64,000 nucleotides of DNA, taken from Allomuricauda sp. TMED12 (GTDB lineage Bacteria > Bacteroidota > Bacteroidia > Flavobacteriales > Flavobacteriaceae). Positions within the stretch are counted from its first letter, which is position 1; each line of letters begins with the position of its first letter. The notes beneath the pieces are model-generated. The model worked only from the letters and a program-made list of their open reading frames with translations. It was not told the origin of the DNA and made no database searches. A program made the translations under genes and the position numbers. The stretch covers positions 1-64,000 of the forward strand of contig NHBR02000038.1 of the NCBI GenBank assembly GCA_002167435.2, written 5' to 3'. Shown one piece after another: positions 1 to 64,000 of the stretch.

Positions 1-1
1 A

Positions 2-760
2 ATTTCTTCAAAGCCAAAGCAAAGCGAACCTCATAAAAAATCCAACCCTGATGAAATTCGGTTGAACCGCTATATTGCCAATGCCGGTATCTGTTCCCGA
101 AGGGAGGCGGATACCTTTATTGCGGCTGGGAGTGTTACGGTAAACGGGAAAACGGTAACCGAAATGGGCTTTAAGGTAAAACGTTCCGATGATGTCCGTT
201 TTGATGGCAAACGACTCAATTTGGAGAAGAAGGAGTACATTCTGCTAAACAAACCCAAGAATTTTATCACTACCACGAGTGATGAAAAAGGACGTCGTAC
301 TGTAATGGAACTAATATCCAGCGCCTCGAACAATCGTTTGTTGCCCGTAGGTCGTTTAGATAGGAATACTACTGGACTTTTACTATTCACCAACGACGGT
401 GACCTAACCAAAAAATTGACTCATCCCAAGCATAATGTGCGCAAAATTTACCATGTACATTTGGACAATAATCTAAGTTTGGCGGATCTGCACAAAATAG
501 AGGCTGGCCTCGAATTAGAAGATGGACCAATTGCCGTAGATGGTGTTAGTTTTATACAAGGGGCACCCAAACGCGAGGTGGGAGTGGAGATCCATAGCGG
601 GCGTAACCGTATTGTACGTCGTATCTTTGAACATTTGGGCTACAACGTTACCAAATTGGACCGTGTTATTTTTGCAGGACTTACCAAAAAAGATCTCCCA
701 CGTGGCCATTGGAGACATTTAACCGAGCAGGAGGTGATTAATTTGAAGAATATAAAGTGA
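2..760 (+). CDS. rRNA pseudouridine synthase, RluB/RsuA type (5' end outside window)
   Basis: Converts a specific uridine in ribosomal RNA to pseudouridine. An N-terminal S4 RNA-binding domain (LNRYIANAGICSRREAD) is followed by the catalytic domain with the motif VGRLDRNTTGLLLFTNDG, whose GRLD aspartate is the family nucleophile. The reading frame stays open to base 2, upstream of the first possible start (TTG at 62), and that upstream part is rich in Lys, Ser and Pro. Bacteroidota homologues often carry a long basic low-complexity N-terminal extension, so the true start probably lies to the left of the window. The family is clear; whether the target matches RluB, RluE or RluF is not decidable here. 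Confidence 0.88.
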   Translation: MSSKPKQSEPHKKSNPDEIRLNRYIANAGICSRREADTFIAAGSVTVNGKTVTEMGFKVKRSDDVRFDGKRLNLEKKEYILLNKPKNFITTTSDEKGRRTVMELISSASNNRLLPVGRLDRNTTGLLLFTNDGDLTKKLTHPKHNVRKIYHVHLDNNLSLADLHKIEAGLELEDGPIAVDGVSFIQGAPKREVGVEIHSGRNRIVRRIFEHLGYNVTKLDRVIFAGLTKKDLPRGHWRHLTEQEVINLKNIK

Positions 761-870
761 TTTCTTTAGGGATTGATTGTTAAAGGGAGGCTTATTGGTT
801 TTGTATAACCCCCAGTTGCGGTTATATATTGTTTAAGTTTAATCCATTAGGATTTGATTTTGCCTCAATA

Positions 871-1155
871 CTATTTCATATCAAGATGCACGGCTTGAAG
901 TAGAAAATCAAGTAAGTTTTCCCAGTCTAGGATTGCCCAGAGGATGGGAAAAACAAATAGTAAGTAAATTAGTATGTTACCTACCCTGGTCCTTTTTAGG
1001 AAGCTAATGAGGAAATATACAAGAAGATAATACAGAAACAGGAAGCCAAAAGCAATACTAAAAATTGGCATAAACCCACCTAAGAATAGTGAGGCAAGAG
1101 TACTTGCCAGAAGCAGTATCAGTATTATTTTGGTTGTAGCTTTTATTTTGTTCAT
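871..1155 (-). CDS. small hypothetical membrane protein
   Basis: A 94-residue protein with about three hydrophobic segments (roughly residues 8-28, 30-53 and 60-78) separated by a short basic loop, KRTRVGN. No known family is recognised. It stands alone between the pseudouridine synthase on the other strand and the DUF5916 gene. The sharply hydrophobic, membrane-like composition supports a real gene, but nothing in it suggests a function. Confidence 0.55.
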   Translation of the reverse strand: MNKIKATTKIILILLLASTLASLFLGGFMPIFSIAFGFLFLYYLLVYFLISFLKRTRVGNILIYLLFVFPILWAILDWENLLDFLLQAVHLDMK

Positions 1156-1289
1156 TATCCTAGCCCAATGGTTCTGTTTCGAGGAATGCGCCCGGTCAAG
1201 ATCGATAATTTATTTTGATAGTACTATTGATAATTGATAAATACACCTTTCGGGTTGATGGATTGAAGTTTACAGGTGGGTTTTAATAC

Positions 1290-3479
1290 TCACCGATTAA
1301 ACCAATACGTAAATTTGAGCGTCAACGACCATAAATTACCTTCGAGCGGCGATAATTGTTCGTTGTTGTTAAAAACCAAAAACAGGTCGGATGCAGGGGC
1401 ATAACGCCATTGTAATCTGGAGTTGACACCAAAATTATTACTCTGTTCGTTGTATTGGAACAGCGTATTCCAAAACAGTTTATTGGTAAAGGTAATGTCC
1501 GCCTCGGTACCTACGAGCCAAAAATCGGTGGTGTACCAGGGTTCAGGTAAATCCAAATTATTGTAGCTCAGGTTGGCACCCAAACTCACGTAGGGTTGAA
1601 AACGGTAGCCCAATTGTGCATTTATATTGGTTCGGTATCCACCAGAAAAGTAACGTCCCAGTCTAGTGGTCATATTATAAGTAAACAGACTTTTAGGACG
1701 GGAATTGTATTGTAAATAAACCCCGTTCCAATGATGTTGCGTACCTGCCGCCAATTCCTCTTTTCCAGTATTGGTAGGGTCAAAAGGGGCCAAGAGCTGT
1801 ACGTATTCGTTAAAAACATCAACCCCCAAAGAGCTACGATCGATAAAATTTACCGCATACCCTACAATGGATACGTAGTCGGTGGAGTTCATGCTGGGGT
1901 CGAAATAATAAAACCCGGTGTACTGTGGACCATGGCTAACCACTTTTTCACTCGCGGGCAGAAATAGATGACCTACGGAACCTTCCAATTTGATGTAATT
2001 ATTCCGTGGCACAAAACCCACTTCGGAGGTAAAGTTTTCGGAAATATATTCTTGTTGTACCCGCCAATTCCATTTTCTGCTCCTATATTCCAAATGCGCA
2101 CCTTGCGCAAAACCATTGTAAGATGAATCCGGCCCAAATGATTTGAGCATAAATGCCTTACCGTTGTATTTGTTATCGGCAGAGGCCAAATTGTATTCCA
2201 ATCCAAGGTTTCTGTTAAACTTCGTGTATTCGGTTTTTAGACTATCCGCCAAAGCATTATAATCCAATGACTCCTTGTTTACGAACATTAAACCTATATT
2301 GGAACGGGAGAACACTTTTTGTTGCAGCGATAGTACCGCAAAGTTTTGACTGGGCAAACCCGTTTCATCCACATTGTCGGTCTGCATATCCATCAAACCC
2401 AAACGGAGATTTCGGTTGAGGTTTCCGCTCACACGGGCACCTGCTACAATAGGAACACCAAGACCGATACGGCGGGAAAAAAAAGGACGAATGGCATCGT
2501 AACCGAAATTGGCAAAGAGGTCGGCATTTTCAAGGAAAAACTGTCGTCTTTCAGGGAAAAAGAGCTCAAACCGGGTTAAATTGGCCACTTGCCTGTCTGC
2601 TTCAACCTGTGAAAAATCTGGATTTAAGGTCAAGTCTAAATTCAAAGATGAGGTGAGTCCCAATTTTACATCGCCTCCCACCTTAAATTCATTGTCATAG
2701 GTAATATCATCTATACTTGAATTCCCCACCGTACCCAATACGTAGGGAATAAGAGAGTAGTTGAGCCCCTGTTTGGGTGGAGGATTGTCCCAGACCATAG
2801 TGCCCGTATAGGCCAAGGAGGCCGTTGGAAACTGCCTTGGAATAGGGGTCCAGCTCGATTTTTCGTTGGTACTCAAATCCAATCTTGAAAAATTGATGCC
2901 CCATTCCTTTACATCTTTTTCGTATCGAATGGATTTAAAGGGTATGGCCATTTCCACCACCCATTTATCTTCATAATTCTGTACTTCGGATACCCATTTG
3001 CTGTCCCAATTGAGGTCTATGCTCCCTCCGTTGGACATGGTACCATCCCACTGCGCTCCATAAGCGTTTGCCCCAAAGCTAAAGCCAGTGGTCTGGTTGT
3101 TGAACGGGTCCATGAACAACAGGAAATTATCGTTCCCTCCAAAGGAGAAATCCCTTCGAAGCGATTCCACAACATAAGTATTCCCTGGGGTCTTAAAAAA
3201 AGTGGCCAAAAGGTAGAGCTGTTTGTCGTCATAGGCCATTTTTACCTCGGAAGGCTGGGTGGCCTTTCGGTCGTCCATGGGCAATACCATAAAAAAGTCA
3301 TTGGCAGCTTCTGCTTTTTGCCATGTAGCCTCGTCCCCCTTACCATCTATGATAAAGGTTTCGTCGGTTTTGAACAAATGTATTTTGTAATCGGCATTTT
3401 TCTTTTGGGCAAACGAAAACGCGCAAAAGAGCATAGCAAAAGCTATGAAAACGGGGGGTAAATAGGCTCGGTAGATCAT
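1290..3479 (-). CDS. DUF5916 protein with CBM9-like domain and outer-membrane barrel
   Basis: A 729-residue secreted protein. The ATG at 3479 is chosen over one 48 bases upstream because it is directly followed by a signal peptide ending in FCAFSFAQ. Residues of about 40-220 resemble the carbohydrate-binding family 9-like domain that opens DUF5916 proteins (IDGKGDEATWQKAEAAND, then a DPFNNQTTGFSF stretch). The rest alternates in a beta-barrel pattern (NFSRLDL, PERRQFFLENADLF) and ends in an aromatic-rich strand, LTLKFTYWFNR, typical of outer-membrane proteins. The family is common in Bacteroidota; its substrate is unknown. It appears to be monocistronic. Confidence 0.8.
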   Translation of the reverse strand: MIYRAYLPPVFIAFAMLFCAFSFAQKKNADYKIHLFKTDETFIIDGKGDEATWQKAEAANDFFMVLPMDDRKATQPSEVKMAYDDKQLYLLATFFKTPGNTYVVESLRRDFSFGGNDNFLLFMDPFNNQTTGFSFGANAYGAQWDGTMSNGGSIDLNWDSKWVSEVQNYEDKWVVEMAIPFKSIRYEKDVKEWGINFSRLDLSTNEKSSWTPIPRQFPTASLAYTGTMVWDNPPPKQGLNYSLIPYVLGTVGNSSIDDITYDNEFKVGGDVKLGLTSSLNLDLTLNPDFSQVEADRQVANLTRFELFFPERRQFFLENADLFANFGYDAIRPFFSRRIGLGVPIVAGARVSGNLNRNLRLGLMDMQTDNVDETGLPSQNFAVLSLQQKVFSRSNIGLMFVNKESLDYNALADSLKTEYTKFNRNLGLEYNLASADNKYNGKAFMLKSFGPDSSYNGFAQGAHLEYRSRKWNWRVQQEYISENFTSEVGFVPRNNYIKLEGSVGHLFLPASEKVVSHGPQYTGFYYFDPSMNSTDYVSIVGYAVNFIDRSSLGVDVFNEYVQLLAPFDPTNTGKEELAAGTQHHWNGVYLQYNSRPKSLFTYNMTTRLGRYFSGGYRTNINAQLGYRFQPYVSLGANLSYNNLDLPEPWYTTDFWLVGTEADITFTNKLFWNTLFQYNEQSNNFGVNSRLQWRYAPASDLFLVFNNNEQLSPLEGNLWSLTLKFTYWFNR

Positions 3480-3611
3480 TGTTTGTTTAGTGCAGCAAAA
3501 GTAATGATTTACTTTCATTTTTAACAATAGATCATAATTGTCCCTCTTAAATTGGCAAATAAATATTTTTAAGGTTAATAATTGCTTATTTGGATGTGAA
3601 AAGGTGCAACA

Positions 3612-4451
3612 TCAATCCTCCAAACTACTGAATTCGACAAATTCATATTGAGGAGAAGCCTCCAATAATTGGCGTAAAATAGCGGCATGCCCATTGCCAA
3701 AAATCACCAAGATATGTTCTTCGGGACTTTGGGTGATATTGATGAGCTTGGAAAAGATTCGAACATTGCGGTTGTACCACCAAATGGATAAAAAATCCGC
3801 CCCTTGCCCGTCACCCGTTGCAATGGAGCCTGTAAGGTAAAGTCCAAAATTAAAATTGTGACCTTCCCGTGTATTCATGGCTTTGATAAAGTCCAATAAG
3901 TGCACATCCTTCATTTTTTTGTCACGATAGTCAAAATACTCCTCGGCGTAATCCCAAAATGGGTCTTTTGTCTTTCGATTTATCTTGTTGGTCAGCTTTT
4001 TTAATAACATGGAATCCTGTTTCTCCAGATCACTTTGTAACGAAGAGGTATCTATCCCGTAAACGGAATCCAAGCCCAAATCCGTTGCGATGCGCATACC
4101 CAGTTGGTAACGTTCATCCCTACTGTTTTTGTGCCCCCCTTTTTTGTATTCCTCAAATTTTTGCATGGCGTTCCAAGATGGTCGTGCTTCGATAGCAATT
4201 TTGGTGGGGTTAAATTTTTTGATGTAAGCCACCAACTCCTCTAATTCGGATTTTTTAGGCTCTTTTAAAACATCGATTTTATCCTCATCAGCTGTTTTCA
4301 CCTCGTCCAACCCCGGAAAATTAAAATGAAAGGTACCTACGACCAGTACTTTGGTTTTTTTGGCTGGGTAGAATTCGGAAGGTGATTTTAATTGAGCTTG
4401 ACCAAAGGAAAAAGTTGAAACTAAAATGAGTAGAAGAGAAAACTGACGCAT
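3612..4451 (-). CDS. secreted DUF5694 protein (TraB/GumN-like)
   Basis: A 279-residue protein with a signal peptide (MRQFSLLLILVSTFSFGQAQ) followed by the family-defining start TKVLVVGTFHFNFPGLDE. Downstream are IAIEARPSWN and, near the C terminus, ILVIFGNGHAAILRQLLE. The GTFHF glycine/histidine motif, a conserved Glu/Arg segment and a C-terminal GxGH motif recall the TraB/ChaN/EreA-like fold, which can be hydrolytic, but no activity is established for DUF5694. It lies between two other secreted-protein genes with more than 80 bases on each side, so it is probably transcribed alone. Confidence 0.72.
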   Translation of the reverse strand: MRQFSLLLILVSTFSFGQAQLKSPSEFYPAKKTKVLVVGTFHFNFPGLDEVKTADEDKIDVLKEPKKSELEELVAYIKKFNPTKIAIEARPSWNAMQKFEEYKKGGHKNSRDERYQLGMRIATDLGLDSVYGIDTSSLQSDLEKQDSMLLKKLTNKINRKTKDPFWDYAEEYFDYRDKKMKDVHLLDFIKAMNTREGHNFNFGLYLTGSIATGDGQGADFLSIWWYNRNVRIFSKLINITQSPEEHILVIFGNGHAAILRQLLEASPQYEFVEFSSLED

Positions 4452-4645
4452 GGTTAATGTTTTCTTTTAAGGATGATGTGGAGAGCGTATTGTTACAGTT
4501 TCAACTTGAGAATTAAACATTCCATTTACTTCCACTTGATGTGAACTCAATATTTTTTGAAGCAAACATTGAAATCAATTTATTGGCTTCAGTTTGTTTT
4601 ATGGAAAATTAGTAGCCTTATATATTTGGACTAAAACCAATAATC

Positions 4646-6238
4646 TTAGTATTTCATATCCTCGAACAACGTCCATTCGTTGGGGTCGAAAACAATGGAA
4701 TCGGGTCGGTCTTTGCTTTCGATGACTATGTTTTGGTTACGCTGATCTATTTTAATGGTTTTGATGGTCATTCTACCATCTTTCACTATACCTATTTCCA
4801 AAGGAAATTCAAATACGTGATGGTCTTGTATTTGCTGTACTTTTAGGTTGACCTTTCCGTTGCTATGATCCCAATTCCATTTGATTTGAGGATGTCCTTT
4901 TACAAATAGCCATTGCTCAAAAAAGGACTCCAAATCCTCGCCTGATACTTTTTCCATTACATGCCGAAAATCGTCGGTAAGTACATTGCTGTTTTGGTAG
5001 GTGGCGTAGTAGTTTCGGATGCCTTCCCAAAATATACCATCTTCCAATTTGTGACGGAGCATGTTCAACACCCATCCCCCTTTTTGGTAGGTGTTGGTGC
5101 TCAATACCTTCATAGGGTCTTTTATGCTGAGGTCCACAATGGGAGCGGGGTTTTTTCGGTAGTAATCAAAGATTTGTTGTTTATCAATGGCCAGTTCCTC
5201 TTTTCGACGCTCATCCCCATATACACTTTCCAAATACAGGATACAGAAATAGGTGGCAAAACCTTCGCTCAACCAAACATGGTTCCAGCTTTTCTCCGTG
5301 GCGGAATTTCCGAACCATTGATGGGCAATTTCATGGGCAATCAACGGTTCTACCGTTTTGTTGCCCGTTACCGAATTTTCAAAATAGGCTATGGTCCCCG
5401 CATTTTCCAGTCCACCCCATTGGGTCTTTGCCTGCATATTGGCCAGTTTGGCGTAAGAATATGGCCCAATGTGATCAATAAAATACTCAAGTACGTTTCC
5501 GGCAACGCTGTAATCACCGAATCCTTCCAATCGGTTTTGTGGATAAACCCATGCCGAAACCTCAATACCGTTAATGTTATCCACCAATCGAGAAGCAAAT
5601 TCGGTGACTCCAATCGTCATCACTTTGGTGGCTACGGGAGCTGGTTCCTTGTAAATGGTCAGTTTATATCCGTTTTCCAGATTGCTTTCTTCCACTTTTT
5701 TGCCTGTGGCCACCACATCGTAATGATCTGGCGCGGTGATCTGGAATTCCACACTGGCCTTATCATATGGATGGTCCACCGATGGCAACCAATGTCTGGC
5801 CAAGTTGGGCCAATTGTCACCAAAAAAGGAGCGTTTTCCAAATTTTGTGGTGTCAATAACCAAACCTCTTTCTGGAATCCCTTGATATTTGATAGTGTAG
5901 GTTTGGGTGGTTTCCGTAGAAGATTTTGGAATTATGTTGATTTGGTTATTGGTAAAGGAATAATTGGCATTGGAATCCCCATCCAGCACCTCGGTCACCT
6001 CCATGCCGAATTCACCCAATTTTTGAATTAAATCCAAAGCAAAAGGAACAGCATTTTTTTTGAAAAGAACAGTTACCTGAGCTTCTCCTTTAATTTCGTT
6101 GGATCTATCATTTAAATGAAGACCAAAAACATAGTTTTGGATATCAACGTTTTCATTTTTGGGATATTGCTCTTGGGCATTTACAGTAAGCCAAGCTAAG
6201 GTAAAAGTCAATACAGCGGTTACAGCTCGTAGTTGCAT
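4646..6238 (-). CDS. secreted M1 family zinc aminopeptidase
   Basis: Removes N-terminal residues from peptides outside the cytoplasm. A signal peptide (about residues 1-21, ending VNAQ) leads into the M1 N-terminal beta domain. The exopeptidase motif is GGLENAG (275-281, replacing the usual GAMEN), and the zinc site is HEIAH (302-306) with the third ligand Glu325 in WLSEGFATYF. At 530 residues it lacks the long C-terminal helical domain of PepN and resembles the short leukotriene-A4-hydrolase-like bacterial forms. All catalytic residues that can be checked are present. It is flanked by other minus-strand exported proteins but is not tightly linked to them. Confidence 0.9.
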   Translation of the reverse strand: MQLRAVTAVLTFTLAWLTVNAQEQYPKNENVDIQNYVFGLHLNDRSNEIKGEAQVTVLFKKNAVPFALDLIQKLGEFGMEVTEVLDGDSNANYSFTNNQINIIPKSSTETTQTYTIKYQGIPERGLVIDTTKFGKRSFFGDNWPNLARHWLPSVDHPYDKASVEFQITAPDHYDVVATGKKVEESNLENGYKLTIYKEPAPVATKVMTIGVTEFASRLVDNINGIEVSAWVYPQNRLEGFGDYSVAGNVLEYFIDHIGPYSYAKLANMQAKTQWGGLENAGTIAYFENSVTGNKTVEPLIAHEIAHQWFGNSATEKSWNHVWLSEGFATYFCILYLESVYGDERRKEELAIDKQQIFDYYRKNPAPIVDLSIKDPMKVLSTNTYQKGGWVLNMLRHKLEDGIFWEGIRNYYATYQNSNVLTDDFRHVMEKVSGEDLESFFEQWLFVKGHPQIKWNWDHSNGKVNLKVQQIQDHHVFEFPLEIGIVKDGRMTIKTIKIDQRNQNIVIESKDRPDSIVFDPNEWTLFEDMKY

Positions 6239-6399
6239 AAATTAATCATTATAGTTGATGGTTCAAGATACAATTTTGGAAAAGAGCCTAGGTAACTTTT
6301 TGCAGGGAACCGAAAAATTAAAAAAAGGAGTTTTTGGAATGGCACTTATCGGTCTCGGCTATGAGTAGCATGGTTTTAGTACTAAACTTAGCAAATACA

Positions 6400-6441
6400 C
6401 ACCTACTTCTGAAAATCCACAAGGATTTTCAGAAGTAGGTG
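6400..6441 (-). terminator. perfect 19-bp inverted repeat hairpin, probable transcription end
   Basis: Arms 6400-6418 and 6423-6441 are perfectly complementary, with a 4-base loop. The hairpin begins 11 bases after the stop codon of the minus-strand lipoprotein gene at 6453. Read on the minus strand, the stem is followed only by TGTATTT, a weak U tract. A terminator or an mRNA 3'-end stabiliser is the simplest reading; a small repetitive element is the alternative. Confidence 0.5.
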
Positions 6442-6452
6442 AGAACAAGCAA

Positions 6453-7253
6453 TTACTTATAGCCATTATTGGCAGTAGTTTTTAAAATTATTCTCCCATA
6501 ATTACTTAATAAATTATTGACCTCATTCTTGTCTAATTTAAACTCATATTCATCTAGGTAATCAATAGCTCTGTTAACGTGAACAGAACATCTGTCAGAT
6601 GTTAATATAATTTGTTTGTTGTTTATTTTAAAATCAAAATATTCAAGAGAAGCAAAAGGAAGGTCTTTTAAACAATCCTCATAAAGTTCAAATCTAGAAT
6701 TATACTCTTCTTTATCCTCTTCTTGAATTTCTTCTTTTTTTAGTTCCAACACATAACTTTCAATAATCTTTCTTTTTTTATTAGATAAATAGTTTAACAT
6801 TTCTGCCTTTCCTTTTTGTGAGAAAATGGAATCTAATAAAATTTTATTTCCATTTGACAAATCATAATTATAACTATAGGAAAAATATTCACAATATGCT
6901 CCACAACCTTCAGCGTTCAATGTGACAGAGTATATTCGGTCGGTTAACATATTTATCTGATAAGTCAAATCTGAAAGTCTAGGAATTGAATTTTTTTTTG
7001 TAGCCCAAACATTTTCAAAAATACTTTCAGATTTATTTTCAATGTCAATGTCAAGAAAATCTTTTACAATATCAGAGTTTATTTTTCTTGAAATCATGCT
7101 AGATTTACTTGTTAATAAAGGGAACTCATACTTTTGTTTAGGAAAATTAGGATTGAATTCTTGAACTTTATTAATTCGAAAATTTTCAATTGACTTACAG
7201 CTAAAAAATAGTATTAGGGTTATTACTATGATAATATTAAAATTGTTCTTCAT
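6453..7253 (-). CDS. hypothetical lipoprotein, AT-rich
   Basis: A 266-residue putative lipoprotein. The ATG at 7253 is preferred because it gives a clean signal peptide with a lipobox (IILFFSC). The N-terminal half is Lys/Asn/Ile-rich. The segment around SVTLNAEGCGAYCEYFSYSY and NGNKILLDSIFS is loosely like DUF3298-type domains, where a beta strand is followed by a statement of a ligand-binding loop, but the match is weak. Codon use and base composition are visibly more AT-rich than the neighbouring genes, suggesting recent acquisition. Function unknown. Confidence 0.65.
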   Translation of the reverse strand: MKNNFNIIIVITLILFFSCKSIENFRINKVQEFNPNFPKQKYEFPLLTSKSSMISRKINSDIVKDFLDIDIENKSESIFENVWATKKNSIPRLSDLTYQINMLTDRIYSVTLNAEGCGAYCEYFSYSYNYDLSNGNKILLDSIFSQKGKAEMLNYLSNKKRKIIESYVLELKKEEIQEEDKEEYNSRFELYEDCLKDLPFASLEYFDFKINNKQIILTSDRCSVHVNRAIDYLDEYEFKLDKNEVNNLLSNYGRIILKTTANNGYK

Positions 7254-7412
7254 AATTAATGCCAACATTTACCGGATATGATTCTTTTTAATGAATTATA
7301 TCGACTGATAAATGAAGTTAGAATTCTTCTGGTTTAAATGCCAACCTCAATTGACCAATACCTTATATGAATTGAAGAATCAGAAAACATAAGATTAAAT
7401 CAGGGATAAATT

Positions 7413-8696
7413 TTACTCAAAAAATTTGCCCATTTTCTCCTTTATCTGCTCTAAACACAAATTCCCTAAACTGCCCTCGTGAGAGTGTTCAATGTCTCGT
7501 TTGGGTTTAAAGTTGCCATTTTCTATGGCTTTCCCCATAGTTTTATAGGCATCACGGAACGGCATCCCATTTTTTACAAGTTCGTTCAAAGTGTCCACAC
7601 TAAAGAGATAATCGTATTTGGGGTCGTCCAAAATGTTTTTGTTCACTTTGATCTCTTTAAGACTGAAGGTCATCATCTCCAAACAAGCGTGCATATCCTG
7701 TAACGCGGGAAGAATTACTTCTTTTACCAATTGAAGGTCCCTATGGTAACCGCTGGGTAAATTGTTCATGATCATGATCAATTGGTTGGGCACGGCTTGA
7801 ATCTTGTTGCACTTGGCCCTGATCAATTCGAACACATCGGGGTTCTTTTTGTGAGGCATAATGCTACTTCCAGTAGTAAGTTCGTTGGGAAAGGAGATAA
7901 AATCGAAATTCTGGCTCATGTAAAGGCAAATGTCCATCGCCATTTTGGATAGCGTAGCGGCAACGCTGGAGATTCCAAAGGCGGTAGCTTTTTCCACTTT
8001 CCCACGTCCCATTTGGGCAGCGACCACATTATATTTTTGAGTAGCGAACTCCATTTCGGCAGTCGTGAAACTTCTATCAATAGGGAAGGAACTTCCATAG
8101 CCTGCGGCACTCCCCAAAGGGTTTTGATCGGCTACTTTGTAAGCCGCTTGTACAAAGTACAAATCATCAATTAAGCTTTCTGCATAGGCAGAAAACCAGA
8201 GCCCGAAGGATGATGGCATCGCGATTTGCAAGTGGGTGTATCCGGGCAGCAAAACATTTTTGTGCTTGTCCGCAAGTTTTAGCAATAGATCAAAAAGTGA
8301 TTTTACCTGACTCTTGATTTCGGTCAATTCATCTTTGAGGAACAATTGCATGGCCACTAGCACCTGATCGTTTCGGGAACGGGCCGAATGGATTTTTTTA
8401 CCGGTATCTCCCAATTTTTCGGTCAGCATAAATTCGATCTTGGAGTGCATGTCCTCAAAATCATCTTCAATAATAAATTTTCCCTTTTCAATGTCCTTGG
8501 CAATGGCATCTAATGCTTTTACAAGGTCTTTGGCTTCGTCTTCATAAATCAATCCAACTTTGCCCAACATTTTAGCGTGCGCTTTTGAGGCGATTACATC
8601 ATATTTTGCCAATACCAAATCAAGTTCGCGGTCGTTGCCTACGGTAAAATGGTCTATTTTTTTATCGGTACTGAATCCTTTGTCCCAGAGTTTCAT
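7413..8696 (-). CDS. argH: argininosuccinate lyase
   Basis: Splits argininosuccinate into arginine and fumarate, the last step of arginine synthesis. The fumarase/lyase superfamily signature is GSSIMPHKKNPD with the catalytic serine loop, and HSARSRNDQV and GYTHLQ are the other two conserved regions. Length is 427 residues, slightly short of the usual 450-460 because the C-terminal domain is compact, as in other Bacteroidota. It is the last gene of the arginine operon. The 94-base gap before it holds a dispersed intergenic repeat, so it could also receive a promoter of its own. Confidence 0.93.
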   Translation of the reverse strand: MKLWDKGFSTDKKIDHFTVGNDRELDLVLAKYDVIASKAHAKMLGKVGLIYEDEAKDLVKALDAIAKDIEKGKFIIEDDFEDMHSKIEFMLTEKLGDTGKKIHSARSRNDQVLVAMQLFLKDELTEIKSQVKSLFDLLLKLADKHKNVLLPGYTHLQIAMPSSFGLWFSAYAESLIDDLYFVQAAYKVADQNPLGSAAGYGSSFPIDRSFTTAEMEFATQKYNVVAAQMGRGKVEKATAFGISSVAATLSKMAMDICLYMSQNFDFISFPNELTTGSSIMPHKKNPDVFELIRAKCNKIQAVPNQLIMIMNNLPSGYHRDLQLVKEVILPALQDMHACLEMMTFSLKEIKVNKNILDDPKYDYLFSVDTLNELVKNGMPFRDAYKTMGKAIENGNFKPKRDIEHSHEGSLGNLCLEQIKEKMGKFFE

Positions 8697-8708
8697 ACTT
8701 TTAGTTTT

Positions 8709-8778
8709 GTCATTCCCATGAAGATGGGAATCTTATGATTTCGATATGTATTGCCCTTCGACTACGCTCAGGGCCCAA
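8709..8778. repeat. dispersed flavobacterial intergenic repeat (argE-argH gap)
   Basis: The gap contains an 8-bp inverted repeat ATTCCCAT/ATGGGAAT (8712-8719 and 8724-8731, loop GAAG), followed by CTTCGACTACGCTCAG (8755-8770). The second motif closely resembles the TTCGACTGCGCTCA motif at 53723 and its partner at 16440, so these appear to be copies of one short non-coding repeat family. Confidence 0.6.
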
Positions 8779-8790
8779 GTTTCATTTGCT

Positions 8791-9861
8791 TTATTGTAAA
8801 AATCCAGTCAGGGTTTTGATGTAAATATCTATTCCTTCTTTAATTTCATTTACAAAAATGAATTCGTTGGCTGAATGCGAACGAGTGCTGTCACCCGGAC
8901 CCAATTTAACCGATTGACAGGTCAAAGCAGCCTGATCGGATAAAGTAGGCGAACCATAGGTTTTTCTGCCAAGAGCCAATCCACTTTTTACCAAATCGTG
9001 GTTGGGGTCTATGGAAGATGAGTTCAATCGTAAAGAACGAGGTGTCATTTTACAGGGTGCTTCTTTTTGAAGGATGTCTGCTATTTCCTGATTGCTGTAA
9101 CAATCGTTCACGCGAACATCGACCACCAAATCGACATGCCCAGGAACCACGTTATGCTGGTTTCCTGCATTGATTTGGGTTGTGGTCAGTTTTACTTCAC
9201 CCAAAGCATCAGAAACTTTATCAAAGGAATAATCTTTGAGCCATTGTAGCACTTCTATGGTATTATATATGGCATTGTTTCCGTTAGGGTGCGCAGCGTG
9301 CGAAGGTGTTCCTTCGACCACTGCATCAAAAACCACCAAACCTTTTTCAGCGATGGCCAAATCCATCAAGGTGGGTTCACCCACAACGGCAACATCAATG
9401 TTGGGTAGTATGGGAAGCAAAGCGCGGATACTTTTCTCTCCGGCATCTTCTTCTTCACCTGTAGCAGCCATAATTATGTTATGACTCAGGTTTTCCTTTT
9501 CATAAAAATGAACAAAAGTGGCCAAAAGCGATACCAAGCATCCACCTGCATCATTACTGCCAAGACCATACAGTTTACCATCTTCAATATGGGCGTCAAA
9601 AGGGTCTTTGGTGTATGCGCTATTCGGTTTTACGGTATCGTGGTGGGAGTTTAGTAGCAAGGTGGGCTTGCTTTCATCAAAATGTTTGTTGAAGGCATAA
9701 ATGTTGTTATGCTGTCTGTTGGTCTTGACTCCAAATTCCTGCAAAAACTCCTCAATGGCATCACCTGTTTTGTCCTCCTCACCTGAAAAGGAAGGTGTGC
9801 TTATGAGTGTTTTTAGAAGCTCAATGGCTTTTTCCGTTAATATGTCTTGGGTTACTTTCAT
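8791..9861 (-). CDS. argE: M20 family deacylase, acetyl-/succinylornithine deacetylase type
   Basis: Removes the N-acyl group in arginine synthesis. The start at 9861 (MKVTQDILTE) is chosen because it overlaps the argB stop by ATGA, typical of operon coupling; a longer start would run into argB. Zinc-site motifs of M20 peptidases are visible: SHHDTVKP (first His/Asp), GSNDAGGC (bridging Asp), TGEEEDAG (general-base Glu and ligand) and VVGEPT, with the terminal His in RSHSANEFI. The 356-residue length suits the ArgE/DapE group. Since no argJ is seen, this enzyme must deliver the free product; in an argF' pathway it would act on acylcitrulline. Confidence 0.85.
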   Translation of the reverse strand: MKVTQDILTEKAIELLKTLISTPSFSGEEDKTGDAIEEFLQEFGVKTNRQHNNIYAFNKHFDESKPTLLLNSHHDTVKPNSAYTKDPFDAHIEDGKLYGLGSNDAGGCLVSLLATFVHFYEKENLSHNIIMAATGEEEDAGEKSIRALLPILPNIDVAVVGEPTLMDLAIAEKGLVVFDAVVEGTPSHAAHPNGNNAIYNTIEVLQWLKDYSFDKVSDALGEVKLTTTQINAGNQHNVVPGHVDLVVDVRVNDCYSNQEIADILQKEAPCKMTPRSLRLNSSSIDPNHDLVKSGLALGRKTYGSPTLSDQAALTCQSVKLGPGDSTRSHSANEFIFVNEIKEGIDIYIKTLTGFLQ

Positions 9862-10637
9862 AAAGTCAATGTCGTATAATCTGAATTTTCCGCTTTGAGC
9901 ATATTTGTGTTTCCCACGCAAACTTTGGATACCTCATTGCGTAAAGCATAAAAGCAGTTGTGCATTTTGGGAAGCATTCCATCGGCAATAATGCCGTAGG
10001 CCAATAACTCATCGTAGCCTTTGGAATCGATATGTTTGATTACGGAATTTTCATCTTCCACATTTTGAAGCACTCCTTTCTTTTCAAAGCAATAATATAG
10101 CGTAGTCTCAAATTGGTCCGACATGGCAATGGCCAATTCCGCAGCAATGGTATCGGCGTTGGTATTAAGCATTTGTCCTTTTCCATCGTGGGTGAGGGCA
10201 CAAAAAATCGGTGTGAAACCAGCCTGTAATAGCTTAAAAATTCCGTAGGTGTTTACCATATCCACATCACCGACATAACCAAAATCTACATTTTTTTTTG
10301 GTCTTTTATGTGCTCGGATGGCATCGGCATCGGCACCGCTCATTCCAATGGCATCTGTGCCCAATGATTGCAATTTGGCCACTATTTTTTTACTGTACAG
10401 ACCTCCATATACCATAAGCGCGATGTCCAAGGTTTCGGCATTGGTAATACGTCTTCCGTTTACCATCTTGGATTCTACACCCATTTGATTGGCCAATTCT
10501 GTGGCCTTATTTCCACCTCCGTGTACCAAAATTTTGTTGCCGTCCAATTTAGAGAACAGTCCCAATACATGTTTACACTCTTCTGCGTCCTCTATTAGGT
10601 TACCGCCTATTTTTACTACGGATAATTTTTGTTTCAT
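9858..10637 (-). CDS. argB: acetylglutamate kinase
   Basis: Phosphorylates N-acylglutamate, the second committed step of arginine synthesis. Amino-acid kinase motifs are present: KIGGNLIED at the N terminus, HGGGNKATEL for substrate carboxylate, NGRRITN, and the nucleotide-binding NTNADTIAAELA. The length of 259 residues is the short form that lacks the N-terminal helix needed for hexamer formation and arginine feedback inhibition. The stop overlaps argE by 4 bases; only 1 base separates the start from the stop of the upstream SDR gene. Confidence 0.92.
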   Translation of the reverse strand: MKQKLSVVKIGGNLIEDAEECKHVLGLFSKLDGNKILVHGGGNKATELANQMGVESKMVNGRRITNAETLDIALMVYGGLYSKKIVAKLQSLGTDAIGMSGADADAIRAHKRPKKNVDFGYVGDVDMVNTYGIFKLLQAGFTPIFCALTHDGKGQMLNTNADTIAAELAIAMSDQFETTLYYCFEKKGVLQNVEDENSVIKHIDSKGYDELLAYGIIADGMLPKMHNCFYALRNEVSKVCVGNTNMLKAENSDYTTLTL

Positions 10638-10638
10638 G

Positions 10639-11385
10639 TTATGTATTTATAATTCCCCCATCAATGGTCACTGTGGTTCCGGTAATCCAAGAACTATCAT
10701 CAGAAACCAAAAAAAGCACAAGTTTAGTAATATCTTCAGGTGTGCCCAACCTTTTTAACAATGTAGTCCTTTTCGCATTTTCAACAGCAGTTTCTGGGTT
10801 TTCGAAGGCCTTGGCGGATTCCCATAATAAAGGAGTGTCCACTGGGCCAGGACAAATGGCGTTCACTCTAATCTTTGGTGCATAATCCACGGCCATTTGC
10901 TTCATTAGGGCTACGGATGCTGCTTTTGAAGCACAGTAGGCAGGGTGATTGGGAAAACTCTTAAAGGCAGCGATTGAGGCATTGATCAAAATGTTGCCTT
11001 GAGATTCTTTTAGTAAGAAGGGAAGCGCATATTTGCAAAGGTAAAAGATGGAGCTCAAATTGGTGTTGATAGTGTTCTGCCAAATATCAATAGGCAGCTC
11101 TTGAACATTCCCTAAGCCAAGAACACCTGCGTTTAATGATAGGATATCCAATTTGCCATAAGTTTCCAGAGCGGTATCGACCAATTTTTTGTTGTAAGAT
11201 GGGTCGGTAATATCTCCAGAAATGAACACGGCATTATCTAGACTTTCTTCCAAAGCCTTTCCTCTTTCTTGGTTTCTGCCAGAAAGTACTAAACTAGCTC
11301 CTTCGGAAGAAAGCCCTTTGGCAATGGCTTTCCCCATTCCGCTTGTGGCGCCGGTTACAATGCAGACCTTATCCTTTAGTTTCAT
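10639..11385 (-). CDS. short-chain dehydrogenase/reductase inside the arginine operon
   Basis: A 248-residue NAD(P)-dependent SDR. Classical motifs are intact: cofactor-binding TGATSGMGKA, LNAGVLG, catalytic Ser in INASIAAF and YCASKAASV (Tyr-x3-Lys), plus the late ICPGPVDTPLL segment. Its substrate cannot be predicted from sequence. It overlaps argF' by 4 bases (ATGA at 11382-11385) and ends 1 base before argB, so it is fully embedded in the arginine operon, in the place where relatives often carry proB/proA. It might be a passenger or may act on an acylated intermediate; only the SDR assignment is secure. Confidence 0.88.
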   Translation of the reverse strand: MKLKDKVCIVTGATSGMGKAIAKGLSSEGASLVLSGRNQERGKALEESLDNAVFISGDITDPSYNKKLVDTALETYGKLDILSLNAGVLGLGNVQELPIDIWQNTINTNLSSIFYLCKYALPFLLKESQGNILINASIAAFKSFPNHPAYCASKAASVALMKQMAVDYAPKIRVNAICPGPVDTPLLWESAKAFENPETAVENAKRTTLLKRLGTPEDITKLVLFLVSDDSSWITGTTVTIDGGIINT

Positions 11386-12320
11386 TTGTTCTCCAATATT
11401 TTTTTCAATACAATCTGTGCAGAGAAGATTCGGTTCTTGGCTTGTTCCACGACCAAGGACTGGTCACTGTCCAAAACAGCATCTTCCACAATCATATTTC
11501 TTCTAACGGGAAGACAATGCATAAACTTGGCATTTCCCAGTTTTTCTTTTGTAATCGTCCAATTAGTGTCTTTGCTCAATACTTTGCCGTAATCTGAATA
11601 ACTGCTCCAGTTTTTCACGTAAACGAAATCAGCATCTTCTAAAGCTTTATCTTGGTCGTATTCTATTTGACATCCTTGGGTCAATTCGGAATTGAGTTCA
11701 TATCCTTTGGGATGGGTAATCACAAAATCTGCGTCCTGCAATTTCATCATCTGCACAAAAGAATTGGCCACCGCATGGGGCAATGCTTTTGGGTGAGGTG
11801 CCCAAGAAAGGACGACTTTGGGTTTCTTTTTGGTTTCGTTTTCTTTCAAAGTTATGGCATCTGCCAAAGCCTGAAGAGGGTGCCCTACCGAACTTTCCAT
11901 ATTTACGACCGGAATTGAAGCATACTTGGCAAATCCATTGATTACTTCTTCCGCTTCGTCCTTTTCCTTGTCCACCAAACCTGCAAACGCACGAATTGCA
12001 ACAATATCGGAATACTGTGAGACCACTTGGGCGGCCTCTTTAATATGTTCCGATGTACCTTGGTCCATCACGGTGCCGTCGCCATATTCCAGGGCCCAAC
12101 CTTCATTGCCAAAATTCATGATCATCACTTCCATCCCAAGGTTCATAGCTGCTTTTTGTGTACTCAAACGGGTCCTTAGACTATTGTTGAAAAACAACAG
12201 GCAAATTGTTTTCCGCTTGCCCAAATCTTCAAACTGATATGGGTCTTTTTTTAAGGTTATTGCTTCATCTACCCAATTGGGCAGGGATTCTATATCGTTG
12301 ACTGTTAAATAATGCTTCAT
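11382..12320 (-). CDS. argF': N-acyl-L-ornithine carbamoyltransferase (ArgF' type)
   Basis: Transfers the carbamoyl group from carbamoyl phosphate to N-acylornithine. Carbamoyl-phosphate motif NNSLRTRLSTQ replaces the STRTR of ordinary ArgF, and HPLQALAD and HCLPVRR are clear. Together with the 312-residue length this places it with the AOTCase/SOTCase branch known from Xanthomonas and Bacteroides. The residue before EHIKEA is Ser90; work on these enzymes identifies this position (Glu in acetyl-specific, Pro in succinyl-specific) as the specificity switch. Ser argues against the acetyl form. Overlaps argD by 1 base (TAATG) and the SDR by 4 bases. Confidence 0.9.
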   Translation of the reverse strand: MKHYLTVNDIESLPNWVDEAITLKKDPYQFEDLGKRKTICLLFFNNSLRTRLSTQKAAMNLGMEVMIMNFGNEGWALEYGDGTVMDQGTSEHIKEAAQVVSQYSDIVAIRAFAGLVDKEKDEAEEVINGFAKYASIPVVNMESSVGHPLQALADAITLKENETKKKPKVVLSWAPHPKALPHAVANSFVQMMKLQDADFVITHPKGYELNSELTQGCQIEYDQDKALEDADFVYVKNWSSYSDYGKVLSKDTNWTITKEKLGNAKFMHCLPVRRNMIVEDAVLDSDQSLVVEQAKNRIFSAQIVLKKILENK

Positions 12321-13444
12321 TACAATGCTTTTTTCAGCGCTTCAAAGAATAGGTCAATATCGTTTTTGGTAATGTTCAGGGCAGGTAAGAACCGCAATAG
12401 CTTTTTGTTCTTTGCACTACCGGTGAACATGTGTTGTTCCACTATCATTTTTTTTCTGAGGTCGGCAACTTCAAAATCAAACTCCAAACCAATCATCAAC
12501 CCTTTTCCCTTTATATTTTTTATTTGGCGAATCTCCGCGGCTTTTTTCCTGAAATATGTACCGAGTTCCGCGGCGTTTTCAACTAAATTTTCATCTTCCA
12601 AAACCTCTAAAACTGCAAGGCTCGCCGCGCAGGCCAAATGGTTCCCTCCAAAGGTGGTTCCCAAAAGTCCGTACGATGGTTTAAATTTTTCATGGATGAG
12701 TATTCCGCCAACGGGAAAACCATTCCCCATGCCTTTTGCAATGGAAATAATGTCGGGTTGGATACCATGATGCTGAAAAGCAAAAAATTTACCACTACGT
12801 CCGTAACCAGATTGCACTTCGTCTGCAATAAGAACAACATTGTGCTCTTTGCATTTGTTGGCGATGAATTGAAAGAACTCGGTGGTAGGTTCATCCAAAC
12901 CTCCTACACCTTGAATGGCTTCCAATATTACAGCGCAGTACTCATCGGAAGTTATTGCTTTTTCAAAAGCCTCCGTATCGTTCAAGGGCAAGAAAGTAAC
13001 TTCTTGCTGTTTGTTGATGGGCGCATTGATACTTGGATTGTCCGTAGCAGCAACTGCAGCTGATGTCCTACCATGAAAACTATTGGTGAAAGCGATTACT
13101 TTGGATTTCCCTGTGTGGAAAGATGCCATTTTTAAGGCATTTTCATTGGCTTCCGCGCCAGAGTTGCACATAAAAAGGTCGTAATCTTCACAACTGGATA
13201 ACTCGCCTAGTTTTTGGGCAAGTTCTTGTTGCAGTGGATTCTGGACAGAATTGCTGTAGAATGCCATTTTATCCAATTGATCCTTGATTCGTTTAACGTA
13301 ATGCGGATGTGTATGTCCAATAGAAATTACGGCATGACCACCATAAAAATCCAGATATTTTTGTCCTTTATCGTCCCAAACCTCAATGCCCTTTGCCTTT
13401 GCCGGCGTGACATCATATAGTGGGTATACGTCGAATAATTTCAT
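12320..13444 (-). CDS. argD: acylornithine aminotransferase
   Basis: PLP-dependent class III aminotransferase that forms N-acylornithine from the acylglutamate semialdehyde. Motifs include NSGAEANENALKMA, HGRTSAAVA, the PLP-ring aspartate in LIADEVQSGYGR, and the Schiff-base lysine in SIAKGMGNGFP. The ATG at 13444 (MKLFDVYPLYDV) is chosen because it follows the proC stop by 1 base; the longer frame would overlap proC. At 374 residues it is a normal length for ArgD. Position and overlap with argF' make the arginine role secure. Confidence 0.93.
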   Translation of the reverse strand: MKLFDVYPLYDVTPAKAKGIEVWDDKGQKYLDFYGGHAVISIGHTHPHYVKRIKDQLDKMAFYSNSVQNPLQQELAQKLGELSSCEDYDLFMCNSGAEANENALKMASFHTGKSKVIAFTNSFHGRTSAAVAATDNPSINAPINKQQEVTFLPLNDTEAFEKAITSDEYCAVILEAIQGVGGLDEPTTEFFQFIANKCKEHNVVLIADEVQSGYGRSGKFFAFQHHGIQPDIISIAKGMGNGFPVGGILIHEKFKPSYGLLGTTFGGNHLACAASLAVLEVLEDENLVENAAELGTYFRKKAAEIRQIKNIKGKGLMIGLEFDFEVADLRKKMIVEQHMFTGSAKNKKLLRFLPALNITKNDIDLFFEALKKAL

Positions 13445-13445
13445 T

Positions 13446-14240
13446 TTATCCTTTTCTAATTTGACTGATTTTTTCAAATGAGGAAACAATTCCCCTGATC
13501 AATGATGAACTCAACCCTTGGTGCTCCATTTCGTTCAAACCTTCAATGGTACATCCTTTAGGTGTGGTAACTCTGTCAATCTCTTCTTCAGGGTGACTGC
13601 CCGATTCAATCAACAAGCTGGCGGCTCCATTACAAGTGTGCATGGCCAGTTCTTGTGCTTCTTTGGCATCAAAACCCAATTGAATGGCCCCTTGGGTCGT
13701 GGCACGTATCAATCGCATCCAAAAGGCAATTCCACTTGCACAAATTACGGTTGCGGCCTGCATTTGTTCCTCAGGAATTTCCATGGTATGGCCCATGCGG
13801 TTAAAAATGGCCTTGGCCAAATCAACTCGTTTTTTTCCAAGTTCGTTACTGCAGATACAGGTCATGGATTTACCTACCGAAATAGCCGTGTTGGGCATAC
13901 TTCGGATGATGAATTTGTCCCTTCCAATAATATCCTCAATTTTAGGAATACTGAAACCCGTAATAGTACTGATTAGTACATGTTTTTCCGTCAACAAGTC
14001 CTTGGATTCCTCCAAAATGGATACAAATTGACCGGGCTGTACCGCAAAAATTAGAATATCTGAATTTTTAACGGCTTCCTGATTATCGGAAGTGACGGTT
14101 ACATTTCCATATTTTTCAAACTCCTGAATGGATTTGGTGTTTCTTTTGGTGAGGTACATGGTAGTGGCTCCATTGCTGTGCAAAATGCCCTTGGCAATGG
14201 CCAGTCCCAAATTTCCTGCTCCTATAATGGCTATTTTCAT
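13446..14240 (-). CDS. proC: pyrroline-5-carboxylate reductase
   Basis: Reduces pyrroline-5-carboxylate to proline with NAD(P)H. The N-terminal Rossmann motif GAGNLGLAIAKG is followed by AVQPGQF, RSMPNTAISVGKS and a C-terminal helical region with VTTPKGCTIEGLNEME, the family signature. Length 264 is typical. It is tightly packed between argC (10-base gap) and argD (1-base gap). No proA or proB is in this operon, so its substrate might come from ornithine or from proBA elsewhere. Confidence 0.92.
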   Translation of the reverse strand: MKIAIIGAGNLGLAIAKGILHSNGATTMYLTKRNTKSIQEFEKYGNVTVTSDNQEAVKNSDILIFAVQPGQFVSILEESKDLLTEKHVLISTITGFSIPKIEDIIGRDKFIIRSMPNTAISVGKSMTCICSNELGKKRVDLAKAIFNRMGHTMEIPEEQMQAATVICASGIAFWMRLIRATTQGAIQLGFDAKEAQELAMHTCNGAASLLIESGSHPEEEIDRVTTPKGCTIEGLNEMEHQGLSSSLIRGIVSSFEKISQIRKG

Positions 14241-14250
14241 GGTTGTTATT

Positions 14251-15225
14251 TTAAAATACGCCTGCTTTTAATAACAGACTTTCGGTTTCTGGGAAGCCAA
14301 ACATCAGGTTCATGTTCTGTACTGCTTGTCCCGATGCCCCTTTCAATAAATTATCGATGGCAGAGGTAATCAAAAGGAGGTCATCGTGTTTGTGCAAATG
14401 AATATGGCATTGGTTGGTGTTCACTACTTGTTTCAGGTGTAATTCATCATCCGACATATGGGTAAAGGCAGCATTTTTATAAAAATCGTTGTATAGCTCT
14501 TTTGCTTCTTCCAAGCTACCATTATAGTTGGTGTAAGCAGTGGCCAAAATCCCTCGGGTAAAGTTGCCACGATTGGGCAAGAACATCAATTTTCCCACAG
14601 ACTTTCCGAAGGAATTCAAGCTTTCACCTATTTCTCCCAAATGCTGGTGTGTAAATGGCTTGTACCACGAAACATTGTTGTTCCTCCAGCTAAAATGTGA
14701 GGTAGCCGACAATCCTACACCGGCTCCGGTACTTCCTGTAACAGCGTTGATATGGATGTCATCAGCTAACAAACCTGCTTTTGCCAACGGCAACAATGCC
14801 AATTGAATGGCAGTTGCAAAACAACCTGGATTAGCAATGGCCTCCGCAGCTTGTATGGCAGACTTGTTCAATTCGGGAAGGCCATAAATGAATCGTTGAC
14901 CGTTAAACACGGAATCGGCCTGTAATCTGAAATCGTTGCTGAGATCTATGATTTTTGTTGATGTCGAAAATTTGTTCTCGTTTAAAAAGGAAGTGGAATT
15001 CCCATGTCCCAAACAAAGAAAAACCACATCCACTTCCGGATTTACCTCTCCAGAGAACTTCAATTCCGTTTGTCCCAACAAATCCTGATGAGCGGAAGTG
15101 ATGGGTTTGCCCGCTCTAGTGGTACTGTAGACAAAATCGATCTCGGTTTTGGGATGATTAAGCAGGAGCCTGATCAGCTCACCGCCCGTGTACCCTGAAC
15201 CTCCTATGATACCTACTTTGATCAT
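14251..15225 (-). CDS. argC: N-acyl-gamma-glutamyl-phosphate reductase
   Basis: NADPH-dependent reduction of N-acylglutamyl phosphate to the semialdehyde. The Rossmann motif GGSGYTGGELIRLL opens the protein; the catalytic cysteine lies in ANPGCFATAIQLAL, and a conserved His region follows in KPFTHQHLGEI. The 324-residue length matches the family. Its start overlaps the argG stop by ATGA (15222-15225), indicating translational coupling within the operon. Confidence 0.94.
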   Translation of the reverse strand: MIKVGIIGGSGYTGGELIRLLLNHPKTEIDFVYSTTRAGKPITSAHQDLLGQTELKFSGEVNPEVDVVFLCLGHGNSTSFLNENKFSTSTKIIDLSNDFRLQADSVFNGQRFIYGLPELNKSAIQAAEAIANPGCFATAIQLALLPLAKAGLLADDIHINAVTGSTGAGVGLSATSHFSWRNNNVSWYKPFTHQHLGEIGESLNSFGKSVGKLMFLPNRGNFTRGILATAYTNYNGSLEEAKELYNDFYKNAAFTHMSDDELHLKQVVNTNQCHIHLHKHDDLLLITSAIDNLLKGASGQAVQNMNLMFGFPETESLLLKAGVF

Positions 15226-16409
15226 GAATCTTGGTTTACGTGGTTTGCAATTTTTCCTGAGTTGGACAAAATTTTGATGAATCCCTTGGCCTCATCGGCG
15301 GTCCAACCCTTGTTCATTTCACCATAACTTCCAAAGGAAGCATTCATCAAATCATGCTTGGAAGAGATTCCGTTCAATTCAAACCGGTAGGGGTGCAAAG
15401 TCACAAAGACATCTCCTGATACGTGTTTTTGAGTATCGGTCAAAAAGGCTTCGATGTTTCGCATGACCTCGTCCAAATAGTTTCCTTCGTGCAACAACAT
15501 GCCATAAAAATTGCCCATTTGTTCTTTTTGGTATTGTTGCCATTTGCTCAAAGTGTGTTTCTCCAACAAATGGTGTGCTTTTATAATGATCAAGGGAGCA
15601 GCAGCTTCAAAACCTACTCTTCCCTTAATACCGATAATGGTATCGCCAACGTGAATATCCCTGCCAATGGCATATTTGGATGCAATGGCGGATAATTTTT
15701 CAATGTTCGCCACAGGGCTGCCCTGTTCGCCATCCAAAGCCACTAATTCACCATTTTTAAAGGTCAATTTCAATTCTTTTGGCAATTCTTTTTCCAGTTG
15801 ACTTGGATAGGCAGTTTCGGGCAGGGAGAGGTGGGAGGTCAAAGTTTCGTCTCCTCCAACCGAGGTTCCCCATAATCCCCTATTGATGGAATATTTGGCT
15901 TTTTCCCATGGGTAGTCGATTCCATTTTTTTGTAAGTACTGAATTTCTTCTTCCCTAGCTAATTTTTTATCTCTAATAGGTGTGATGATTTGAATTTCGG
16001 GAGCTAGGATTTGAAAAATCATATCAAATCTAACTTGGTCATTTCCTGCTCCTGTACTTCCGTGGGCTATGTATTTTGCCCCAATTTTTTTAGCATGGTT
16101 TACTATTTCAATGGCCTGAACAATTCTTTCGGCACTTACCGAAAGGGGATAGGTGTTGTTTCTAAGTACATTTCCGAAGATGAGGTATTTCACCACTTTG
16201 TCATAAAAGGTGGAAACGGCATCTATGGAAGTGTAGGAGGTAGCACCCAGGGCAATCGCTTTTTCTTCAATATCCTCGATTTCATCTTTGCTGAAACCTC
16301 CCGTGTTCACACTTACGGCATGCACTTCGAACCCTTCTTCTTGTGATAGGTATTTGGCACAGTATGAGGTATCCAATCCGCCACTATAGGCTATAACTAA
16401 TTTTTCCAT
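15222..16409 (-). CDS. argG: argininosuccinate synthase
   Basis: Joins citrulline and aspartate at the cost of ATP. The ATP-binding P-loop-like motif AYSGGLDTSYCAKYL follows immediately after the ATG at 16409, which is therefore preferred to one 30 bases upstream. GSTGAGNDQVRFD (citrulline/aspartate site) and the SINRGLWGTSVGGDE region are conserved. Length 395 is typical. The 64-base gap upstream holds an intergenic repeat; argC overlaps downstream. Confidence 0.94.
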   Translation of the reverse strand: MEKLVIAYSGGLDTSYCAKYLSQEEGFEVHAVSVNTGGFSKDEIEDIEEKAIALGATSYTSIDAVSTFYDKVVKYLIFGNVLRNNTYPLSVSAERIVQAIEIVNHAKKIGAKYIAHGSTGAGNDQVRFDMIFQILAPEIQIITPIRDKKLAREEEIQYLQKNGIDYPWEKAKYSINRGLWGTSVGGDETLTSHLSLPETAYPSQLEKELPKELKLTFKNGELVALDGEQGSPVANIEKLSAIASKYAIGRDIHVGDTIIGIKGRVGFEAAAPLIIIKAHHLLEKHTLSKWQQYQKEQMGNFYGMLLHEGNYLDEVMRNIEAFLTDTQKHVSGDVFVTLHPYRFELNGISSKHDLMNASFGSYGEMNKGWTADEAKGFIKILSNSGKIANHVNQDS

Positions 16410-16433
16410 TTTTTTTGATTCTTTAAATATTGT

Positions 16434-16472
16434 TGTCATACCGGAGCATTCTGAACTATGCTCGAACTGACA
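16434..16472. repeat. dispersed flavobacterial intergenic repeat (GNAT-argG gap)
   Basis: The gap is bounded by TGTCA at its left and TGACA at its right, with internal GAGCATTCTGAACTATGCTC arms that can pair. The right half reads, on the minus strand, TGTCAGTTCGAGCATAGTTC, matching the pattern of the larger copy at 53683-53744. It interrupts an otherwise tight operon and could fold in the mRNA between the two cistrons. Confidence 0.6.
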
Positions 16473-16473
16473 T

Positions 16474-17088
16474 TTATTTATCTTTCTTTTTAAGAAAAAG
16501 GCTTTCTTTTATGCTTTTTAATCTTTTAAAGGCCTTTTTGTTGATTTTTTCGGGTTCTTGTTTTTGTGCTTTTGGGTCGTGCAACATTCCTGTGCACAGG
16601 CACATTTTTCTATCGGTTCGTGTGAGTATGTCAAAATTCTTGCAAGTTTGACAGCCTTTCCAGAATTCTGGGTCGTCCGTAAGTTCGGAAAAGGTAACAG
16701 GTTTGTAGCCGAGCTCGTAGTTCATCTTCATTACCGCCAGTCCTGTAGTGATACCAAAAATTTTGGCATCTGGGAATTTTTTTCGTGATAGATCAAAAAC
16801 TGCTTTTTTGATTTTCTTGGCAAGCCCTTGATTTCTATAATCGGGATGCACAATCAAACCCGAGTTGGCCACGAAATCTTTGTTTCCCCAGACTTCTATG
16901 TAGCAGAATCCGGCAAACTTATCTCCATCCAAAGCAATAATAGCATTGCCGTTTTGGAGACGTTTTATGATATATTCGGGCGTACGTCTAGCGATACCGG
17001 TACCTCGGACTTTAGCCGAATCGGTGATGGTATCACTAATGATCTGTGCGTATTTAAAATGTGATTCGTTAGCAACAATAATTTCCAT
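16474..17088 (-). CDS. GNAT acetyltransferase heading the arginine operon, candidate N-acylglutamate synthase
   Basis: A 204-residue GNAT. The ATG at 17088 (MEIIVANESH) begins the fold directly; an upstream start adds an unrelated tail. The acyl-CoA loop lies at HPDYRNQGLAKKIK (about 81-94). The C-terminal part has four cysteines (146, 149, 163, 165) in a CxxC...CxC pattern that could bind a metal, followed by a basic tail. As first gene of an arginine operon with no argA or argJ in view, it is a plausible N-acetyl- or N-succinylglutamate synthase, but the substrate is inferred from context alone. Confidence 0.78.
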   Translation of the reverse strand: MEIIVANESHFKYAQIISDTITDSAKVRGTGIARRTPEYIIKRLQNGNAIIALDGDKFAGFCYIEVWGNKDFVANSGLIVHPDYRNQGLAKKIKKAVFDLSRKKFPDAKIFGITTGLAVMKMNYELGYKPVTFSELTDDPEFWKGCQTCKNFDILTRTDRKMCLCTGMLHDPKAQKQEPEKINKKAFKRLKSIKESLFLKKKDK

Positions 17089-17309
17089 TGCAAGCGATAG
17101 TTCTGTAAAAAATTGAAAAAATGTATTTGGAGATTTTGCGGAAATGGACTCACCTATTTCCAATAGTTATGTTGCACCCTTACGGGCGACGACGGCGGGG
17201 AGTAAACGGACTAATGGGAGCAGTGATGCTCAAAGTAGATAATATGTAAAATTGTCCTTTCATTCTGAGGCTAATGTACAAATTAATTCGAATTAGACTA
17301 AAGTTCATA

Positions 17310-18662
17310 TTACTTTTTGAAGAAATATAACTTTTTCGGCCTGCTTCCTATCATTTCATAAATAAAAAAGCCAATTACCAAAATGTATTCAATGGCCAAT
17401 AGCCACAGATTCTCCTTGTAATCGGGATTGGAGTAGGCGTAATAGCTAAGAATAATGGTACAGGACCAGACCAAGGGGAACCTATAATTAGTGAAGATGG
17501 CAAAGCCTAACAAGAAAACCACATACCAAGGATGAACAGTGCTGGAAAGAAAATAGTAAATGGCAAGCGCGAAAACCATTGAGGTGATGACACTATCCAG
17601 TTTTTGGTTTTTCCGTAGGAATGCAATCAACAATACAATCATTACCATCGCTTTGGTAAGCATAGAACCATAGGAATCGATAAGTTCCCATGGTTTGGCT
17701 TCGTAATAGGCGATGGCAATCTTTTTTACCAGATTGTATATGCTGGAGTTGAATTCAAAATTCGAAAACCATAATCCAACGGTCTCCGAGTAATTATCAA
17801 CAAAAACAGAAGAGTAAAAGGGGTATAGCAGTGCGGCACAACCTAAACCTATTAGAGTGTAAAAAACTACACTCTTTTTAATCCCTAAATATTTAATGAA
17901 CAGTGGCAAAAACATAAGCGGCATTAGCTTTACCATAATGGAAATGGCATAAATGGGTGTTGCCCATAACCACTTGTTTTTTGATATGAGGTACAGGGCC
18001 CACACAAAAAAGAAGAGCATTACGCCTTCAAAATGGAGGTTGCCGGTGAGTTCAATAATGACCAATGGATTCAAAAAGTACCAGAAAGCCATGTGATTTG
18101 CCTTGTTGAGGTTCTGTAGTAGCTTTCTTCCGAAATAAAGCACACCCAAGTCTGCCAAGATTACCATTAAACGCATAGCAATCATAGAACCCATTACACT
18201 TCCTCCACCTAAAATTGAAGCCAGTGCAAAAAGAATTTGATTTACTGGAGGATAGTTGCTGTAGTGTCGTGCATTGAGGTCAGTCATTCCTTCGCGTAAC
18301 TCGTTCATACCGGCGAATGATACTGTACCCTGTTCCATAATCTGGTCCGGTGTGTACAAATAAGGATTTATCCCATTTTTAATGAGTTCACCATCCCAAA
18401 TGAATCGGTAAAAATCTTGTGAAAGATTAGGTTCTGCAATCAAAAACACCAACCTAAACAGGATTCCGACAATCAAAAGGAATTTGAAGTTCCATTTTTC
18501 AAACTGGATGAGTTTGTAGCACAAGAAAAAGAGTGCTCCAAAAAGCATGAACAGCTTTACAAAATCCGTACGGACCAAGTTGTAAGCAAAACTCCAATAG
18601 AATAAAATACAAGCGACGGCAAATAGTATCGGGTATCTATGCAGTCGCCAAAAAGATTGCAT
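17310..18662 (-). CDS. polytopic membrane glycosyltransferase, mannosyltransferase-like (GT87/GT-C)
   Basis: A 450-residue integral membrane protein with roughly ten or more transmembrane helices. A first extracytoplasmic loop carries QDFYRFIWDGELIKNGINPY, the acidic loop shared by GT87 and PIG-M-like lipid-linked mannosyltransferases, where the Asp is the presumed catalytic residue. NYPPVNQILFAL and STVHPWYVVFLL are further family-like loops. It would transfer a sugar from a polyprenyl phosphate donor on the outer face of the inner membrane. The gene follows the GT2 gene by 9 bases. Confidence 0.72.
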   Translation of the reverse strand: MQSFWRLHRYPILFAVACILFYWSFAYNLVRTDFVKLFMLFGALFFLCYKLIQFEKWNFKFLLIVGILFRLVFLIAEPNLSQDFYRFIWDGELIKNGINPYLYTPDQIMEQGTVSFAGMNELREGMTDLNARHYSNYPPVNQILFALASILGGGSVMGSMIAMRLMVILADLGVLYFGRKLLQNLNKANHMAFWYFLNPLVIIELTGNLHFEGVMLFFFVWALYLISKNKWLWATPIYAISIMVKLMPLMFLPLFIKYLGIKKSVVFYTLIGLGCAALLYPFYSSVFVDNYSETVGLWFSNFEFNSSIYNLVKKIAIAYYEAKPWELIDSYGSMLTKAMVMIVLLIAFLRKNQKLDSVITSMVFALAIYYFLSSTVHPWYVVFLLGFAIFTNYRFPLVWSCTIILSYYAYSNPDYKENLWLLAIEYILVIGFFIYEMIGSRPKKLYFFKK

Positions 18663-18671
18663 GTGTACGGA

Positions 18672-20156
18672 TTAGGCCTTGGAAGTTAAGGATTTAAAGA
18701 ATACAAATCCGAAACCTAGGAACAACATGAGGTGGAAAGGGAACAATCCATAGTCGTTCAATGGTATGGCACTGTACATTCCGAAAAGGAAATAAATCAT
18801 TAAGGCAAACTCCAAAATCATGTTGGGGGACAATTTGGTGGTCAAATATTTATTGCCCTTCCAGGTGTCCTTAATACTATTGATGTTGAACTTTGGAGTT
18901 CGAACAAATTCACTTCGTTTTCCCAGATGTCCTTCCAAAACAGCCACGCTATTGTGCAAAGAGAAGCCCAATGCCACCGAGAAGAAGGTAAAGAAGAGTT
19001 TAATGTAGTCCACAAAATTATCAAAACTACTGCCCTGGATACTTTTATAGGTAAACCAATAACACACAAATAAGATAATGGTACTTAAGATAAAGAAGCT
19101 GGTCACTTCAAACACCCAACCTAAATGTCCGTATGTGTTTTTGATGTAGAGCATTGGAATGCTCAATAAGGCAACGGTGAAGACGCATAGGAACATTGAG
19201 CTGTTCAACAAATGCATTACACCGTGAAATTTCGTTTTAAAAGGTATGTTTTTGGAAGTTATGACACTCCAAACTGTTTTTCTGAAGTTTTCGGCTCCAC
19301 CTTTGTTCCAACGGAACTGTTGCGAACGGGCAGCACTGATTACCACGGGAAGCTCAGCGGGAGTTTCTACATCTTCCAAATACTTGAATTTCCAGTTTTT
19401 CAATTGGGCACGGTAGCTCAAATCCAAATCTTCGGTAAGGGTGTCACCTTCCCAGTTTCCTGCATCAAAAATGCATTCTTTTCTCCAAATACCTGCGGTA
19501 CCGTTAAAGTTGATAAAGTGTCCTTTGGAATTTCTACCTACTTGTTCCAAGGTAAAGTGGGCATCCAAAGCGAAGGCCTGAATACGGGTAAGGGTGGAAT
19601 AGTCCCGGTTGATATGTCCCCAACGGGTTTGTACAACCCCAATTTCTTCATCCTTGAAGTAAGGAACTGTTTTTTTGAGCCAATCGGCCTCGGGAAGGAA
19701 ATCTGCATCAAAAATGGCGATAAAGTCACCTTTGGCAATTTCCAAACCTTCTTTAAGGGCTCCTGCCTTAAAGCCTTTTCGGTTTTCCCTACGGATATGT
19801 TGAATGTCCAAACCAGTTTCTTGCAGTTCTTTGACCCTTTGGGCTGTTTCTATAACCGAATCATCTGTGGAGTCGTCCAAGACTTGGATTTCCAATTTAC
19901 TTTTTGGGTATTCTATTTTGGCGATGTTGTCCAACAAACGCTCCATTACATACTCCTCGTTATAGATGGGAAGTTGAATGGTGACGAACGGAATTTCTTT
20001 GGGATCGAGCAGGTTGAATTTTGGAGCTTCTTCGTTTCTTTTTTTGTAACCTAGATAGTTTACCAAGAGATTCAATTGTGCAAGGCTGTAAAAGAATATC
20101 AAAAGTAAGGCGAAACTGTAAATAGCAATGATGATGTAAGCAATAGCAAGTCCCAT
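18672..20156 (-). CDS. cellulose-synthase-family GT2 glycosyltransferase
   Basis: A 494-residue processive-type GT2. One N-terminal membrane segment precedes the catalytic domain with VTIQLPIYNEEYV, DDSTDDS, DADFLPEADW (nucleotide-sugar/metal Asp pair), TEDLDLSYR (general-base Asp) and QQFRWNKGG (the QxxRW-type acceptor motif). Four or so C-terminal membrane helices follow. Such enzymes make beta-linked polymers or glycolipids at the inner membrane. The product is not predictable. Its ATG overlaps the stop of the upstream GT2 gene (TAATG). Confidence 0.85.
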   Translation of the reverse strand: MGLAIAYIIIAIYSFALLLIFFYSLAQLNLLVNYLGYKKRNEEAPKFNLLDPKEIPFVTIQLPIYNEEYVMERLLDNIAKIEYPKSKLEIQVLDDSTDDSVIETAQRVKELQETGLDIQHIRRENRKGFKAGALKEGLEIAKGDFIAIFDADFLPEADWLKKTVPYFKDEEIGVVQTRWGHINRDYSTLTRIQAFALDAHFTLEQVGRNSKGHFINFNGTAGIWRKECIFDAGNWEGDTLTEDLDLSYRAQLKNWKFKYLEDVETPAELPVVISAARSQQFRWNKGGAENFRKTVWSVITSKNIPFKTKFHGVMHLLNSSMFLCVFTVALLSIPMLYIKNTYGHLGWVFEVTSFFILSTIILFVCYWFTYKSIQGSSFDNFVDYIKLFFTFFSVALGFSLHNSVAVLEGHLGKRSEFVRTPKFNINSIKDTWKGNKYLTTKLSPNMILEFALMIYFLFGMYSAIPLNDYGLFPFHLMLFLGFGFVFFKSLTSKA

Positions 20157-20845
20157 TATTTTAAACTGTATTTAAAGATCCAACCCAATATTTTCATGCC
20201 CGCAAATATAGTACCTTTTACGGTACCTGATACTTTTGAGATGCCAATTCTTCGTTTGTAACGTACTGGTACTTCGATATATGACATTTTTTTCCTCAAA
20301 ATTTTCAATTGCATTTCCACAGTCCACCCATAAGTTGTGTCCTGCATTTCCAATTCTTTGAGCTTTTCATATTTTATCGCCCTAAAAGGTCCTAAATCCG
20401 TAAATTTTGACCTGAAAAACAATCGCATTAAAAATGTGGCCAAATTGTTCCCAAAAACCTGTTGTGGAGTCATGGAACCTGGTTCGCGAAGTGATTTTTT
20501 TCGCGCTCCGACCACAAAATCAATGTCATTTTCCAAAATTGGGGCGACAATCTTATCCAATTCTTCCGGATAATCTGAATAGTCTCCGTCGATAAATACG
20601 ATGATATCGGGTGTTTTGGATTGTTCGGAGATGTATTTTAATCCTTTTAAACACGCAAACCCATAGCCTTTGCGGTTTTCAGCGATTACAGTTGCTCCTG
20701 CTTTTTTTGCATTTGCTACGGTATTGTCCGAGGAACCGTTGTCCACGACCACAATTTCAGATACGTGTTCAGGTATTTCTGAAACTACCAAACCAATGGA
20801 ATCTCCTTCATTTATTGCTGGGATAATAACTTTAATATTCGCCAT
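20156..20845 (-). CDS. GT2 glycosyltransferase, dolichol-phosphate-mannose-synthase-like
   Basis: A 229-residue GT-A enzyme. Motifs: VIIPAINEGDSIG, VVDNGSSDNT, FIDGDYSDYPEELDK (metal-binding region) and the acceptor-side FRAIKYEKLKEL. The ATG at 20845 is preferred over 20857 because it begins exactly at the GT-A strand. Proteins like this charge a polyprenyl phosphate with a sugar, and the GT-C-type mannosyltransferase two genes downstream would be an obvious user of that product. The three genes are translationally linked (1-base overlap and 9-base gap). Confidence 0.82.
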   Translation of the reverse strand: MANIKVIIPAINEGDSIGLVVSEIPEHVSEIVVVDNGSSDNTVANAKKAGATVIAENRKGYGFACLKGLKYISEQSKTPDIIVFIDGDYSDYPEELDKIVAPILENDIDFVVGARKKSLREPGSMTPQQVFGNNLATFLMRLFFRSKFTDLGPFRAIKYEKLKELEMQDTTYGWTVEMQLKILRKKMSYIEVPVRYKRRIGISKVSGTVKGTIFAGMKILGWIFKYSLK

Positions 20846-20934
20846 TGGCAGGAACAATTTTAGTTAGTGTTTAAGTTGGCAAAACTAAAATTTTCCTTGG
20901 ATTCCACTTTTAATTTCTCAAAGAGAAGGATAGT

Positions 20935-22539
20935 TTACTTCTTGTTTACGAGGGTCATTAGATCTACATCATTGCCCAACAGTACTTGATTGCTGTCAAT
21001 TCTACCTTCCAAAGGACCGTTCTCCAATTTGAGGACGCCTCGAGGACACACGGCGGAGCAGATACCGCATCCAACACAGCTTGCACGAACAATGTTTTCT
21101 CCTTTTTGAGCATAGGCACGTACATCAATACCCATTTCGCAGTACGTGGAACAATTTCCGCAAGAAATGCATTGTCCTCCGTTGGTTGTAATTCTGAATC
21201 TGGAGAAAAGTTTCTGCTGAAAACCAAGTATGGCGGCCATAGGACAACCAAACCTGCACCAGACCCTACTTCCGAAAATGGGATAGAACCCTGTTCCGAT
21301 TACTCCAGAAAAGATACTTCCAATCAAAAATGAATAGGATTTACGCAATGTTTCAGATTTAAAAAGAAATACCTGTCCTTCACCACTAAAAAAGTGAAAA
21401 CCGATTAGAGCGATAATGATCACAAAGTATCCAATGGCTCCATATTGTGCATCCTTCTGGAGTTGTTCGCGTTTAAAAATCATCACCCAACCAAAAACCA
21501 AAGTGAGCAAAATTGCTACGCCAATTAAAAAAGTGCTTTTCGTTAACCAATATTTACTGGTGTCGTTTCCCAAATAGGAGTAAATTACCGCTGTGGTCAT
21601 CAAGGTTACAAAAACTACCACGCTGTGCACTACCCAGCGTTCCACTTTCCAAGCAAAGGTGGACTTATCGCTCAATTGTCTAAAAGAATCACCTGCTGTT
21701 TCTGCAAGTCCACCGCAGCCACAAACCCAAGAGCAGTACCACCTTTTCCCATATTTATAGGTAAGGATAGGAGTGATAACGAATATGGATAGAATCCCAA
21801 AAATCAATAAGCCAAAACCAATTTCTCCGGAACTTAAAAACATCTTGATTCGGTACCCTTCAAAGTTGTAATAGTTGAGTGGCCAAATATTTTTGAGGTC
21901 GTAATAGGGCAAGCTACCTCCATCCAAAATTTTGTGACCGTTCAAACGAGCCATCAATTCTGGGATAATGAAAGCAAATCCGGTTTGAAAGAACATCACA
22001 CTCAAAGTCCGTAGCCTTTCGTATCGGTTATGGCGGTATTTCCATAGAAACTTGATGCCAAAGGCAATAATGGCAACAGTGTAAAGGGTGCCGTAAACAA
22101 ACCATTGACTAGCGGGATTGCCATTCAACAATTTACTGAGCGGGTCAAAAAGGGCAATTAAACCTTTGTTGTTTCCATCGCTGACCAATCCAAGGTATTC
22201 CGGATAAAAATAAAGCACAATATAAAACCCTGTCAATGATAGACCTGCCACCCACGCCCATAAACCACGACTGGAAATGGACTTGAACCAAACCCCATCG
22301 TTTTTTATTCCCGGGAGCTTATTGGTGTATGCGTCCCACGAAAACCAAATGATGCCTATTGCCATTGCTGAAAGTGATAGGGTTAACCAAAACGATTTAT
22401 TCGGAAAGTTAACATTGAATATTGCCAATAGGAGAATTCCCAATCCTGACAATCCCAATAACGTTGCAATTTTTTGACCGATGCTCAGGCTCTTTGGTGG
22501 TTCCCCAGTAAGGGCCATACTTTTGTCGTACGTGCTCAT
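20935..22539 (-). CDS. membrane polyferredoxin, 4Fe-4S protein of NapH/NosR type
   Basis: A 534-residue membrane protein with about eleven hydrophobic segments and four cysteine-rich regions. Cytoplasmic loops hold CSWVCGCGG and CRFGCP, the NapH/NosR/CcoG-like cysteine pairs, and the C terminus has two classical ferredoxin clusters: CISCGNCSTYC and CVGCGICSAVCPRG. It is expected to carry electrons between quinone and another carrier. The FAD oxidoreductase gene is 10 bases upstream and a natural electron donor partner. No nitrate, nitrous oxide or cytochrome genes are in sight, so the physiological acceptor is unknown. Confidence 0.78.
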   Translation of the reverse strand: MSTYDKSMALTGEPPKSLSIGQKIATLLGLSGLGILLLAIFNVNFPNKSFWLTLSLSAMAIGIIWFSWDAYTNKLPGIKNDGVWFKSISSRGLWAWVAGLSLTGFYIVLYFYPEYLGLVSDGNNKGLIALFDPLSKLLNGNPASQWFVYGTLYTVAIIAFGIKFLWKYRHNRYERLRTLSVMFFQTGFAFIIPELMARLNGHKILDGGSLPYYDLKNIWPLNYYNFEGYRIKMFLSSGEIGFGLLIFGILSIFVITPILTYKYGKRWYCSWVCGCGGLAETAGDSFRQLSDKSTFAWKVERWVVHSVVVFVTLMTTAVIYSYLGNDTSKYWLTKSTFLIGVAILLTLVFGWVMIFKREQLQKDAQYGAIGYFVIIIALIGFHFFSGEGQVFLFKSETLRKSYSFLIGSIFSGVIGTGFYPIFGSRVWCRFGCPMAAILGFQQKLFSRFRITTNGGQCISCGNCSTYCEMGIDVRAYAQKGENIVRASCVGCGICSAVCPRGVLKLENGPLEGRIDSNQVLLGNDVDLMTLVNKK

Positions 22540-22548
22540 AATTATAGG

Positions 22549-23898
22549 TTAGGCAATCTGGAAGATGCGTTTAAGGTTTTTCTTTTTCAACTTAATGGAC
22601 TTTCCAAAATCGGAATTGTATTTTGACACGATCTGTGATTCAAATCCTTTATAGAATTCGGGGTCAAAGTTGGCATCGGTGAGATGCTCCATCACAAAGT
22701 CAATAGTTCTTTTTTCGCTGAGCCAACGGTCGAACATCCCGTGCCTCAGACGAATCCCAAAAGTGTTGATGCCCAAAACTTCTTCGGATTCCTTATCAAA
22801 TGCAATGGTGATACAGATTTTTTCTTTGGGATGTCTCCAATGAAAATGGGTTTCCGTATCCTCTTTTCTTCTTTCCGAGAATACCCAGCCATAGGTTTGG
22901 TATTCGATATCCAGAAACTTGGCGGAGTTGAACCAATGTCCTGGATTGTATTCCATTCTGTTGCCGCAAATGGTCTGGGCAAGGGTTTCACCCATCATTC
23001 GGCCCGTATACCAAACGGCTTCTATGGGGCGTCGATTTCCAATGGCTTCGTGCTGTTCCGCACAATCACCAATAGCAAAAATATCTTCAATATTGGTTTC
23101 CAAAAATCGATTCACCTTAACTCCACGACCTAGACTTATTCCCGAATTTTTCAAAAAATCAATGTTCGGGCTAACCCCAGCCGTCAATCCAACCAAATCG
23201 CAATCAATTTCCTCCCCGGTTTCTTCGACCACAATCGATTTTACCTTCCCATCTTTACCAGGTTTGATTTCTTTTAGTGAAGCACCCAATCGAAGGTCAA
23301 TATGATGTTCACGAATATGTTCATTGATCATTTCAGATTCACCTTTAGGAAGCACACCGTTCCAAAAACTGGTCTCTCGAACTAAAAAAGTAACCGGTAT
23401 ATTTCGAGTGCGAAGCATTTCGGCCAATTCAATGCCAATCAACCCACCACCTACAATTACAGCGCGTTTGCAAACCTTATTGTTGGGGGCGTTTTCTTCC
23501 AAAAGTTCCAAGTCTTGTTTGGAATAGAGGCCTTGGACGCCATTTAAATCTTGGCCTGGCCATCCAAATTTATTGGGCTTGGATCCCGTAGCAATTATAA
23601 GTTTATCGTAGTTGAGGTCTGACACCCCATCAATCTGAATGCTTTTTTCTTCAGTATCTACCTTGGTAACATACCCTTCCACCAATTCAATCCTGTTTTT
23701 CTTCCAAAAGTGGTTTTCGTAGGGTTGGGTGTGCTCAAATTTCATGTGGCCCATGTACACGTACATTAAGGCGGTTCTTGAAAAGAAATACTTGCTTTCG
23801 GCGGAAATAATGGATATTTTTTTATCGGAAAGTTTCCGGATATGCCTTGCAGCGGTGACACCAGCTATTCCATTTCCAATGATGACAATATGTTCCAT
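22549..23898 (-). CDS. NAD(P)/FAD-dependent pyridine nucleotide-disulphide type oxidoreductase
   Basis: A 449-residue flavoprotein. FAD-binding GNGIAGVTAARHI at the N terminus, ATGSKP, NAD(P)-binding VGGGLIGIELAEML, and the second FAD motif IFAIGDCAE are all intact. It belongs to the rubredoxin reductase/NirB-like branch rather than to the redox-disulphide enzymes, since no CxxxxC is visible. The C-terminal 130 residues (HFHWRHPKEK, GIRLRHGMFD) are not a standard dimerisation domain. It would reduce the adjacent polyferredoxin. Confidence 0.83.
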   Translation of the reverse strand: MEHIVIIGNGIAGVTAARHIRKLSDKKISIISAESKYFFSRTALMYVYMGHMKFEHTQPYENHFWKKNRIELVEGYVTKVDTEEKSIQIDGVSDLNYDKLIIATGSKPNKFGWPGQDLNGVQGLYSKQDLELLEENAPNNKVCKRAVIVGGGLIGIELAEMLRTRNIPVTFLVRETSFWNGVLPKGESEMINEHIREHHIDLRLGASLKEIKPGKDGKVKSIVVEETGEEIDCDLVGLTAGVSPNIDFLKNSGISLGRGVKVNRFLETNIEDIFAIGDCAEQHEAIGNRRPIEAVWYTGRMMGETLAQTICGNRMEYNPGHWFNSAKFLDIEYQTYGWVFSERRKEDTETHFHWRHPKEKICITIAFDKESEEVLGINTFGIRLRHGMFDRWLSEKRTIDFVMEHLTDANFDPEFYKGFESQIVSKYNSDFGKSIKLKKKNLKRIFQIA

Positions 23899-24026
23899 GG
23901 GTCGGGTTTGATTGTTTTATGTGTCGAGTTTTTTGGAAAGAACTTAACAGTGAAATGAAAATTAAAAAGAATTTAGCAGCTGAAAGCTGTTTTAAAATTA
24001 TTATTTTAGAAGGGTCCACAATCATT

Positions 24027-25040
24027 ATGAAGAAACTGATTTTTTTATGGGCGTTTATTCTAGCCTCATGCAGTAGTGGCAAATTAGCCAAAGTCAATGG
24101 TGTCAGTTTTGTTTCTTCTGGGGAAGAGGCGTCACAACAACATATTGACCCGGTCCTAAAGGTAAGCGCAAATTATGCCGCGATAATGCCATTTGGCTTT
24201 ATCCGTGATATGGGTTCTCCCGAGTTGGTCTTTAATTCAGACCATCAATGGTATGGTGAGAGAAGGGAAGGTGTAAAACAGTACATAGAAAAGTTGCACC
24301 TAAATGGGGTGAGCGTAATGGTAAAACCCCAAATTTGGATATTTAGAGGTGAGTTTACAGGCAATATGAAAATGCCTTCCGAGGAGTATTGGAAAAAACT
24401 GGAGGCATCTTATGAGGAATATATATTGCTGTATGCGAAACTTGCCGAAGAAACACAAAGCGATATTTTTTGCATTGGAACAGAGTTGAAAACCTTTGTA
24501 AACGAACGACCTGAGTTTTGGAACAACCTTATCCAAAAAGTAAAAAATGTATATCACGGCGAACTCACCTATGCTGCCAACTGGGACGAATATGCTAAAA
24601 CACCGTTTTGGTCACAATTGGATTATATAGGTGTGAATGCCTATTTTCCATTGTGTGAAAAAGAAAATCCTACTATTCAAACACTTTCCGAGGGCTGGCA
24701 ACCTTGGAAAACTAAACTCAGGGAGTTGACCCAACAAGAGGGGAAACCTATTCTTTTTACGGAGTTTGGATACCGAAGCATGGATTTTACGGGTAAAAAA
24801 CCATGGTTGGTGGACCGGAATCAAATGGATGTAAATCTTAAGGCACAAGCCAATGCTACGCAGGTAATATTTGATGAATTTTGGCACGAGGATTGGTTTG
24901 CTGGTGGCTTTGTTTGGAAATGGTTCATGCAGCACGATCAAGTAGGAGGTCACGAGGATAATCGCTTTACGCCCCAAAATAAGCCTGCAGAATCCGTCAT
25001 ACGAAAGCAGTATGCACAAGTGAGGAAATCAAGTCGCTAA
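24027..25040 (+). CDS. GH113-like glycoside hydrolase lipoprotein
   Basis: A 337-residue lipoprotein. The ATG at 24027 is chosen since it gives a signal peptide with a lipobox ending LASC (Cys15). The TIM-barrel core is characteristic of family GH113 beta-mannanases: putative acid/base Glu153 in CIGTELKTF and nucleophile Glu246 in LFTEFGYRS, with YIGVNAYFPL between. The mature protein should be anchored at the envelope. GH113 enzymes act on beta-1,4-mannan; here the substrate is inference. It is divergent from the redox/glycosyltransferase operon and 101 bases ahead of the dead amidase gene. Confidence 0.75.
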   Translation: MKKLIFLWAFILASCSSGKLAKVNGVSFVSSGEEASQQHIDPVLKVSANYAAIMPFGFIRDMGSPELVFNSDHQWYGERREGVKQYIEKLHLNGVSVMVKPQIWIFRGEFTGNMKMPSEEYWKKLEASYEEYILLYAKLAEETQSDIFCIGTELKTFVNERPEFWNNLIQKVKNVYHGELTYAANWDEYAKTPFWSQLDYIGVNAYFPLCEKENPTIQTLSEGWQPWKTKLRELTQQEGKPILFTEFGYRSMDFTGKKPWLVDRNQMDVNLKAQANATQVIFDEFWHEDWFAGGFVWKWFMQHDQVGGHEDNRFTPQNKPAESVIRKQYAQVRKSSR

Positions 25041-25141
25041 GGTTAAGAAATCATTTTGTTCAAATTTTAATCTTTCCAATTATAATTGGTAACTATTTTT
25101 TTTCGAATTTTGTAGTACACCCCTCCCAAAAACATACAGTA

Positions 25142-26074
25142 ATGAAAATTCGATTATTCCTTCTATTTTGGGTGTGGGCCTCTGCACTTATATTTTCCCA
25201 AGAGAACAATTACTTTACGGTTGTTGCCGAACAGGGAGATGGTATTTTTTCATTGCTTCGTAAACAAGGATTGGATCCGGTAAAACATTATGGAGAGTTT
25301 CTTGAATTAAATTCGGATAAAATAAAAGAAGGTTCAGCCTTAAAGTTGGGCGAACATTATAAGATTCCCTATGCCGATGATTCTTTTAGAAAAACAGGCG
25401 TAATTGTAGAAGCCGAAAAAGAAGTGGAACAGCCAATTTTTGATAAGGAATTGGCCCAAATGTCCCTTAAGAGTGAGAAATTAAAGGATGCGGTATATTA
25501 TCTGATCACTGAAAAAGGTACAGAGGAGGACGAAAATTTTGTCAAAGATATTTCTGAACAGTTGGCAGCGGGGTTAATGGTACATGGAGCCAAAGTGTAC
25601 CTTATGGAGGAAAACTCTTCTTTGGACAAGATTGCAGACAGTGTGTCCACCGATAATTCGATGGGCGATTATATCAGGGTGATCAATAAACGTTATCTAC
25701 AGCATATGGGCAAATACCAAAGGGTACTGATCATACGTGGTGAATATGTTTCAGGTGGCAGAAATATGGATGTTGCGATTTATCACTATAATAAAAGTAC
25801 CCAAGGTCAACGATTTGCCCAAAGCATTCAGAATGTGTTTCAAGAAAACAGTGTTTCAAACAAAACCTTTGAAGAAGCCAGTTTAATTTTCGAAGATCAA
25901 AACAGCCTTTATTTGGCAAAAAACATTCTTCCCGCCATTAGCTTACTGACCATGGAGCCCGCTACCAAGGAATCCGATCACAAAATTCCAATTAAAACAA
26001 ATAAAAAAGAATTTGCCAACCTTATCAGCAATGGCATACTCAATGATTATGTTGATCTGGATTTTGACAATTGA
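25142..26074 (+). CDS. secreted LysM-like protein with degenerate amidase_3 fold
   Basis: A 310-residue secreted protein (signal peptide to about residue 20, ALIFSQ). Residues of about 22-76 look like a LysM-type wall-binding repeat (TVVAEQGDGIFSLL ... LKLGEHYKIP). Residues of about 115-305 resemble the order of amidase_3 domains (YYLITEKG, QLAAGLMVHGAKVYLM, RVLIIRGEYV, YLAKNILPAISLLTME). The zinc ligands of N-acetylmuramoyl-L-alanine amidases (His in the first strand, His in the SIHAN strand) are absent, so it is predicted to bind but not cut peptidoglycan. Remote homology; confidence moderate. Confidence 0.55.
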   Translation: MKIRLFLLFWVWASALIFSQENNYFTVVAEQGDGIFSLLRKQGLDPVKHYGEFLELNSDKIKEGSALKLGEHYKIPYADDSFRKTGVIVEAEKEVEQPIFDKELAQMSLKSEKLKDAVYYLITEKGTEEDENFVKDISEQLAAGLMVHGAKVYLMEENSSLDKIADSVSTDNSMGDYIRVINKRYLQHMGKYQRVLIIRGEYVSGGRNMDVAIYHYNKSTQGQRFAQSIQNVFQENSVSNKTFEEASLIFEDQNSLYLAKNILPAISLLTMEPATKESDHKIPIKTNKKEFANLISNGILNDYVDLDFDN

Positions 26075-26122
26075 GTAAATGAATTTCCTGTGTCAAAAGG
26101 AATAAATCTATCTCTCCAAAAT

Positions 26123-27088
26123 CTAGCAACATCCACCCCCGTTGTAGTGGTAAGTGCTTTCACTAATATAGATTTCGTTGGATTCTTTTGCTAAAGCAGC
26201 TGCCGTTTTATCGCATACGGCCAAGGGTTGGTTTTGTTGCAGCACATGTCCTTTTTTATCATCAAAATACGCCTCATTGCCAAAATATATAGCAGTTTTT
26301 CCGGTGAACATACAAGGGCCATCTTCGGGCATTGGATCTTTTATGGCAGCAATTTCAACAGATTCAATATGTATAAGTTCGTCCGTAGGATAATGGTTGG
26401 GAGATAATATTCTATATGATCTTTTGCCTCTAATTTCAATAGTGCCGAATCCTGCATCGGTCAATACTTTTACATAATCCTTTAGCGGAATGCTTCCACT
26501 CAGGCACTGGGCCCTTAATCTGTCATCGTTTCGCAGTTCATCGCTCATGGGTTGTTCACAAATGGGATCGCTCATCACCAATCTACCGTGTGGTTTCAAT
26601 ACCCGATACATTTCGGAAACTGCTTTCTTTAGGTCTTCTATTTTAAAAATGTTAAATAGACAGTTTTGAGCCGCCACATCAATGCTTTCATCTTCTACTG
26701 GTAGATTTAAGGCATCACCTTTTACCAAGTTCACATATTCACTGTTGAACCAATCATTCTCCTCTTCCGCTATTTTGAAGTTTTTCCGGGAAGCTTCCAA
26801 CATTTCATCCACTGAATCTACACCGATGACCCCTCCTTTTTGTCTTGAAAAATAAGAGAACTGAAGTAGTTCCATACCCCCACCGACACCTACGTACAGA
26901 ATATTGGGGTTATTAACTAAGTCCTGCGCAGATACGGTGCTTCCACAACCATAGTTCATTTCTTGCATGATCTTGGGAATGGAAAGCCCAGGGAATTGCC
27001 AAATAGGATTGGTGGTACAGCAAAGTCCAACATCTGGAGTTAGGGCAGCTTCTTTATATAGGTCTTGGGTCGCGTCTAAATAGCTCAT
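26123..27088 (-). CDS. arsM: arsenosugar-type arsenite methyltransferase ArsM
   Basis: SAM-dependent methyltransferase that methylates trivalent arsenic. The SAM site is YVGVGGGMELL (65-75), and catalytic cysteines of the ArsM family appear in QNCLFN (Cys143) and AQCLSG (Cys195); a CC pair lies at 23-24. The long C-terminal extension ends in GGGCC, as in proteins named ArsM in arsenosugar clusters. It overlaps the purine phosphorylase gene by ATGA. Methylated arsenic would be the input to arsenosugar synthesis. Methylation activity itself is inferred. Confidence 0.82.
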   Translation of the reverse strand: MSYLDATQDLYKEAALTPDVGLCCTTNPIWQFPGLSIPKIMQEMNYGCGSTVSAQDLVNNPNILYVGVGGGMELLQFSYFSRQKGGVIGVDSVDEMLEASRKNFKIAEEENDWFNSEYVNLVKGDALNLPVEDESIDVAAQNCLFNIFKIEDLKKAVSEMYRVLKPHGRLVMSDPICEQPMSDELRNDDRLRAQCLSGSIPLKDYVKVLTDAGFGTIEIRGKRSYRILSPNHYPTDELIHIESVEIAAIKDPMPEDGPCMFTGKTAIYFGNEAYFDDKKGHVLQQNQPLAVCDKTAAALAKESNEIYISESTYHYNGGGCC

Positions 27089-27900
27089 AGTTCTTTGATT
27101 AGTTCTTTAAACAGTTTAATCATTTTGGGTTCCGCTTGTCCAGCAATCTTTAAAATCTCTTGGACTTCAACTGGTTCCAGATTGTCTGGGTCGCATTCAT
27201 CCGTTAAAACGGACACAGCTACAATAGGTAGTCGTAAATGATTCGCAACAATTACTTCGGGGACCGTACTCATTCCCACAGCATCGGCCCCCATAATTTT
27301 AAGCATGCGATATTCAGCCTTGGTTTCCAGTTGTGGTCCTACAACAGAAGCATATACCCCTTTTTGAAGCGAAATATTTTCTCGGGTTGCAATGGCTTCA
27401 ATTTTTTTGCACATTTCCACATCGTACGGCTCGCTCATATCCACAAATCGGTCACCAAACTCTCCTACATTTTTGAAAGCCAGGGGAGACCCACCTTGCA
27501 GATTGATGTGGTCTTCAATTAACATGATGTCACCCTTTTTAAAGTTAAGATTGATAGCCCCTGCAGCATTGGATACGAACAATTGTGTTATCCCAAGTTG
27601 ATGCATCACCCTTATAGGATAAGTAATATCCAAAAAATCATAGCCTTCGTACAAATGGAAACGCCCGTGCATTACCACGGCTTTTTTCCCTTCGATGGTT
27701 CCATAAATAAGTTTGCCTGTGTGGAATTCGACCGTGGCCAAAGGAAAATAGGGTATATGGTTGTAGTGAGCTTCAATGGGGTTTTCTATGCTGTCTATAA
27801 GTTGGCCCAAACCAGTGCCCAGTACTATGCCTATTTCTGGAGTTTCAAACCCTCGTTTTTTCAAGTATTCGACGGATTCGTCGAGTTGTTTTTGTGTCAT
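27085..27900 (-). CDS. purine-nucleoside phosphorylase
   Basis: Cleaves purine nucleosides with phosphate, releasing the base and ribose-1-phosphate. The phosphate loop IGIVLGTGLGQLI, GRFHLYEGYD, VSNAAGAIN and PQLETKAEYRM are all present in a 271-residue trimeric-type protein. It is flanked by and overlaps the ArsM and TIGR04282 genes by 4 bases each (ATGA), so it belongs to that operon. In arsenosugar clusters this enzyme is thought to remove adenine from a 5'-arsenoadenosine intermediate. It could instead be an ordinary salvage enzyme that has been recruited. Confidence 0.9.
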   Translation of the reverse strand: MTQKQLDESVEYLKKRGFETPEIGIVLGTGLGQLIDSIENPIEAHYNHIPYFPLATVEFHTGKLIYGTIEGKKAVVMHGRFHLYEGYDFLDITYPIRVMHQLGITQLFVSNAAGAINLNFKKGDIMLIEDHINLQGGSPLAFKNVGEFGDRFVDMSEPYDVEMCKKIEAIATRENISLQKGVYASVVGPQLETKAEYRMLKIMGADAVGMSTVPEVIVANHLRLPIVAVSVLTDECDPDNLEPVEVQEILKIAGQAEPKMIKLFKELIKEL

Positions 27901-28511
27901 TCCTTTATATGTTTTAAAAATGGCTCAAAAGCCTTAATGTCTTTGATATCTTCGTAATAGTCCACATCATTCTTTTCATCCAAAAGAGCGACTTCGTCAG
28001 ATTTTAAATCTTTTAAAGTATTGGACAGAACAGTGTCCGTTCCCCAGATTTTATTTTGGAACAATTTTTTATTTAATGACTTCATTCCCAAAAGATAATA
28101 CCCTCCGTCTTCGGCAGGTCCCACAACATAATCATTGTCTTTGAGTCTGGAAAAGGCTTCCTCCAAATCGGATTGGTTAAGATGAAACATATCGCTACCA
28201 ATAATAATGATATTATCAAAACCAGTTTGGAACCCTTCCTTAAAGGCATTCATCATGCGTTCGCCTAAATCTTCTCCTATCTGAAGTTTTTTTTGGTATA
28301 TTTTGTTGTCCCAAATATCATCTTCCCAAATCTCCTCGGAATAATAGACCCATTTTTCCACTTCGAGTTCTTTCGTGAAAGATACGGTATGGTCCAAAAG
28401 AAATTGATAGATGTCCAACGCAGTTTTATCGCCCACCTTGGAGGCTAGTCGTGTCTTGCATTTACCAAGTTCGGGGTTACGGGTAAGGATTAAAAGTAGG
28501 CTATTCTTCAA
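27897..28511 (-). CDS. TIGR04282-family glycosyltransferase (arsenosugar-type)
   Basis: A 204-residue protein of the DUF2064/TIGR04282 group. The N-terminal motif LTRNPELGKCKTRLA and PAEDGGYYLLGM with the metal-binding Asp pair are characteristic. The start must be TTG at 28511: an in-frame stop lies two codons upstream and no ATG occurs before residue 80 or so. It is the first gene of the three-gene operon, overlapping the phosphorylase gene by 4 bases. The name comes from the presence of this family in arsenosugar clusters; its reaction is not established in the sequence. Confidence 0.78.
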   Translation of the reverse strand: MKNSLLLILTRNPELGKCKTRLASKVGDKTALDIYQFLLDHTVSFTKELEVEKWVYYSEEIWEDDIWDNKIYQKKLQIGEDLGERMMNAFKEGFQTGFDNIIIIGSDMFHLNQSDLEEAFSRLKDNDYVVGPAEDGGYYLLGMKSLNKKLFQNKIWGTDTVLSNTLKDLKSDEVALLDEKNDVDYYEDIKDIKAFEPFLKHIKE

Positions 28512-28637
28512 CGATTATTGTTTTGGCCGAGGACGCTTTCAAAGCATAGGTCAACAAGTTGTTCCAATACTTACTGATGTTGTGTAATTTATAGTTTCAC
28601 TTGTTTTTGCACACAGCATGTCCTTTGTTTGTCCTAT

Positions 28638-28645
28638 CAAATATA
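28638..28645 (-). promoter_or_regulatory. candidate -7 box for the arsenosugar operon
   Basis: On the minus strand the sequence TATATTTG matches the Bacteroidota -7 consensus TAnnTTTG exactly. It would start transcription about 120 bases before the TTG start of the TIGR04282 gene. No TTG was found at the expected -33 position, so support is partial. Confidence 0.4.
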
Positions 28646-28703
28646 CCACCATAAAGATTTTGGACATTGAAGAAAGCGGAATTTTTAATTTTTCAGATAA
28701 AAA

Positions 28704-30749
28704 TCAGGATATTTTAACCAGATAATTGGGCAAGTGTTTGCGGAGTTTGTCGAACGAAATCGGTTTGGTAAAATAGTCGTTCATACCAACTCCTTTGGCT
28801 TCATCAATAGCTTCCCTGGTCACATCTGCAGAAAGACCAATAATGCCAATATCTTTGTTGAATTTTCTAATTTCCCTTGTAGCTCTTAAACCATCCATTT
28901 TAGGCATATGGATGTCCATGAATATTAAATGGTAACAGTTTTTCCGCGCAGCTTTTACTGCTTCGAATCCATCGGAAGCCGATTCGGATTGTACCCCTAA
29001 TTTTTCCAAAGTCTTTTTCAGGACCATTACATTCACCCTATTGTCATCCACTATTAGAACCTTGCAGCCACTTAGATCGATTGATTCGGAATTTGTGGTG
29101 CTTATTTTACTTTTGGTTTCTGCCAATGGGAATTTAAGGGACAAATAAAATTCCGTACCCACATTCTCCTGACTCATCACTTCAATTTTTCCTCCTAAGA
29201 GCTCCACAAGTTTATAAGTGATGTATAGGCCAAGACCACTACCTTCATGCCGTTTTGCTTTTCCGATATCTACTTGGGTAAACCTATCAAATATGGTCTT
29301 TAATTTGTTTTTTGGAATTCCTATTCCGGTATCCTTGATGACCATATCAATGGCCAATTTATCATTGACTATGTTTTCATGATAGGAAATCGTTATCCCC
29401 CCTTTTTCGGTAAATTTCAAGGAATTCCTTAAAATATTTGTAATGATTTGCCCATATTTTCCAATGTCCCCAACGGCATCTAGGTCGCTATTGATAGTTG
29501 AGTCCAAAGATATATGGAGTCCCTTTTCTTCCGCAGTACGCTGATATATTCTGATGATGTTTTTCAGCTCTTGCAATGGAGAAAAAATATCCTTTCTAAA
29601 AGTAGTTTTGCCAGATTCTATTTTATCTATTTCAAGAATGTCGTTTACCAACAGAAGCAACTTTTTTGAGGAAATGTCCATTAGTGACAGATATTCTTGT
29701 AAAGAACTATGTATCTCTGACAATTTTAATACCTCAATAAACCCAATAATTGCATTTAAAGGAGTTCTTATTTCATGGCTCATGTTGGAAATAAACTCTG
29801 TTTTTGCCTTGGATGATTTTTCAGCTCTCAGCTGTTCTTTCTTTAAGGATTTATTAAGCTCTTTAAGTTTGATGTTAGCATCACCTAAATAATCGTTTTT
29901 TCCTCTTGAAGACTGATAAAAATAAACAAGTAAACTGGTAAGAAAGGACAGTAAAAGGCCAAAAATCAAGTATACATAGGTTGCCTCTTTTCTTTCTGCC
30001 AAAAAATCCAAATGGGAAGGCATTAAGGAGAATGTCCATTTTTGCCCATCAAGGGCATCGACCTCAAAGCTGGTCGTGAATATGAATTCGTTGCCAATTT
30101 CACTGGTATTCGGGTTGTTTTTGGAATAAAAGATTGTTCCTCTTTCATCTTTGACTTCTATGGCATACTTATCCAAACCGGCTACCAGTTCATTGAAGGG
30201 TGAGGTGAAATCCATTCCGGCGGTAACCGACCCTTTAAATTTTCCTTCGAAATATACAGGAGCATCCACCAAAAAGGCACTACCTCCTTGGTGTAGCTTT
30301 GTCCATTGTGAAATGTTTGTAGATGAATCTTTTACGTGGTGGTCCCATTCTGGATATCTTGGGTGTTTGGAAAGGTCTAGCCCGACAGCTGCCCTATTGG
30401 CCTCCAAAGGAGTTATCTTTTTAATAATCATTAAAGTATCCAGCCACTCCACAAATTTAAACGATGGGTTTTGCTCCAAAATAAGGCGGGCATCTTTCTC
30501 CCAATATTGAAAATAGGATCCATTGGTCATTTCAATACGCTTTTTTAAATTCTCCAAGGATTTAACATCGTATTTGACCAAGGAGAAGAATTCTTTGGCC
30601 CGCAGGCTACCAGTGGTCTGGATTTCGCGTATGAATGTTGCCTTTTGGGTTTTGAGGGATTTATTCCATAAAACCAACACAATGGTGATAAAAACTGCAA
30701 ATATCGCAATGGGAAAGATCAGTTCTTTTTTTGAGGATTTCAACGACAT
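28704..30749 (-). CDS. CHASE-domain hybrid sensor histidine kinase/response regulator
   Basis: A 681-residue membrane sensor. Membrane segments at about 11-28 and 257-278 enclose a periplasmic CHASE-type domain (for example LEANRAAVGLDLSKHPRYPE and GGSAFLVDAPVYFEGKFKG). Then come HisKA with phospho-acceptor His325 (SHEIRTPLN), the ATPase domain (N442 in NSLKF, DTGIGIP, GSGLGLYI) and a receiver with Asp612 (MDIHMPKMDG). It can thus autophosphorylate and relay in one chain. No output gene is adjacent; the GH32 gene starts divergently 318 bases away. Confidence 0.88.
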   Translation of the reverse strand: MSLKSSKKELIFPIAIFAVFITIVLVLWNKSLKTQKATFIREIQTTGSLRAKEFFSLVKYDVKSLENLKKRIEMTNGSYFQYWEKDARLILEQNPSFKFVEWLDTLMIIKKITPLEANRAAVGLDLSKHPRYPEWDHHVKDSSTNISQWTKLHQGGSAFLVDAPVYFEGKFKGSVTAGMDFTSPFNELVAGLDKYAIEVKDERGTIFYSKNNPNTSEIGNEFIFTTSFEVDALDGQKWTFSLMPSHLDFLAERKEATYVYLIFGLLLSFLTSLLVYFYQSSRGKNDYLGDANIKLKELNKSLKKEQLRAEKSSKAKTEFISNMSHEIRTPLNAIIGFIEVLKLSEIHSSLQEYLSLMDISSKKLLLLVNDILEIDKIESGKTTFRKDIFSPLQELKNIIRIYQRTAEEKGLHISLDSTINSDLDAVGDIGKYGQIITNILRNSLKFTEKGGITISYHENIVNDKLAIDMVIKDTGIGIPKNKLKTIFDRFTQVDIGKAKRHEGSGLGLYITYKLVELLGGKIEVMSQENVGTEFYLSLKFPLAETKSKISTTNSESIDLSGCKVLIVDDNRVNVMVLKKTLEKLGVQSESASDGFEAVKAARKNCYHLIFMDIHMPKMDGLRATREIRKFNKDIGIIGLSADVTREAIDEAKGVGMNDYFTKPISFDKLRKHLPNYLVKIS

Positions 30750-31067
30750 ACCAAGTATCGAAATAGGGGGCTTATGTTAATACTTTTTTTCTAACCGTAA
30801 ATTCTTACTAATGAACCTTGTCACTTTTTGATTGCTGGAAAACAAGAAGAGTAAGAAAATACAACATTCACTACGGTTGTTAACACTTTTCCAATGAAAA
30901 AATTGTATCCAATATCCTCTTTATGAGAAAAATGTAGTGATGCACGGTGTTTTTTATTCAACTAATGCCTTGTATTTGTTAAGTTGAAGGTTTCTTTTAA
31001 AGATAAATAGAAGATGGGGTAAGAATTAAAATTTATTTATCTTGAAAGGTCATTCTAAATCAAGGAA
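30750..31067. other. intergenic region between divergent kinase and GH32 genes
   Basis: AT-rich and without a convincing ORF, repeat or hairpin. It must hold the two divergent promoters. Near 31045 on the plus strand, TTATCTTG is close to but not identical with TAnnTTTG. Confidence 0.5.
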
Positions 31068-32618
31068 ATGAATAAACTGATCATTAGTTGCTCAATTATA
31101 ATTGCATTTGTCGCTTGCAGGGAAGACCACAAGAAGGCTCAGAACGAACCTGAAGAAGAGTCGACATACCAAGAGGAATACCGACCACAGTTTCATTTCT
31201 CCCCAGAAGAAAAATGGATGAACGATCCAAATGGGTTGGTTTATCATGAGGGGATTTACCACTTGTTTTATCAATATTATCCAGAAGATATCGTATGGGG
31301 TCCCATGCATTGGGGTCATGCGGTAAGCGAAGATATGGTACATTGGGAACATAAGCCCATAGCGCTGTATCCAGATGAAAATGGTCTTATTTTTTCTGGC
31401 AGCGCCGTAGTTGATAAGAAAAACACCTCGGGTTTTGGTAAGGAAGGAAAAACACCTTTGGTGGCCATATTCACTTATCATTCCATGGAAGGTGAGAAGG
31501 AGGGCAGAAATGATTTTCAGACACAAGGAATTGCCTACAGTTTGGACAACGGGGAGACTTGGAATAAATATGCCGACAATCCCGTTATTGTAAATGGAGA
31601 AGGAATAAAAGATTTTAGAGATCCCAAAGTATTTTGGCATAAGCCTTCCAACGGTTGGATTTTAACCTTGGTAGCAGGGGACCATGCCAAATTTTATAGT
31701 TCCAAAAACTTAAAGGATTGGACATATTTGAGCGATTTTGGTAAATTACAGGGTGCGCATGGTGGGGTATGGGAATGTCCGGATCTTTTTCCCTTGCAAA
31801 TAGAGGGTTCCGATGAGGAAAAATGGGTCTTGATCATTAGTATAAACCCCGGAGCCCCAAATGGTGGTAGTGGGACTCAATATTTTGTGGGAGATTTTGA
31901 TGGTACAACTTTTACTTCCAATCAAAAGAATCCTAAATGGCTTGATTACGGAACAGATAATTACGCAGGAGTGACTTATAACAATGTTCCGGAAGAGGAG
32001 CGTATTTTTATTGGATGGATGAGCAACTGGGATTACGCCCGGGATACGCCTACCAAGAAATGGCGAAGTGCTATGACGGTGCCCCGAAAATTATCCTTGC
32101 ACAAAGTTGAAGATGATTACTTTTTGGCCAATTATCCAATTGACAAAATGGGTGATTTGACCAGTCCCACAGTAATCAATCAAGTTGAAGTAGCTGCTGC
32201 TGCAACCGATACACTGCAGGTGGAGGGACTATATCAATCGGAGATTCAGTTGAAAACGACTGCTAAGAACTTTCAATTACTGTTTAAAAATGAATTGGAT
32301 GAAGTTCTTGTATTGGATTTTGATGCTACAAACCAGATTTTAACGGTAGATAGAACTTTGTCCGGAAAAGTTGATTTTCAAGAAGATTTTGGAGCCAAAA
32401 AACATGTGGCACCATTAAAAGGTTTAAAAAAAGGACCACATCAATTCAAAATATTGATGGACTGGTCATCTATGGAATTGTTTATGGACCAAGGGATGCT
32501 TTCCATTACAGAACAACTGTTCCCAACAAGCCCTTACAATACATTAATCATTAATAATGAGAATGGGAGTGAGCCAATCATTATTCAATCTATTAAGGAA
32601 ATGAAATCCATATGGTAA
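31068..32618 (+). CDS. GH32 lipoprotein, levanase/inulinase-like fructan hydrolase
   Basis: A 516-residue secreted glycoside hydrolase. The lipobox Cys is at 17 (IIAFVAC). Family GH32 signature residues are present: nucleophile Asp53 in WMNDPNG, RDP at 184-186, and acid/base Glu236 in WECPDLF, followed by the C-terminal beta-sandwich. The lipid anchor places it at the envelope, which suggests use of fructan or sucrose outside the cytoplasm; exo- versus endo-action is not resolvable. No SusC/SusD pair or sugar transporter is nearby, which is unusual for a Bacteroidota fructan locus. Confidence 0.88.
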   Translation: MNKLIISCSIIIAFVACREDHKKAQNEPEEESTYQEEYRPQFHFSPEEKWMNDPNGLVYHEGIYHLFYQYYPEDIVWGPMHWGHAVSEDMVHWEHKPIALYPDENGLIFSGSAVVDKKNTSGFGKEGKTPLVAIFTYHSMEGEKEGRNDFQTQGIAYSLDNGETWNKYADNPVIVNGEGIKDFRDPKVFWHKPSNGWILTLVAGDHAKFYSSKNLKDWTYLSDFGKLQGAHGGVWECPDLFPLQIEGSDEEKWVLIISINPGAPNGGSGTQYFVGDFDGTTFTSNQKNPKWLDYGTDNYAGVTYNNVPEEERIFIGWMSNWDYARDTPTKKWRSAMTVPRKLSLHKVEDDYFLANYPIDKMGDLTSPTVINQVEVAAAATDTLQVEGLYQSEIQLKTTAKNFQLLFKNELDEVLVLDFDATNQILTVDRTLSGKVDFQEDFGAKKHVAPLKGLKKGPHQFKILMDWSSMELFMDQGMLSITEQLFPTSPYNTLIINNENGSEPIIIQSIKEMKSIW

Positions 32619-32690
32619 TGGTGGGCCAGTCTGACCAATATCAGTTTTTTTAAGCAGTTTCAATGTGATCTTTGTCGTAAATCATGAGAT

Positions 32691-34223
32691 ATGAGCGTTA
32701 CACGGAATCAGCTTCAAAAAATGGCTGTGCAAATAGACCAGGTTGTTGATTTAATTCGGCAACAAGATTTCGCTGATGATGTATTGACCCAAAGTGTATG
32801 CCCTATTTACAAGGAAAGTGCAAAAAATCTGATGCATTATGCTACTTTCAGAAGTTTTGATGCCAGAAAAATGCAAAAGGGACTAAAGGAATTGGGTCTA
32901 ACTCGACTTGCGAATGCCGAAGGAAATATTTTGGGAAGCCTAATCAATCTCAAAATAATTGTACATAGCTTATTGGGTGGCGCACCTGATTTGACCAAGA
33001 ATGAGTTTTTATCCATTGGCGAGGGAACACAAATATTAAAGAGGCATACGAACGAACTTTTTGGCGAATCGGATAAATTGCGACGTGTCCGCGTTATGGT
33101 TACCCAACCAACAGAAGCAGCAACCAATTACAATTTGGTACTGAATATGGTTAGAAACGGAATGGATTGTGCTCGAGTAAATTGTGCGCACGATGGTCCC
33201 GAAGTTTGGCAAGCCATAATTAACAATGTTCGCAAAGCAGCGGAGGAATGTTCCACAACGGTTAAGGTGGCGATGGATTTGGCCGGGGCTAAAGTCAGAA
33301 CAGGGAAAATTGATTTGGGTGCTCGGTTAAAGGAAAAAAAGACCTCAAGAAAGAGGATGAATCAATTCATTAGATTGAATAAGGGAGATTTGCTAATCGT
33401 TACGGGGAAAGACAATGGTGCTTCCCTCTCAGAGTTCAATAATAAAGGAGAGTTGGTGAAACCTGCAAGAATATGTTGCGTTCCTCCCCATATCGTGAAT
33501 CGCGTAGAAAAAGGAGCCCCTATTTTATTTGATGACGGCAAAATTGAAGGTGAGATTATGGAAACTGGACCGGAATCTTTTCAGGTGAAAATTACACGTG
33601 CTAAAGAGGGCGGCACAAAACTTAAAGGAGAAAAAGGGATTAACTTTCCAACCCTTGATCTAGGAATTTCAGGACTTACCGATAAAGATAGGGAGGACTT
33701 GAAGTTTGTGGTCAATCATGCAGATATTGTTAACTATTCTTATGTAAATGATGCTGAAGATGTGAACGACTTGCTGTTGGAATTGAAAAATTTGGGAGCC
33801 GATGAGGATTTGGGCGTTATTTTAAAAATCGAGACCAATTTGGCCTACAAAAATTTGATCAACATCCTTATTACGTCAATGCAACGAAAGCATCTGGGGG
33901 TTATGATCGCTCGGGGTGATTTGGCCCTTGAAGTGGGGTGGAAAAATATGGGAATGGTGCAGGAAGGTATCCTATCATTTTGTAGTGCAGCACACATTCC
34001 TGTAGTTTGGGCTACCCAGGTTTTGGAGGGTCTGGCCAAAACGGGAATACCATCGAGGTCGGAGATCACGGATATAACATCATCCGTACAAGCAGAATGT
34101 GTAATGTTGAACAAGGGCCCTCATATTAATGAGGCCATATCATTTTTGGACGAAGTTTTGCTCAACGTGGAAAGTTCGCACAATAAAAAAGAGGTGCTAC
34201 TACCTAAAATGGAATGGAAATAA
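32691..34223 (+). CDS. pyruvate kinase family protein, N-terminal helical domain and no C-terminal domain
   Basis: 510 residues. About 125 N-terminal residues form a helical region of no known family, followed by a pyruvate kinase barrel with B domain. Catalytic residues align: Arg162 and Asn164 (ARVNCAHDG), Asp196 (MDLAGAKVRTG), Lys379 and Glu381 (LKIETN), Asp410 (MIARGDLALE) and Thr442. The usual Ser two residues after Asn164 is Ala166, and the TKGP segment becomes LAGA. The barrel ends with LNKGPHINEAI and the allosteric C-terminal domain is missing. It could be an active, unregulated pyruvate kinase or a paralogue with a different phosphoryl acceptor. Confidence 0.75.
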   Translation: MSVTRNQLQKMAVQIDQVVDLIRQQDFADDVLTQSVCPIYKESAKNLMHYATFRSFDARKMQKGLKELGLTRLANAEGNILGSLINLKIIVHSLLGGAPDLTKNEFLSIGEGTQILKRHTNELFGESDKLRRVRVMVTQPTEAATNYNLVLNMVRNGMDCARVNCAHDGPEVWQAIINNVRKAAEECSTTVKVAMDLAGAKVRTGKIDLGARLKEKKTSRKRMNQFIRLNKGDLLIVTGKDNGASLSEFNNKGELVKPARICCVPPHIVNRVEKGAPILFDDGKIEGEIMETGPESFQVKITRAKEGGTKLKGEKGINFPTLDLGISGLTDKDREDLKFVVNHADIVNYSYVNDAEDVNDLLLELKNLGADEDLGVILKIETNLAYKNLINILITSMQRKHLGVMIARGDLALEVGWKNMGMVQEGILSFCSAAHIPVVWATQVLEGLAKTGIPSRSEITDITSSVQAECVMLNKGPHINEAISFLDEVLLNVESSHNKKEVLLPKMEWK

Positions 34224-34249
34224 AAAAAGGGCGCCTTTAAAAGGAGCCC
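34222..34249 (-). terminator. rho-independent terminator on minus strand
   Basis: A GC-rich hairpin (229-249, one G/A mismatch, loop TAA) is preceded on the plus strand by seven A, which gives a T7 tract only when read on the minus strand. It therefore terminates transcription from the right, fitting the 33-codon minus-strand gene at 34310. It lies immediately after the pyruvate kinase stop codon. Confidence 0.65.
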
Positions 34250-34309
34250 CATTGAGATACATAACTAACTATTGGAGATTGCGGTTAGTGTGCTAGTGTT
34301 TAGTATAGC

Positions 34310-34411
34310 TTAATTAATGTATAAATAGATACTGCTTAAAAGAGAGTAAATGGATAGTGCAATTACAACATACCAAAATAGGTATCCTAGTTTTGCGTCT
34401 ATAGTGTTCAT
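34310..34411 (-). CDS. 33-residue single-span membrane protein
   Basis: A 33-codon frame with ATG at 34411 and TAA at 34310. It encodes a short polar start (MNTIDAKLGY) and one long hydrophobic helix (LFWYVVIALSIYSLL). A terminator on the same strand follows 60 bases later, and no other gene explains that terminator. Small membrane peptides of this type are often missed in annotation. The existence of the frame is seen directly; translation is inferred. Confidence 0.45.
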   Translation of the reverse strand: MNTIDAKLGYLFWYVVIALSIYSLLSSIYLYIN

Positions 34412-34710
34412 TTTTCTGAGTGTTTCTTGTTTTAGTTGAGTTTAAAACTGCACCCTAAATTATATGAAACAAGCCCATCTACCATCCAAAGTTTTATTGG
34501 TTGCACTAAATAGGATATAATTGGTCGTAAAACTTATGTAATTGGAAAAGATGTGTTTTTGGGGAATAGACTACTTAGCGATTTATGGTTTTTTCGCTGA
34601 ATTACAGTGGTTTGTGATTTGTGGTGCAATGGGGAACAAAGACTTATTGGAAGGATGTTTGCTATAAAGAAGAAACAACACCCTTCCATAAAAGGTGTAA
34701 ATAGTAGAAA

Positions 34711-34938
34711 TTAAACTAAAGGGGTGCCCTTTAATCGTTTTTCAATTTTTCGCTTTTTAGCAGTTATGTTCTTCATGGTTTCCATTAATTTGGAATCCTT
34801 GGTCTTTTTATAAATCTCGTTGATGGAAAGGATTAAACTCTTTGCTTCTCTTGAGGCTTTAACCCTATCACTGGTGGACATATGGCTCATCGGCCTTTTT
34901 TCAAACTCTTCCGCCTTTTCAATTAACTCTTGGGTCAT
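34711..34938 (-). CDS. small helical hypothetical protein
   Basis: 75 residues, strongly charged and predicted to be mostly alpha-helical (IEKAEEFEKRPM ... KNITAKKRKIEKRL). There is no signal peptide and no family is recognised. An ATG start and an isolated position on the minus strand make it a plausible small gene. Nothing links it functionally to its neighbours. Confidence 0.5.
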   Translation of the reverse strand: MTQELIEKAEEFEKRPMSHMSTSDRVKASREAKSLILSINEIYKKTKDSKLMETMKNITAKKRKIEKRLKGTPLV

Positions 34939-35232
34939 TTTTTGTTTTTAAAATTATTCGCAATCGGCTAAATATAAGAGTTAGTTTGATATTTTTTGCT
35001 TATAGAACCATTTGATTTCCATATTTATGAAAACATTAAGAAGTCAACCAGTTGAAGTGCTATAAAAATCCAAATAAAAAATTAAAATCAGGGTTAATCG
35101 GTTGATAATCTGTCCTTACTTTCTAAATAAGGAACAAGTAGAGTTAAATCAAGAAGAGCTTTCAATGTTAAATTAACGTGTATTAATTGTAAACTAAATA
35201 TGGTTTAGGCTATTTTTGGATAAAATTTTGAA

Positions 35233-35529
35233 TTGGAAATAATCTGGAAAAATTTAGGGGCTAAAAATAATTGGAATCATGAACGCAGCATCAATCTGGA
35301 GTATATGGTTCGCCTTCAGGTGGTAAAAATACTAATTAAAGAAGCCGAGCACCTCATGGATTATCTTTCTTTGGTCGTAATTGAAATCAATTCATCCGAC
35401 GGTTGTGTTTCAGTTCACGAAGACACACCTGAGCCTCTCTTTTCTAAAATAGCAAGCAACTTGGAGCAACCCAAGGCTAAAAAAGTTTCCAAAGTACCTT
35501 CACCTGTGCCCACGGCCATGAATATTTAA
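35233..35529 (+). CDS. uncertain small hypothetical protein
   Basis: A 98-codon frame beginning at TTG (35233); an internal ATG (MVRLQVVKIL) gives a 74-residue version. It has a helix-forming middle and a Pro/Ser/Lys tail. Upstream and downstream sequence is AT-rich with no clear promoter. It may be a real short gene or a chance frame; no family is recognised. Confidence 0.3.
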   Translation: MEIIWKNLGAKNNWNHERSINLEYMVRLQVVKILIKEAEHLMDYLSLVVIEINSSDGCVSVHEDTPEPLFSKIASNLEQPKAKKVSKVPSPVPTAMNI

Positions 35530-35585
35530 GATCATTTAAGTCAATCTAAAAATGGATTGAGTAAATCTTACCAATGCGTTATGGG

Positions 35586-35593
35586 TAGTTTTG
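35586..35593 (+). promoter_or_regulatory. candidate -7 box of the GH3-type synthetase gene
   Basis: TAGTTTTG matches the consensus TAnnTTTG perfectly and lies 20 bases before the ATG at 35613. A TTG occurs 26 bases upstream, a little farther than the usual -33 spacing. Confidence 0.4.
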
Positions 35594-35612
35594 AATAAAT
35601 AAATTACCCAAA

Positions 35613-37136
35613 ATGGCAATCATAGGAAATATAATAAAAGGAGTTATTGAGGCAAAAGATGCCCTGAGCAAGGAACCGAGTCCAGTTGATGAGCAAAATA
35701 AAGTTCTTAAAGAATTATTGGACAAGGCCAAGGATACACAATTTGGAAAGCAATATAATTTTGTTTCTATTTTGGAATCTCATACCATTCCAAAGGCATT
35801 TTCCGAGGCAATACCTTATCACGATTACAATAAAATTACTGAAGAGTGGTGGAGTAAAACCATTGAAGGCGAACCTGATGTTGCTTGGCCTGGTAGCCCG
35901 GACTTTTTTGCGTTATCATCTGGAACTACTGGTAAAAAATCCAAAAGAATACCGGTGACCAAAGATATGTTGGATTCTATCACACGAGCTGGAAGGCAGC
36001 AGGTATTTGCCATGAGTAATTTTAATATGCCTGCAGATTTTTTCGAAAAAGAAATCATGATGTTGGGCAGTTCTACAAATTTGCAGGAGCGTGATGGTAA
36101 AAAAGAAGGTGAAATAAGTGGTATAAGTGCCAGTAACATTCCTTTTTGGTTTAAAAAGTATTACAAGCCCGGCGACGAAATTGCTAAAATAGACGATTGG
36201 GACGATAGGGTTTTATCCATAGCTAAAAATGCCGAAAACTGGGATATAGGAGCTTTGAGTGGTATTCCTTCTTGGATGGAGCTGATGCTGAAAAAGGTGA
36301 TTGATTATCACAATGTTGATAACATTCACCAGATCTGGCCCAACTTACAAGCCTTTACCTCTGGTGGAGTGGCCTTTGACCCCTACGAGAAAAGTTTTAA
36401 TGCCCTTCTGGGACATCCCATTCAGATAATAGATACCTATTTGGCTTCTGAGGGATTTATTGCTTGCCAAGTAAGGCCAGAGACTACTTCCATGAAATTG
36501 ATTACGGATAATGGCATCTATTTTGAATTTGTTCCTTTTGAACCTAAATATGTTAACCAAGATGGTTCGTTGACCGATGATGCGCCATCCATTACCTTGG
36601 ATGAAGTTGAAGAGGATGTGGATTATGTTCTTATTATATCTACCGTATCCGGTGCTTGGAGATATATTATAGGAGACACCATAGCCTTTACAGATGTAGA
36701 AAGAGCTGAAATAAAAATTACCGGGCGTACGAAGTTTTTCTTGAATACGGTAGGTTCTCAACTCTCCGTGAACAAGCTTAACGATGCAGTAAAGCATTTA
36801 GAGGAAGAACTGAGCATAAAAGTGCCGGAATATACGCTTTGTGCCAAACGCTATGATGATGGATTTTACCATTCCTGGTACCTTGGTTCCGATACTGGTT
36901 TGGACGAAGAAAAGACGGCGACCGTTTTGGACAATTACCTCAAAGAAGCCAATAAAAATTATAAGGTGGCTCGAAGCAAGGCTTTAGAAGGAGTTAAAGT
37001 AAGTTTTGTATCTCAACAAATGTTCGCCGATTGGAGCGGCGCCAACAAGAAAAAGGGTGGGCAGGTAAAAATGGAGAGAGTGATGGGTGAAGATCGTTTT
37101 AAGGAATGGGAAGATTTTGTGTCCCAACAATCATAA
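35613..37136 (+). CDS. GH3-family acyl-acid amido synthetase
   Basis: A 507-residue cytoplasmic adenylating enzyme of the plant-type GH3 family (known from auxin and jasmonate conjugation; bacterial members act on unknown acids). Motif A is ALSSGTTGKKSKRIP; the acceptor region is AFTSGGVAFDPYEKSF with YLASEGFIACQ, and the motif-3 region is YIIGDTIAF with ITGRTKFFLNTVG. Adenylate formation followed by amide bond formation with an amino acid is the expected chemistry. It converges with the next gene, and the stop codons overlap (37131-37136). Confidence 0.83.
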   Translation: MAIIGNIIKGVIEAKDALSKEPSPVDEQNKVLKELLDKAKDTQFGKQYNFVSILESHTIPKAFSEAIPYHDYNKITEEWWSKTIEGEPDVAWPGSPDFFALSSGTTGKKSKRIPVTKDMLDSITRAGRQQVFAMSNFNMPADFFEKEIMMLGSSTNLQERDGKKEGEISGISASNIPFWFKKYYKPGDEIAKIDDWDDRVLSIAKNAENWDIGALSGIPSWMELMLKKVIDYHNVDNIHQIWPNLQAFTSGGVAFDPYEKSFNALLGHPIQIIDTYLASEGFIACQVRPETTSMKLITDNGIYFEFVPFEPKYVNQDGSLTDDAPSITLDEVEEDVDYVLIISTVSGAWRYIIGDTIAFTDVERAEIKITGRTKFFLNTVGSQLSVNKLNDAVKHLEEELSIKVPEYTLCAKRYDDGFYHSWYLGSDTGLDEEKTATVLDNYLKEANKNYKVARSKALEGVKVSFVSQQMFADWSGANKKKGGQVKMERVMGEDRFKEWEDFVSQQS

Positions 37137-37766
37137 AAGATTACCATCCTTAATGGAATCTTGTTCTTTTACCATTTCCATAATCTCATCAGGAGATAAG
37201 TAATACTGTTTGATTCGGTCTTTGTAAACTTCATCAATTTCGGAATGGTTGAGAATAAACCGTTTTGTTTTCAAAATATAGTCGGACATTCCTCGTGAAA
37301 CCGCAAAGGAGTCTGCAGCACGCTCTGCTTTTTTTATGAATTCTTTCAATAGCACATAGCGAATCCCAAAGCCTATTAGGTTGAGGTTGCCACGCTGTTG
37401 ATAATCCAAAACGTGACCTAGTTCGTGACCAATCCAACCAATCAGAACATCTCTCGGTACATCCAATGTTTTGAACTCTTCTCCCGATATTTTAAACTTT
37501 TCACTAATAAGAATTTTATAGCTCCGTTTATTTTTTGGTTTGAGCAAACCGCCCCAAGTAGGTTGGGCCTGCATTACTGATTTTTTAATGTTCTTTTTAA
37601 ACTTGAACTCAATAGGAATCCCTTCGAGTTCAGGAAAATGGTGTAACGCTATGTCCACCTCAGTTTTTATGTTTTTTGGAATCTTTTTTTCGGGTTCTGA
37701 CACTATAGTAGCTATTAATATTAGAGGTATAAATAGTAGGAGAAGTAGTTTTATTCTTTGCTTCAA
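37131..37766 (-). CDS. putative membrane-anchored metalloprotease-like protein
   Basis: 211 residues beginning with a hydrophobic signal/anchor (MKQRIKLLLLLFIPLILIA). The start is TTG at 37766, with no in-frame ATG upstream. A gluzincin-like motif, HELGHVLD, is followed about 30 residues later by EFIKKAERAADSFAV, which resembles the ExxAD third-ligand pattern of peptidases. This suggests a zinc-dependent hydrolase facing the periplasm, though the family is not named with certainty. It overlaps the GH3 synthetase tail-to-tail by 6 bases. Confidence 0.6.
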   Translation of the reverse strand: MKQRIKLLLLLFIPLILIATIVSEPEKKIPKNIKTEVDIALHHFPELEGIPIEFKFKKNIKKSVMQAQPTWGGLLKPKNKRSYKILISEKFKISGEEFKTLDVPRDVLIGWIGHELGHVLDYQQRGNLNLIGFGIRYVLLKEFIKKAERAADSFAVSRGMSDYILKTKRFILNHSEIDEVYKDRIKQYYLSPDEIMEMVKEQDSIKDGNLL

Positions 37767-37778
37767 AATATTGGGGTT

Positions 37779-37805
37779 AAAAAAAGGACAAATAATTATT
37801 TGCCC
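37779..37805 (-). terminator. rho-independent terminator for the outer-membrane protein gene
   Basis: On the minus strand, an 8-bp stem (798-805 with 786-793, loop AATT, one G-U pair) is followed by seven T. It starts about 25 bases after the stop of the gene at 37830. The centre, CAAATAATTATTTG, is a perfect palindrome. Confidence 0.65.
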
Positions 37806-37829
37806 CTTTTCAATGTGATTATACTTTAT

Positions 37830-38294
37830 TTAGAACTGGTAACGCAGTCCTAAGGCGATATCCAAGTCTAGATCATCGGAGTAATTGTCGTTGAAACCAA
37901 TCTCTGGTCTCATATCCAACGAAATGAGCAATGGAAAATCAAAATCATACTCAATACCTAGATCACCTGCGATTAGTGCAAAAGCTCCATCGTTCTCACC
38001 AGCATCGAAAGACCCTATTCCACCCCCGGCACCAACATACCAATTAAATCCGTCATCTATGGGCATTACCCATTGGTATAGGCCTACAAGTTTGAAAGCT
38101 TCAACATCATTGGAGTCTCTCCAACCTAGATCAAATTCTAATCTGTTGTTTTCCTGTAGATATCTTTGATAGGAAATTTCACCTCCAAATCCATCGTTGT
38201 CACCTACTCGAATACCTAATGCGTTTTTTGAAATGCTCTGGGCACTCATGGTTGTTACTCCGATTAAAAATAGAATTAAAATTATGTTCTTCAT
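37830..38294 (-). CDS. small outer-membrane beta-barrel protein
   Basis: 154 residues with a signal peptide (ILFLIGVTTMSAQ) and repeating amphipathic strands (GGEISYQRYLQ, RLEFDLGW, FNWYVGAGGGIGS). It ends LALGLRYQF: a C-terminal aromatic strand typical of barrels. This is likely an 8-stranded porin-like or OmpA-like barrel of unknown role. A terminator follows it. Confidence 0.72.
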   Translation of the reverse strand: MKNIILILFLIGVTTMSAQSISKNALGIRVGDNDGFGGEISYQRYLQENNRLEFDLGWRDSNDVEAFKLVGLYQWVMPIDDGFNWYVGAGGGIGSFDAGENDGAFALIAGDLGIEYDFDFPLLISLDMRPEIGFNDNYSDDLDLDIALGLRYQF

Positions 38295-38387
38295 AAATGT
38301 TTTATTTTAATACAAAGGTAGTTTTGACCTATGATTTGCTTACCGCAAATCAATTAATGATTGATCCAAATAGAAAGTGAATCCGTT

Positions 38388-39866
38388 TTAAAGGAGTGGC
38401 TTAAGGAATTTAAAGAGGCCTTCAAGAAATTTTCGCCAAAGGGTGCGGTTCTGAAAGCGTTCCAGAGTGACTGGATTGGCTTTTTTACAAACTTTTTGAA
38501 ACTCTTTGGTCATTTCAGAATTTATCTCCTTGTTGTAAATAAGAACATTGGTCTCGTAGTTGAGTTCAAAGCTCCGGATGTCAAAGTTTCCCGAACCAAT
38601 GGATACCAAATCGTCGTCGACTATCATAATTTTACTGTGTGAAAAGTCATCACGCAAGTAAATTTTGACCCCGACATTGAGCAATTCTTCAAAATGTGAG
38701 AACATAGCAAACTTGGCTGCTTTGGAGTCTGATTTTTTTGGTACCAAAAGACTGATGTCCACACCTTCAAGAGCGGAAATTTTTAGACTTTGCAAAAATG
38801 CCTCTCCCGGAACAAAATAAGGGTTGGCTATGCAAATGGAACGTTTTGCCTGGTTCATCATACCAATATATTGTTGCATAATGGTGGGGTGATTGGAATC
38901 CGGTCCACCAGCCACGACTTGCGCATTAACACTTCCTGCCATTTCTTGCTCCGAGAGAAAATCGGAGGTGCGAAAATCCGCTTTTTTGCTGGCAAAAAAG
39001 TAATCCTTAAGGAAAACCATATGTAAATCGTTTACAATGGGTCCTTCCAGTTTTAAGTGGACATCTTTCCATTTACCCAGGCCATTTTCCCGTTTTATGT
39101 ATTTGTCGGAAACATTGACACCTCCTGTAAAGGCCACTTTATTGTCTATTACCAGAATTTTTCGGTGGTTTCTAAAATTAAGTGAGAACAGAAGGTTCCT
39201 TAATCGTATGGGCATAATGGGATAGATCTTAACCCCAATATCCTGAAACTGTTTTCTGGGTCGACCCCGTAATTTGTAGCTGCCAAGCGAATCGTAAATT
39301 ATTCGGACCTCAACGCCTTCTTCGATTTTTCTTTTAAAAAGGTCCGACATTTTATCGAGCAGGTTGCCCCTTTCCAAAATGTAATACTGTACATGGATAA
39401 ATTTTTGGGCTTCTTCCATGGCTTTGAAAAGTACGTTGAAGGTTTCTCCTCCATCTTGCAGGACTGCTACTTTGTTTCCGGATTTTGCCGTAGTATTGGA
39501 GCTTGCCTTAATTAGCCGATTGAGTCTTTCCTTTCGAATATCCTCATCAAAATGGGCCCAAAACTTTTCTTGTTGTGAATTTTCAGGGTAGCCGAACCTA
39601 TTCCTCTTTTCAAATTCTTTGCTATTGAAGAATTTAAACTTCCGGCGATTCATGCCAAAAAGGTAGTAAAGTATGGCCCCAAAAATAGGTAGGATAATAA
39701 TGGCCAGTGCCCAACTGATCGAGCGCGATGGCCTTCTTCCATGATAGATAATGGCTCCAATGGCCCAAACGGAGGTTAAAATATATAGGATGGTAAAGAC
39801 GGTCTTCAAAAAATGGCAGTGTTTGTATGTTCTAAGGTATGAACGAATATTTATATTTCCGTCCAT
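38388..39866 (-). CDS. cls: cardiolipin synthase
   Basis: Forms cardiolipin from two phosphatidylglycerol molecules at the inner membrane. An N-terminal pair of membrane helices (PLDc_N type) is followed by two HKD motifs: NHRKILVIDNKVAFTGGVN and FSHSKIMIVDDDLVSIGSGN. The length of 492 residues and the motif order fit bacterial ClsA/B-type enzymes. The reverse strand contains a long overlapping frame that is only a shadow. Nearby small stress-type genes (acidic lipoprotein, DUF1328) suggest envelope stress, but this is inference. Confidence 0.9.
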   Translation of the reverse strand: MDGNINIRSYLRTYKHCHFLKTVFTILYILTSVWAIGAIIYHGRRPSRSISWALAIIILPIFGAILYYLFGMNRRKFKFFNSKEFEKRNRFGYPENSQQEKFWAHFDEDIRKERLNRLIKASSNTTAKSGNKVAVLQDGGETFNVLFKAMEEAQKFIHVQYYILERGNLLDKMSDLFKRKIEEGVEVRIIYDSLGSYKLRGRPRKQFQDIGVKIYPIMPIRLRNLLFSLNFRNHRKILVIDNKVAFTGGVNVSDKYIKRENGLGKWKDVHLKLEGPIVNDLHMVFLKDYFFASKKADFRTSDFLSEQEMAGSVNAQVVAGGPDSNHPTIMQQYIGMMNQAKRSICIANPYFVPGEAFLQSLKISALEGVDISLLVPKKSDSKAAKFAMFSHFEELLNVGVKIYLRDDFSHSKIMIVDDDLVSIGSGNFDIRSFELNYETNVLIYNKEINSEMTKEFQKVCKKANPVTLERFQNRTLWRKFLEGLFKFLKPLL

Positions 39867-39893
39867 TGGTATAAGAATTATGGTAAGGAGAAT

Positions 39894-39924
39894 AAAAAAA
39901 CTCTGGCAGATCAGCCAGAGTTTT
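39894..39924 (-). terminator. terminator after the acidic lipoprotein gene
   Basis: CTCTGGC (39901-39907), a loop AGATCA and GCCAGAG (39914-39920) form a 7-bp stem; on the minus strand it is followed by seven T. It lies 26 bases after the stop of the gene at 39947. The plus strand also has a short TTTT, so it may work in both directions. Confidence 0.65.
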
Positions 39925-39946
39925 AAGGTAACTATTAATGGTTATT

Positions 39947-40189
39947 CTATTGAGGACTGTCGTCGGTGACATCCTCTACTTCATCTTCCACATCTTCTGC
40001 TGCATCTTCAATGTCGTCCCCGACATCTTCGGCAGCATCTTCCACATCTTCCGCGGCATCCTCAACGCCATCTTTAACTTCTTCAATGGCCTCTTCGGCC
40101 TTATCTTCCTTTGTTTCCCTGCAGCTGGTTATACTCAAGGTAAGTATCATTGCTACAAACATGGTTAATATACTTATTGACTTTCTCAT
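39947..40189 (-). CDS. small acidic repeat lipoprotein
   Basis: 80 residues: a signal peptide with lipobox (TLSITSC), then a strongly acidic segment made of repeats of the form EDAAEDV (six or more near-copies, ending EVEDVTDDSPQ). The mature part is probably a negatively charged amphipathic helix anchored by its lipid. A mirror-image frame on the plus strand, rich in Ser and Ala, is only the complement of this repeat. It is followed by a terminator, and the DUF1328 gene lies just upstream. Confidence 0.65.
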   Translation of the reverse strand: MRKSISILTMFVAMILTLSITSCRETKEDKAEEAIEEVKDGVEDAAEDVEDAAEDVGDDIEDAAEDVEDEVEDVTDDSPQ

Positions 40190-40238
40190 GGATTCTCTGT
40201 TTTAATGTTAATGATTTTATTTAGTGTGTTTTCTTTTT

Positions 40239-40400
40239 CTATAATTTTTTTCTTCCCGTTATCAACGAAATGATAAACAATACGATAAATACGAAAAATA
40301 GGATTTTAGCTATACTTGCTGCTCCTGCGGCAATTCCACCAAATCCGAAAATACCGGCAATAATGGCCAATATGATAAAGGCAACTGTCCAACGTAACAT
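40239..40400 (-). CDS. DUF1328 (YtjA-family) membrane protein
   Basis: 53 residues, ATG at 40400 and TAG at 40239. It matches the YtjA/DUF1328 pattern: MLRW start, then two hydrophobic helices with [20 protein letters not shown] between them and a basic end, GRKKL. These small inner-membrane proteins are widespread and stress-associated, but their function is unknown. It is 50 bases upstream of the acidic lipoprotein gene on the same strand, so the two may be co-transcribed. Confidence 0.8.
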
Positions 40401-40523
40401 AATGATAGTGTTTTTGGTTAACGACTGACTATCTCTTAATCAGTACATTACAAATATCGTGTTATCAAGCGCCCTACCTTGTCCCTTATGCTATTTATCT
40501 TGACTCAATAGCATATATGGCTC

Positions 40524-41204
40524 TTATAGCAAGGATTCCGTAGATATAATTGGACCCAAATCTTTTGATAGGGATTGGTTCGGTACGCGCTTGGCCTCTA
40601 GCTTTATCTTTTTTGGATTTTGGATTATTTGTTTGAGCTCATCCATGGTTGTATTTTTATTCAACCATGCAGCCGCTTCTTCTTTGGGAACTATTACAGG
40701 TGCCAAATTGCTAATATTATGATAGCTGGAAACGAATGGATCGGTCTTGCTTACGGTCAAAGCTGTGCAGAGAAAACCATCGTCCAAAATATTATAGGTT
40801 CCCGCTAGGTAGAAAGGCTTTTCGGATGGCCTATATATGTGGTAGCTGTATGTATTGCCATTTTTTATAAGGTGTGTGTAAAATCCCGTTACAATAATTA
40901 AACACCGCCGTTCTTTGAATGATTTCTGCATCCATGTTACGTTTTCCAAATCCTCAACCTTTACATTCAGCGTATTGGCGTTGTCTTGGAAAATTTGCCA
41001 ATCCTCTTTAAAATCTTGTGGCATAAGCCCCCAAATGGCCAATGTTACCTCAGTTGGGTTTTCCATGGTCACCACACTTAGGTTGATTTCGTGAAAGCCA
41101 TTGATAATAGGGTTTGGTCTGTATAAATTTGGATATCTGAAAGGAATTCCAAACTCATTTTCTATTTCTTCTCTCCCTGCCTCATTTGAAAGTTTGTAAA
41201 TCAT
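40524..41204 (-). CDS. SRAP (HMCES/YedK)-family protein lacking the catalytic cysteine
   Basis: 226 residues from the ATG at 41204 (MIYKLSNEAG). The SRAP fold is visible: LAIWGLMPQDF, QDNANTLN, RRCLIIVTGFYTH, PFYLAGTYN, and the His162 region before LAPVIVP. Canonical SRAP proteins start MCGR, with Cys2 forming a DNA-protein crosslink to abasic sites, and have Glu in GFYEW. Here position 2 is Ile and the Glu is Thr110. It keeps Asn75 and a His near the active site. The function is therefore likely changed; a related Bacteroidota subfamily shares these losses. Confidence 0.75.
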   Translation of the reverse strand: MIYKLSNEAGREEIENEFGIPFRYPNLYRPNPIINGFHEINLSVVTMENPTEVTLAIWGLMPQDFKEDWQIFQDNANTLNVKVEDLENVTWMQKSFKERRCLIIVTGFYTHLIKNGNTYSYHIYRPSEKPFYLAGTYNILDDGFLCTALTVSKTDPFVSSYHNISNLAPVIVPKEEAAAWLNKNTTMDELKQIIQNPKKIKLEAKRVPNQSLSKDLGPIISTESLL

Positions 41205-41401
41205 AATCTTCTTGCATCTAAAAACCAAATAACCAAAAAGCAATAAAACACCTTGACTCAAACCAATTTATTTGTGTTGCTTTTGATTTTTTTTGCTAAA
41301 ACTGTGATAAAGGTTTTGATCTATGGTTGCTCACTTGCCAACAAAGTCTATCTTTAGGGATTAACACCAATAGTTGAACAAAAAAGTAGGAAGACTTTTT
41401 G

Positions 41402-42439
41402 ATGATAAAGATTAAAGTAGATGCTCAAGATACAGCGGAATCGGTTGAGCAGATTAAGAATGTTATTGGAGGCGAGATTGAGGAAAGATGGGGACAGCAT
41501 ACATTGAATGTTTCCAATGATAAGGCAAACGGGAGTATTCGTTTCATCACTTTTGATTGGGGAGTAAGTTTGTTGGAAATTGATATCACATTTTTTGATG
41601 AAATTTTGATAGAGGTAGACACTTCGGATTTTAATCCCATTAGTTTTTATTATTGTTTGGAGGGCTATTGTGGACATAAGTTCGGGTATCAGCCAAAGGA
41701 CGATATTAAGATTATGGAGCAATTCCAGTCTGTTATTTTGACCAATCGTGATGGAGGTATTACGGATAGATACTTTCCTAAAGACGTGAAAATAAGCCAA
41801 ACGGTGATACAAGTGCGTAGAAAGCCCTTTTTACGTAAAAGATTGAATCAGGGAGAGGAACTCAATAAACAGTTGTACAAAGTATTCTTGGACACCGACC
41901 ACGAGAAGGTTTTTGCATATTACGGCTCTTACAATTTGAAAATTGCCGAGGTGGTTTCGGAAATCAAGAAAATAAAAGCAAAAGGAATGTTGCGTATTAT
42001 GATGATAGAGGGTTATGTGTATCAAATCCTTTCCATGCACATGATGCAGCATAACAAGGAAGTACAGAACAAACGGCCCCAAACCAGTTTATTGAAAAGG
42101 GAGTTGAAGAAGATTCGCAACTATGCCAAAAAAATAGAGAAGAACATTGCAAAGGATTTCTCTTTGGAAGAAATTTCGGCAGAAACTGGGCTTACCCAAG
42201 CAAAGCTGCAAGAAGGGTTTAAATTGTTGTACAATAAAACGGTAACAGAGTACATTAGGAATGCTAGATTGGAACTGGCACGTGATTACATTACAACGAC
42301 AGAAATGAACATTTCCGAGGTGGTCTACTCCATAGGGTTTACCAGTAGGAGTTACTTTTCCAAAATCTTTAAGGAAAAGTTCGGGTTAAGTCCGAGTGAA
42401 TTCAAAAACAGTAAAAAAAGTGCTGAGGTAATCGGTTGA
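41402..42439 (+). CDS. AraC-family transcriptional regulator
   Basis: 345 residues, with ATG at 41402 (an in-frame TTG sits three bases upstream). The N-terminal 220 residues (VDAQDTAESVEQIKN and QFQSVILTNRDGG) are a sensor domain of unclassified type. The C-terminal AraC DNA-binding domain has two helix-turn-helix parts, LEEISAETGLTQAKLQ and ISEVVYSIGFTSRSYFSKIF, plus the conserved KFGLSPSEFK. It regulates transcription in the cytoplasm. Its target is unknown; the SRAP gene is divergent and 198 bases away. Confidence 0.85.
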   Translation: MIKIKVDAQDTAESVEQIKNVIGGEIEERWGQHTLNVSNDKANGSIRFITFDWGVSLLEIDITFFDEILIEVDTSDFNPISFYYCLEGYCGHKFGYQPKDDIKIMEQFQSVILTNRDGGITDRYFPKDVKISQTVIQVRRKPFLRKRLNQGEELNKQLYKVFLDTDHEKVFAYYGSYNLKIAEVVSEIKKIKAKGMLRIMMIEGYVYQILSMHMMQHNKEVQNKRPQTSLLKRELKKIRNYAKKIEKNIAKDFSLEEISAETGLTQAKLQEGFKLLYNKTVTEYIRNARLELARDYITTTEMNISEVVYSIGFTSRSYFSKIFKEKFGLSPSEFKNSKKSAEVIG

Positions 42440-42468
42440 TCATGATCAGAGGAGGTAAAAACAAAAAA

Positions 42469-42496
42469 CCCGCAAACACAGTTTGCGGGTTTTTTT
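42469..42496. terminator. bidirectional terminator between araC-type gene and tRNA-Phe
   Basis: A 9-bp perfect stem CCCGCAAAC (42469-42477), loop ACA, GTTTGCGGG (42481-42489), is preceded by six A and followed by seven T. It can end the plus-strand AraC transcript and the minus-strand tRNA transcript. Confidence 0.85.
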
Positions 42497-42497
42497 G

Positions 42498-42570
<73 letters not shown>

Positions 42571-42589
42571 AAGCTTTATTAAGCGGGTG

Positions 42590-42620
42590 CAAATATAATT
42601 TCAAAATTAGGATATACAAA
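42590..42620 (-). promoter_or_regulatory. promoter of tRNA-Phe
   Basis: On the minus strand TATATTTG (42590-42597) fits the Bacteroidota -7 consensus TAnnTTTG, and TTTG (42617-42620) sits 19 bases upstream as the -33 element. Transcription would begin about 12 bases before the tRNA. Confidence 0.7.
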
Positions 42621-42672
42621 CAAAAACCCGAAAAAAAGGTTCTGATTTTTTTCAATTCCCGATCTTTGTAAT

Positions 42673-43401
42673 ATGAACTTGGTGATCGACATAGGTAATA
42701 CACTCATCAAATATGCTGTTTTCGAGAACGGAAGAATAATTCATGACCATAGTTTTGGATCTGGATTGTTCCTTTCCAAAATAAAGGAGTTGTTCGAGAA
42801 ATACCCATATATCAACAATGCCATACTATCTTCAGTAGGTAAATTGGACAGGAAAGAAAGGGATGTGGTCGCTCTTTTTTGCAAAGTCCATGTGCTTACA
42901 AACCATTCAAAAGTCCCTTTTAAAAATAGTTATGCTACGCCCCAGACCTTGGGCGTGGATAGGTTAGCTTTAGCTGCAGCGGCCTATCATCATAATCCAA
43001 GAGGTAATACCTTGGTAATTGATGCAGGTACTTGTATTACTTATGAGATGGTAAATAATTTTGGCGAGTACATAGGTGGGGCAATTTCACCAGGTGTTAG
43101 TATGAGATATAAGGCCATGCACAACCAAACCGCCGGTCTACCTTTGCTCAATCCAGATGAACTTCTCGATTTCATTGGTAACTCCACAGAATCCTGTATG
43201 CACAGCGGGGTAATTAATGGTATAGTCCAAGAAGTAGATGGGGTTATTGATCAATATCAATCTCGTTTTCAAGATTTAACAGTTATTTTAACAGGCGGAG
43301 ACTCCCATTTTTTTGCCAAAAGGCTAAAAAACACCATATTTGCGAACTCCAAATTTCTCTTGGAGGGGTTAAATTGCCTACTGGAATACAACACAAACTG
43401 A
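42673..43401 (+). CDS. coaX: type III pantothenate kinase
   Basis: Phosphorylates pantothenate, the first step of coenzyme A synthesis. ASKHA-fold motifs: LVIDIGNTLIKYAVF (phosphate 1, with Asp), LGVDRLALAAAA, VIDAGTCITYEM and GGAISPGVSMRYKAM. 242 residues is typical. A GATCTTTG box begins 12 bases before the ATG, leaving a very short or absent leader. The stop is 1 base before the start of the next gene, so it heads the envelope operon. Confidence 0.92.
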   Translation: MNLVIDIGNTLIKYAVFENGRIIHDHSFGSGLFLSKIKELFEKYPYINNAILSSVGKLDRKERDVVALFCKVHVLTNHSKVPFKNSYATPQTLGVDRLALAAAAYHHNPRGNTLVIDAGTCITYEMVNNFGEYIGGAISPGVSMRYKAMHNQTAGLPLLNPDELLDFIGNSTESCMHSGVINGIVQEVDGVIDQYQSRFQDLTVILTGGDSHFFAKRLKNTIFANSKFLLEGLNCLLEYNTN

Positions 43402-44667
43402 ATGATTAAAAAAATTCTGATTGCTTTTTTCTGCGTGACTGCCCATGGTTTGTTCGCACAAAACGGAACCATTTCACCATATTCTTATTTTGGAATCGGG
43501 GACCACAGGAACAACGGAACCGTGGACAATCAAATGATGGGAGGTATAAGCATGTATGGAGATAGTATCCATATCAATTTGTCCAATCCAGCCGCATACT
43601 CCAAACTTAGATTAACGGCATATTCTGCGGGAATTTCCCATAAGCAATATAGACTCAAGGATTGGAACGAGGAGCAAAACATTTCAGTGACCAATTTGGA
43701 TTATCTTTCCATTGCATTTCCGTTGGCAAAAAACGCGGGGATGGGTTTTGGAATAATGCCATATTCGTCTGTAGGATATACGCTCAATTCAACTTCCACT
43801 AATGGACAAGGGGCCGAAGTCACCAATTTTTTTACTGGTGAAGGGGGGCTGAATAGATTGTATGCATCCATTGGTTTTGAACCTATAAAGAATCTTAGTC
43901 TAGGAGTTACGGCCAATTTCAACTTTGGTACTTTGGAGTATGAAAGAATTCAAAGTGTTGAAGGAGTGCAGTTTGGAACTTTGGACAATCGTGAATCTAA
44001 AATAAATGGATACGATTTTAATTATGCCCTGAACTATAATCCCACTATTAAAGATAAATATACCCTCTACACATCTGTATTGGTGAATACCCAGGGTAAT
44101 TTGATTTCAAAAAACACGCAGACTCTAGGTTCATTTTCCCTTTCGAATGGGAACAACGTGGAGGTTGTAGATGTTGATTTGGACGCTTCCAATTTGCGGA
44201 ACACCGAGTTAAAGGTGCCTACCAGAACAACGGTAGGTCTTGGTTTTGGTGAGAACAAAAAATGGTTTTTGGGGGCCGAGTACAGTTTTCAGCAATTAAG
44301 CGATTTTGATAATAGGTTCCTTGGTTTAGAAAATGTGGACTATACGGATGCCAACACCTACGCTTTTGGAGGATACTGGGTGCCCGATTATCGTTCTCTT
44401 TCGGGGTATTATAAAAGAATTACCTATCGAGCTGGATTGCGTTATGATGTAAGTGGTTTGGTAGTGAACAATAAAGAAATAAATAACTTTGGCATAACTT
44501 TTGGATTGGGATTACCGTTGGGAACATCTTTCTCCAATCTTAACCTAGGATTTGAATTGGGAAAACGTGGAACAACCGATGCAAACCTGATAGAGGAAAG
44601 TTATTTTAAAGTCAATGTGGGCTTATCATTAAATGATAGATGGTTTCAGCAGAGAAAAATAAATTGA
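43402..44667 (+). CDS. outer-membrane barrel protein downstream of coaX
   Basis: 421 residues with signal peptide (IAFFCVTAHGLFAQ). The mature part begins with NGTISPYSYFGIGDHR and repeats barrel-like strands such as LSLGVTANFNFGTLEY, GLGFGENKKWFLGAEYSF and YRAGLRYDVSGL. This type is conserved in flavobacteria immediately after coaX. Its exact function is not known. It starts directly after the coaX stop and precedes a TPR gene by 103 bases. Confidence 0.72.
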   Translation: MIKKILIAFFCVTAHGLFAQNGTISPYSYFGIGDHRNNGTVDNQMMGGISMYGDSIHINLSNPAAYSKLRLTAYSAGISHKQYRLKDWNEEQNISVTNLDYLSIAFPLAKNAGMGFGIMPYSSVGYTLNSTSTNGQGAEVTNFFTGEGGLNRLYASIGFEPIKNLSLGVTANFNFGTLEYERIQSVEGVQFGTLDNRESKINGYDFNYALNYNPTIKDKYTLYTSVLVNTQGNLISKNTQTLGSFSLSNGNNVEVVDVDLDASNLRNTELKVPTRTTVGLGFGENKKWFLGAEYSFQQLSDFDNRFLGLENVDYTDANTYAFGGYWVPDYRSLSGYYKRITYRAGLRYDVSGLVVNNKEINNFGITFGLGLPLGTSFSNLNLGFELGKRGTTDANLIEESYFKVNVGLSLNDRWFQQRKIN

Positions 44668-44770
44668 TAGCCCTTTTTTTTGAAGAATTGATAAATAACC
44701 ACCCATAGAAGGTCCGGCAAGAGGATTTTTTAATGAAAATTTGTACTTTAACAGCTTTAAAATTAGTAAG

Positions 44771-46141
44771 ATGAAAAAGAGACACTACTTAACAATGATA
44801 ATGGTCACGATGTTGGCGGGATTAAGTATGGCACAAGCGCAGAACCCCGAGTGTATGACCAATCTGTCTATTTATGCAGAACACGTAAAGGTGAAAAATT
44901 ATGATGCAGCCTACGAACCATGGAAAATGGTCTATGAGAGTTGCCCAGATATCAACAAGGCCAATTTCTCCTACGGGGAAAGAATTTTGAAAGCCAAGGT
45001 TGAAAGCTCAACCGGAGCTGATAAAGACGCTTATATTCAAGATTTACTGACATTATATGATAACAGCTTAAAATATTTCCCTACGAATTATACCAAAGCT
45101 GGTGTTGCCATAGATAAAGCATTATTGATGTACGAGAACAAAATGGCTTCCGATGAGGAACTGTTCAGTATGTTGGATAAGGCTTTTAATGAAGATCAAG
45201 CCAATTTTAAAAACCCTAGAGCTTTGTACCTATACTTCTCTAGCTTGGTAGATTTGCACGGAGCAGGTAAACAGGACCTTCAGGATGTATTTAATACCTA
45301 CGATGATGTTACCGCTAAAATTGAAGAGGAAAATAAGAAGTTGACCGATGTTGTAACCAAACTTCTTCCAAAAGATTCTTTAGGCACATTGACATCCAAA
45401 GAGAAAAGAATGCTAAGGGTTGCTACGGTAAACTCCGAATCATACGGTAAAGTTGCCAGTAGTGTGGACTCCAAATTGGGCGCCCTTGCAGATTGCGATA
45501 ACCTTATTCCATTATACGAAAAGAGCTTTGAGGAAAAGAAAGGTGATGTAAAGTGGGTTAAGCGTGCAGTAGGAAGAATGTTCTCCAAAGAATGTATAGA
45601 CGACCCCATGTTTAGAAAATTGTTCGAAGCACAGTTGGCTTTAGATCCATCTGCCGATGCTTACATGTACGGGGGAGCGCTTAAACAAAAGTCTGGAGAT
45701 ATGAACGGTGCTCTTGCTGACTTTAACAAGGCTGTGGAGTTAGAAACAGATTCTTACAAGAAATCTGACATCCTTTACAAAATAGCAACCACAGTAAGAA
45801 GAAGCAGCAAGTCCCAAGCAAGAAGCTATGCACTTAAGGCCATTGATGCAAACCCAGCAAACGGTAAAGCATATTTGTTGATTGCCAACCTTTATGCAAC
45901 TAGCGCCAATGCATGTGGTAGCACTCCATTCGAAAAGAGAGCGATTTACTGGAAAGCTGCCGATATGGCAAGAAAAGCTGGAAGGGTTGATCCTGCCTTG
46001 AGTGGCCGTGCTAGTCAAACAGCAGCCAGCTACGATGCCAAGGCACCATCCAAAGAGATGATTTTCAGTTCAGGAAAAGCTGGTCAATCTATTTCTTTCA
46101 GCTGTTGGGTAGGAGGTAGTGTTACTGTACCTACGCTATAA
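44771..46141 (+). CDS. secreted tetratricopeptide-repeat-like protein
   Basis: 456 residues. The ATG at 44771 is chosen because it gives a signal peptide (MLAGLSMAQAQ); an upstream ATG adds ten non-signal residues. The mature region is alpha-helical with TPR-like units, for example AYMYGGALKQKSGDMNGALA, and ANGKAYLLIANLYATSANA near the end, where CGSTPFEKRAIYWKAADMA resembles the last repeat. Likely a periplasmic scaffold or outer-membrane-associated factor. Same operon as coaX, the barrel protein and lptC. Confidence 0.72.
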   Translation: MKKRHYLTMIMVTMLAGLSMAQAQNPECMTNLSIYAEHVKVKNYDAAYEPWKMVYESCPDINKANFSYGERILKAKVESSTGADKDAYIQDLLTLYDNSLKYFPTNYTKAGVAIDKALLMYENKMASDEELFSMLDKAFNEDQANFKNPRALYLYFSSLVDLHGAGKQDLQDVFNTYDDVTAKIEEENKKLTDVVTKLLPKDSLGTLTSKEKRMLRVATVNSESYGKVASSVDSKLGALADCDNLIPLYEKSFEEKKGDVKWVKRAVGRMFSKECIDDPMFRKLFEAQLALDPSADAYMYGGALKQKSGDMNGALADFNKAVELETDSYKKSDILYKIATTVRRSSKSQARSYALKAIDANPANGKAYLLIANLYATSANACGSTPFEKRAIYWKAADMARKAGRVDPALSGRASQTAASYDAKAPSKEMIFSSGKAGQSISFSCWVGGSVTVPTL

Positions 46142-46142
46142 G

Positions 46143-46742
46143 GTGAAACAAATATCAGAACATATTTTAAAGAGCTTTGCCACGGTTTTTACCGTGGCAA
46201 TCCTTTTTATATCCTGTGGTGACGATTACGAAAGGGTGGGGGAAGAAGCTGTAAAACCCCTGTTTCCTCAAGGTGTTGCCCAAAACTTCACTTTGACCTA
46301 CACAGAGACGGTTGAAGCAATGAGCACACAGGATTCTGCAACATCTAGGGTAATCGCCGTTCTCACCAGTCCATTATCTGAGGACTTTGACAATCAAATA
46401 TTTAAATTCCGTACCTTCCCAAAAGGACTTCAGGTTGATTTCTATGATGAAAAAAATCAAAAAAGTGTAATTGTTGCCGATTACGGTATTGTATATTCAC
46501 AGACCAATTTGATAGATTTGCAAGGAAATGTAGTTGTGGAGACCCATGATGGAAAAAAATTGGAGACAGACCAGTTGTATTTTGACAGAAAGAACAATTG
46601 GATTTTTACCGAAGCATCTTTTAAATATACAAACCCCGAAGATGGAACTGTAATGGATGGCGAGGGAATGGATTTTAATAAGGATTTTAGTTTTTTTAAG
46701 GCCCACAAGACTTATGGCCTAATGACTATTAAAGAAAAATAG
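46143..46742 (+). CDS. lptC: LptC-like LPS export protein (lipoprotein)
   Basis: 199 residues from GTG at 46143; an ATG at 46119 would overlap the TPR gene by 23 bases. A lipobox ends VAILFISC, followed by an LptC-type beta-jellyroll (VDFYDEKNQKSVIVADYGIV, LDLQGNVVVETHDGKKLETD, then NWIFTEASFKY). LptC bridges the inner-membrane LptBFG extractor to LptA in lipopolysaccharide transport. Bacteroidota forms are lipoproteins rather than single-span membrane proteins. The start choice is uncertain. Confidence 0.72.
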   Translation: MKQISEHILKSFATVFTVAILFISCGDDYERVGEEAVKPLFPQGVAQNFTLTYTETVEAMSTQDSATSRVIAVLTSPLSEDFDNQIFKFRTFPKGLQVDFYDEKNQKSVIVADYGIVYSQTNLIDLQGNVVVETHDGKKLETDQLYFDRKNNWIFTEASFKYTNPEDGTVMDGEGMDFNKDFSFFKAHKTYGLMTIKEK

Positions 46743-46743
46743 G

Positions 46744-46947
46744 ATGATTAAGATTTTAAGATATACCGAATACCTTTACTTGGCCGTAGCGGCCATTTCC
46801 ATTTATAAGATCGCCACACTTTGGAGCATAAATCCAAAGGATACCTACATATTTATCTTCTTTGCGGTAGTATCTATCGCCATGTTTGTTTTTAGGAGAA
46901 GATATCGGAAACGTTTTGAGCAGCGAAAAAAGGATAATCAACAATAG
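46744..46947 (+). CDS. small membrane protein of the lptC region
   Basis: 67 residues with two hydrophobic segments (LYLAVAAISIYKIATL and IFIFFAVVSIAMFVF) and a basic C-terminal tail, RRRYRKRFEQRKK. It is packed 1 base after lptC and 2 bases before the CNNM gene and is a conserved flavobacterial gene in this place. No domain is recognised. It could assist envelope transport, but that is inferred only from position. Confidence 0.65.
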   Translation: MIKILRYTEYLYLAVAAISIYKIATLWSINPKDTYIFIFFAVVSIAMFVFRRRYRKRFEQRKKDNQQ

Positions 46948-46949
46948 CA

Positions 46950-48239
46950 TTGGACTACTCCCTCATCATTATAGTTCTTTCCTTGCTGTTTTCAGCATTT
47001 TTTTCAGGAATGGAGATTGCCTTCGTTTCCGCTAATAGGATTCATATAGAAATCGAGAAGAAACAAGAAGGTTTTTTGGCCAAGGTACTCACCTTGCTCA
47101 CAGATAAACCTTCAAAGTTCATTGCCACCATGCTTATTGGCAATAACATCGCCTTGGTAATTTATGGTCTGTTTATGGGTGATGTGCTCATGAACTGGTT
47201 TCAGGGCCTCTTGCCAACCAATTCCCAGTTTGTAAATGCCTTGTTGACGGATTTCAGCATGCTTTCCCAAACCGTAATTTCAACTTTGGTGATTCTATTG
47301 ACAGCCGAATTTTTGCCAAAGGTGTTTTTTCAGATATATTCCAATACTCTTTTAAAGATTTTTGCCGTTCCCGCATATTTCTTTTATCTACTCTTTTCAC
47401 TTATATCCTGGTTTGTGATCAAAGTCTCTGATTTTATTTTGAGGGTTTTCTTCAAAACCGATGGGGACGAGGTCCAACTATCATTTACTAAATTGGAACT
47501 GGGGGATTATATAACGGAACAAATGGAAACGGTAGAGGAAGAGGACGATTTGGATTCTGAAATTCAGATATTTCAGAACGCCCTGGAATTTTCTGCGGTA
47601 AAAGCTAGGGAAGTGATGGTTCCGCGAACAGAGATCACTGCTGTGGAACTAAACGAGACCCCAAAGAACTTGACGAAATTATTTACAGAAACCGGCTATT
47701 CCAAAATCTTGGTTTTTAAGGAAAGTATCGATGAGATCATAGGGTATGTTCACTCATACGAATTGTTCAAAAAACCCAAGACAATCAAAAGTATTTTACT
47801 TCCAGTGGAGTTTGTCCCCGAGACCATGCTCATTCAAGATATTTTGAATGTACTGACCAAAAAGCGTAAAAGTATGGCCGTTGTTTTGGATGAATATGGT
47901 GGTACATCCGGTATTTTAACCGTCGAGGACATTATTGAGGAACTTTTTGGGGAAATTGAGGATGAGCACGATTCCACAGATTTATATGAAGAGCAAATAA
48001 GCGAGAACGAGTATAAATTCTCGGCCCGTATGGAGGTGGATTACATTAATGAAAACTATAAACTGGAGCTTCCAGAAGGGGAAGAGTATGAAACCTTAGG
48101 AGGATTGATCGTAAACCACACAGGGGAAATTCCGGAACAAGATTCAGAAGTGACCGTGAACAATTTTACCTTTAAAATTTTGGAAGTGTCCAATACCAAA
48201 ATTGATTTGGTAAGTATGACCGTTCATACTGAAGATTAA
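46950..48239 (+). CDS. CNNM/CorC family membrane protein (hemolysin-like)
   Basis: 429 residues, start TTG at 46950, 2 bases after the preceding stop; no ATG is available in frame. An N-terminal CNNM domain with three or four helices (FSAFFSGMEIAFVSANRIHIEIE) is followed by two CBS domains (VMVPRTEITAVEL, MAVVLDEYGGTSGILTVED) and a C-terminal CorC_HlyC domain (YETLGGLIVNHTGEIPEQ). It is a membrane protein thought to help with Mg2+/Co2+ handling. Confidence 0.86.
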   Translation: MDYSLIIIVLSLLFSAFFSGMEIAFVSANRIHIEIEKKQEGFLAKVLTLLTDKPSKFIATMLIGNNIALVIYGLFMGDVLMNWFQGLLPTNSQFVNALLTDFSMLSQTVISTLVILLTAEFLPKVFFQIYSNTLLKIFAVPAYFFYLLFSLISWFVIKVSDFILRVFFKTDGDEVQLSFTKLELGDYITEQMETVEEEDDLDSEIQIFQNALEFSAVKAREVMVPRTEITAVELNETPKNLTKLFTETGYSKILVFKESIDEIIGYVHSYELFKKPKTIKSILLPVEFVPETMLIQDILNVLTKKRKSMAVVLDEYGGTSGILTVEDIIEELFGEIEDEHDSTDLYEEQISENEYKFSARMEVDYINENYKLELPEGEEYETLGGLIVNHTGEIPEQDSEVTVNNFTFKILEVSNTKIDLVSMTVHTED

Positions 48240-48323
48240 TAATTTCCGTACCTTTTTTAGCTTTCCTATTTGAAAAGAAAGTGGTATTTTCGCCCACTGA
48301 ATTTAAAGAAAACAAGCAATAAA

Positions 48324-50444
48324 ATGGCAATATTAGAGAATATTAGAAAACGAACAACAGTTCTAATTCTAATAATTGGTTTGGCGTTGTTCGCATTTGT
48401 AATATCGGGAGTGTTCAGCAGTAATAATTTTTCTGGTGGAAAAGTGGGTTCTTCGGTTGCGGAAGTAAATGGAGAGAATATTCCCATCGAAGAATTTAGG
48501 ACTCAGGTAGAAACAGCTTCAAGAAGATATGGACCCAGTGTTACTTCAACCCAGTTGGTAAACATGGTATATGATCAAGAAGTTAGAAAGACCATTTTAA
48601 ACCAACAGTTCGAGGATTTGGGAATAGATGTGGAAAGTGATCAAATTATTGATTTTGTCAGAACTTCGGGTTACGCGCAAATTCCCGATTTCCAAGATGA
48701 GAACGGGATATTCAACGAACAAGTTTTTAAAAGTGCTATTGCTGATTGGAGAGCAAACGACCCTTTGCGTTACGATGCTTGGTTGCAGGATGAACAATCC
48801 ATTATTCAGGCCGCTAAGGAGCGTATGTACTTCAATTTGGTTAAAGGAGGAGTTACCGCGACCCTTACAGAAGGTGAACTTGATTATGATATGTCCAATG
48901 ATAAGGTAGACCTTCAATATGTACGCATTCCTTATACTTCCATACCCGACAGTACCATTCAGGTGTCCAAAAGTGATATCCAATCTTACATAAACGATCA
49001 CAAAAGCAAGTTCAAACAAGAAAAGGCTCGTGACATCCGGTTTGTGTACTTTGAGGAAAAACCATCTGCTGAAGATGATAGTAATGTAAAAGAAGAAATT
49101 ACCGCTCTTTTGGATGATACTGTTGAATATTCAGAGACAAAAGATGCAAACGATACCATTCTTGGTTTCAGAAACACCAACGATATGGCGGCATTTCTGG
49201 ATAGGCATTCCGATTCTAAATTTGATACCATATATAAGGCAAAAAGAGACCTTCCTTCTGTTGCAGCCGATACGCTTATGGCTATGGAAGTTGGTGAAAT
49301 TTACGGGCCTTACAAGGATGGGAATTCCTATAAAGTGTCCAAGATTATGGACAGAAAAGCAAATGGAACTGTAAAAGCAAGTCACATTCTAATAACTTGG
49401 GAGGGAGCAGAAAGAGCTAACCCAGCTATTACAAGAACTAAAGAAGAAGCAGAAGCAGAGGCTAATAGATTATTGGCTGAAGCTAAAAAAGAAGATGTTG
49501 TCTTCTCAACTTTGGCAAGAGATAATTCTGATGGACCTTCTGCACCTCGTGGAGGAGACCTTGGGTATTTCCAAGAAGGGGTTATGGCAGATGAGTTCAA
49601 CGATTTCTGTTTTGGAAACCCAACTGGAACTGTTGGTTTGGTTGAGACCCAATTCGGATACCACGTAATCAAAATAGATGATAAGCAAGATGTGATTCAA
49701 GTGGCCACACTGGCTAGAGAAGTGGAGCCATCTGAAGAAACAATAAATACGTTGTTTACCGATGCCACAAAATACGAAATGGCCGTTTTGGATGCGGAGC
49801 CAGAAAACTTTGGTGACATTGCTAAAGAAAGTAACTATACGGTAAGACCTGTTAACAAAATCAAGGAAATGGAAGAAAACCTTCCTGGTCTTGGTTCTCA
49901 ACGTAGTGTTGTACAATGGGCATTCAACGATGATACCAGTGTTGGTGACATCAAGCGCTTTAACGTAAATAATGGTTATGCAGTGGTGCAGTTGACCAAG
50001 AAGTATAAAAAAGGACTTATGGCTCCCGAAGATGCTTCTGCAACTGCTTTGCCTGCAATTCGAAAAGAACTTAAGGCAAAACAGATTATAGCCGCCAATC
50101 AGGGGAAAGCTTTGGATGCCGTTGCATCGGATAATAATGTAAGTGTAAGTACAGCTTCTGCAGTTACATTAATGTCACCAACGATACCTGGAGCAGGTAG
50201 AGAACCATTGGTAGTGGGAACAGCATTTGGAATGGATACAGACCAAACTTCTGATTTGATTGAAGGCAACAGTGGTGTATTCATGATCAAGGTTACCAAC
50301 AAAACGGAAGCTGCGGATGTAGAGAACTACAGTACCTATGCTCAAAATTTACAGACCAGTGCCTCGGCAAGGGTTAATGGAGCAGTTTATAACGCATTGA
50401 AAGAAAAAGCGGAGATAGAAGATAAAAGAGCTATTTTCTACTAG
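48324..50444 (+). CDS. PpiD/SurA-type peptidyl-prolyl isomerase, inner-membrane anchored
   Basis: 706 residues from the ATG at 48324, which begins MAILENIRKRTTVLILIIG: an N-terminal anchor helix. A SurA_N-like region follows, then a PPIC parvulin domain (VKASHILITWEG, EDVVFSTLARDNSDGPSAPRGGDLGYFQEG, VETQFGYHVIKI) and a less clear second domain. It assists folding of outer-membrane proteins in the periplasm. The order coaX-barrel-TPR-lptC-CNNM-ppiD supports a shared envelope-biogenesis operon. A bidirectional terminator follows. Confidence 0.86.
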   Translation: MAILENIRKRTTVLILIIGLALFAFVISGVFSSNNFSGGKVGSSVAEVNGENIPIEEFRTQVETASRRYGPSVTSTQLVNMVYDQEVRKTILNQQFEDLGIDVESDQIIDFVRTSGYAQIPDFQDENGIFNEQVFKSAIADWRANDPLRYDAWLQDEQSIIQAAKERMYFNLVKGGVTATLTEGELDYDMSNDKVDLQYVRIPYTSIPDSTIQVSKSDIQSYINDHKSKFKQEKARDIRFVYFEEKPSAEDDSNVKEEITALLDDTVEYSETKDANDTILGFRNTNDMAAFLDRHSDSKFDTIYKAKRDLPSVAADTLMAMEVGEIYGPYKDGNSYKVSKIMDRKANGTVKASHILITWEGAERANPAITRTKEEAEAEANRLLAEAKKEDVVFSTLARDNSDGPSAPRGGDLGYFQEGVMADEFNDFCFGNPTGTVGLVETQFGYHVIKIDDKQDVIQVATLAREVEPSEETINTLFTDATKYEMAVLDAEPENFGDIAKESNYTVRPVNKIKEMEENLPGLGSQRSVVQWAFNDDTSVGDIKRFNVNNGYAVVQLTKKYKKGLMAPEDASATALPAIRKELKAKQIIAANQGKALDAVASDNNVSVSTASAVTLMSPTIPGAGREPLVVGTAFGMDTDQTSDLIEGNSGVFMIKVTNKTEAADVENYSTYAQNLQTSASARVNGAVYNALKEKAEIEDKRAIFY

Positions 50445-50471
50445 TAGCACATTGAAATAAAACATAAAAAA

Positions 50472-50497
50472 GCCTCCCTTAAGGGAGGCTTTTTTTA
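50472..50497. terminator. bidirectional terminator after ppiD
   Basis: GCCTCCC (50472-50478), loop TTAA, GGGAGGC (50483-50489), with A tract to the left and T tract to the right. It serves the plus-strand ppiD and the minus-strand gene ending at 50520. Confidence 0.85.
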
Positions 50498-50519
50498 TGA
50501 ACTATAGTTTTATGTTGCC

Positions 50520-51101
50520 TTATTTACTGTCGGGCTCATCCCATTTCATTTTATAACATATATGGGTGATTTTTCCTTTAGGGTCTACAGAAACCTCAAA
50601 ACCTTGTTTAGACCGGAAATAGGCATCTCGTAAAAAGTACCATTTACCATTTTTAAAAAAGAATTCCCTTTTATCTGGTTTCCATTCGGCAATGGGATAG
50701 ATGTAATCCAACATTGATTGGAAAACAGGAGCGGTTTCCTGATTAAGGATAAAGTCTTCACGAATATAGCTAGTTAGTTTGGGTAAGCTGGTATTGGTCT
50801 TGATGTGTTCAAACCGTTTTACTTTTTCACCATTGTCAATTACTATGAATTCATTTACGCTTTTTTCCTTTTCATCATATATGTTTTTTGTTTCTTGAAT
50901 GATGTGGAACACCTCATATTTAAGTATACTCGTAACCGATTTGGAAGTGATTTCGTTGTAACTGATTTCACAACTTTCCTGTACAAAGTTGTCGAGTCTA
51001 CTATTTACCTCTATATCTATTTGACAGAATGCGGAAGAAGTGATTAGAAAAAATATTCCCACAAGGGATTTACCAACTATGTTTTTATGGATTCGGACCA
51101 T
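50520..51101 (-). CDS. hypothetical secreted protein
   Basis: 193 residues, signal peptide ending SAFCQ. It has a beta-rich middle (NEFIVIDNGEKVKRFEHI) and ends WYFLRDAYFRSKQGFEVSV and then CYKMKWDEPD. No family is recognised. It is AT-rich and shares the bidirectional terminator with ppiD. Position between the envelope operon and the mevalonate genes gives no hint of role. Confidence 0.55.
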   Translation of the reverse strand: MVRIHKNIVGKSLVGIFFLITSSAFCQIDIEVNSRLDNFVQESCEISYNEITSKSVTSILKYEVFHIIQETKNIYDEKEKSVNEFIVIDNGEKVKRFEHIKTNTSLPKLTSYIREDFILNQETAPVFQSMLDYIYPIAEWKPDKREFFFKNGKWYFLRDAYFRSKQGFEVSVDPKGKITHICYKMKWDEPDSK

Positions 51102-51243
51102 TTTTCTAAATAGTTTGATGAATATCTTTCAAACTTAGTAGATATGTCCTATGCTAATCGGTTGGATCTGACGAATACCCCTTTTCAATTTATGTATTAG
51201 GGAAATCTGGGGATTGGAATCAGGTTTGTTACTAGAATATTTA

Positions 51244-52152
51244 TTATAAAACCATTTTGGAATAAGGAATAATTGTAGGATACCCCTTGGCTTTAAAATA
51301 AGGTATAGTTTTGTCATCACCAGTGGCCAATACAAAATCGCCTCCCCATGCCCCTAGACTTTTTACCATCCCAAAATAGTCTGGAAAAAGTTGTTGTTTT
51401 ACAGGTGCAATATTCAAGATATTGGAAAGCAATGCTTCATGTTCTTCCATTAAAGATTCGAAACCGGACAAAGTGGATGCATTGATTATTTTTTGAGTAA
51501 TACTGGAAATGTTTTTTATAAGTTGGGGCTTATCAAATTGTTGCTCCCTGTAATTGGTAATGGCCTCTTTACTGCTCTGCTTTTGGTTTAGGTGTACAAA
51601 GTATAGCGAATCCTTAAAAATCGGGTCAAAATTTATCTCTTGAACTTTGGGTTCACCATTTTGCAATTGGTAGGTGATTGGTGAATTGTGTTGGGCACAG
51701 GCAATATCGTAACCACTTCCGCCAAAAGCATTCCATAAAAGCTGATAAGCATCGACCCGTGCCCATTGGGCCAAGTTGTTAATAAGGGTTGATGATGTGC
51801 CCAAACCCCAAGATTTTGGAAAAGTTAGGCGTGTTTCTATCTGGAACCCATCACTATCGGTCAACAACAGTGGATTTTGGGTATTGGCCTCCAAAAGTAA
51901 TGTGACCAATACTTTGGCGATCGCTTCGTTCGAAGTGGATATCACTTCTAAATTTGAGATATCCAATTTTACAGTGAACCAAACTTCATCATTTTCATCC
52001 AAGCTTGCCCATTCCAAAAAACCAGATGTTGTTGGAGTTACATGGAGCGATTGCCCATAGCTTGTGGGAATGGCCAGTCCTAATGCTCCATCCAAAATAG
52101 CGTACTCGCCTGAAAGTAATAACTTGCCATTGCTGTAAAACTCCTTTTCCAT
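51244..52152 (-). CDS. GYDIA-type GHMP kinase
   Basis: A 302-residue sugar/mevalonate-type kinase. The N-terminal strand KLLLSGEYAILDGALGLAIPT is characteristic of mevalonate-type GHMP kinases, the ATP loop is WGLGTSSTLINNLAQ, and the family hallmark GGSGYDIACAQ gives it its name. It overlaps the HMG-CoA reductase gene by 1 base, so it probably belongs to the mevalonate route to isoprenoids. Whether it phosphorylates mevalonate or a later intermediate is not certain. Confidence 0.83.
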   Translation of the reverse strand: MEKEFYSNGKLLLSGEYAILDGALGLAIPTSYGQSLHVTPTTSGFLEWASLDENDEVWFTVKLDISNLEVISTSNEAIAKVLVTLLLEANTQNPLLLTDSDGFQIETRLTFPKSWGLGTSSTLINNLAQWARVDAYQLLWNAFGGSGYDIACAQHNSPITYQLQNGEPKVQEINFDPIFKDSLYFVHLNQKQSSKEAITNYREQQFDKPQLIKNISSITQKIINASTLSGFESLMEEHEALLSNILNIAPVKQQLFPDYFGMVKSLGAWGGDFVLATGDDKTIPYFKAKGYPTIIPYSKMVL

Positions 52153-53468
52153 TATTCTGATTTAATCTTTTCCAACGCTTCTTTTACCGAGGCATTGGTT
52201 ACGGTTTGGTCCTTAAAATAGGTGACCAGTTGCTGCTTTTCAGATTCGGTGGCGCCTATTTGGTTGAGCATATTGAGCAAGTGCATCTTCATGTGGCCTT
52301 TTTGAATGCCCGTGGTGACCAAACTGCGAACTGCCGCAAAATTCTGTGCCAATCCTGCTACAGCAACAATCTGCATTAATTGTTTTGCCGTTGGATTTTG
52401 AAGAATTTCCAAAGCAAGTTTCACTAAAGGGTGCAATGTGGTCAATCCTCCAACGGTACCAAGGGCCAAAGGAACCTCAATCCAAAACGTGAAAAAACCA
52501 TCTTCGATTTTGGCATGCGTCAAGCTGGAATATTGCCCTTCTTTCGCCGCGTATGCATGCACACCAGCCTCAACTGCCCTAAAATCATTCCCCGTGGCAA
52601 GAACAACCGCATCGATACCGTTCATAATACCTTTGTTGTGTGTTACGGCCCGGTAAGGCTCAACCTTGGCAATATTGACGGCCTGCACAAATTTTTCAGC
52701 AAATGCTGTGGCAGGCATATCCGCAGTGCCCAAGTCTGAAACAGGGCAACTAACTTCCGCTTTTACCAAACAATTGGGCACGTAGTTGGATAAAATGCTC
52801 ATCACTACTTCGATATTTTTCTCCTCATCGGTAAAAGCATCAAAAGAAAGTGCTTGCTCTTTTAAAGTCACGGCGAATTGCTCTAAACAGGAATTGATAA
52901 AATTGGCTCCCATTGCATCCAATGTCTCAAAAGTGCAATGGAGCTGGTAGTAGCCTTCAATTTTACTGCTTAAATCCCTTAATTCAATATTATTGATGCC
53001 TCCTCCGCGTTTTTCCATATTCTGTGTAATGGAAGCAACACTTTTAAGTAACTCGGGTTTTACCAATAAGAAGAAATTGGATAGCTTTTCTTTATCACCT
53101 TTATATATAAAGTGAACCTGACCAACTTTTTCCGTTCCAAGAATTTCAGCTTTAAATCCGCCACGTTCCAACCAAAATTTGGCGGCTTTACTAGCTGCAG
53201 CGACCACAGAACTTTCTTCAATGGCCATGGGAATGGCCAAATAGTCACCATTGATTAAAAAATTGGGCGCAATGGCAAAGGGCAAATAATAATTGGAAAT
53301 CGTGTTTTCTATAAACTCATCGTGTAATTTTTGAACCTTGGAGTCAGTGTTCCAATACTGCGCCAACAGCTGTTTGGTATTTTCAGGGTCTTTAGTGCAA
53401 TTCGTGGCTATCCAATCAATTTTTTGGGTTTTGGATAGTTTGGAAAATCCTTGAACGGGAGTCTTCAT
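52152..53468 (-). CDS. hydroxymethylglutaryl-CoA reductase, degradative-type (class II)
   Basis: Interconverts HMG-CoA and mevalonate. Class II signature features: IENTISNYYLPFAIAPNFL at the N-terminal side, AIPMAIEESSVVAAASK (catalytic Glu region), and AVTHNKGIMNGIDAVVLATGND (Lys/Asp). 438 residues. Class II enzymes can work in the synthetic direction in Bacteroidota, which have no other HMGR; the adjacent GHMP kinase supports that. A promoter box lies 20 bases upstream. Confidence 0.9.
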   Translation of the reverse strand: MKTPVQGFSKLSKTQKIDWIATNCTKDPENTKQLLAQYWNTDSKVQKLHDEFIENTISNYYLPFAIAPNFLINGDYLAIPMAIEESSVVAAASKAAKFWLERGGFKAEILGTEKVGQVHFIYKGDKEKLSNFFLLVKPELLKSVASITQNMEKRGGGINNIELRDLSSKIEGYYQLHCTFETLDAMGANFINSCLEQFAVTLKEQALSFDAFTDEEKNIEVVMSILSNYVPNCLVKAEVSCPVSDLGTADMPATAFAEKFVQAVNIAKVEPYRAVTHNKGIMNGIDAVVLATGNDFRAVEAGVHAYAAKEGQYSSLTHAKIEDGFFTFWIEVPLALGTVGGLTTLHPLVKLALEILQNPTAKQLMQIVAVAGLAQNFAAVRSLVTTGIQKGHMKMHLLNMLNQIGATESEKQQLVTYFKDQTVTNASVKEALEKIKSE

Positions 53469-53487
53469 AAAGCTGGTTTAAAGCATT

Positions 53488-53495
53488 CAAATATA
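53488..53495 (-). promoter_or_regulatory. -7 box for the HMG-CoA reductase operon
   Basis: TATATTTG on the minus strand fits TAnnTTTG exactly and gives a leader of roughly 13 bases. A TTG -33 element was not found at the ideal distance. Confidence 0.5.
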
Positions 53496-53793
53496 AGGAT
53501 ATTGATCATTTGGACGAGACTGGTATTTGTTTTGAAGGCCAAAGAGTTGACCAAAGGTTAAATTTTGTTGCAAACGCAACTTCAAAATTTATTTTTCCGA
53601 TAAATATTAGTAAACTTGGAAGTTTTTAATCTAATGCGCCCATCGGAAAAAGCATTTTAAAGAGCGCATTTTGAATCAATATTGTCAAGTCGAGCACAGT
53701 CGAGACAATTTTGTTTGACCTTTTCGACTGCGCTCAAAATGACAAAAACGTTTTTTTGACATAAAAGAGAATATTTAATCAATTTTTCACTTC
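53496..53793. other. intergenic region with one repeat copy
   Basis: The 298 bases between the divergent HMGR and dipeptidyl peptidase genes have no convincing ORF. They contain a repeat (53683-53744, listed separately) and AT-rich sequence, presumably with the promoter of the peptidase. Confidence 0.5.
53683..53744. repeat. dispersed flavobacterial intergenic repeat, inverted pair
   Basis: TGTCAAGTCGAGCACAGTCGAGACAA (listed in part, 53683-53708) and TTTTCGACTGCGCTCAAAATGACA (53721-53744) form an imperfect inverted repeat around a 12-base loop. Its motifs recur at 16434-16472 and 8755-8770. It can fold into a hairpin on either strand. Confidence 0.7.
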
Positions 53794-55953
53794 ATGAACA
53801 AACAGTCTTTTCTATTCCTATTCCTTCTGGGAGTTTTTACTTTTTCCACAGCACAAAAGAAAAAAATAACCCTTGAAGAGATTTGGGGAGGAGAATTCAG
53901 AACAGAATACATGGACGTTCTCCGGTCCATGAACAACGGTACACAATACACTATTTTAAATACAACACGTTCTCCCCGTTCCAGTAGTTTGGACAAGTAC
54001 GATTATGAAACCTTACAAAAGGTGGAAGCCATAGTGGCTTCTTCGGATGCCATCCCATACTTTTCATCGTACACTTTTAGTGATGATGAATCCCAAGTAC
54101 TATTGGCAACAGAAGTGGAACCCATTTTTAGGCGTTCCCGTTTGGGTATCTATTATGTGTATAATATCGCCTCAAAAGAATTGGTGGAAATTTCCGAGAC
54201 AAAGATCCAGGAACCGACGCTTTCTCCCGATGGAAGTAAAGTAGCCTATGTGCTGGATAACAATCTTTATGTTTTGGATTTGGCGACCAGGACCACGAAG
54301 CAGGTAACTACGGATGGTAATAAGGGGACCATTATAAATGGAGTAACCGATTGGGTGTACGAAGAGGAATTTGGTTTTGTTCGTGCATTTGAATGGAACA
54401 GTGATGGAACCAAGATTGCTTTTCTACGATTTGATGAAACTGAAGTCCCTCATTTTTCGATGGACTTTTATGGTACTGGGCTATATCCATACCAATACGA
54501 ATTTAAATATCCCAAAGCAGGGGAAAAGAACTCTATAGTCACTTTGCATATGTATGATGTGACTTCAGGAGCTATTTCCGATGTAGATTTGAATGACCCA
54601 TATTATATTCCAAGAATCAAATGGATGCATAATCCAGATGATTTGAGTGTCCAGACCTTGAACAGACATCAAAATGATTTGAAGCTATACGCAGTAAACG
54701 TAAAAGATAATTCAGCTACTGTTTTGTTGGAGGAAACCGACGAAGCCTATGTAGATGTTGATGATGACCTCACCTTTTTGGACGACGACAGCTTTATATG
54801 GACAAGCGAAGCAGACGGATACAACCATCTTTACCTGTACTCAAGGGACGGGAAACTAAAGAATCAAATTACCGAAGGATCTTGGGAGGTGACCCGTTAC
54901 TATGGATATGATGAAGAACATGACCGTATTTTTTATCAATCCGTAGAAAATGGATCCATCAACAGGGGTGTTTACAGTATTTCAACCAAAGGAAAGCGTA
55001 AAAAGGCACTTTCCATCGAGGAGGGAACAAACTCTGCTGCTTTTAGTAGTGATTTCACCTATTACATTAACACTTTTTCGAGTGCGACCACACCATATAG
55101 ATTTACCTTGCACAAAGCTTCCGATGGTAAATTGGTGAAAGAAGTCAAGGACAATTCAACGTTGCTGAACAAATTGGATGCGTATGAGATTGCTCCTAAA
55201 GAGTTCTCAACCATCAATATAAATGGTTATGACCTTAATATGTACATGATCAAGCCTGCGAATTTTGATCCTAACAAAAAATATCCATTGTTCATGTTCC
55301 AATACAGCGGTCCAGGTTCCCAGCAAGTTGCCAACCGATGGATGGGAAGCAACGATTATTGGCACCAGCATTTGGCATCGCTAGGCTATATTGTTGCCTG
55401 TGTAGATGGTAGGGGAACCGGATTAAAAGGACGCGATTTTAAAAAAATTACCCAAAAGGAATTGGGGAAATATGAGGTGGAAGACCAGATTGCCACAGCT
55501 CAAAAATTGAGCGAACGCGCTTATATTGATGAAGACCGAACAGGAATCTGGGGGTGGAGCTATGGTGGCTTTATGTCAACCAACTGTTTGCTCAAAGGCA
55601 ATGAAACTTTTGAAATGGCCATTGCTGTTGCTCCTGTGACCTCATGGCGTTTTTATGATACTATATACACCGAGCGTTATATGCAGACCCCGCAGGAAAA
55701 CCCAACAGGGTATGATGATAACTCACCATTTAACTACCCAGAACTATTGAAAGGTAAATACTTGTTGGTGCACGGTTCTGGAGACGACAATGTGCATGTA
55801 CAAAATACTATGCGAATGATCGAGGCATTGGTACAGGCCAATAAACAGTTCGATTGGGCTATTTATCCCGATAAAAACCATGGGATATACGGGGGCAATA
55901 CACGTTTGCACCTCTATACCAAAATGACCAACTTCGTAAAAGAGAATTTATAA
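53794..55953 (+). CDS. dipeptidyl peptidase IV, S9B family
   Basis: A 719-residue secreted protease that removes X-Pro/X-Ala dipeptides. Signal peptide to about residue 20, then an N-terminal beta-propeller (DPPIV_N, about 60-440, with EEFGFVRAFEWNSDG holding the substrate amino-group Glu pair) and an alpha/beta-hydrolase domain. The catalytic triad is Ser589 (GWSYGGF), Asp664 (GSGDDNVH) and His696 (DKNHGIYG). A POT transporter gene follows after 17 bases, suggesting linked peptide use. Confidence 0.92.
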   Translation: MNKQSFLFLFLLGVFTFSTAQKKKITLEEIWGGEFRTEYMDVLRSMNNGTQYTILNTTRSPRSSSLDKYDYETLQKVEAIVASSDAIPYFSSYTFSDDESQVLLATEVEPIFRRSRLGIYYVYNIASKELVEISETKIQEPTLSPDGSKVAYVLDNNLYVLDLATRTTKQVTTDGNKGTIINGVTDWVYEEEFGFVRAFEWNSDGTKIAFLRFDETEVPHFSMDFYGTGLYPYQYEFKYPKAGEKNSIVTLHMYDVTSGAISDVDLNDPYYIPRIKWMHNPDDLSVQTLNRHQNDLKLYAVNVKDNSATVLLEETDEAYVDVDDDLTFLDDDSFIWTSEADGYNHLYLYSRDGKLKNQITEGSWEVTRYYGYDEEHDRIFYQSVENGSINRGVYSISTKGKRKKALSIEEGTNSAAFSSDFTYYINTFSSATTPYRFTLHKASDGKLVKEVKDNSTLLNKLDAYEIAPKEFSTININGYDLNMYMIKPANFDPNKKYPLFMFQYSGPGSQQVANRWMGSNDYWHQHLASLGYIVACVDGRGTGLKGRDFKKITQKELGKYEVEDQIATAQKLSERAYIDEDRTGIWGWSYGGFMSTNCLLKGNETFEMAIAVAPVTSWRFYDTIYTERYMQTPQENPTGYDDNSPFNYPELLKGKYLLVHGSGDDNVHVQNTMRMIEALVQANKQFDWAIYPDKNHGIYGGNTRLHLYTKMTNFVKENL

Positions 55954-55970
55954 CCAAACAATAAAGATAT

Positions 55971-57533
55971 ATGTCAGCAATAACCAAACCAGCCCACAAA
56001 AAAGAATTATTTGGCCATCCCGTAGGATTGTATGTGTTGTTCTTCACCGAAATGTGGGAACGTTTTTCCTACTATGGAATGCGCGCTCTCCTTACTTTAT
56101 ATATGACGGCTGAGACCTTAAACAATGATCCACAAAGTGGATTGGGATGGACAACTACCGAAGCTTTGGCACTCTATGGTTGGTATACGATGTTGGTTTA
56201 TGTGATGAGTATTCCCGGAGGTTTTTTGGCGGACAGGTATCTTGGTCAGAAAAAGGCGGTCACCATTGGAGCTATTCTGCTAACTATTGGTCATGGGGTT
56301 TTGGCAATCGACGCCATATGGGCGTACTATACAGGTTTGGCCTTTGTTATCTTAGGTGTAGGCATGTTAAAACCTAACATATCGACCATGGTTGGAGGTC
56401 TGTACAAACAAAATGACATTAGACGGGATAAAGGCTTTAGTATATTTTATGTCGGGATAAATCTCGGATCATTTCTTGCTTCCATTACAGTAGGTATAGT
56501 TGCAGCAGTCTATGGTTGGCATTATGGGTTTGGCCTTGCAGGTATAGGGATGTTTTTGGGGTTGTTGGTGTACTTATACGGACACAGATTTTTGGTGCAT
56601 GTTGGAAACGAACCCACCATGGAAGAGAGGGCTTCCGATATAAGCTTAGGCCAATTATTTGCTCAATTGTTTAAGTCACCGCTTCAATTAGCTATTGTGG
56701 CTGTTTTGTTGGCTTACTCGGTTTATGCGGGATTTACCTATGATGGACCTGACAACTGGGGTTATGGAATACTCTTTATTTTTTTATCACTTATTACTGG
56801 AGTGATGATGATGATTTATAAAAACTTAAACGGACAAGTGGAAAAGGACAGATATGTTGTGCTGCTTATTTCACTTTTGATGGTGATTGTTTTTTGGGGC
56901 AGTTTTGAACAGATGGGAGGCTTGATGAACCTATATGCCCAAGAAAAAACCAACAGAATGTTTCTGGGTTGGGAAGTCCCAGCCGCATGGTTTCAGGCAG
57001 CGAATGCAGGATTTATCATACTTTTTGCCGTAGCAGTGGCAAATTTCTGGGCAAAAAGAAAACTGAAGGGGAAGGAAGCCACCTCCTTGTTCAAAATGGC
57101 GGTTGGTGTAATCATTATGGGAGTGGGGTTCATTTATATGGTTTTTGCATCCTTACAGTATGAAAGCTCAGGCTCATCAGCAATGTACTGGTTGGTTTTA
57201 ACATATCTCTTCCATACTATTGGAGAATTATGCCTGTCACCTGTTTCATTGTCATTCTTTACAAAATTGGCTCCGGCCAGATATATGGCCTTGATGATGG
57301 GGGTGTATTGGGCAGCTACCGGATTGGGAAATAAAGTAGCAGGTATCGTAGGAGAAAGCTCGGTACAAGCAGGGGAATTAAAAGTTTTCGGAGGACTGTT
57401 TATTTTCGCCATACTTTTTGGGACATTGGTTTTGTTTCTGTTAAAACCTTTAAAACGACTTACACATGGAGCTGAAGATAAAGAAACCGCGGTTTCTGTT
57501 GAAGATGAAATAGAAACCATTGAAAGAGCTTAA
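55971..57533 (+). CDS. POT/PTR2 family proton-dependent oligopeptide transporter
   Basis: 520 residues, 12-14 membrane helices. The POT signature ExxERFxYYG is present as EMWERFSYYGMRALL, followed by PGGFLADRYLGQKKA (PTR2 motif), and FYVGINLGSFLAS. It imports di- and tripeptides with protons across the inner membrane. The preceding gene is a dipeptidyl peptidase, so the two could make an extracellular peptide utilisation unit. The stop overlaps the convergent comEC gene by 4 bases. Confidence 0.9.
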   Translation: MSAITKPAHKKELFGHPVGLYVLFFTEMWERFSYYGMRALLTLYMTAETLNNDPQSGLGWTTTEALALYGWYTMLVYVMSIPGGFLADRYLGQKKAVTIGAILLTIGHGVLAIDAIWAYYTGLAFVILGVGMLKPNISTMVGGLYKQNDIRRDKGFSIFYVGINLGSFLASITVGIVAAVYGWHYGFGLAGIGMFLGLLVYLYGHRFLVHVGNEPTMEERASDISLGQLFAQLFKSPLQLAIVAVLLAYSVYAGFTYDGPDNWGYGILFIFLSLITGVMMMIYKNLNGQVEKDRYVVLLISLLMVIVFWGSFEQMGGLMNLYAQEKTNRMFLGWEVPAAWFQAANAGFIILFAVAVANFWAKRKLKGKEATSLFKMAVGVIIMGVGFIYMVFASLQYESSGSSAMYWLVLTYLFHTIGELCLSPVSLSFFTKLAPARYMALMMGVYWAATGLGNKVAGIVGESSVQAGELKVFGGLFIFAILFGTLVLFLLKPLKRLTHGAEDKETAVSVEDEIETIERA

Positions 57534-59554
57534 TCTCTCTCCAAGCTAAAAATATAATATCCCTTTTCACCCGTGTAGTGGAAAGGGATTTCTTTTTGGG
57601 CACAGGTCAATTTCCATTTTTTTACCAGACTGGGATAATTACTTCCGTCAGCAAATATCTTTTTGGGTTTGATGGAATCCAACAACCGTTCTAGATTGAA
57701 CTTTGGAGATTGGGTGAGTAGCAGGTAATCCAGTTGTTCTTCCAAAGGAAGAATGGCCAAGCTGTCCAAAACAAATAACTTTTTCTGACCAATTTGATAA
57801 CTGTTTTTGAGTTGAACCGTATCTATATTTTGAATTCTTTCAGCAATAGCATAATTTGTTGCAATGGTTCCAATGTTGGCACTATCCGAGGTGATTATGG
57901 AAAGCGAATCTCCCAATTGATTTAATAAAACCGTATTTCTGGAACGGTGAGCAAGTATGACGACTTCCTTTTGATATAATTGAACCTGATTCCAAATAAT
58001 CCAACTTTGAAAAGCTATTATTCCTCCAAATAATACCAAAACTGCTTTCCATTTGGGTTTGGACAGGAAAACCACCAATGCAGTAATAATGAGGCATCCC
58101 AATAGCAACTGAACCGAATCAAAAGGAATATTTTTGATGATGAAACCTTCTTGCTTTGCAACCCAGCCAATAACAGAATTCATCATTTTAATGGTCCAAT
58201 TAAAATTATCGACCACAAATTGTGGCAAGGAGTCAATTAAGGCCAAAATGATGACTAAAATTCCAGAACCTAAAATCAATCCCAAAAAAGGAATGACCAG
58301 CAGGTTGGAAATAAAGAACAACGCTGGAAACTGATGAAAATAGAACAAACTAATCGGTAAAACCCCCAATTGTGCCGCAACGCTTACCGACAACAATTGC
58401 CAGGTTTTACGAATGATGATATTCTCGGGAAACCATAGTTTTTGCAACTTGGGATAAATCCAAACAATGGCAAATACTGCAGCATAACTTAGCTGAAATC
58501 CAACCTGAAACAAAAACAAAGGCTTTACCAATACTATAAACAGCATGGAAAGTGCTATAATATTGAAGGAATTGGTGGGTCGGTTAAGGTATAGGGCGTA
58601 GGCTACAAAAGAGAACATGGTTACAGCTCTTACAATGGAAGGAGAGAGGCCTGCTACAAACGCATAACCCCAAAGTAATAGCACAACCGTTATCAACTTT
58701 AGGGTTTTACCTTTAGGTAAACCTTCCAGTGGTGATAGCATAAACTCCAAAAGAAAAAGGATAATGCCCACATGTAGCCCAGAAACGGCTAAAATATGGA
58801 CAGCTCCTGCATTTTTGTAATTGTTGTAGGTGTTCTCCGAAATGTCGTCGCGTTTCCCTAAAAGCAATGCTTGGATAACACCCATTTCTTCTGCTCCGAA
58901 ATCCTTCTCTTTCAATTTGGATATGATATGCTCCCTAAATTTGGATGCAACACCGAACAGGGTTTTATGAGCACTTACTTTTGTTATTATCGAGGCAAAA
59001 TCAGTTCTGATTTGATGTTGAATTCCCTGTTTTTCAAGATAACTTTTGTAATCAAACTGGTGCGGATTGGATGGAGGTCGAATACTTTCAGGTTTTGTAT
59101 GGATCAAAAGCTCATCATCAACCTGTAATTCCTTTATAGTTGAATCCACCGTAAGACTTAAAAGCAATTTTCCAGACACCAGTTTATCATCGGCGGCAAT
59201 AATTTGGGTAACATATCGCTGTGAGTAATTGTTTGGCTTAAGTGCCTCTATTACTTTTACTTGCCAAGCTTTTTCTTTGTTTAGGTCCAATCTAGTGTAG
59301 TGGTGAGACATTCCTCTGTTCATGGAAATACCCACAACCAAAATACCTAAACATAGTGTTGTTAGCGAAGTTAACACCTCAAAATACGGGAACCCCTCTC
59401 TGTGCTGTTTTTTACCTGCCCAATACATTAAGGGCAGCAATACGAACATGGCAATTAAGGGCAGAAGTGGAGCAACTTCAAAATAATAATTGATAACAAT
59501 GCCCAAAACAACCCACAATGTGAGTTTTATGGACACAAAATTAAGTTGTCGCAC
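57530..59554 (-). CDS. comEC: ComEC/Rec2-family DNA-uptake channel protein
   Basis: 674 residues starting at GTG, 1 base after the NlpC gene stop. An N-terminal membrane pair and DUF4131-type domain are followed by a Competence core (LLGKRDDISENTYNNYKNAGAVHILAVSG, SPSIVRAVTMFSFVAYALYL). The C-terminal 150 residues are the position of a metallo-beta-lactamase-like domain, but the usual HxHxDH motif is absent. It would pass single-stranded DNA through the inner membrane; the catalytic tail appears degenerate. Confidence 0.87.
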   Translation of the reverse strand: MRQLNFVSIKLTLWVVLGIVINYYFEVAPLLPLIAMFVLLPLMYWAGKKQHREGFPYFEVLTSLTTLCLGILVVGISMNRGMSHHYTRLDLNKEKAWQVKVIEALKPNNYSQRYVTQIIAADDKLVSGKLLLSLTVDSTIKELQVDDELLIHTKPESIRPPSNPHQFDYKSYLEKQGIQHQIRTDFASIITKVSAHKTLFGVASKFREHIISKLKEKDFGAEEMGVIQALLLGKRDDISENTYNNYKNAGAVHILAVSGLHVGIILFLLEFMLSPLEGLPKGKTLKLITVVLLLWGYAFVAGLSPSIVRAVTMFSFVAYALYLNRPTNSFNIIALSMLFIVLVKPLFLFQVGFQLSYAAVFAIVWIYPKLQKLWFPENIIIRKTWQLLSVSVAAQLGVLPISLFYFHQFPALFFISNLLVIPFLGLILGSGILVIILALIDSLPQFVVDNFNWTIKMMNSVIGWVAKQEGFIIKNIPFDSVQLLLGCLIITALVVFLSKPKWKAVLVLFGGIIAFQSWIIWNQVQLYQKEVVILAHRSRNTVLLNQLGDSLSIITSDSANIGTIATNYAIAERIQNIDTVQLKNSYQIGQKKLFVLDSLAILPLEEQLDYLLLTQSPKFNLERLLDSIKPKKIFADGSNYPSLVKKWKLTCAQKEIPFHYTGEKGYYIFSLERD

Positions 59555-59555
59555 G

Positions 59556-60101
59556 CTACAGGATGCGCATGGCCTTTACAAAAGCACTGTTCCAGTATCC
59601 TTCCCGTAAAGAGGATACCAGCACACCGCGTGAGGTTGTGGAGTGAATAAACTTGATGTCATCACCATCAACATCAACTACCAATCCTACGTGATTGATG
59701 CGCCTGCCTGTTTTGCTGGTCTTAAAATATAGGAGGTCTCCCTTTTCTACATCGCTTACCCTGATTTTTTGTCCCTCCAAAGCCATTTGGTAAGAAGTCC
59801 GCGGGAACATTATGTCGTTCTCTTTTAAAGAAACATAGACCAATCCAGAGCAATCCATGCCCCTTTTTGTGGTTCCCCCGTATTTGTAACGGGTTCCGGA
59901 AAAAGTTAATGCAGTGGAAACAATTTCGTTTGCCTTTGCATTTTTACGCCCCTCTTTTTTGGATTTTCGTTTAGGGGAAGTGTCGGTGGTGGACCCCTCT
60001 ACCGTAACGGTTCGGGTCTTGCTGTAGGTGCGTCGTTTTTTACCTGGTCCACAAGAGGAAATGGTAAAAAGCAACAGTAAGATTATGGTTTTTCGTAACA
60101 T
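59556..60101 (-). CDS. NlpC/P60 family cell-wall hydrolase (C40), lipoprotein
   Basis: 181 residues with a lipobox (LLFTISSC), a basic linker (KRRTYSKTRTVTVEG, KRKSKKEGRKNAKA), then the NlpC/P60 catalytic domain: Cys in GMDCSGLVYVS, His in NHVGLVVDVDG, and a third polar residue in FIHSTTSRGV. It cleaves peptidoglycan stem peptides. It sits between comEC and lpxB with a strong hairpin overlapping its start codon, described separately. Likely an envelope remodelling enzyme. Confidence 0.87.
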   Translation of the reverse strand: MLRKTIILLLLFTISSCGPGKKRRTYSKTRTVTVEGSTTDTSPKRKSKKEGRKNAKANEIVSTALTFSGTRYKYGGTTKRGMDCSGLVYVSLKENDIMFPRTSYQMALEGQKIRVSDVEKGDLLYFKTSKTGRRINHVGLVVDVDGDDIKFIHSTTSRGVLVSSLREGYWNSAFVKAMRIL

Positions 60102-60126
60102 CCAAGAATAGATTTACATTCTTGGA
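60101..60126 (-). promoter_or_regulatory. perfect inverted repeat overlapping the start codon of the NlpC gene
   Basis: TCCAAGAAT and ATTCTTGGA (60101-60109 and 60118-60126, loop of 8 bases) form a perfect 9-bp stem in the lpxB-NlpC gap. Its arm reaches into the ATG at 60099-60101, so it could hide the start in the mRNA or mark processing. No T run follows, so a classical terminator is unlikely. Confidence 0.45.
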
Positions 60127-60134
60127 AGATAAAA

Positions 60135-61247
60135 CTACGCATTTTTCACAATTAATTTTGCTGCCAATTGACTGGCGCCTTTTCCACCCAGTTTTTCTTT
60201 TAACAATTTATAGTCGGATAACATCCGCTCCCGCTCGGGTCCATCTACAATTTTGGAAAGTTCCTTCTTAAGGTTTTTTGTTGATAAATCATTTTGAATC
60301 AATTCTTTAACAACTTCTCTTTTCATGATCAAGTTCACCAAAGAAATGTAGTCCAAAGTGATTATTCGCTTCGCAATCTGATAGGAAATCCAATTTCCTT
60401 TGTAGCACACCACTTGAGGGATGCCAAAAAGGGCAGTTTCCAAAGTAGCCGTTCCACTGGTCACCAAGGCAGCGTGGGAATGCTTTAAAAGTGTATAGGT
60501 TTTGTTGGAAACATACTCCACCTTGTCGCCTTTGAGAAACGGAATGTAAAATTCATTGGGAAGACTCGGAGCTCCCGCGATCACAAATTGGTAATTGGGA
60601 AAATCCTGTTTTACCGAAAGCATCACCTCCAACATTTTTTGCACTTCCTGCTTCCTGCTTCCAGGCAGCAGGGCAATAATGGGTTTGTCAAGGTGCAGTC
60701 CGTTTTCTTGCCTAAACGTTTCATTATCCTGAAGTGGGGTGTTTTCTATGGCATCAATTAAAGGATGACCAACAAATTGTACCGGATAACCATGCTTTTT
60801 CTCGTAAAACTCCTTTTCAAAAGGAAGGATTACGTACATATTGTCAATGTCACGCTTAATTTTTGAAATTCGACCTTCCCTTGAGGCCCAAATTTGGGGA
60901 GAGATATAGTAATTGGTTTTAAAACCGTTTTCTTTGGCCCACTTGGCAATTCTTAGGTTAAAACCCGAAAAATCAATAAAAATAATCACATCTGGATTGA
61001 AGTGTTGAATGTCTTCTTTGCAATACGAAATGTTTTTGAAGATAGTAGGAATGTTCTTGAGCACCTCCAAAAAACCCATAAAGGCCATATCCTTGTAATG
61101 TTTGGCCAATTTCCCGCCAGCTTGCTGCATCAAATCACCACCCCAGCAACGGATTTGGGCCGAGGTATCCTCTTTTTTGAGGGCTTTTATCAAGTTTGAC
61201 CCATGCAGGTCTCCAGATGCTTCACCAGCTATAATGTAATATTTCAT
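60135..61247 (-). CDS. lpxB: lipid-A-disaccharide synthase
   Basis: A GT19 enzyme that joins UDP-diacylglucosamine and lipid X to make the lipid A disaccharide. MKYYIIAGEASGDLHGSNLIKAL at the start, AFMGFLEVL, FIDFSGFNLRIAKWA and a strongly conserved LPGSRKQEVQKML donor motif followed by VTSGTATLETALFGIPQVVCY. Length 370 is normal. Belongs to the surE-lpxB-nlpC-comEC minus-strand operon, common in flavobacteria. Confidence 0.94.
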   Translation of the reverse strand: MKYYIIAGEASGDLHGSNLIKALKKEDTSAQIRCWGGDLMQQAGGKLAKHYKDMAFMGFLEVLKNIPTIFKNISYCKEDIQHFNPDVIIFIDFSGFNLRIAKWAKENGFKTNYYISPQIWASREGRISKIKRDIDNMYVILPFEKEFYEKKHGYPVQFVGHPLIDAIENTPLQDNETFRQENGLHLDKPIIALLPGSRKQEVQKMLEVMLSVKQDFPNYQFVIAGAPSLPNEFYIPFLKGDKVEYVSNKTYTLLKHSHAALVTSGTATLETALFGIPQVVCYKGNWISYQIAKRIITLDYISLVNLIMKREVVKELIQNDLSTKNLKKELSKIVDGPERERMLSDYKLLKEKLGGKGASQLAAKLIVKNA

Positions 61248-61263
61248 GGAATTTGTGCTTAAT

Positions 61264-61551
61264 CTAAGCCATCACTTTATATGATAATATAACCAATGCG
61301 GTCACTAAAGTCGCCAACATAACGCCTTTGGCTCGCTGATCCCTTTTAATTCGTAAAAATCCGAAAAAAGCCACCAAGTTCAAGATTGCTCCCAAAGCTA
61401 ATAAACTGCCAATATGCCCTTGATTAATAGCAGCATTAAAGGTTGCTACAATGCCCAAATCGGAAAATAGCAGAATGTAAAGCAAGGTTCCAAAGGTGTT
61501 TGCAATGATTCCTACGATAAATCCTATAATGATTTCTTTCTTATTGTTCAT
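61264..61551 (-). CDS. small four-helix membrane protein between surE and lpxB
   Basis: 95 residues, three to four hydrophobic helices (IIIGFIVGIIANTFGTLLYILLF and AALLALGAILNLVAFFGFL-like segments) ending GVMLATLVTALVILSYKV. No named family. Its start overlaps the surE stop by 11 bases and it lies 16 bases before lpxB, so it is part of the operon; this position is widely conserved in flavobacteria. The function is unknown. Confidence 0.7.
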   Translation of the reverse strand: MNNKKEIIIGFIVGIIANTFGTLLYILLFSDLGIVATFNAAINQGHIGSLLALGAILNLVAFFGFLRIKRDQRAKGVMLATLVTALVILSYKVMA

Positions 61552-62320
61552 TTAAGTTCCAGTTATTAATTTGCGGTATGAGGTGGTGTGCCGTAAGGTC
61601 GAATTGAGTTGGAACTACTGAGATATATCCATGTTCCAAGGCCCATTCGTCGGTGTCTTCACCTTTGTCCAAAAGCTCAAATTCTCCGGTAAGCCAATAA
61701 TAATCTTTACCGGATGGACTCGTTCGTTTATCAAATTTCTCTTTCCAATTCCCTCGGGCCTGCCTACATATTTTTATCCCTTTGGGTACTGATGCTGTTT
61801 TGGGAATATTGACGTTTAATACGGTTCCCTTTGGTATTCCGTTAGTCAATGCTTCCGAGACTATTTTTTTGATGGAACCCAAACCAGGTTCAAAATTGGC
61901 ATCCCAAGAATAGTCGCATAAAGAAAAACCGATGGCGGGAATACCTTCAATCCCTGCCTCAATGGCAGCACTCATGGTCCCCGAGTAGATCACATTTATG
62001 GACGAATTGGATCCATGGTTAATCCCACTTATGCAAATATCCGGTCTTCGGTCCAAAATCACTCGAAGGGCCAGTTTTACACAATCTGCTGGTGTGCCGC
62101 TACAACTATATTCACTCGGAGCGCCTTCTTTATGGTCTACGACCACCTTTTTGGAAAATAATGTGCTGTCCACCGTAATGGCGTGTCCCATTCCACTTTG
62201 TGGGCTGTCGGGAGCCACCACTACAACATCTCCAAGTTCCTTCATGGTGCGTATTAATGCTCTAAGTCCTGGGGCGGTTATGCCATCGTCATTAGTGACC
62301 AGAATAAGCGGTTTTTCCAT
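61541..62320 (-). CDS. surE: 5'/3'-nucleotidase SurE
   Basis: A metal-dependent phosphatase of nucleoside monophosphates. Metal-binding Asp11 and Asp12 in TNDDGITAPGLRAL, phosphate loop APDSPQSGMGHAI, GTPADCVKLAL and the Asn/Gly site in SGINHGSNSSINVIYSGTM are conserved. Length 259 is normal. First gene in the lpxB operon; in Bacteroidota it is often paired with lpxB-like genes rather than with pcm/rpoS as in Enterobacteria. Confidence 0.93.
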   Translation of the reverse strand: MEKPLILVTNDDGITAPGLRALIRTMKELGDVVVVAPDSPQSGMGHAITVDSTLFSKKVVVDHKEGAPSEYSCSGTPADCVKLALRVILDRRPDICISGINHGSNSSINVIYSGTMSAAIEAGIEGIPAIGFSLCDYSWDANFEPGLGSIKKIVSEALTNGIPKGTVLNVNIPKTASVPKGIKICRQARGNWKEKFDKRTSPSGKDYYWLTGEFELLDKGEDTDEWALEHGYISVVPTQFDLTAHHLIPQINNWNLNEQ

Positions 62321-62524
62321 GTTGGATAATTTAAGCTATAAAAATACGTTTTTCATAAGGATATGAAGCCTGGTGCGTTTAACAAAAAATTAAATCCAGC
62401 TATCAGGCGTGGCACGGTTTTTTCTGTATCTTAGAGAATTCATACAAGTAAAAACGACGGATGACGTAATGTAGATTTGACAGTATGAGGTCAGATTATT
62501 TCGCTCCAGAAAAAAAAGATATTT

Positions 62525-64000
62525 ATGAAAAAGAATTTCATCTTAGCACTTTTGGTTATTCTAGTGGCGGTAGCCTCCTGTAGTTTTACCAATAAGTCTT
62601 TTGATAATGATGATAAGGATAAATTTTTGTTGGAACTGATTTCCTATGTATTGGAAAGAGGTCATTATGAGCCCAAAGAGGTGAATGACAGCTTTAGCTC
62701 TAACGTTTTTGATGATTTTATCGACATTGTTGACCCTACCAAACGATATTTTCTCGAAAGTGATATTAGAGAGTTTGAAAAGTACCGGTTCATGATTGAT
62801 GACGAGATCAGAAACACCGACATTGAATTTTTCAATACTGTATATCAACGTTTGATGGTGCGTATGGAAGAGGCGAAAGATATTTACAAAGAAGTACTTT
62901 CCAAGCCGTTTGATTATACCGTTGATGAGACCATAGAGATTGATTACGACAAACAAGAGTTTGCTTCCAGTAAAAAGGAATTGAAGGAACGTTGGAGAAA
63001 ACAGTTGAAATACAACACTTTGAATGTTTTCAATAATAAAGTAGACAATACTATTTCTGATTCAAACGAAGAAGCAAGCTTGGATTCAAAACCCGTTTTT
63101 TCTTTCAATGATCTTCCAAGTTCTGTGGATAAAGTAGCTACCGAAGAAGAGGCAAGAGAAGTAACCAAAAACACTTTAGATGAATTCTTCGATTTTGTGG
63201 ATGATTTGGAGCGTAAGGATTGGTTTGTACAGTATATAAATACTATAGTGGAGGAGTTTGACCCCCACACATTCTATTTTGCTCCTGAAGAAAAGGAAAA
63301 ATTTGATATCGGTATGTCCGGTAAGTTTGAAGGTATCGGTGCGAGATTGCAGAAAAAACCTGAAGGTGCTAAAATTGTTGAGATTATTTCAGGTGGACCC
63401 GTTTGGAGAGACCAGACCCTGGAAGTGGGTGATGAAATATTAAAAGTGGGGCAAGAAGGCGAAGAACCCATTAATATTGTTGGCATGCGATTGGAAGATG
63501 CCATTAAGTTGATAAAGGGACCGGAAGGCACTGTTGTAGATTTGACGGTGAGAAAAGTGGATGGAACCATTGCAACAGTCTCCATAACCAGAGACGTTGT
63601 AGAATTGGAAGAGTCCTATGCAAAGTCTGCCACTATAGACGCCGGTGACCAAAAATATGGTTTGATAGATCTTCCTAAATTCTATGTGGATTTTGAAGAT
63701 TATACTGAAAGAAATGCTGCTACAGATGTTGCCAAGGAATTGGAGCGACTTAAGGAAGCAGGAGCAGAAGGAATTATATTGGATTTAAGAGACAATGGTG
63801 GTGGATCTTTAAAGACCGTTGTGGAAATGGCAGGACTGTTCATAAAAGATGGTCCTATCGTTCAAGTAAGATCTTCTGGGCAGCGTAAGGAAGTCCATGA
63901 GGACAAAGATGAGCGTGTTCAATGGGATGGGCCATTGGTAATCTTGGTCAATGAACTATCCGCATCAGCATCAGAAATATTGGCTGCTGCTATGCAGGAT
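62525..64000 (+). CDS. carboxy-terminal processing protease, S41A (3' end outside window)
   Basis: At least 492 codons, open to the window edge. A lipobox ends VAVASC (Cys19). An N-terminal helical region (HYEPKEVNDSFSSNVFDDFI, typical of Tsp/Prc) precedes a PDZ domain (about 255-340, ISGGPVWRDQTLEVGDEILKV). The S41 protease domain begins with YGLIDLPKFYVDF, LDLRDNGGGSLKTVVEMAGLF and the serine region NELSASASEILAAAMQD. The partner lysine lies beyond the edge. It degrades envelope proteins from their C-terminal ends. Confidence 0.9.
   Translation, partial: MKKNFILALLVILVAVASCSFTNKSFDNDDKDKFLLELISYVLERGHYEPKEVNDSFSSNVFDDFIDIVDPTKRYFLESDIREFEKYRFMIDDEIRNTDIEFFNTVYQRLMVRMEEAKDIYKEVLSKPFDYTVDETIEIDYDKQEFASSKKELKERWRKQLKYNTLNVFNNKVDNTISDSNEEASLDSKPVFSFNDLPSSVDKVATEEEAREVTKNTLDEFFDFVDDLERKDWFVQYINTIVEEFDPHTFYFAPEEKEKFDIGMSGKFEGIGARLQKKPEGAKIVEIISGGPVWRDQTLEVGDEILKVGQEGEEPINIVGMRLEDAIKLIKGPEGTVVDLTVRKVDGTIATVSITRDVVELEESYAKSATIDAGDQKYGLIDLPKFYVDFEDYTERNAATDVAKELERLKEAGAEGIILDLRDNGGGSLKTVVEMAGLFIKDGPIVQVRSSGQRKEVHEDKDERVQWDGPLVILVNELSASASEILAAAMQD

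What the first reader, a model, noticed from the sequence alone, without database searches (positions are those of the whole stretch)
26123..28511. Arsenosugar-type operon without its radical SAM enzyme ArsS
Three overlapping genes (ArsM methyltransferase with GGGCC tail, purine-nucleoside phosphorylase, TIGR04282 glycosyltransferase) match the known arsenosugar gene set, linked by two ATGA overlaps. The expected radical SAM protein ArsS, which makes the 5'-arsenoadenosine step, is not on either strand nearby, and there is no ArsR-type regulator. Either ArsS is elsewhere in the genome or a different enzyme takes its place. The same region holds DPM-like and GT-C glycosyltransferases and an FAD/polyferredoxin pair, raising a speculative link to an arsenolipid or other glycolipid route.
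Basis: partly seen in the sequence, partly recalled or inferred. Interest (0 to 1): 0.7.

Follow-up and report, generated by a model that had tools for sequence, protein, structure and literature searches.

The report
Split, trimmed arsenosugar operon in Flagellimonas
These three genes are a real piece of a known bacterial arsenic-sugar pathway whose supposedly missing enzyme sits elsewhere in the same genome; what is really lost here is the last sugar-transfer gene, and the remaining two genes suggest how the pathway's unassigned middle steps may work.

Summary
In detail: ArsM (NF038099), a purine-nucleoside-phosphorylase-type enzyme and TIGR04282 overlap by ATGA, all above curated cut-offs. 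ArsS is not missing: one full-length copy (444.9 bits, cut-off 300) lies on another contig beside TIGR04169; an ArsR...ACR3 operon is on a third. In 120 flavobacterial genomes all 69 with this ArsM have ArsS; 12 of 69 keep them apart, as do 50 of 57 in the window's genus. What this lineage lost is the other end: DUF547 and the TIGR04283 glycosyltransferase are gone and a rhodanese remnant lies at 28507-28692. 26 of 60 genus members lack TIGR04283, yet the trio stays intact under purifying selection. TIGR04282 folds like CofC/FbiD nucleotidyltransferases; the PNP has Val/Ile in place of His257, as MTA phosphorylase has. Proposed route (inferred): ArsM methylates, ArsS adds 5'-deoxyadenosyl, PNP releases arsenoribose-1-phosphate, TIGR04282 makes NDP-arsenoribose; the last transfer is unassigned here.

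The parts
26123..27088 (-). ArsM, arsenosugar-type arsenite methyltransferase (NF038099), C-terminal GGGCC
   Evidence: 571.7 bits, cut-off 400; all ten Cys of the window protein conserved in 148 or 149 of 149 aligned ArsMs; median dN/dS 0.022 in the TIGR04283-less group, 32 usable pairs of 276
27085..27900 (-). PNP/MTAP-superfamily nucleoside phosphorylase; human-PNP N243 is Asp, H257 is Val, F200 is Leu; predicted to prefer a 5'-modified adenosine
   Evidence: TIGR01700 302.2/293.35; residues (recalled human sequences checked); the only match to TIGR01697 at E<=1e-15 in its genome
27897..28511 (-). TIGR04282 (DUF2064), annotated as glycosyltransferase; predicted CofC/FbiD-like nucleotidyltransferase; TTG start
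   Evidence: 209.9/134; AlphaFold model pLDDT 94; nearest folds 3cgx, 7p97, 2i5e, 6bwh; only copy in the genome at E<=0.001
28507..28692 (-). decayed remnant (C-terminal third) of the rhodanese gene (NF045521) that precedes TIGR04282 in relatives
   Evidence: best 48.9 bits, E 6.6e-10 against the whole window; 97 hits in the 28500 bin from 101 flavobacterial rhodanese queries, at most 3 in any other 500-nt bin; weaker hit also in L180
26075..26122 (.). 48-nt gap where DUF547 and TIGR04283 lie in relatives (clean loss)
   Evidence: relatives such as L207, L212, L220 have DUF547-TIGR04283 between ArsM and the next syntenic gene
25142..26074 (+). convergent neighbour of unknown family that marks the far border of the deletion
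   Evidence: homologue lies beyond TIGR04283 in species that keep it; no Pfam or NCBIfam match at E<=0.001

Best explanation
The locus is the middle block (TIGR04282-PNP-ArsM) of the flavobacterial arsenosugar operon of a Flagellimonas/Allomuricauda species. Shown: the ArsS end (ArsS plus TIGR04169) is on a separate locus; DUF547, TIGR04283 and the rhodanese are absent from the locus, the rhodanese having left a remnant; relatives have them; the block is intact and its sequence evolution in the TIGR04283-less group shows purifying selection. Inferred mechanism: ArsM makes dimethylarsenic; ArsS, from the other locus, joins it to the 5'-deoxyadenosyl group; the PNP-type enzyme phosphorolyses that 5'-arseno-adenosine to adenine plus 5-deoxy-5-(dimethylarsinoyl)ribose-1-phosphate; TIGR04282, a nucleotidyltransferase rather than a glycosyltransferase, activates this sugar phosphate with an NTP. 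In full operons TIGR04283 would pass the activated arsenoribose to an acceptor; in this lineage that step is done by an unidentified enzyme or the pathway ends earlier.
For: ArsS single copy over cut-off in the genome, 444.9 bits, TIGR04169 beside it; the C97 pair is 83-88% (ArsS) and 91-96% (TIGR04169) like those of most other split genomes. Nested occurrence in 120 genomes: ArsM in 69, all with ArsS; ArsS in 88, all with TIGR04282; TIGR04283 in 78, all with TIGR04282. Operon order. Split in 12 of 69, five of them on one contig 377-683 kb apart. Genus: ArsS 60 of 60, ArsM over cut-off 56 of 60, TIGR04283 34 of 60; ArsM and ArsS apart in 50 of 57, adjacent in 7. Rhodanese remnant. dN/dS 0.098, 0.048, 0.022 for TIGR04282, PNP, ArsM in the TIGR04283-less group. 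TIGR04282 model: Z 26.6 to 3cgx, 19.6 to 3-phosphoglycerate guanylyltransferase, 16.9 to Rv2983; CofC Pfam over its cut-off, 29.3/22; K19, R21, D107, D135, D184 conserved in at least 155 of 156. PNP: H257 replaced by Val or Ile in 156 of 156 PNPs of ArsS or ArsM loci, against His in 7 of 7 PNPs of the classic clade; MTAP has Val there. Human PNP E201Q:N243D gains adenosine-type substrates (PMC2799393, passages).
Against: No substrate of PNP or TIGR04282 was tested. Asp243 does not discriminate: the classic PNPs of this family have it too, and E201, also changed in the human mutant, is kept. Eight ArsS-less genomes keep a solitary PNP of the same His257-less clade, scattered among operon PNPs in the tree, so the enzyme probably has a use outside arsenosugars. 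Four ArsS-less genomes keep TIGR04282-PNP-TIGR04283 without ArsM or ArsS nearby. TIGR04282 also resembles GT-A glycosyltransferases (mannosylglycerate synthase Z 12.9) and stays under the CofC model TIGR03552's cut-off. 19 of 88 ArsS genomes lack this ArsM, so the coupling is not strict in that direction.
Confidence: 0.72

Rival explanations
1. The PNP is not a pathway enzyme for arsenosugar but salvages 5'-deoxyadenosine or methylthioadenosine (radical-SAM and general SAM by-products); TIGR04282 activates another sugar phosphate.
For: Solitary PNPs of the same clade persist in 8 ArsS-less genomes; four ArsS-less genomes keep TIGR04282-PNP-TIGR04283 without ArsM or ArsS (L183, L185, L186, L190). 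This is the only TIGR01697 match at E<=1e-15 in its genome.
Against: PNP and full-length TIGR04282 lie within 2 kb of ArsM in 67 of 69; TIGR04282 is in 88 of 88 ArsS genomes and 6 of 32 ArsS-less ones.
Confidence: 0.25
2. The pathway here is complete: another glycosyltransferase of the genome, for example a GT2 such as the DPM-like one at 20156-20857, has replaced TIGR04283 and puts the arsenoribose on a lipid or glycan.
For: 12 weak TIGR04283-like matches exist in the genome, best 67.9 bits; the core trio is still under selection without TIGR04283.
Against: None is near the 182-bit cut-off; the DPM-like gene scores 34-35 bits. The FAD reductase/ferredoxin neighbours are also found beside operons that keep TIGR04283. 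No GT was tested for co-variation with TIGR04283 loss.
Confidence: 0.3
3. PNP serves as an arsenolytic arsenate-reducing factor, making arsenite for ArsM.
For: PNP-linked arsenate reduction in vitro is described for mammalian PNP (PMC12608789, passages).
Against: The genome has an ArsC-like gene in an ACR3 operon on C47 (ArsC-like is my reading of the sequence, it had no NCBIfam hit at E<=1e-8). The change at the 5' site would not be needed for arsenolysis (inference).
Confidence: 0.08
4. The operon is simply dying after loss of its last gene and makes nothing useful.
For: A decayed rhodanese and absent DUF547/TIGR04283.
Against: No internal stops in TIGR04282, PNP or ArsM of 24 TIGR04283-less rows and low dN/dS; of 26 TIGR04283-less genus members 25 keep ArsM and 26 keep ArsS.
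Confidence: 0.07

Closest known systems
Arsenosugar biosynthetic set (ArsM NF038099, ArsS TIGR04167, TIGR04169, TIGR04282, TIGR04283; PNP beside them in flavobacteria)
   Same: ArsM, ArsS, TIGR04169, PNP and TIGR04282 all present over cut-off; same order within the core block as in full flavobacterial operons
   Different: ArsS/TIGR04169 on another contig; no TIGR04283 over cut-off in the genome; DUF547 absent and rhodanese decayed at the locus
CofC / FbiD (2-phospho-L-lactate, PEP or 3-phosphoglycerate guanylyltransferase)
   Same: TIGR04282 model superposes (Z 16.9-19.6) and CofC Pfam passes its cut-off
   Different: TIGR03552 cut-off not reached (32.9 against 105); substrate expected to be a sugar-1-phosphate; F420 genes were not looked for
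Methylthioadenosine phosphorylase (MTAP)
   Same: Asp at human-PNP 243 and Val at 257 (5' pocket)
   Different: TIGR01694 97.5 bits against a cut-off of 274.85; E201 kept as in PNP
ArsR-ArsC-ACR3 resistance operon
   Same: present in the same genome (C47)
   Different: a separate locus; no ArsR-type hit on the window's contig and no efflux gene among the neighbours scanned

Membership tests
Arsenosugar-type ArsM (NF038099) | score over curated cut-off 400, full length | tested here: met
   571.7 bits, residues 2-321 on profile 1-321 of 321
Arsenosugar-type ArsM (NF038099) | methylates arsenite | not testable with these tools
   needs enzyme assay
Arsenosugar biosynthetic cluster | ArsS (TIGR04167) encoded in the genome | tested here: met
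   444.9 bits at G000:C97:26365-27270, no stops inside
Arsenosugar biosynthetic cluster | ArsS next to ArsM | tested here: not met
   different contigs; 12 of 69 ArsM genomes of the family split likewise
Arsenosugar biosynthetic cluster | TIGR04283 glycosyltransferase in the genome | tested here: not met
   best 67.9 bits, cut-off 182; 26 of 60 genus members lack it, this one included
Arsenosugar biosynthetic cluster | cells make arsenosugars | not testable with these tools
   needs LC-ICP-MS
Inosine/guanosine-type PNP (TIGR01700) | score over cut-off | tested here: met
   302.2 against 293.35
Inosine/guanosine-type PNP (TIGR01700) | Asn243 and His257 (human numbering) for 6-oxopurine and 5'-OH | tested here: not met
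   Asp and Val in the window protein; the role of His257 is recalled
MTAP (TIGR01694) | score over cut-off | tested here: not met
   97.5 against 274.85
TIGR04282 / DUF2064 | score over cut-off | tested here: met
   209.9 against 134; PF09837 101.7 against 25.8
CofC-type nucleotidyltransferase fold | same fold with conserved NTP- and metal-site residues | tested here: met
   fold; conserved K, R and D residues; which of them bind NTP or metal is my reading by family pattern, not a docked model
CofC (TIGR03552) | score over cut-off 105 | tested here: not met
   32.9 bits
ars resistance operon | ArsR and efflux gene in the same operon | tested here: not met
   the ArsR and ACR3 found lie together on C47

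The most novel reading that the evidence does not exclude
Bacterial arsenosugar formation runs through a nucleotide-activated arsenoribose: an MTAP-like PNP converts ArsS's 5'-dimethylarsinoyl-adenosine to arsenoribose-1-phosphate, TIGR04282 (misnamed a glycosyltransferase) makes NDP-arsenoribose, and TIGR04283 transfers it. In the Flagellimonas sublineage of the window the transferase was lost and the activated arsenoribose goes to a different acceptor, giving an undescribed arsenical.
Probability: 0.35. Interest if true: 0.75.

Novelty: new variant of a known kind. Interest (0 to 1): 0.45.

Why it matters
No paper among those listed by my searches was seen to assign the steps after ArsS (several lists were capped, and the 2019 paper on steps of the pathway is not held). 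The gene set points to a concrete, assayable route (phosphorolysis, then nucleotidyl transfer) and to a renaming of TIGR04282. A lineage that has lost the terminal transferase but keeps the rest under selection is a ready natural mutant: its arsenic species should differ from those of its sister species.

Tried and rejected
ArsS replaced by another enzyme: rejected, ArsS is present. The weak C123 match (22.4 bits) is below the cut-off and was taken as a generic radical SAM protein without further test. Missing TIGR04283 as an assembly gap: unlikely, 26 of 60 genus members lack it, three of them single-contig genomes (G123, G135, G136), and the window is continuous across the place.

N243D as a mark of the operon PNP: rejected as a discriminator, since the classic PNPs of seven ArsS-less genomes have it; His257 loss and F200L separate the two clades. 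Functional link with the 17-24 kb genes: not supported where testable. Single loss of TIGR04283: the tree needs one change for 24 rows (shuffled mean 16.7), but that branch has support of only 28, so one loss is not shown.

dN/dS used only pairs with dS 0.05-1.5: in the TIGR04283-less group 47 (TIGR04282), 64 (PNP) and 32 (ArsM) of 276 pairs; in the TIGR04283-positive group 7, 19 and 2 of 171, so the groups cannot be compared well. The 4-nt overlaps are not universal: of 78 named loci with all three genes, 45 have it between TIGR04282 and PNP and 59 between PNP and ArsM (assuming the window's gene lengths). PADLOC gave nothing for two proteins. Searches for Flagellimonas with arsenic and for CofC-like guanylyltransferases gave listings that I did not read further.
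Full report
OBSERVATION. All pass curated cut-offs. The GGGCC tail is a family trait (148 of 149 aligned ArsMs).

WHERE ArsS IS. A search of the window's own assembly (4.34 Mb, 150 contigs, completeness 98.74, contamination 3.42) finds one ArsS over the cut-off, at C97:26365-27270, 444.9 bits against 300. Directly upstream of it, on the same strand, is TIGR04169, the arsenosugar-associated peroxidase-like protein, 198.0 bits against 120. It is unlikely to be a contaminant: the ArsS of most other split genomes is 83-88% like it, and all 60 genus members searched have one. ArsR-type hits are on other contigs. The one on C47 heads an operon ArsR - small protein - ArsC-like protein - ACR3 (ArsR NF033788 65.1 bits against 55, ACR3 443.8 against 282.8; the two between had no NCBIfam hit at E<=1e-8). 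So neither enzyme nor regulator is missing from the genome; they are not at this locus.

HOW USUAL IS THE SPLIT. In 120 genomes of the family, each of a different genus, NF038099 ArsM is over its cut-off in 69, ArsS in 88, TIGR04282 in 94, TIGR04283 in 78. The sets are nested: all 69 ArsM genomes have ArsS, all 88 ArsS genomes have TIGR04282, all 78 TIGR04283 genomes have TIGR04282; ArsS without this ArsM occurs in 19, and ArsM without TIGR04283 in 9, the window's included. ArsM and ArsS starts lie within 7 kb in 51 of 69, 10-12 kb apart in 6, and are split in 12: seven on different contigs, the window's among them, and five on one contig but 377-683 kb apart. The window is nearest to Flagellimonas/Allomuricauda records, ArsM 96% to F. 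lutimaris (records of the window's own genome may be left out there). In 60 genomes of the genus ArsS is in 60, ArsM over cut-off in 56, one more cut by a contig end, and TIGR04283 in 34; G148 (71% complete), G161 and G171 have no ArsM match at E<=1e-50. Of the 57 with ArsM, 24 have ArsS on the same contig 469-706 kb away, 26 on another contig and 7 next door. Those seven (G127, G138, G141, G143, G154, G158, G175) have an ArsM only 78-80% like the window's beside ArsS, and their other locus keeps TIGR04282-PNP-DUF547-TIGR04283 without ArsM. Genes re-sort between the two loci, but in these surveys every genome with this ArsM has ArsS.

WHAT IS REALLY MISSING. The full flavobacterial operon reads TIGR04169 - ArsS - rhodanese NF045521 - TIGR04282 - PNP - ArsM - (fatty-acid-hydroxylase-like) - DUF547 - TIGR04283 (the bracketed gene, the rhodanese and others vary). 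At the window locus DUF547 and TIGR04283 are gone: ArsM's stop is 48 nt from a convergent gene whose homologue lies beyond TIGR04283 in relatives. No TIGR04283 over cut-off exists in the genome (best 67.9 bits against 182). Upstream of TIGR04282, at 28507-28692, is the decayed C-terminal third of the rhodanese: best 48.9 bits, E 6.6e-10 against the whole window, with 97 hits from 101 rhodanese queries in that 500-nt bin and at most 3 in any other. Of 23 named TIGR04283-less loci, L193, L195, L196, L198 and L202 give clear remnants (37-49 bits); the other 18 give hits of 20-25 bits (8) or none (10, one of them cut short). In the 80 named loci these 23 (L193-L206, L209, L210, L213-L217, L219, L228) have the core trio without rhodanese, DUF547 and TIGR04283; two more (L247, L266) end soon after ArsM, so their lack of TIGR04283 says nothing. 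A concatenated tree needs one change of state for the 24 TIGR04283-less rows (window included), shuffled mean 16.7, but the support of that branch is 28, so a single loss is likely, not shown. The trio has no internal stops in this group, and median dN/dS is 0.098 (TIGR04282), 0.048 (PNP) and 0.022 (ArsM), from 47, 64 and 32 usable pairs of 276. The trimmed pathway therefore looks still selected.

WHAT TIGR04282 DOES. It is named a glycosyltransferase, but CofC Pfam PF01983 scores 29.3 against a cut-off of 22, while CofC TIGR03552 stays below its own (32.9 against 105). The model (31 homologues, pLDDT 94, pTM 0.90) is nearest to 3cgx, a DUF2064-like protein deposited as a putative transferase (Z 26.6). 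Then come 3-phospho-D-glycerate guanylyltransferase 7p97 (19.6), MM2497 2i5e, a probable nucleotidyltransferase (18.9) and Rv2983 6bwh (16.9; FbiD by recall), then IspD, TarI and GlmU (13-14). Mannosylglycerate synthase, a true glycosyltransferase, is at 12.9, within 1-2 of these. K19, R21, D107, D135, D184 and D188 are conserved in at least 155 of 156. A nucleotidyltransferase is the best reading; a shared fold does not prove it. One paper also calls a TIGR04282 gene fbiD (PMC8801600, two passages).

WHAT THE PNP DOES. Aligned to human PNP and MTAP, 156 of 156 PNPs of ArsS or ArsM loci (98 family loci and 80 named loci searched, some of the same species) have Asp at N243 and Leu at F200, and Val (26) or Ile (130) at H257. 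I recall that His257 binds the 5'-hydroxyl in human PNP and that MTAP holds its 5'-methylthio group in a hydrophobic pocket there; MTAP has Val at this column. The human double mutant E201Q:N243D takes adenosine-type prodrugs (PMC2799393, passages); here E201 is kept. Control: PNPs were sought in the 32 ArsS-less genomes (E<=1e-15); 19 had one. Seven are of a classic clade with Asp243, Phe200 and His257. Twelve are of the operon clade (Ile in 10, Val in 1, Leu in 1 at 257): four still beside TIGR04282 and TIGR04283 without ArsM or ArsS, eight with none of these genes in the 1.5 kb flanks. So Asp243 says nothing special; the loss of His257 marks the clade, and the clade is not confined to arsenosugar genomes. 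The tree scatters the solitary ones among the operon ones (5 changes, FastTree, long branches flagged).

MECHANISM. Established by others: ArsM supplies methylated arsenic and a radical SAM enzyme, ArsS, adenosylates arsenic (the latter: a sentence and the citation of Cheng et al. 2021 in PMC12159101, passages; the former: the title of Xue et al. 2017 in the reference list of PMC8787705). Inferred here: phosphorolysis by the PNP gives arsenoribose-1-phosphate plus adenine; TIGR04282 then makes NDP-arsenoribose; TIGR04283 transfers it. This order gives each enzyme a substrate made by the one before and would explain why PNP and TIGR04282 travel together. In this lineage the last transfer is open: another GT, another acceptor, or an earlier end point.

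LITERATURE. Searches of the held library showed no paper assigning PNP or TIGR04282 a step in arsenosugar formation; I saw listings, and passages of five papers. Lists were capped (20 of 113, 20 of 873, 8 of 186), and PMC8801600, which does hold TIGR04282, did not show's list. [quoted passage not shown] This is no claim of priority. Mammalian PNP as an arsenate-reducing factor in vitro (PMC12608789, passages) is kept as a minor rival.

VERDICT. The headline puzzle, a missing ArsS, dissolves. What remains is a new variant of a known pathway: split in two and trimmed of its terminal transferase while the core is maintained, with a testable proposal for the unassigned middle steps.

Noticed in passing
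family survey; ArsS loci L151-L169: 19 of 88 ArsS-positive flavobacterial genomes lack NF038099 ArsM; six of them have another ArsM-like protein at about 98-109 bits, the other 13 none of that size. They may use imported DMA or another substrate.
   Followed up: partly
L075, L084, L089, L093, L105, L119: Six loci in which ArsS and ArsM are 10-12 kb apart carry SusC/SusD-like outer-membrane uptake genes, a sodium-symporter-like gene and a metallophosphatase inside the operon (families read in L089; L075 and L105 by cluster membership, the other three by partial cluster listing and spacing): possible uptake of arsenosugars or phosphate esters.
   Followed up: partly
L072:7462-8157, L142:3458-4225 and others: A TIGR04282 paralogue matching only the C-terminal two thirds of the profile (from about position 69) sits next to ArsS or TIGR04169 in many genomes; it lacks a match to the N-terminal K/R motif, so it may be a non-catalytic partner. 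The window's genome has none.
   Followed up: no
L284-L297 (seven Flagellimonas genomes): ArsM only 78-80% like the window's lies right after ArsS while the other locus has no ArsM: apparent replacement by a copy of another lineage.
   Followed up: partly
L183, L185, L186, L190: ArsS-less genomes keep rhodanese-TIGR04282-PNP-TIGR04283 (DUF547 seen in three of four) without ArsM or ArsS: a relic or a use on another 5'-modified nucleoside.
   Followed up: no
window 20935-25040: GH113-like glycoside hydrolase, pyridine-nucleotide-disulphide oxidoreductase and a membrane ferredoxin form a syntenic block near ArsM in several genera.
   Followed up: partly
window 28704-30749 (-): Hybrid histidine kinase-response regulator directly upstream of the operon; a homologue lies within the 6 kb flanks of ArsM in some but not all close relatives. 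A possible regulator.
   Followed up: no
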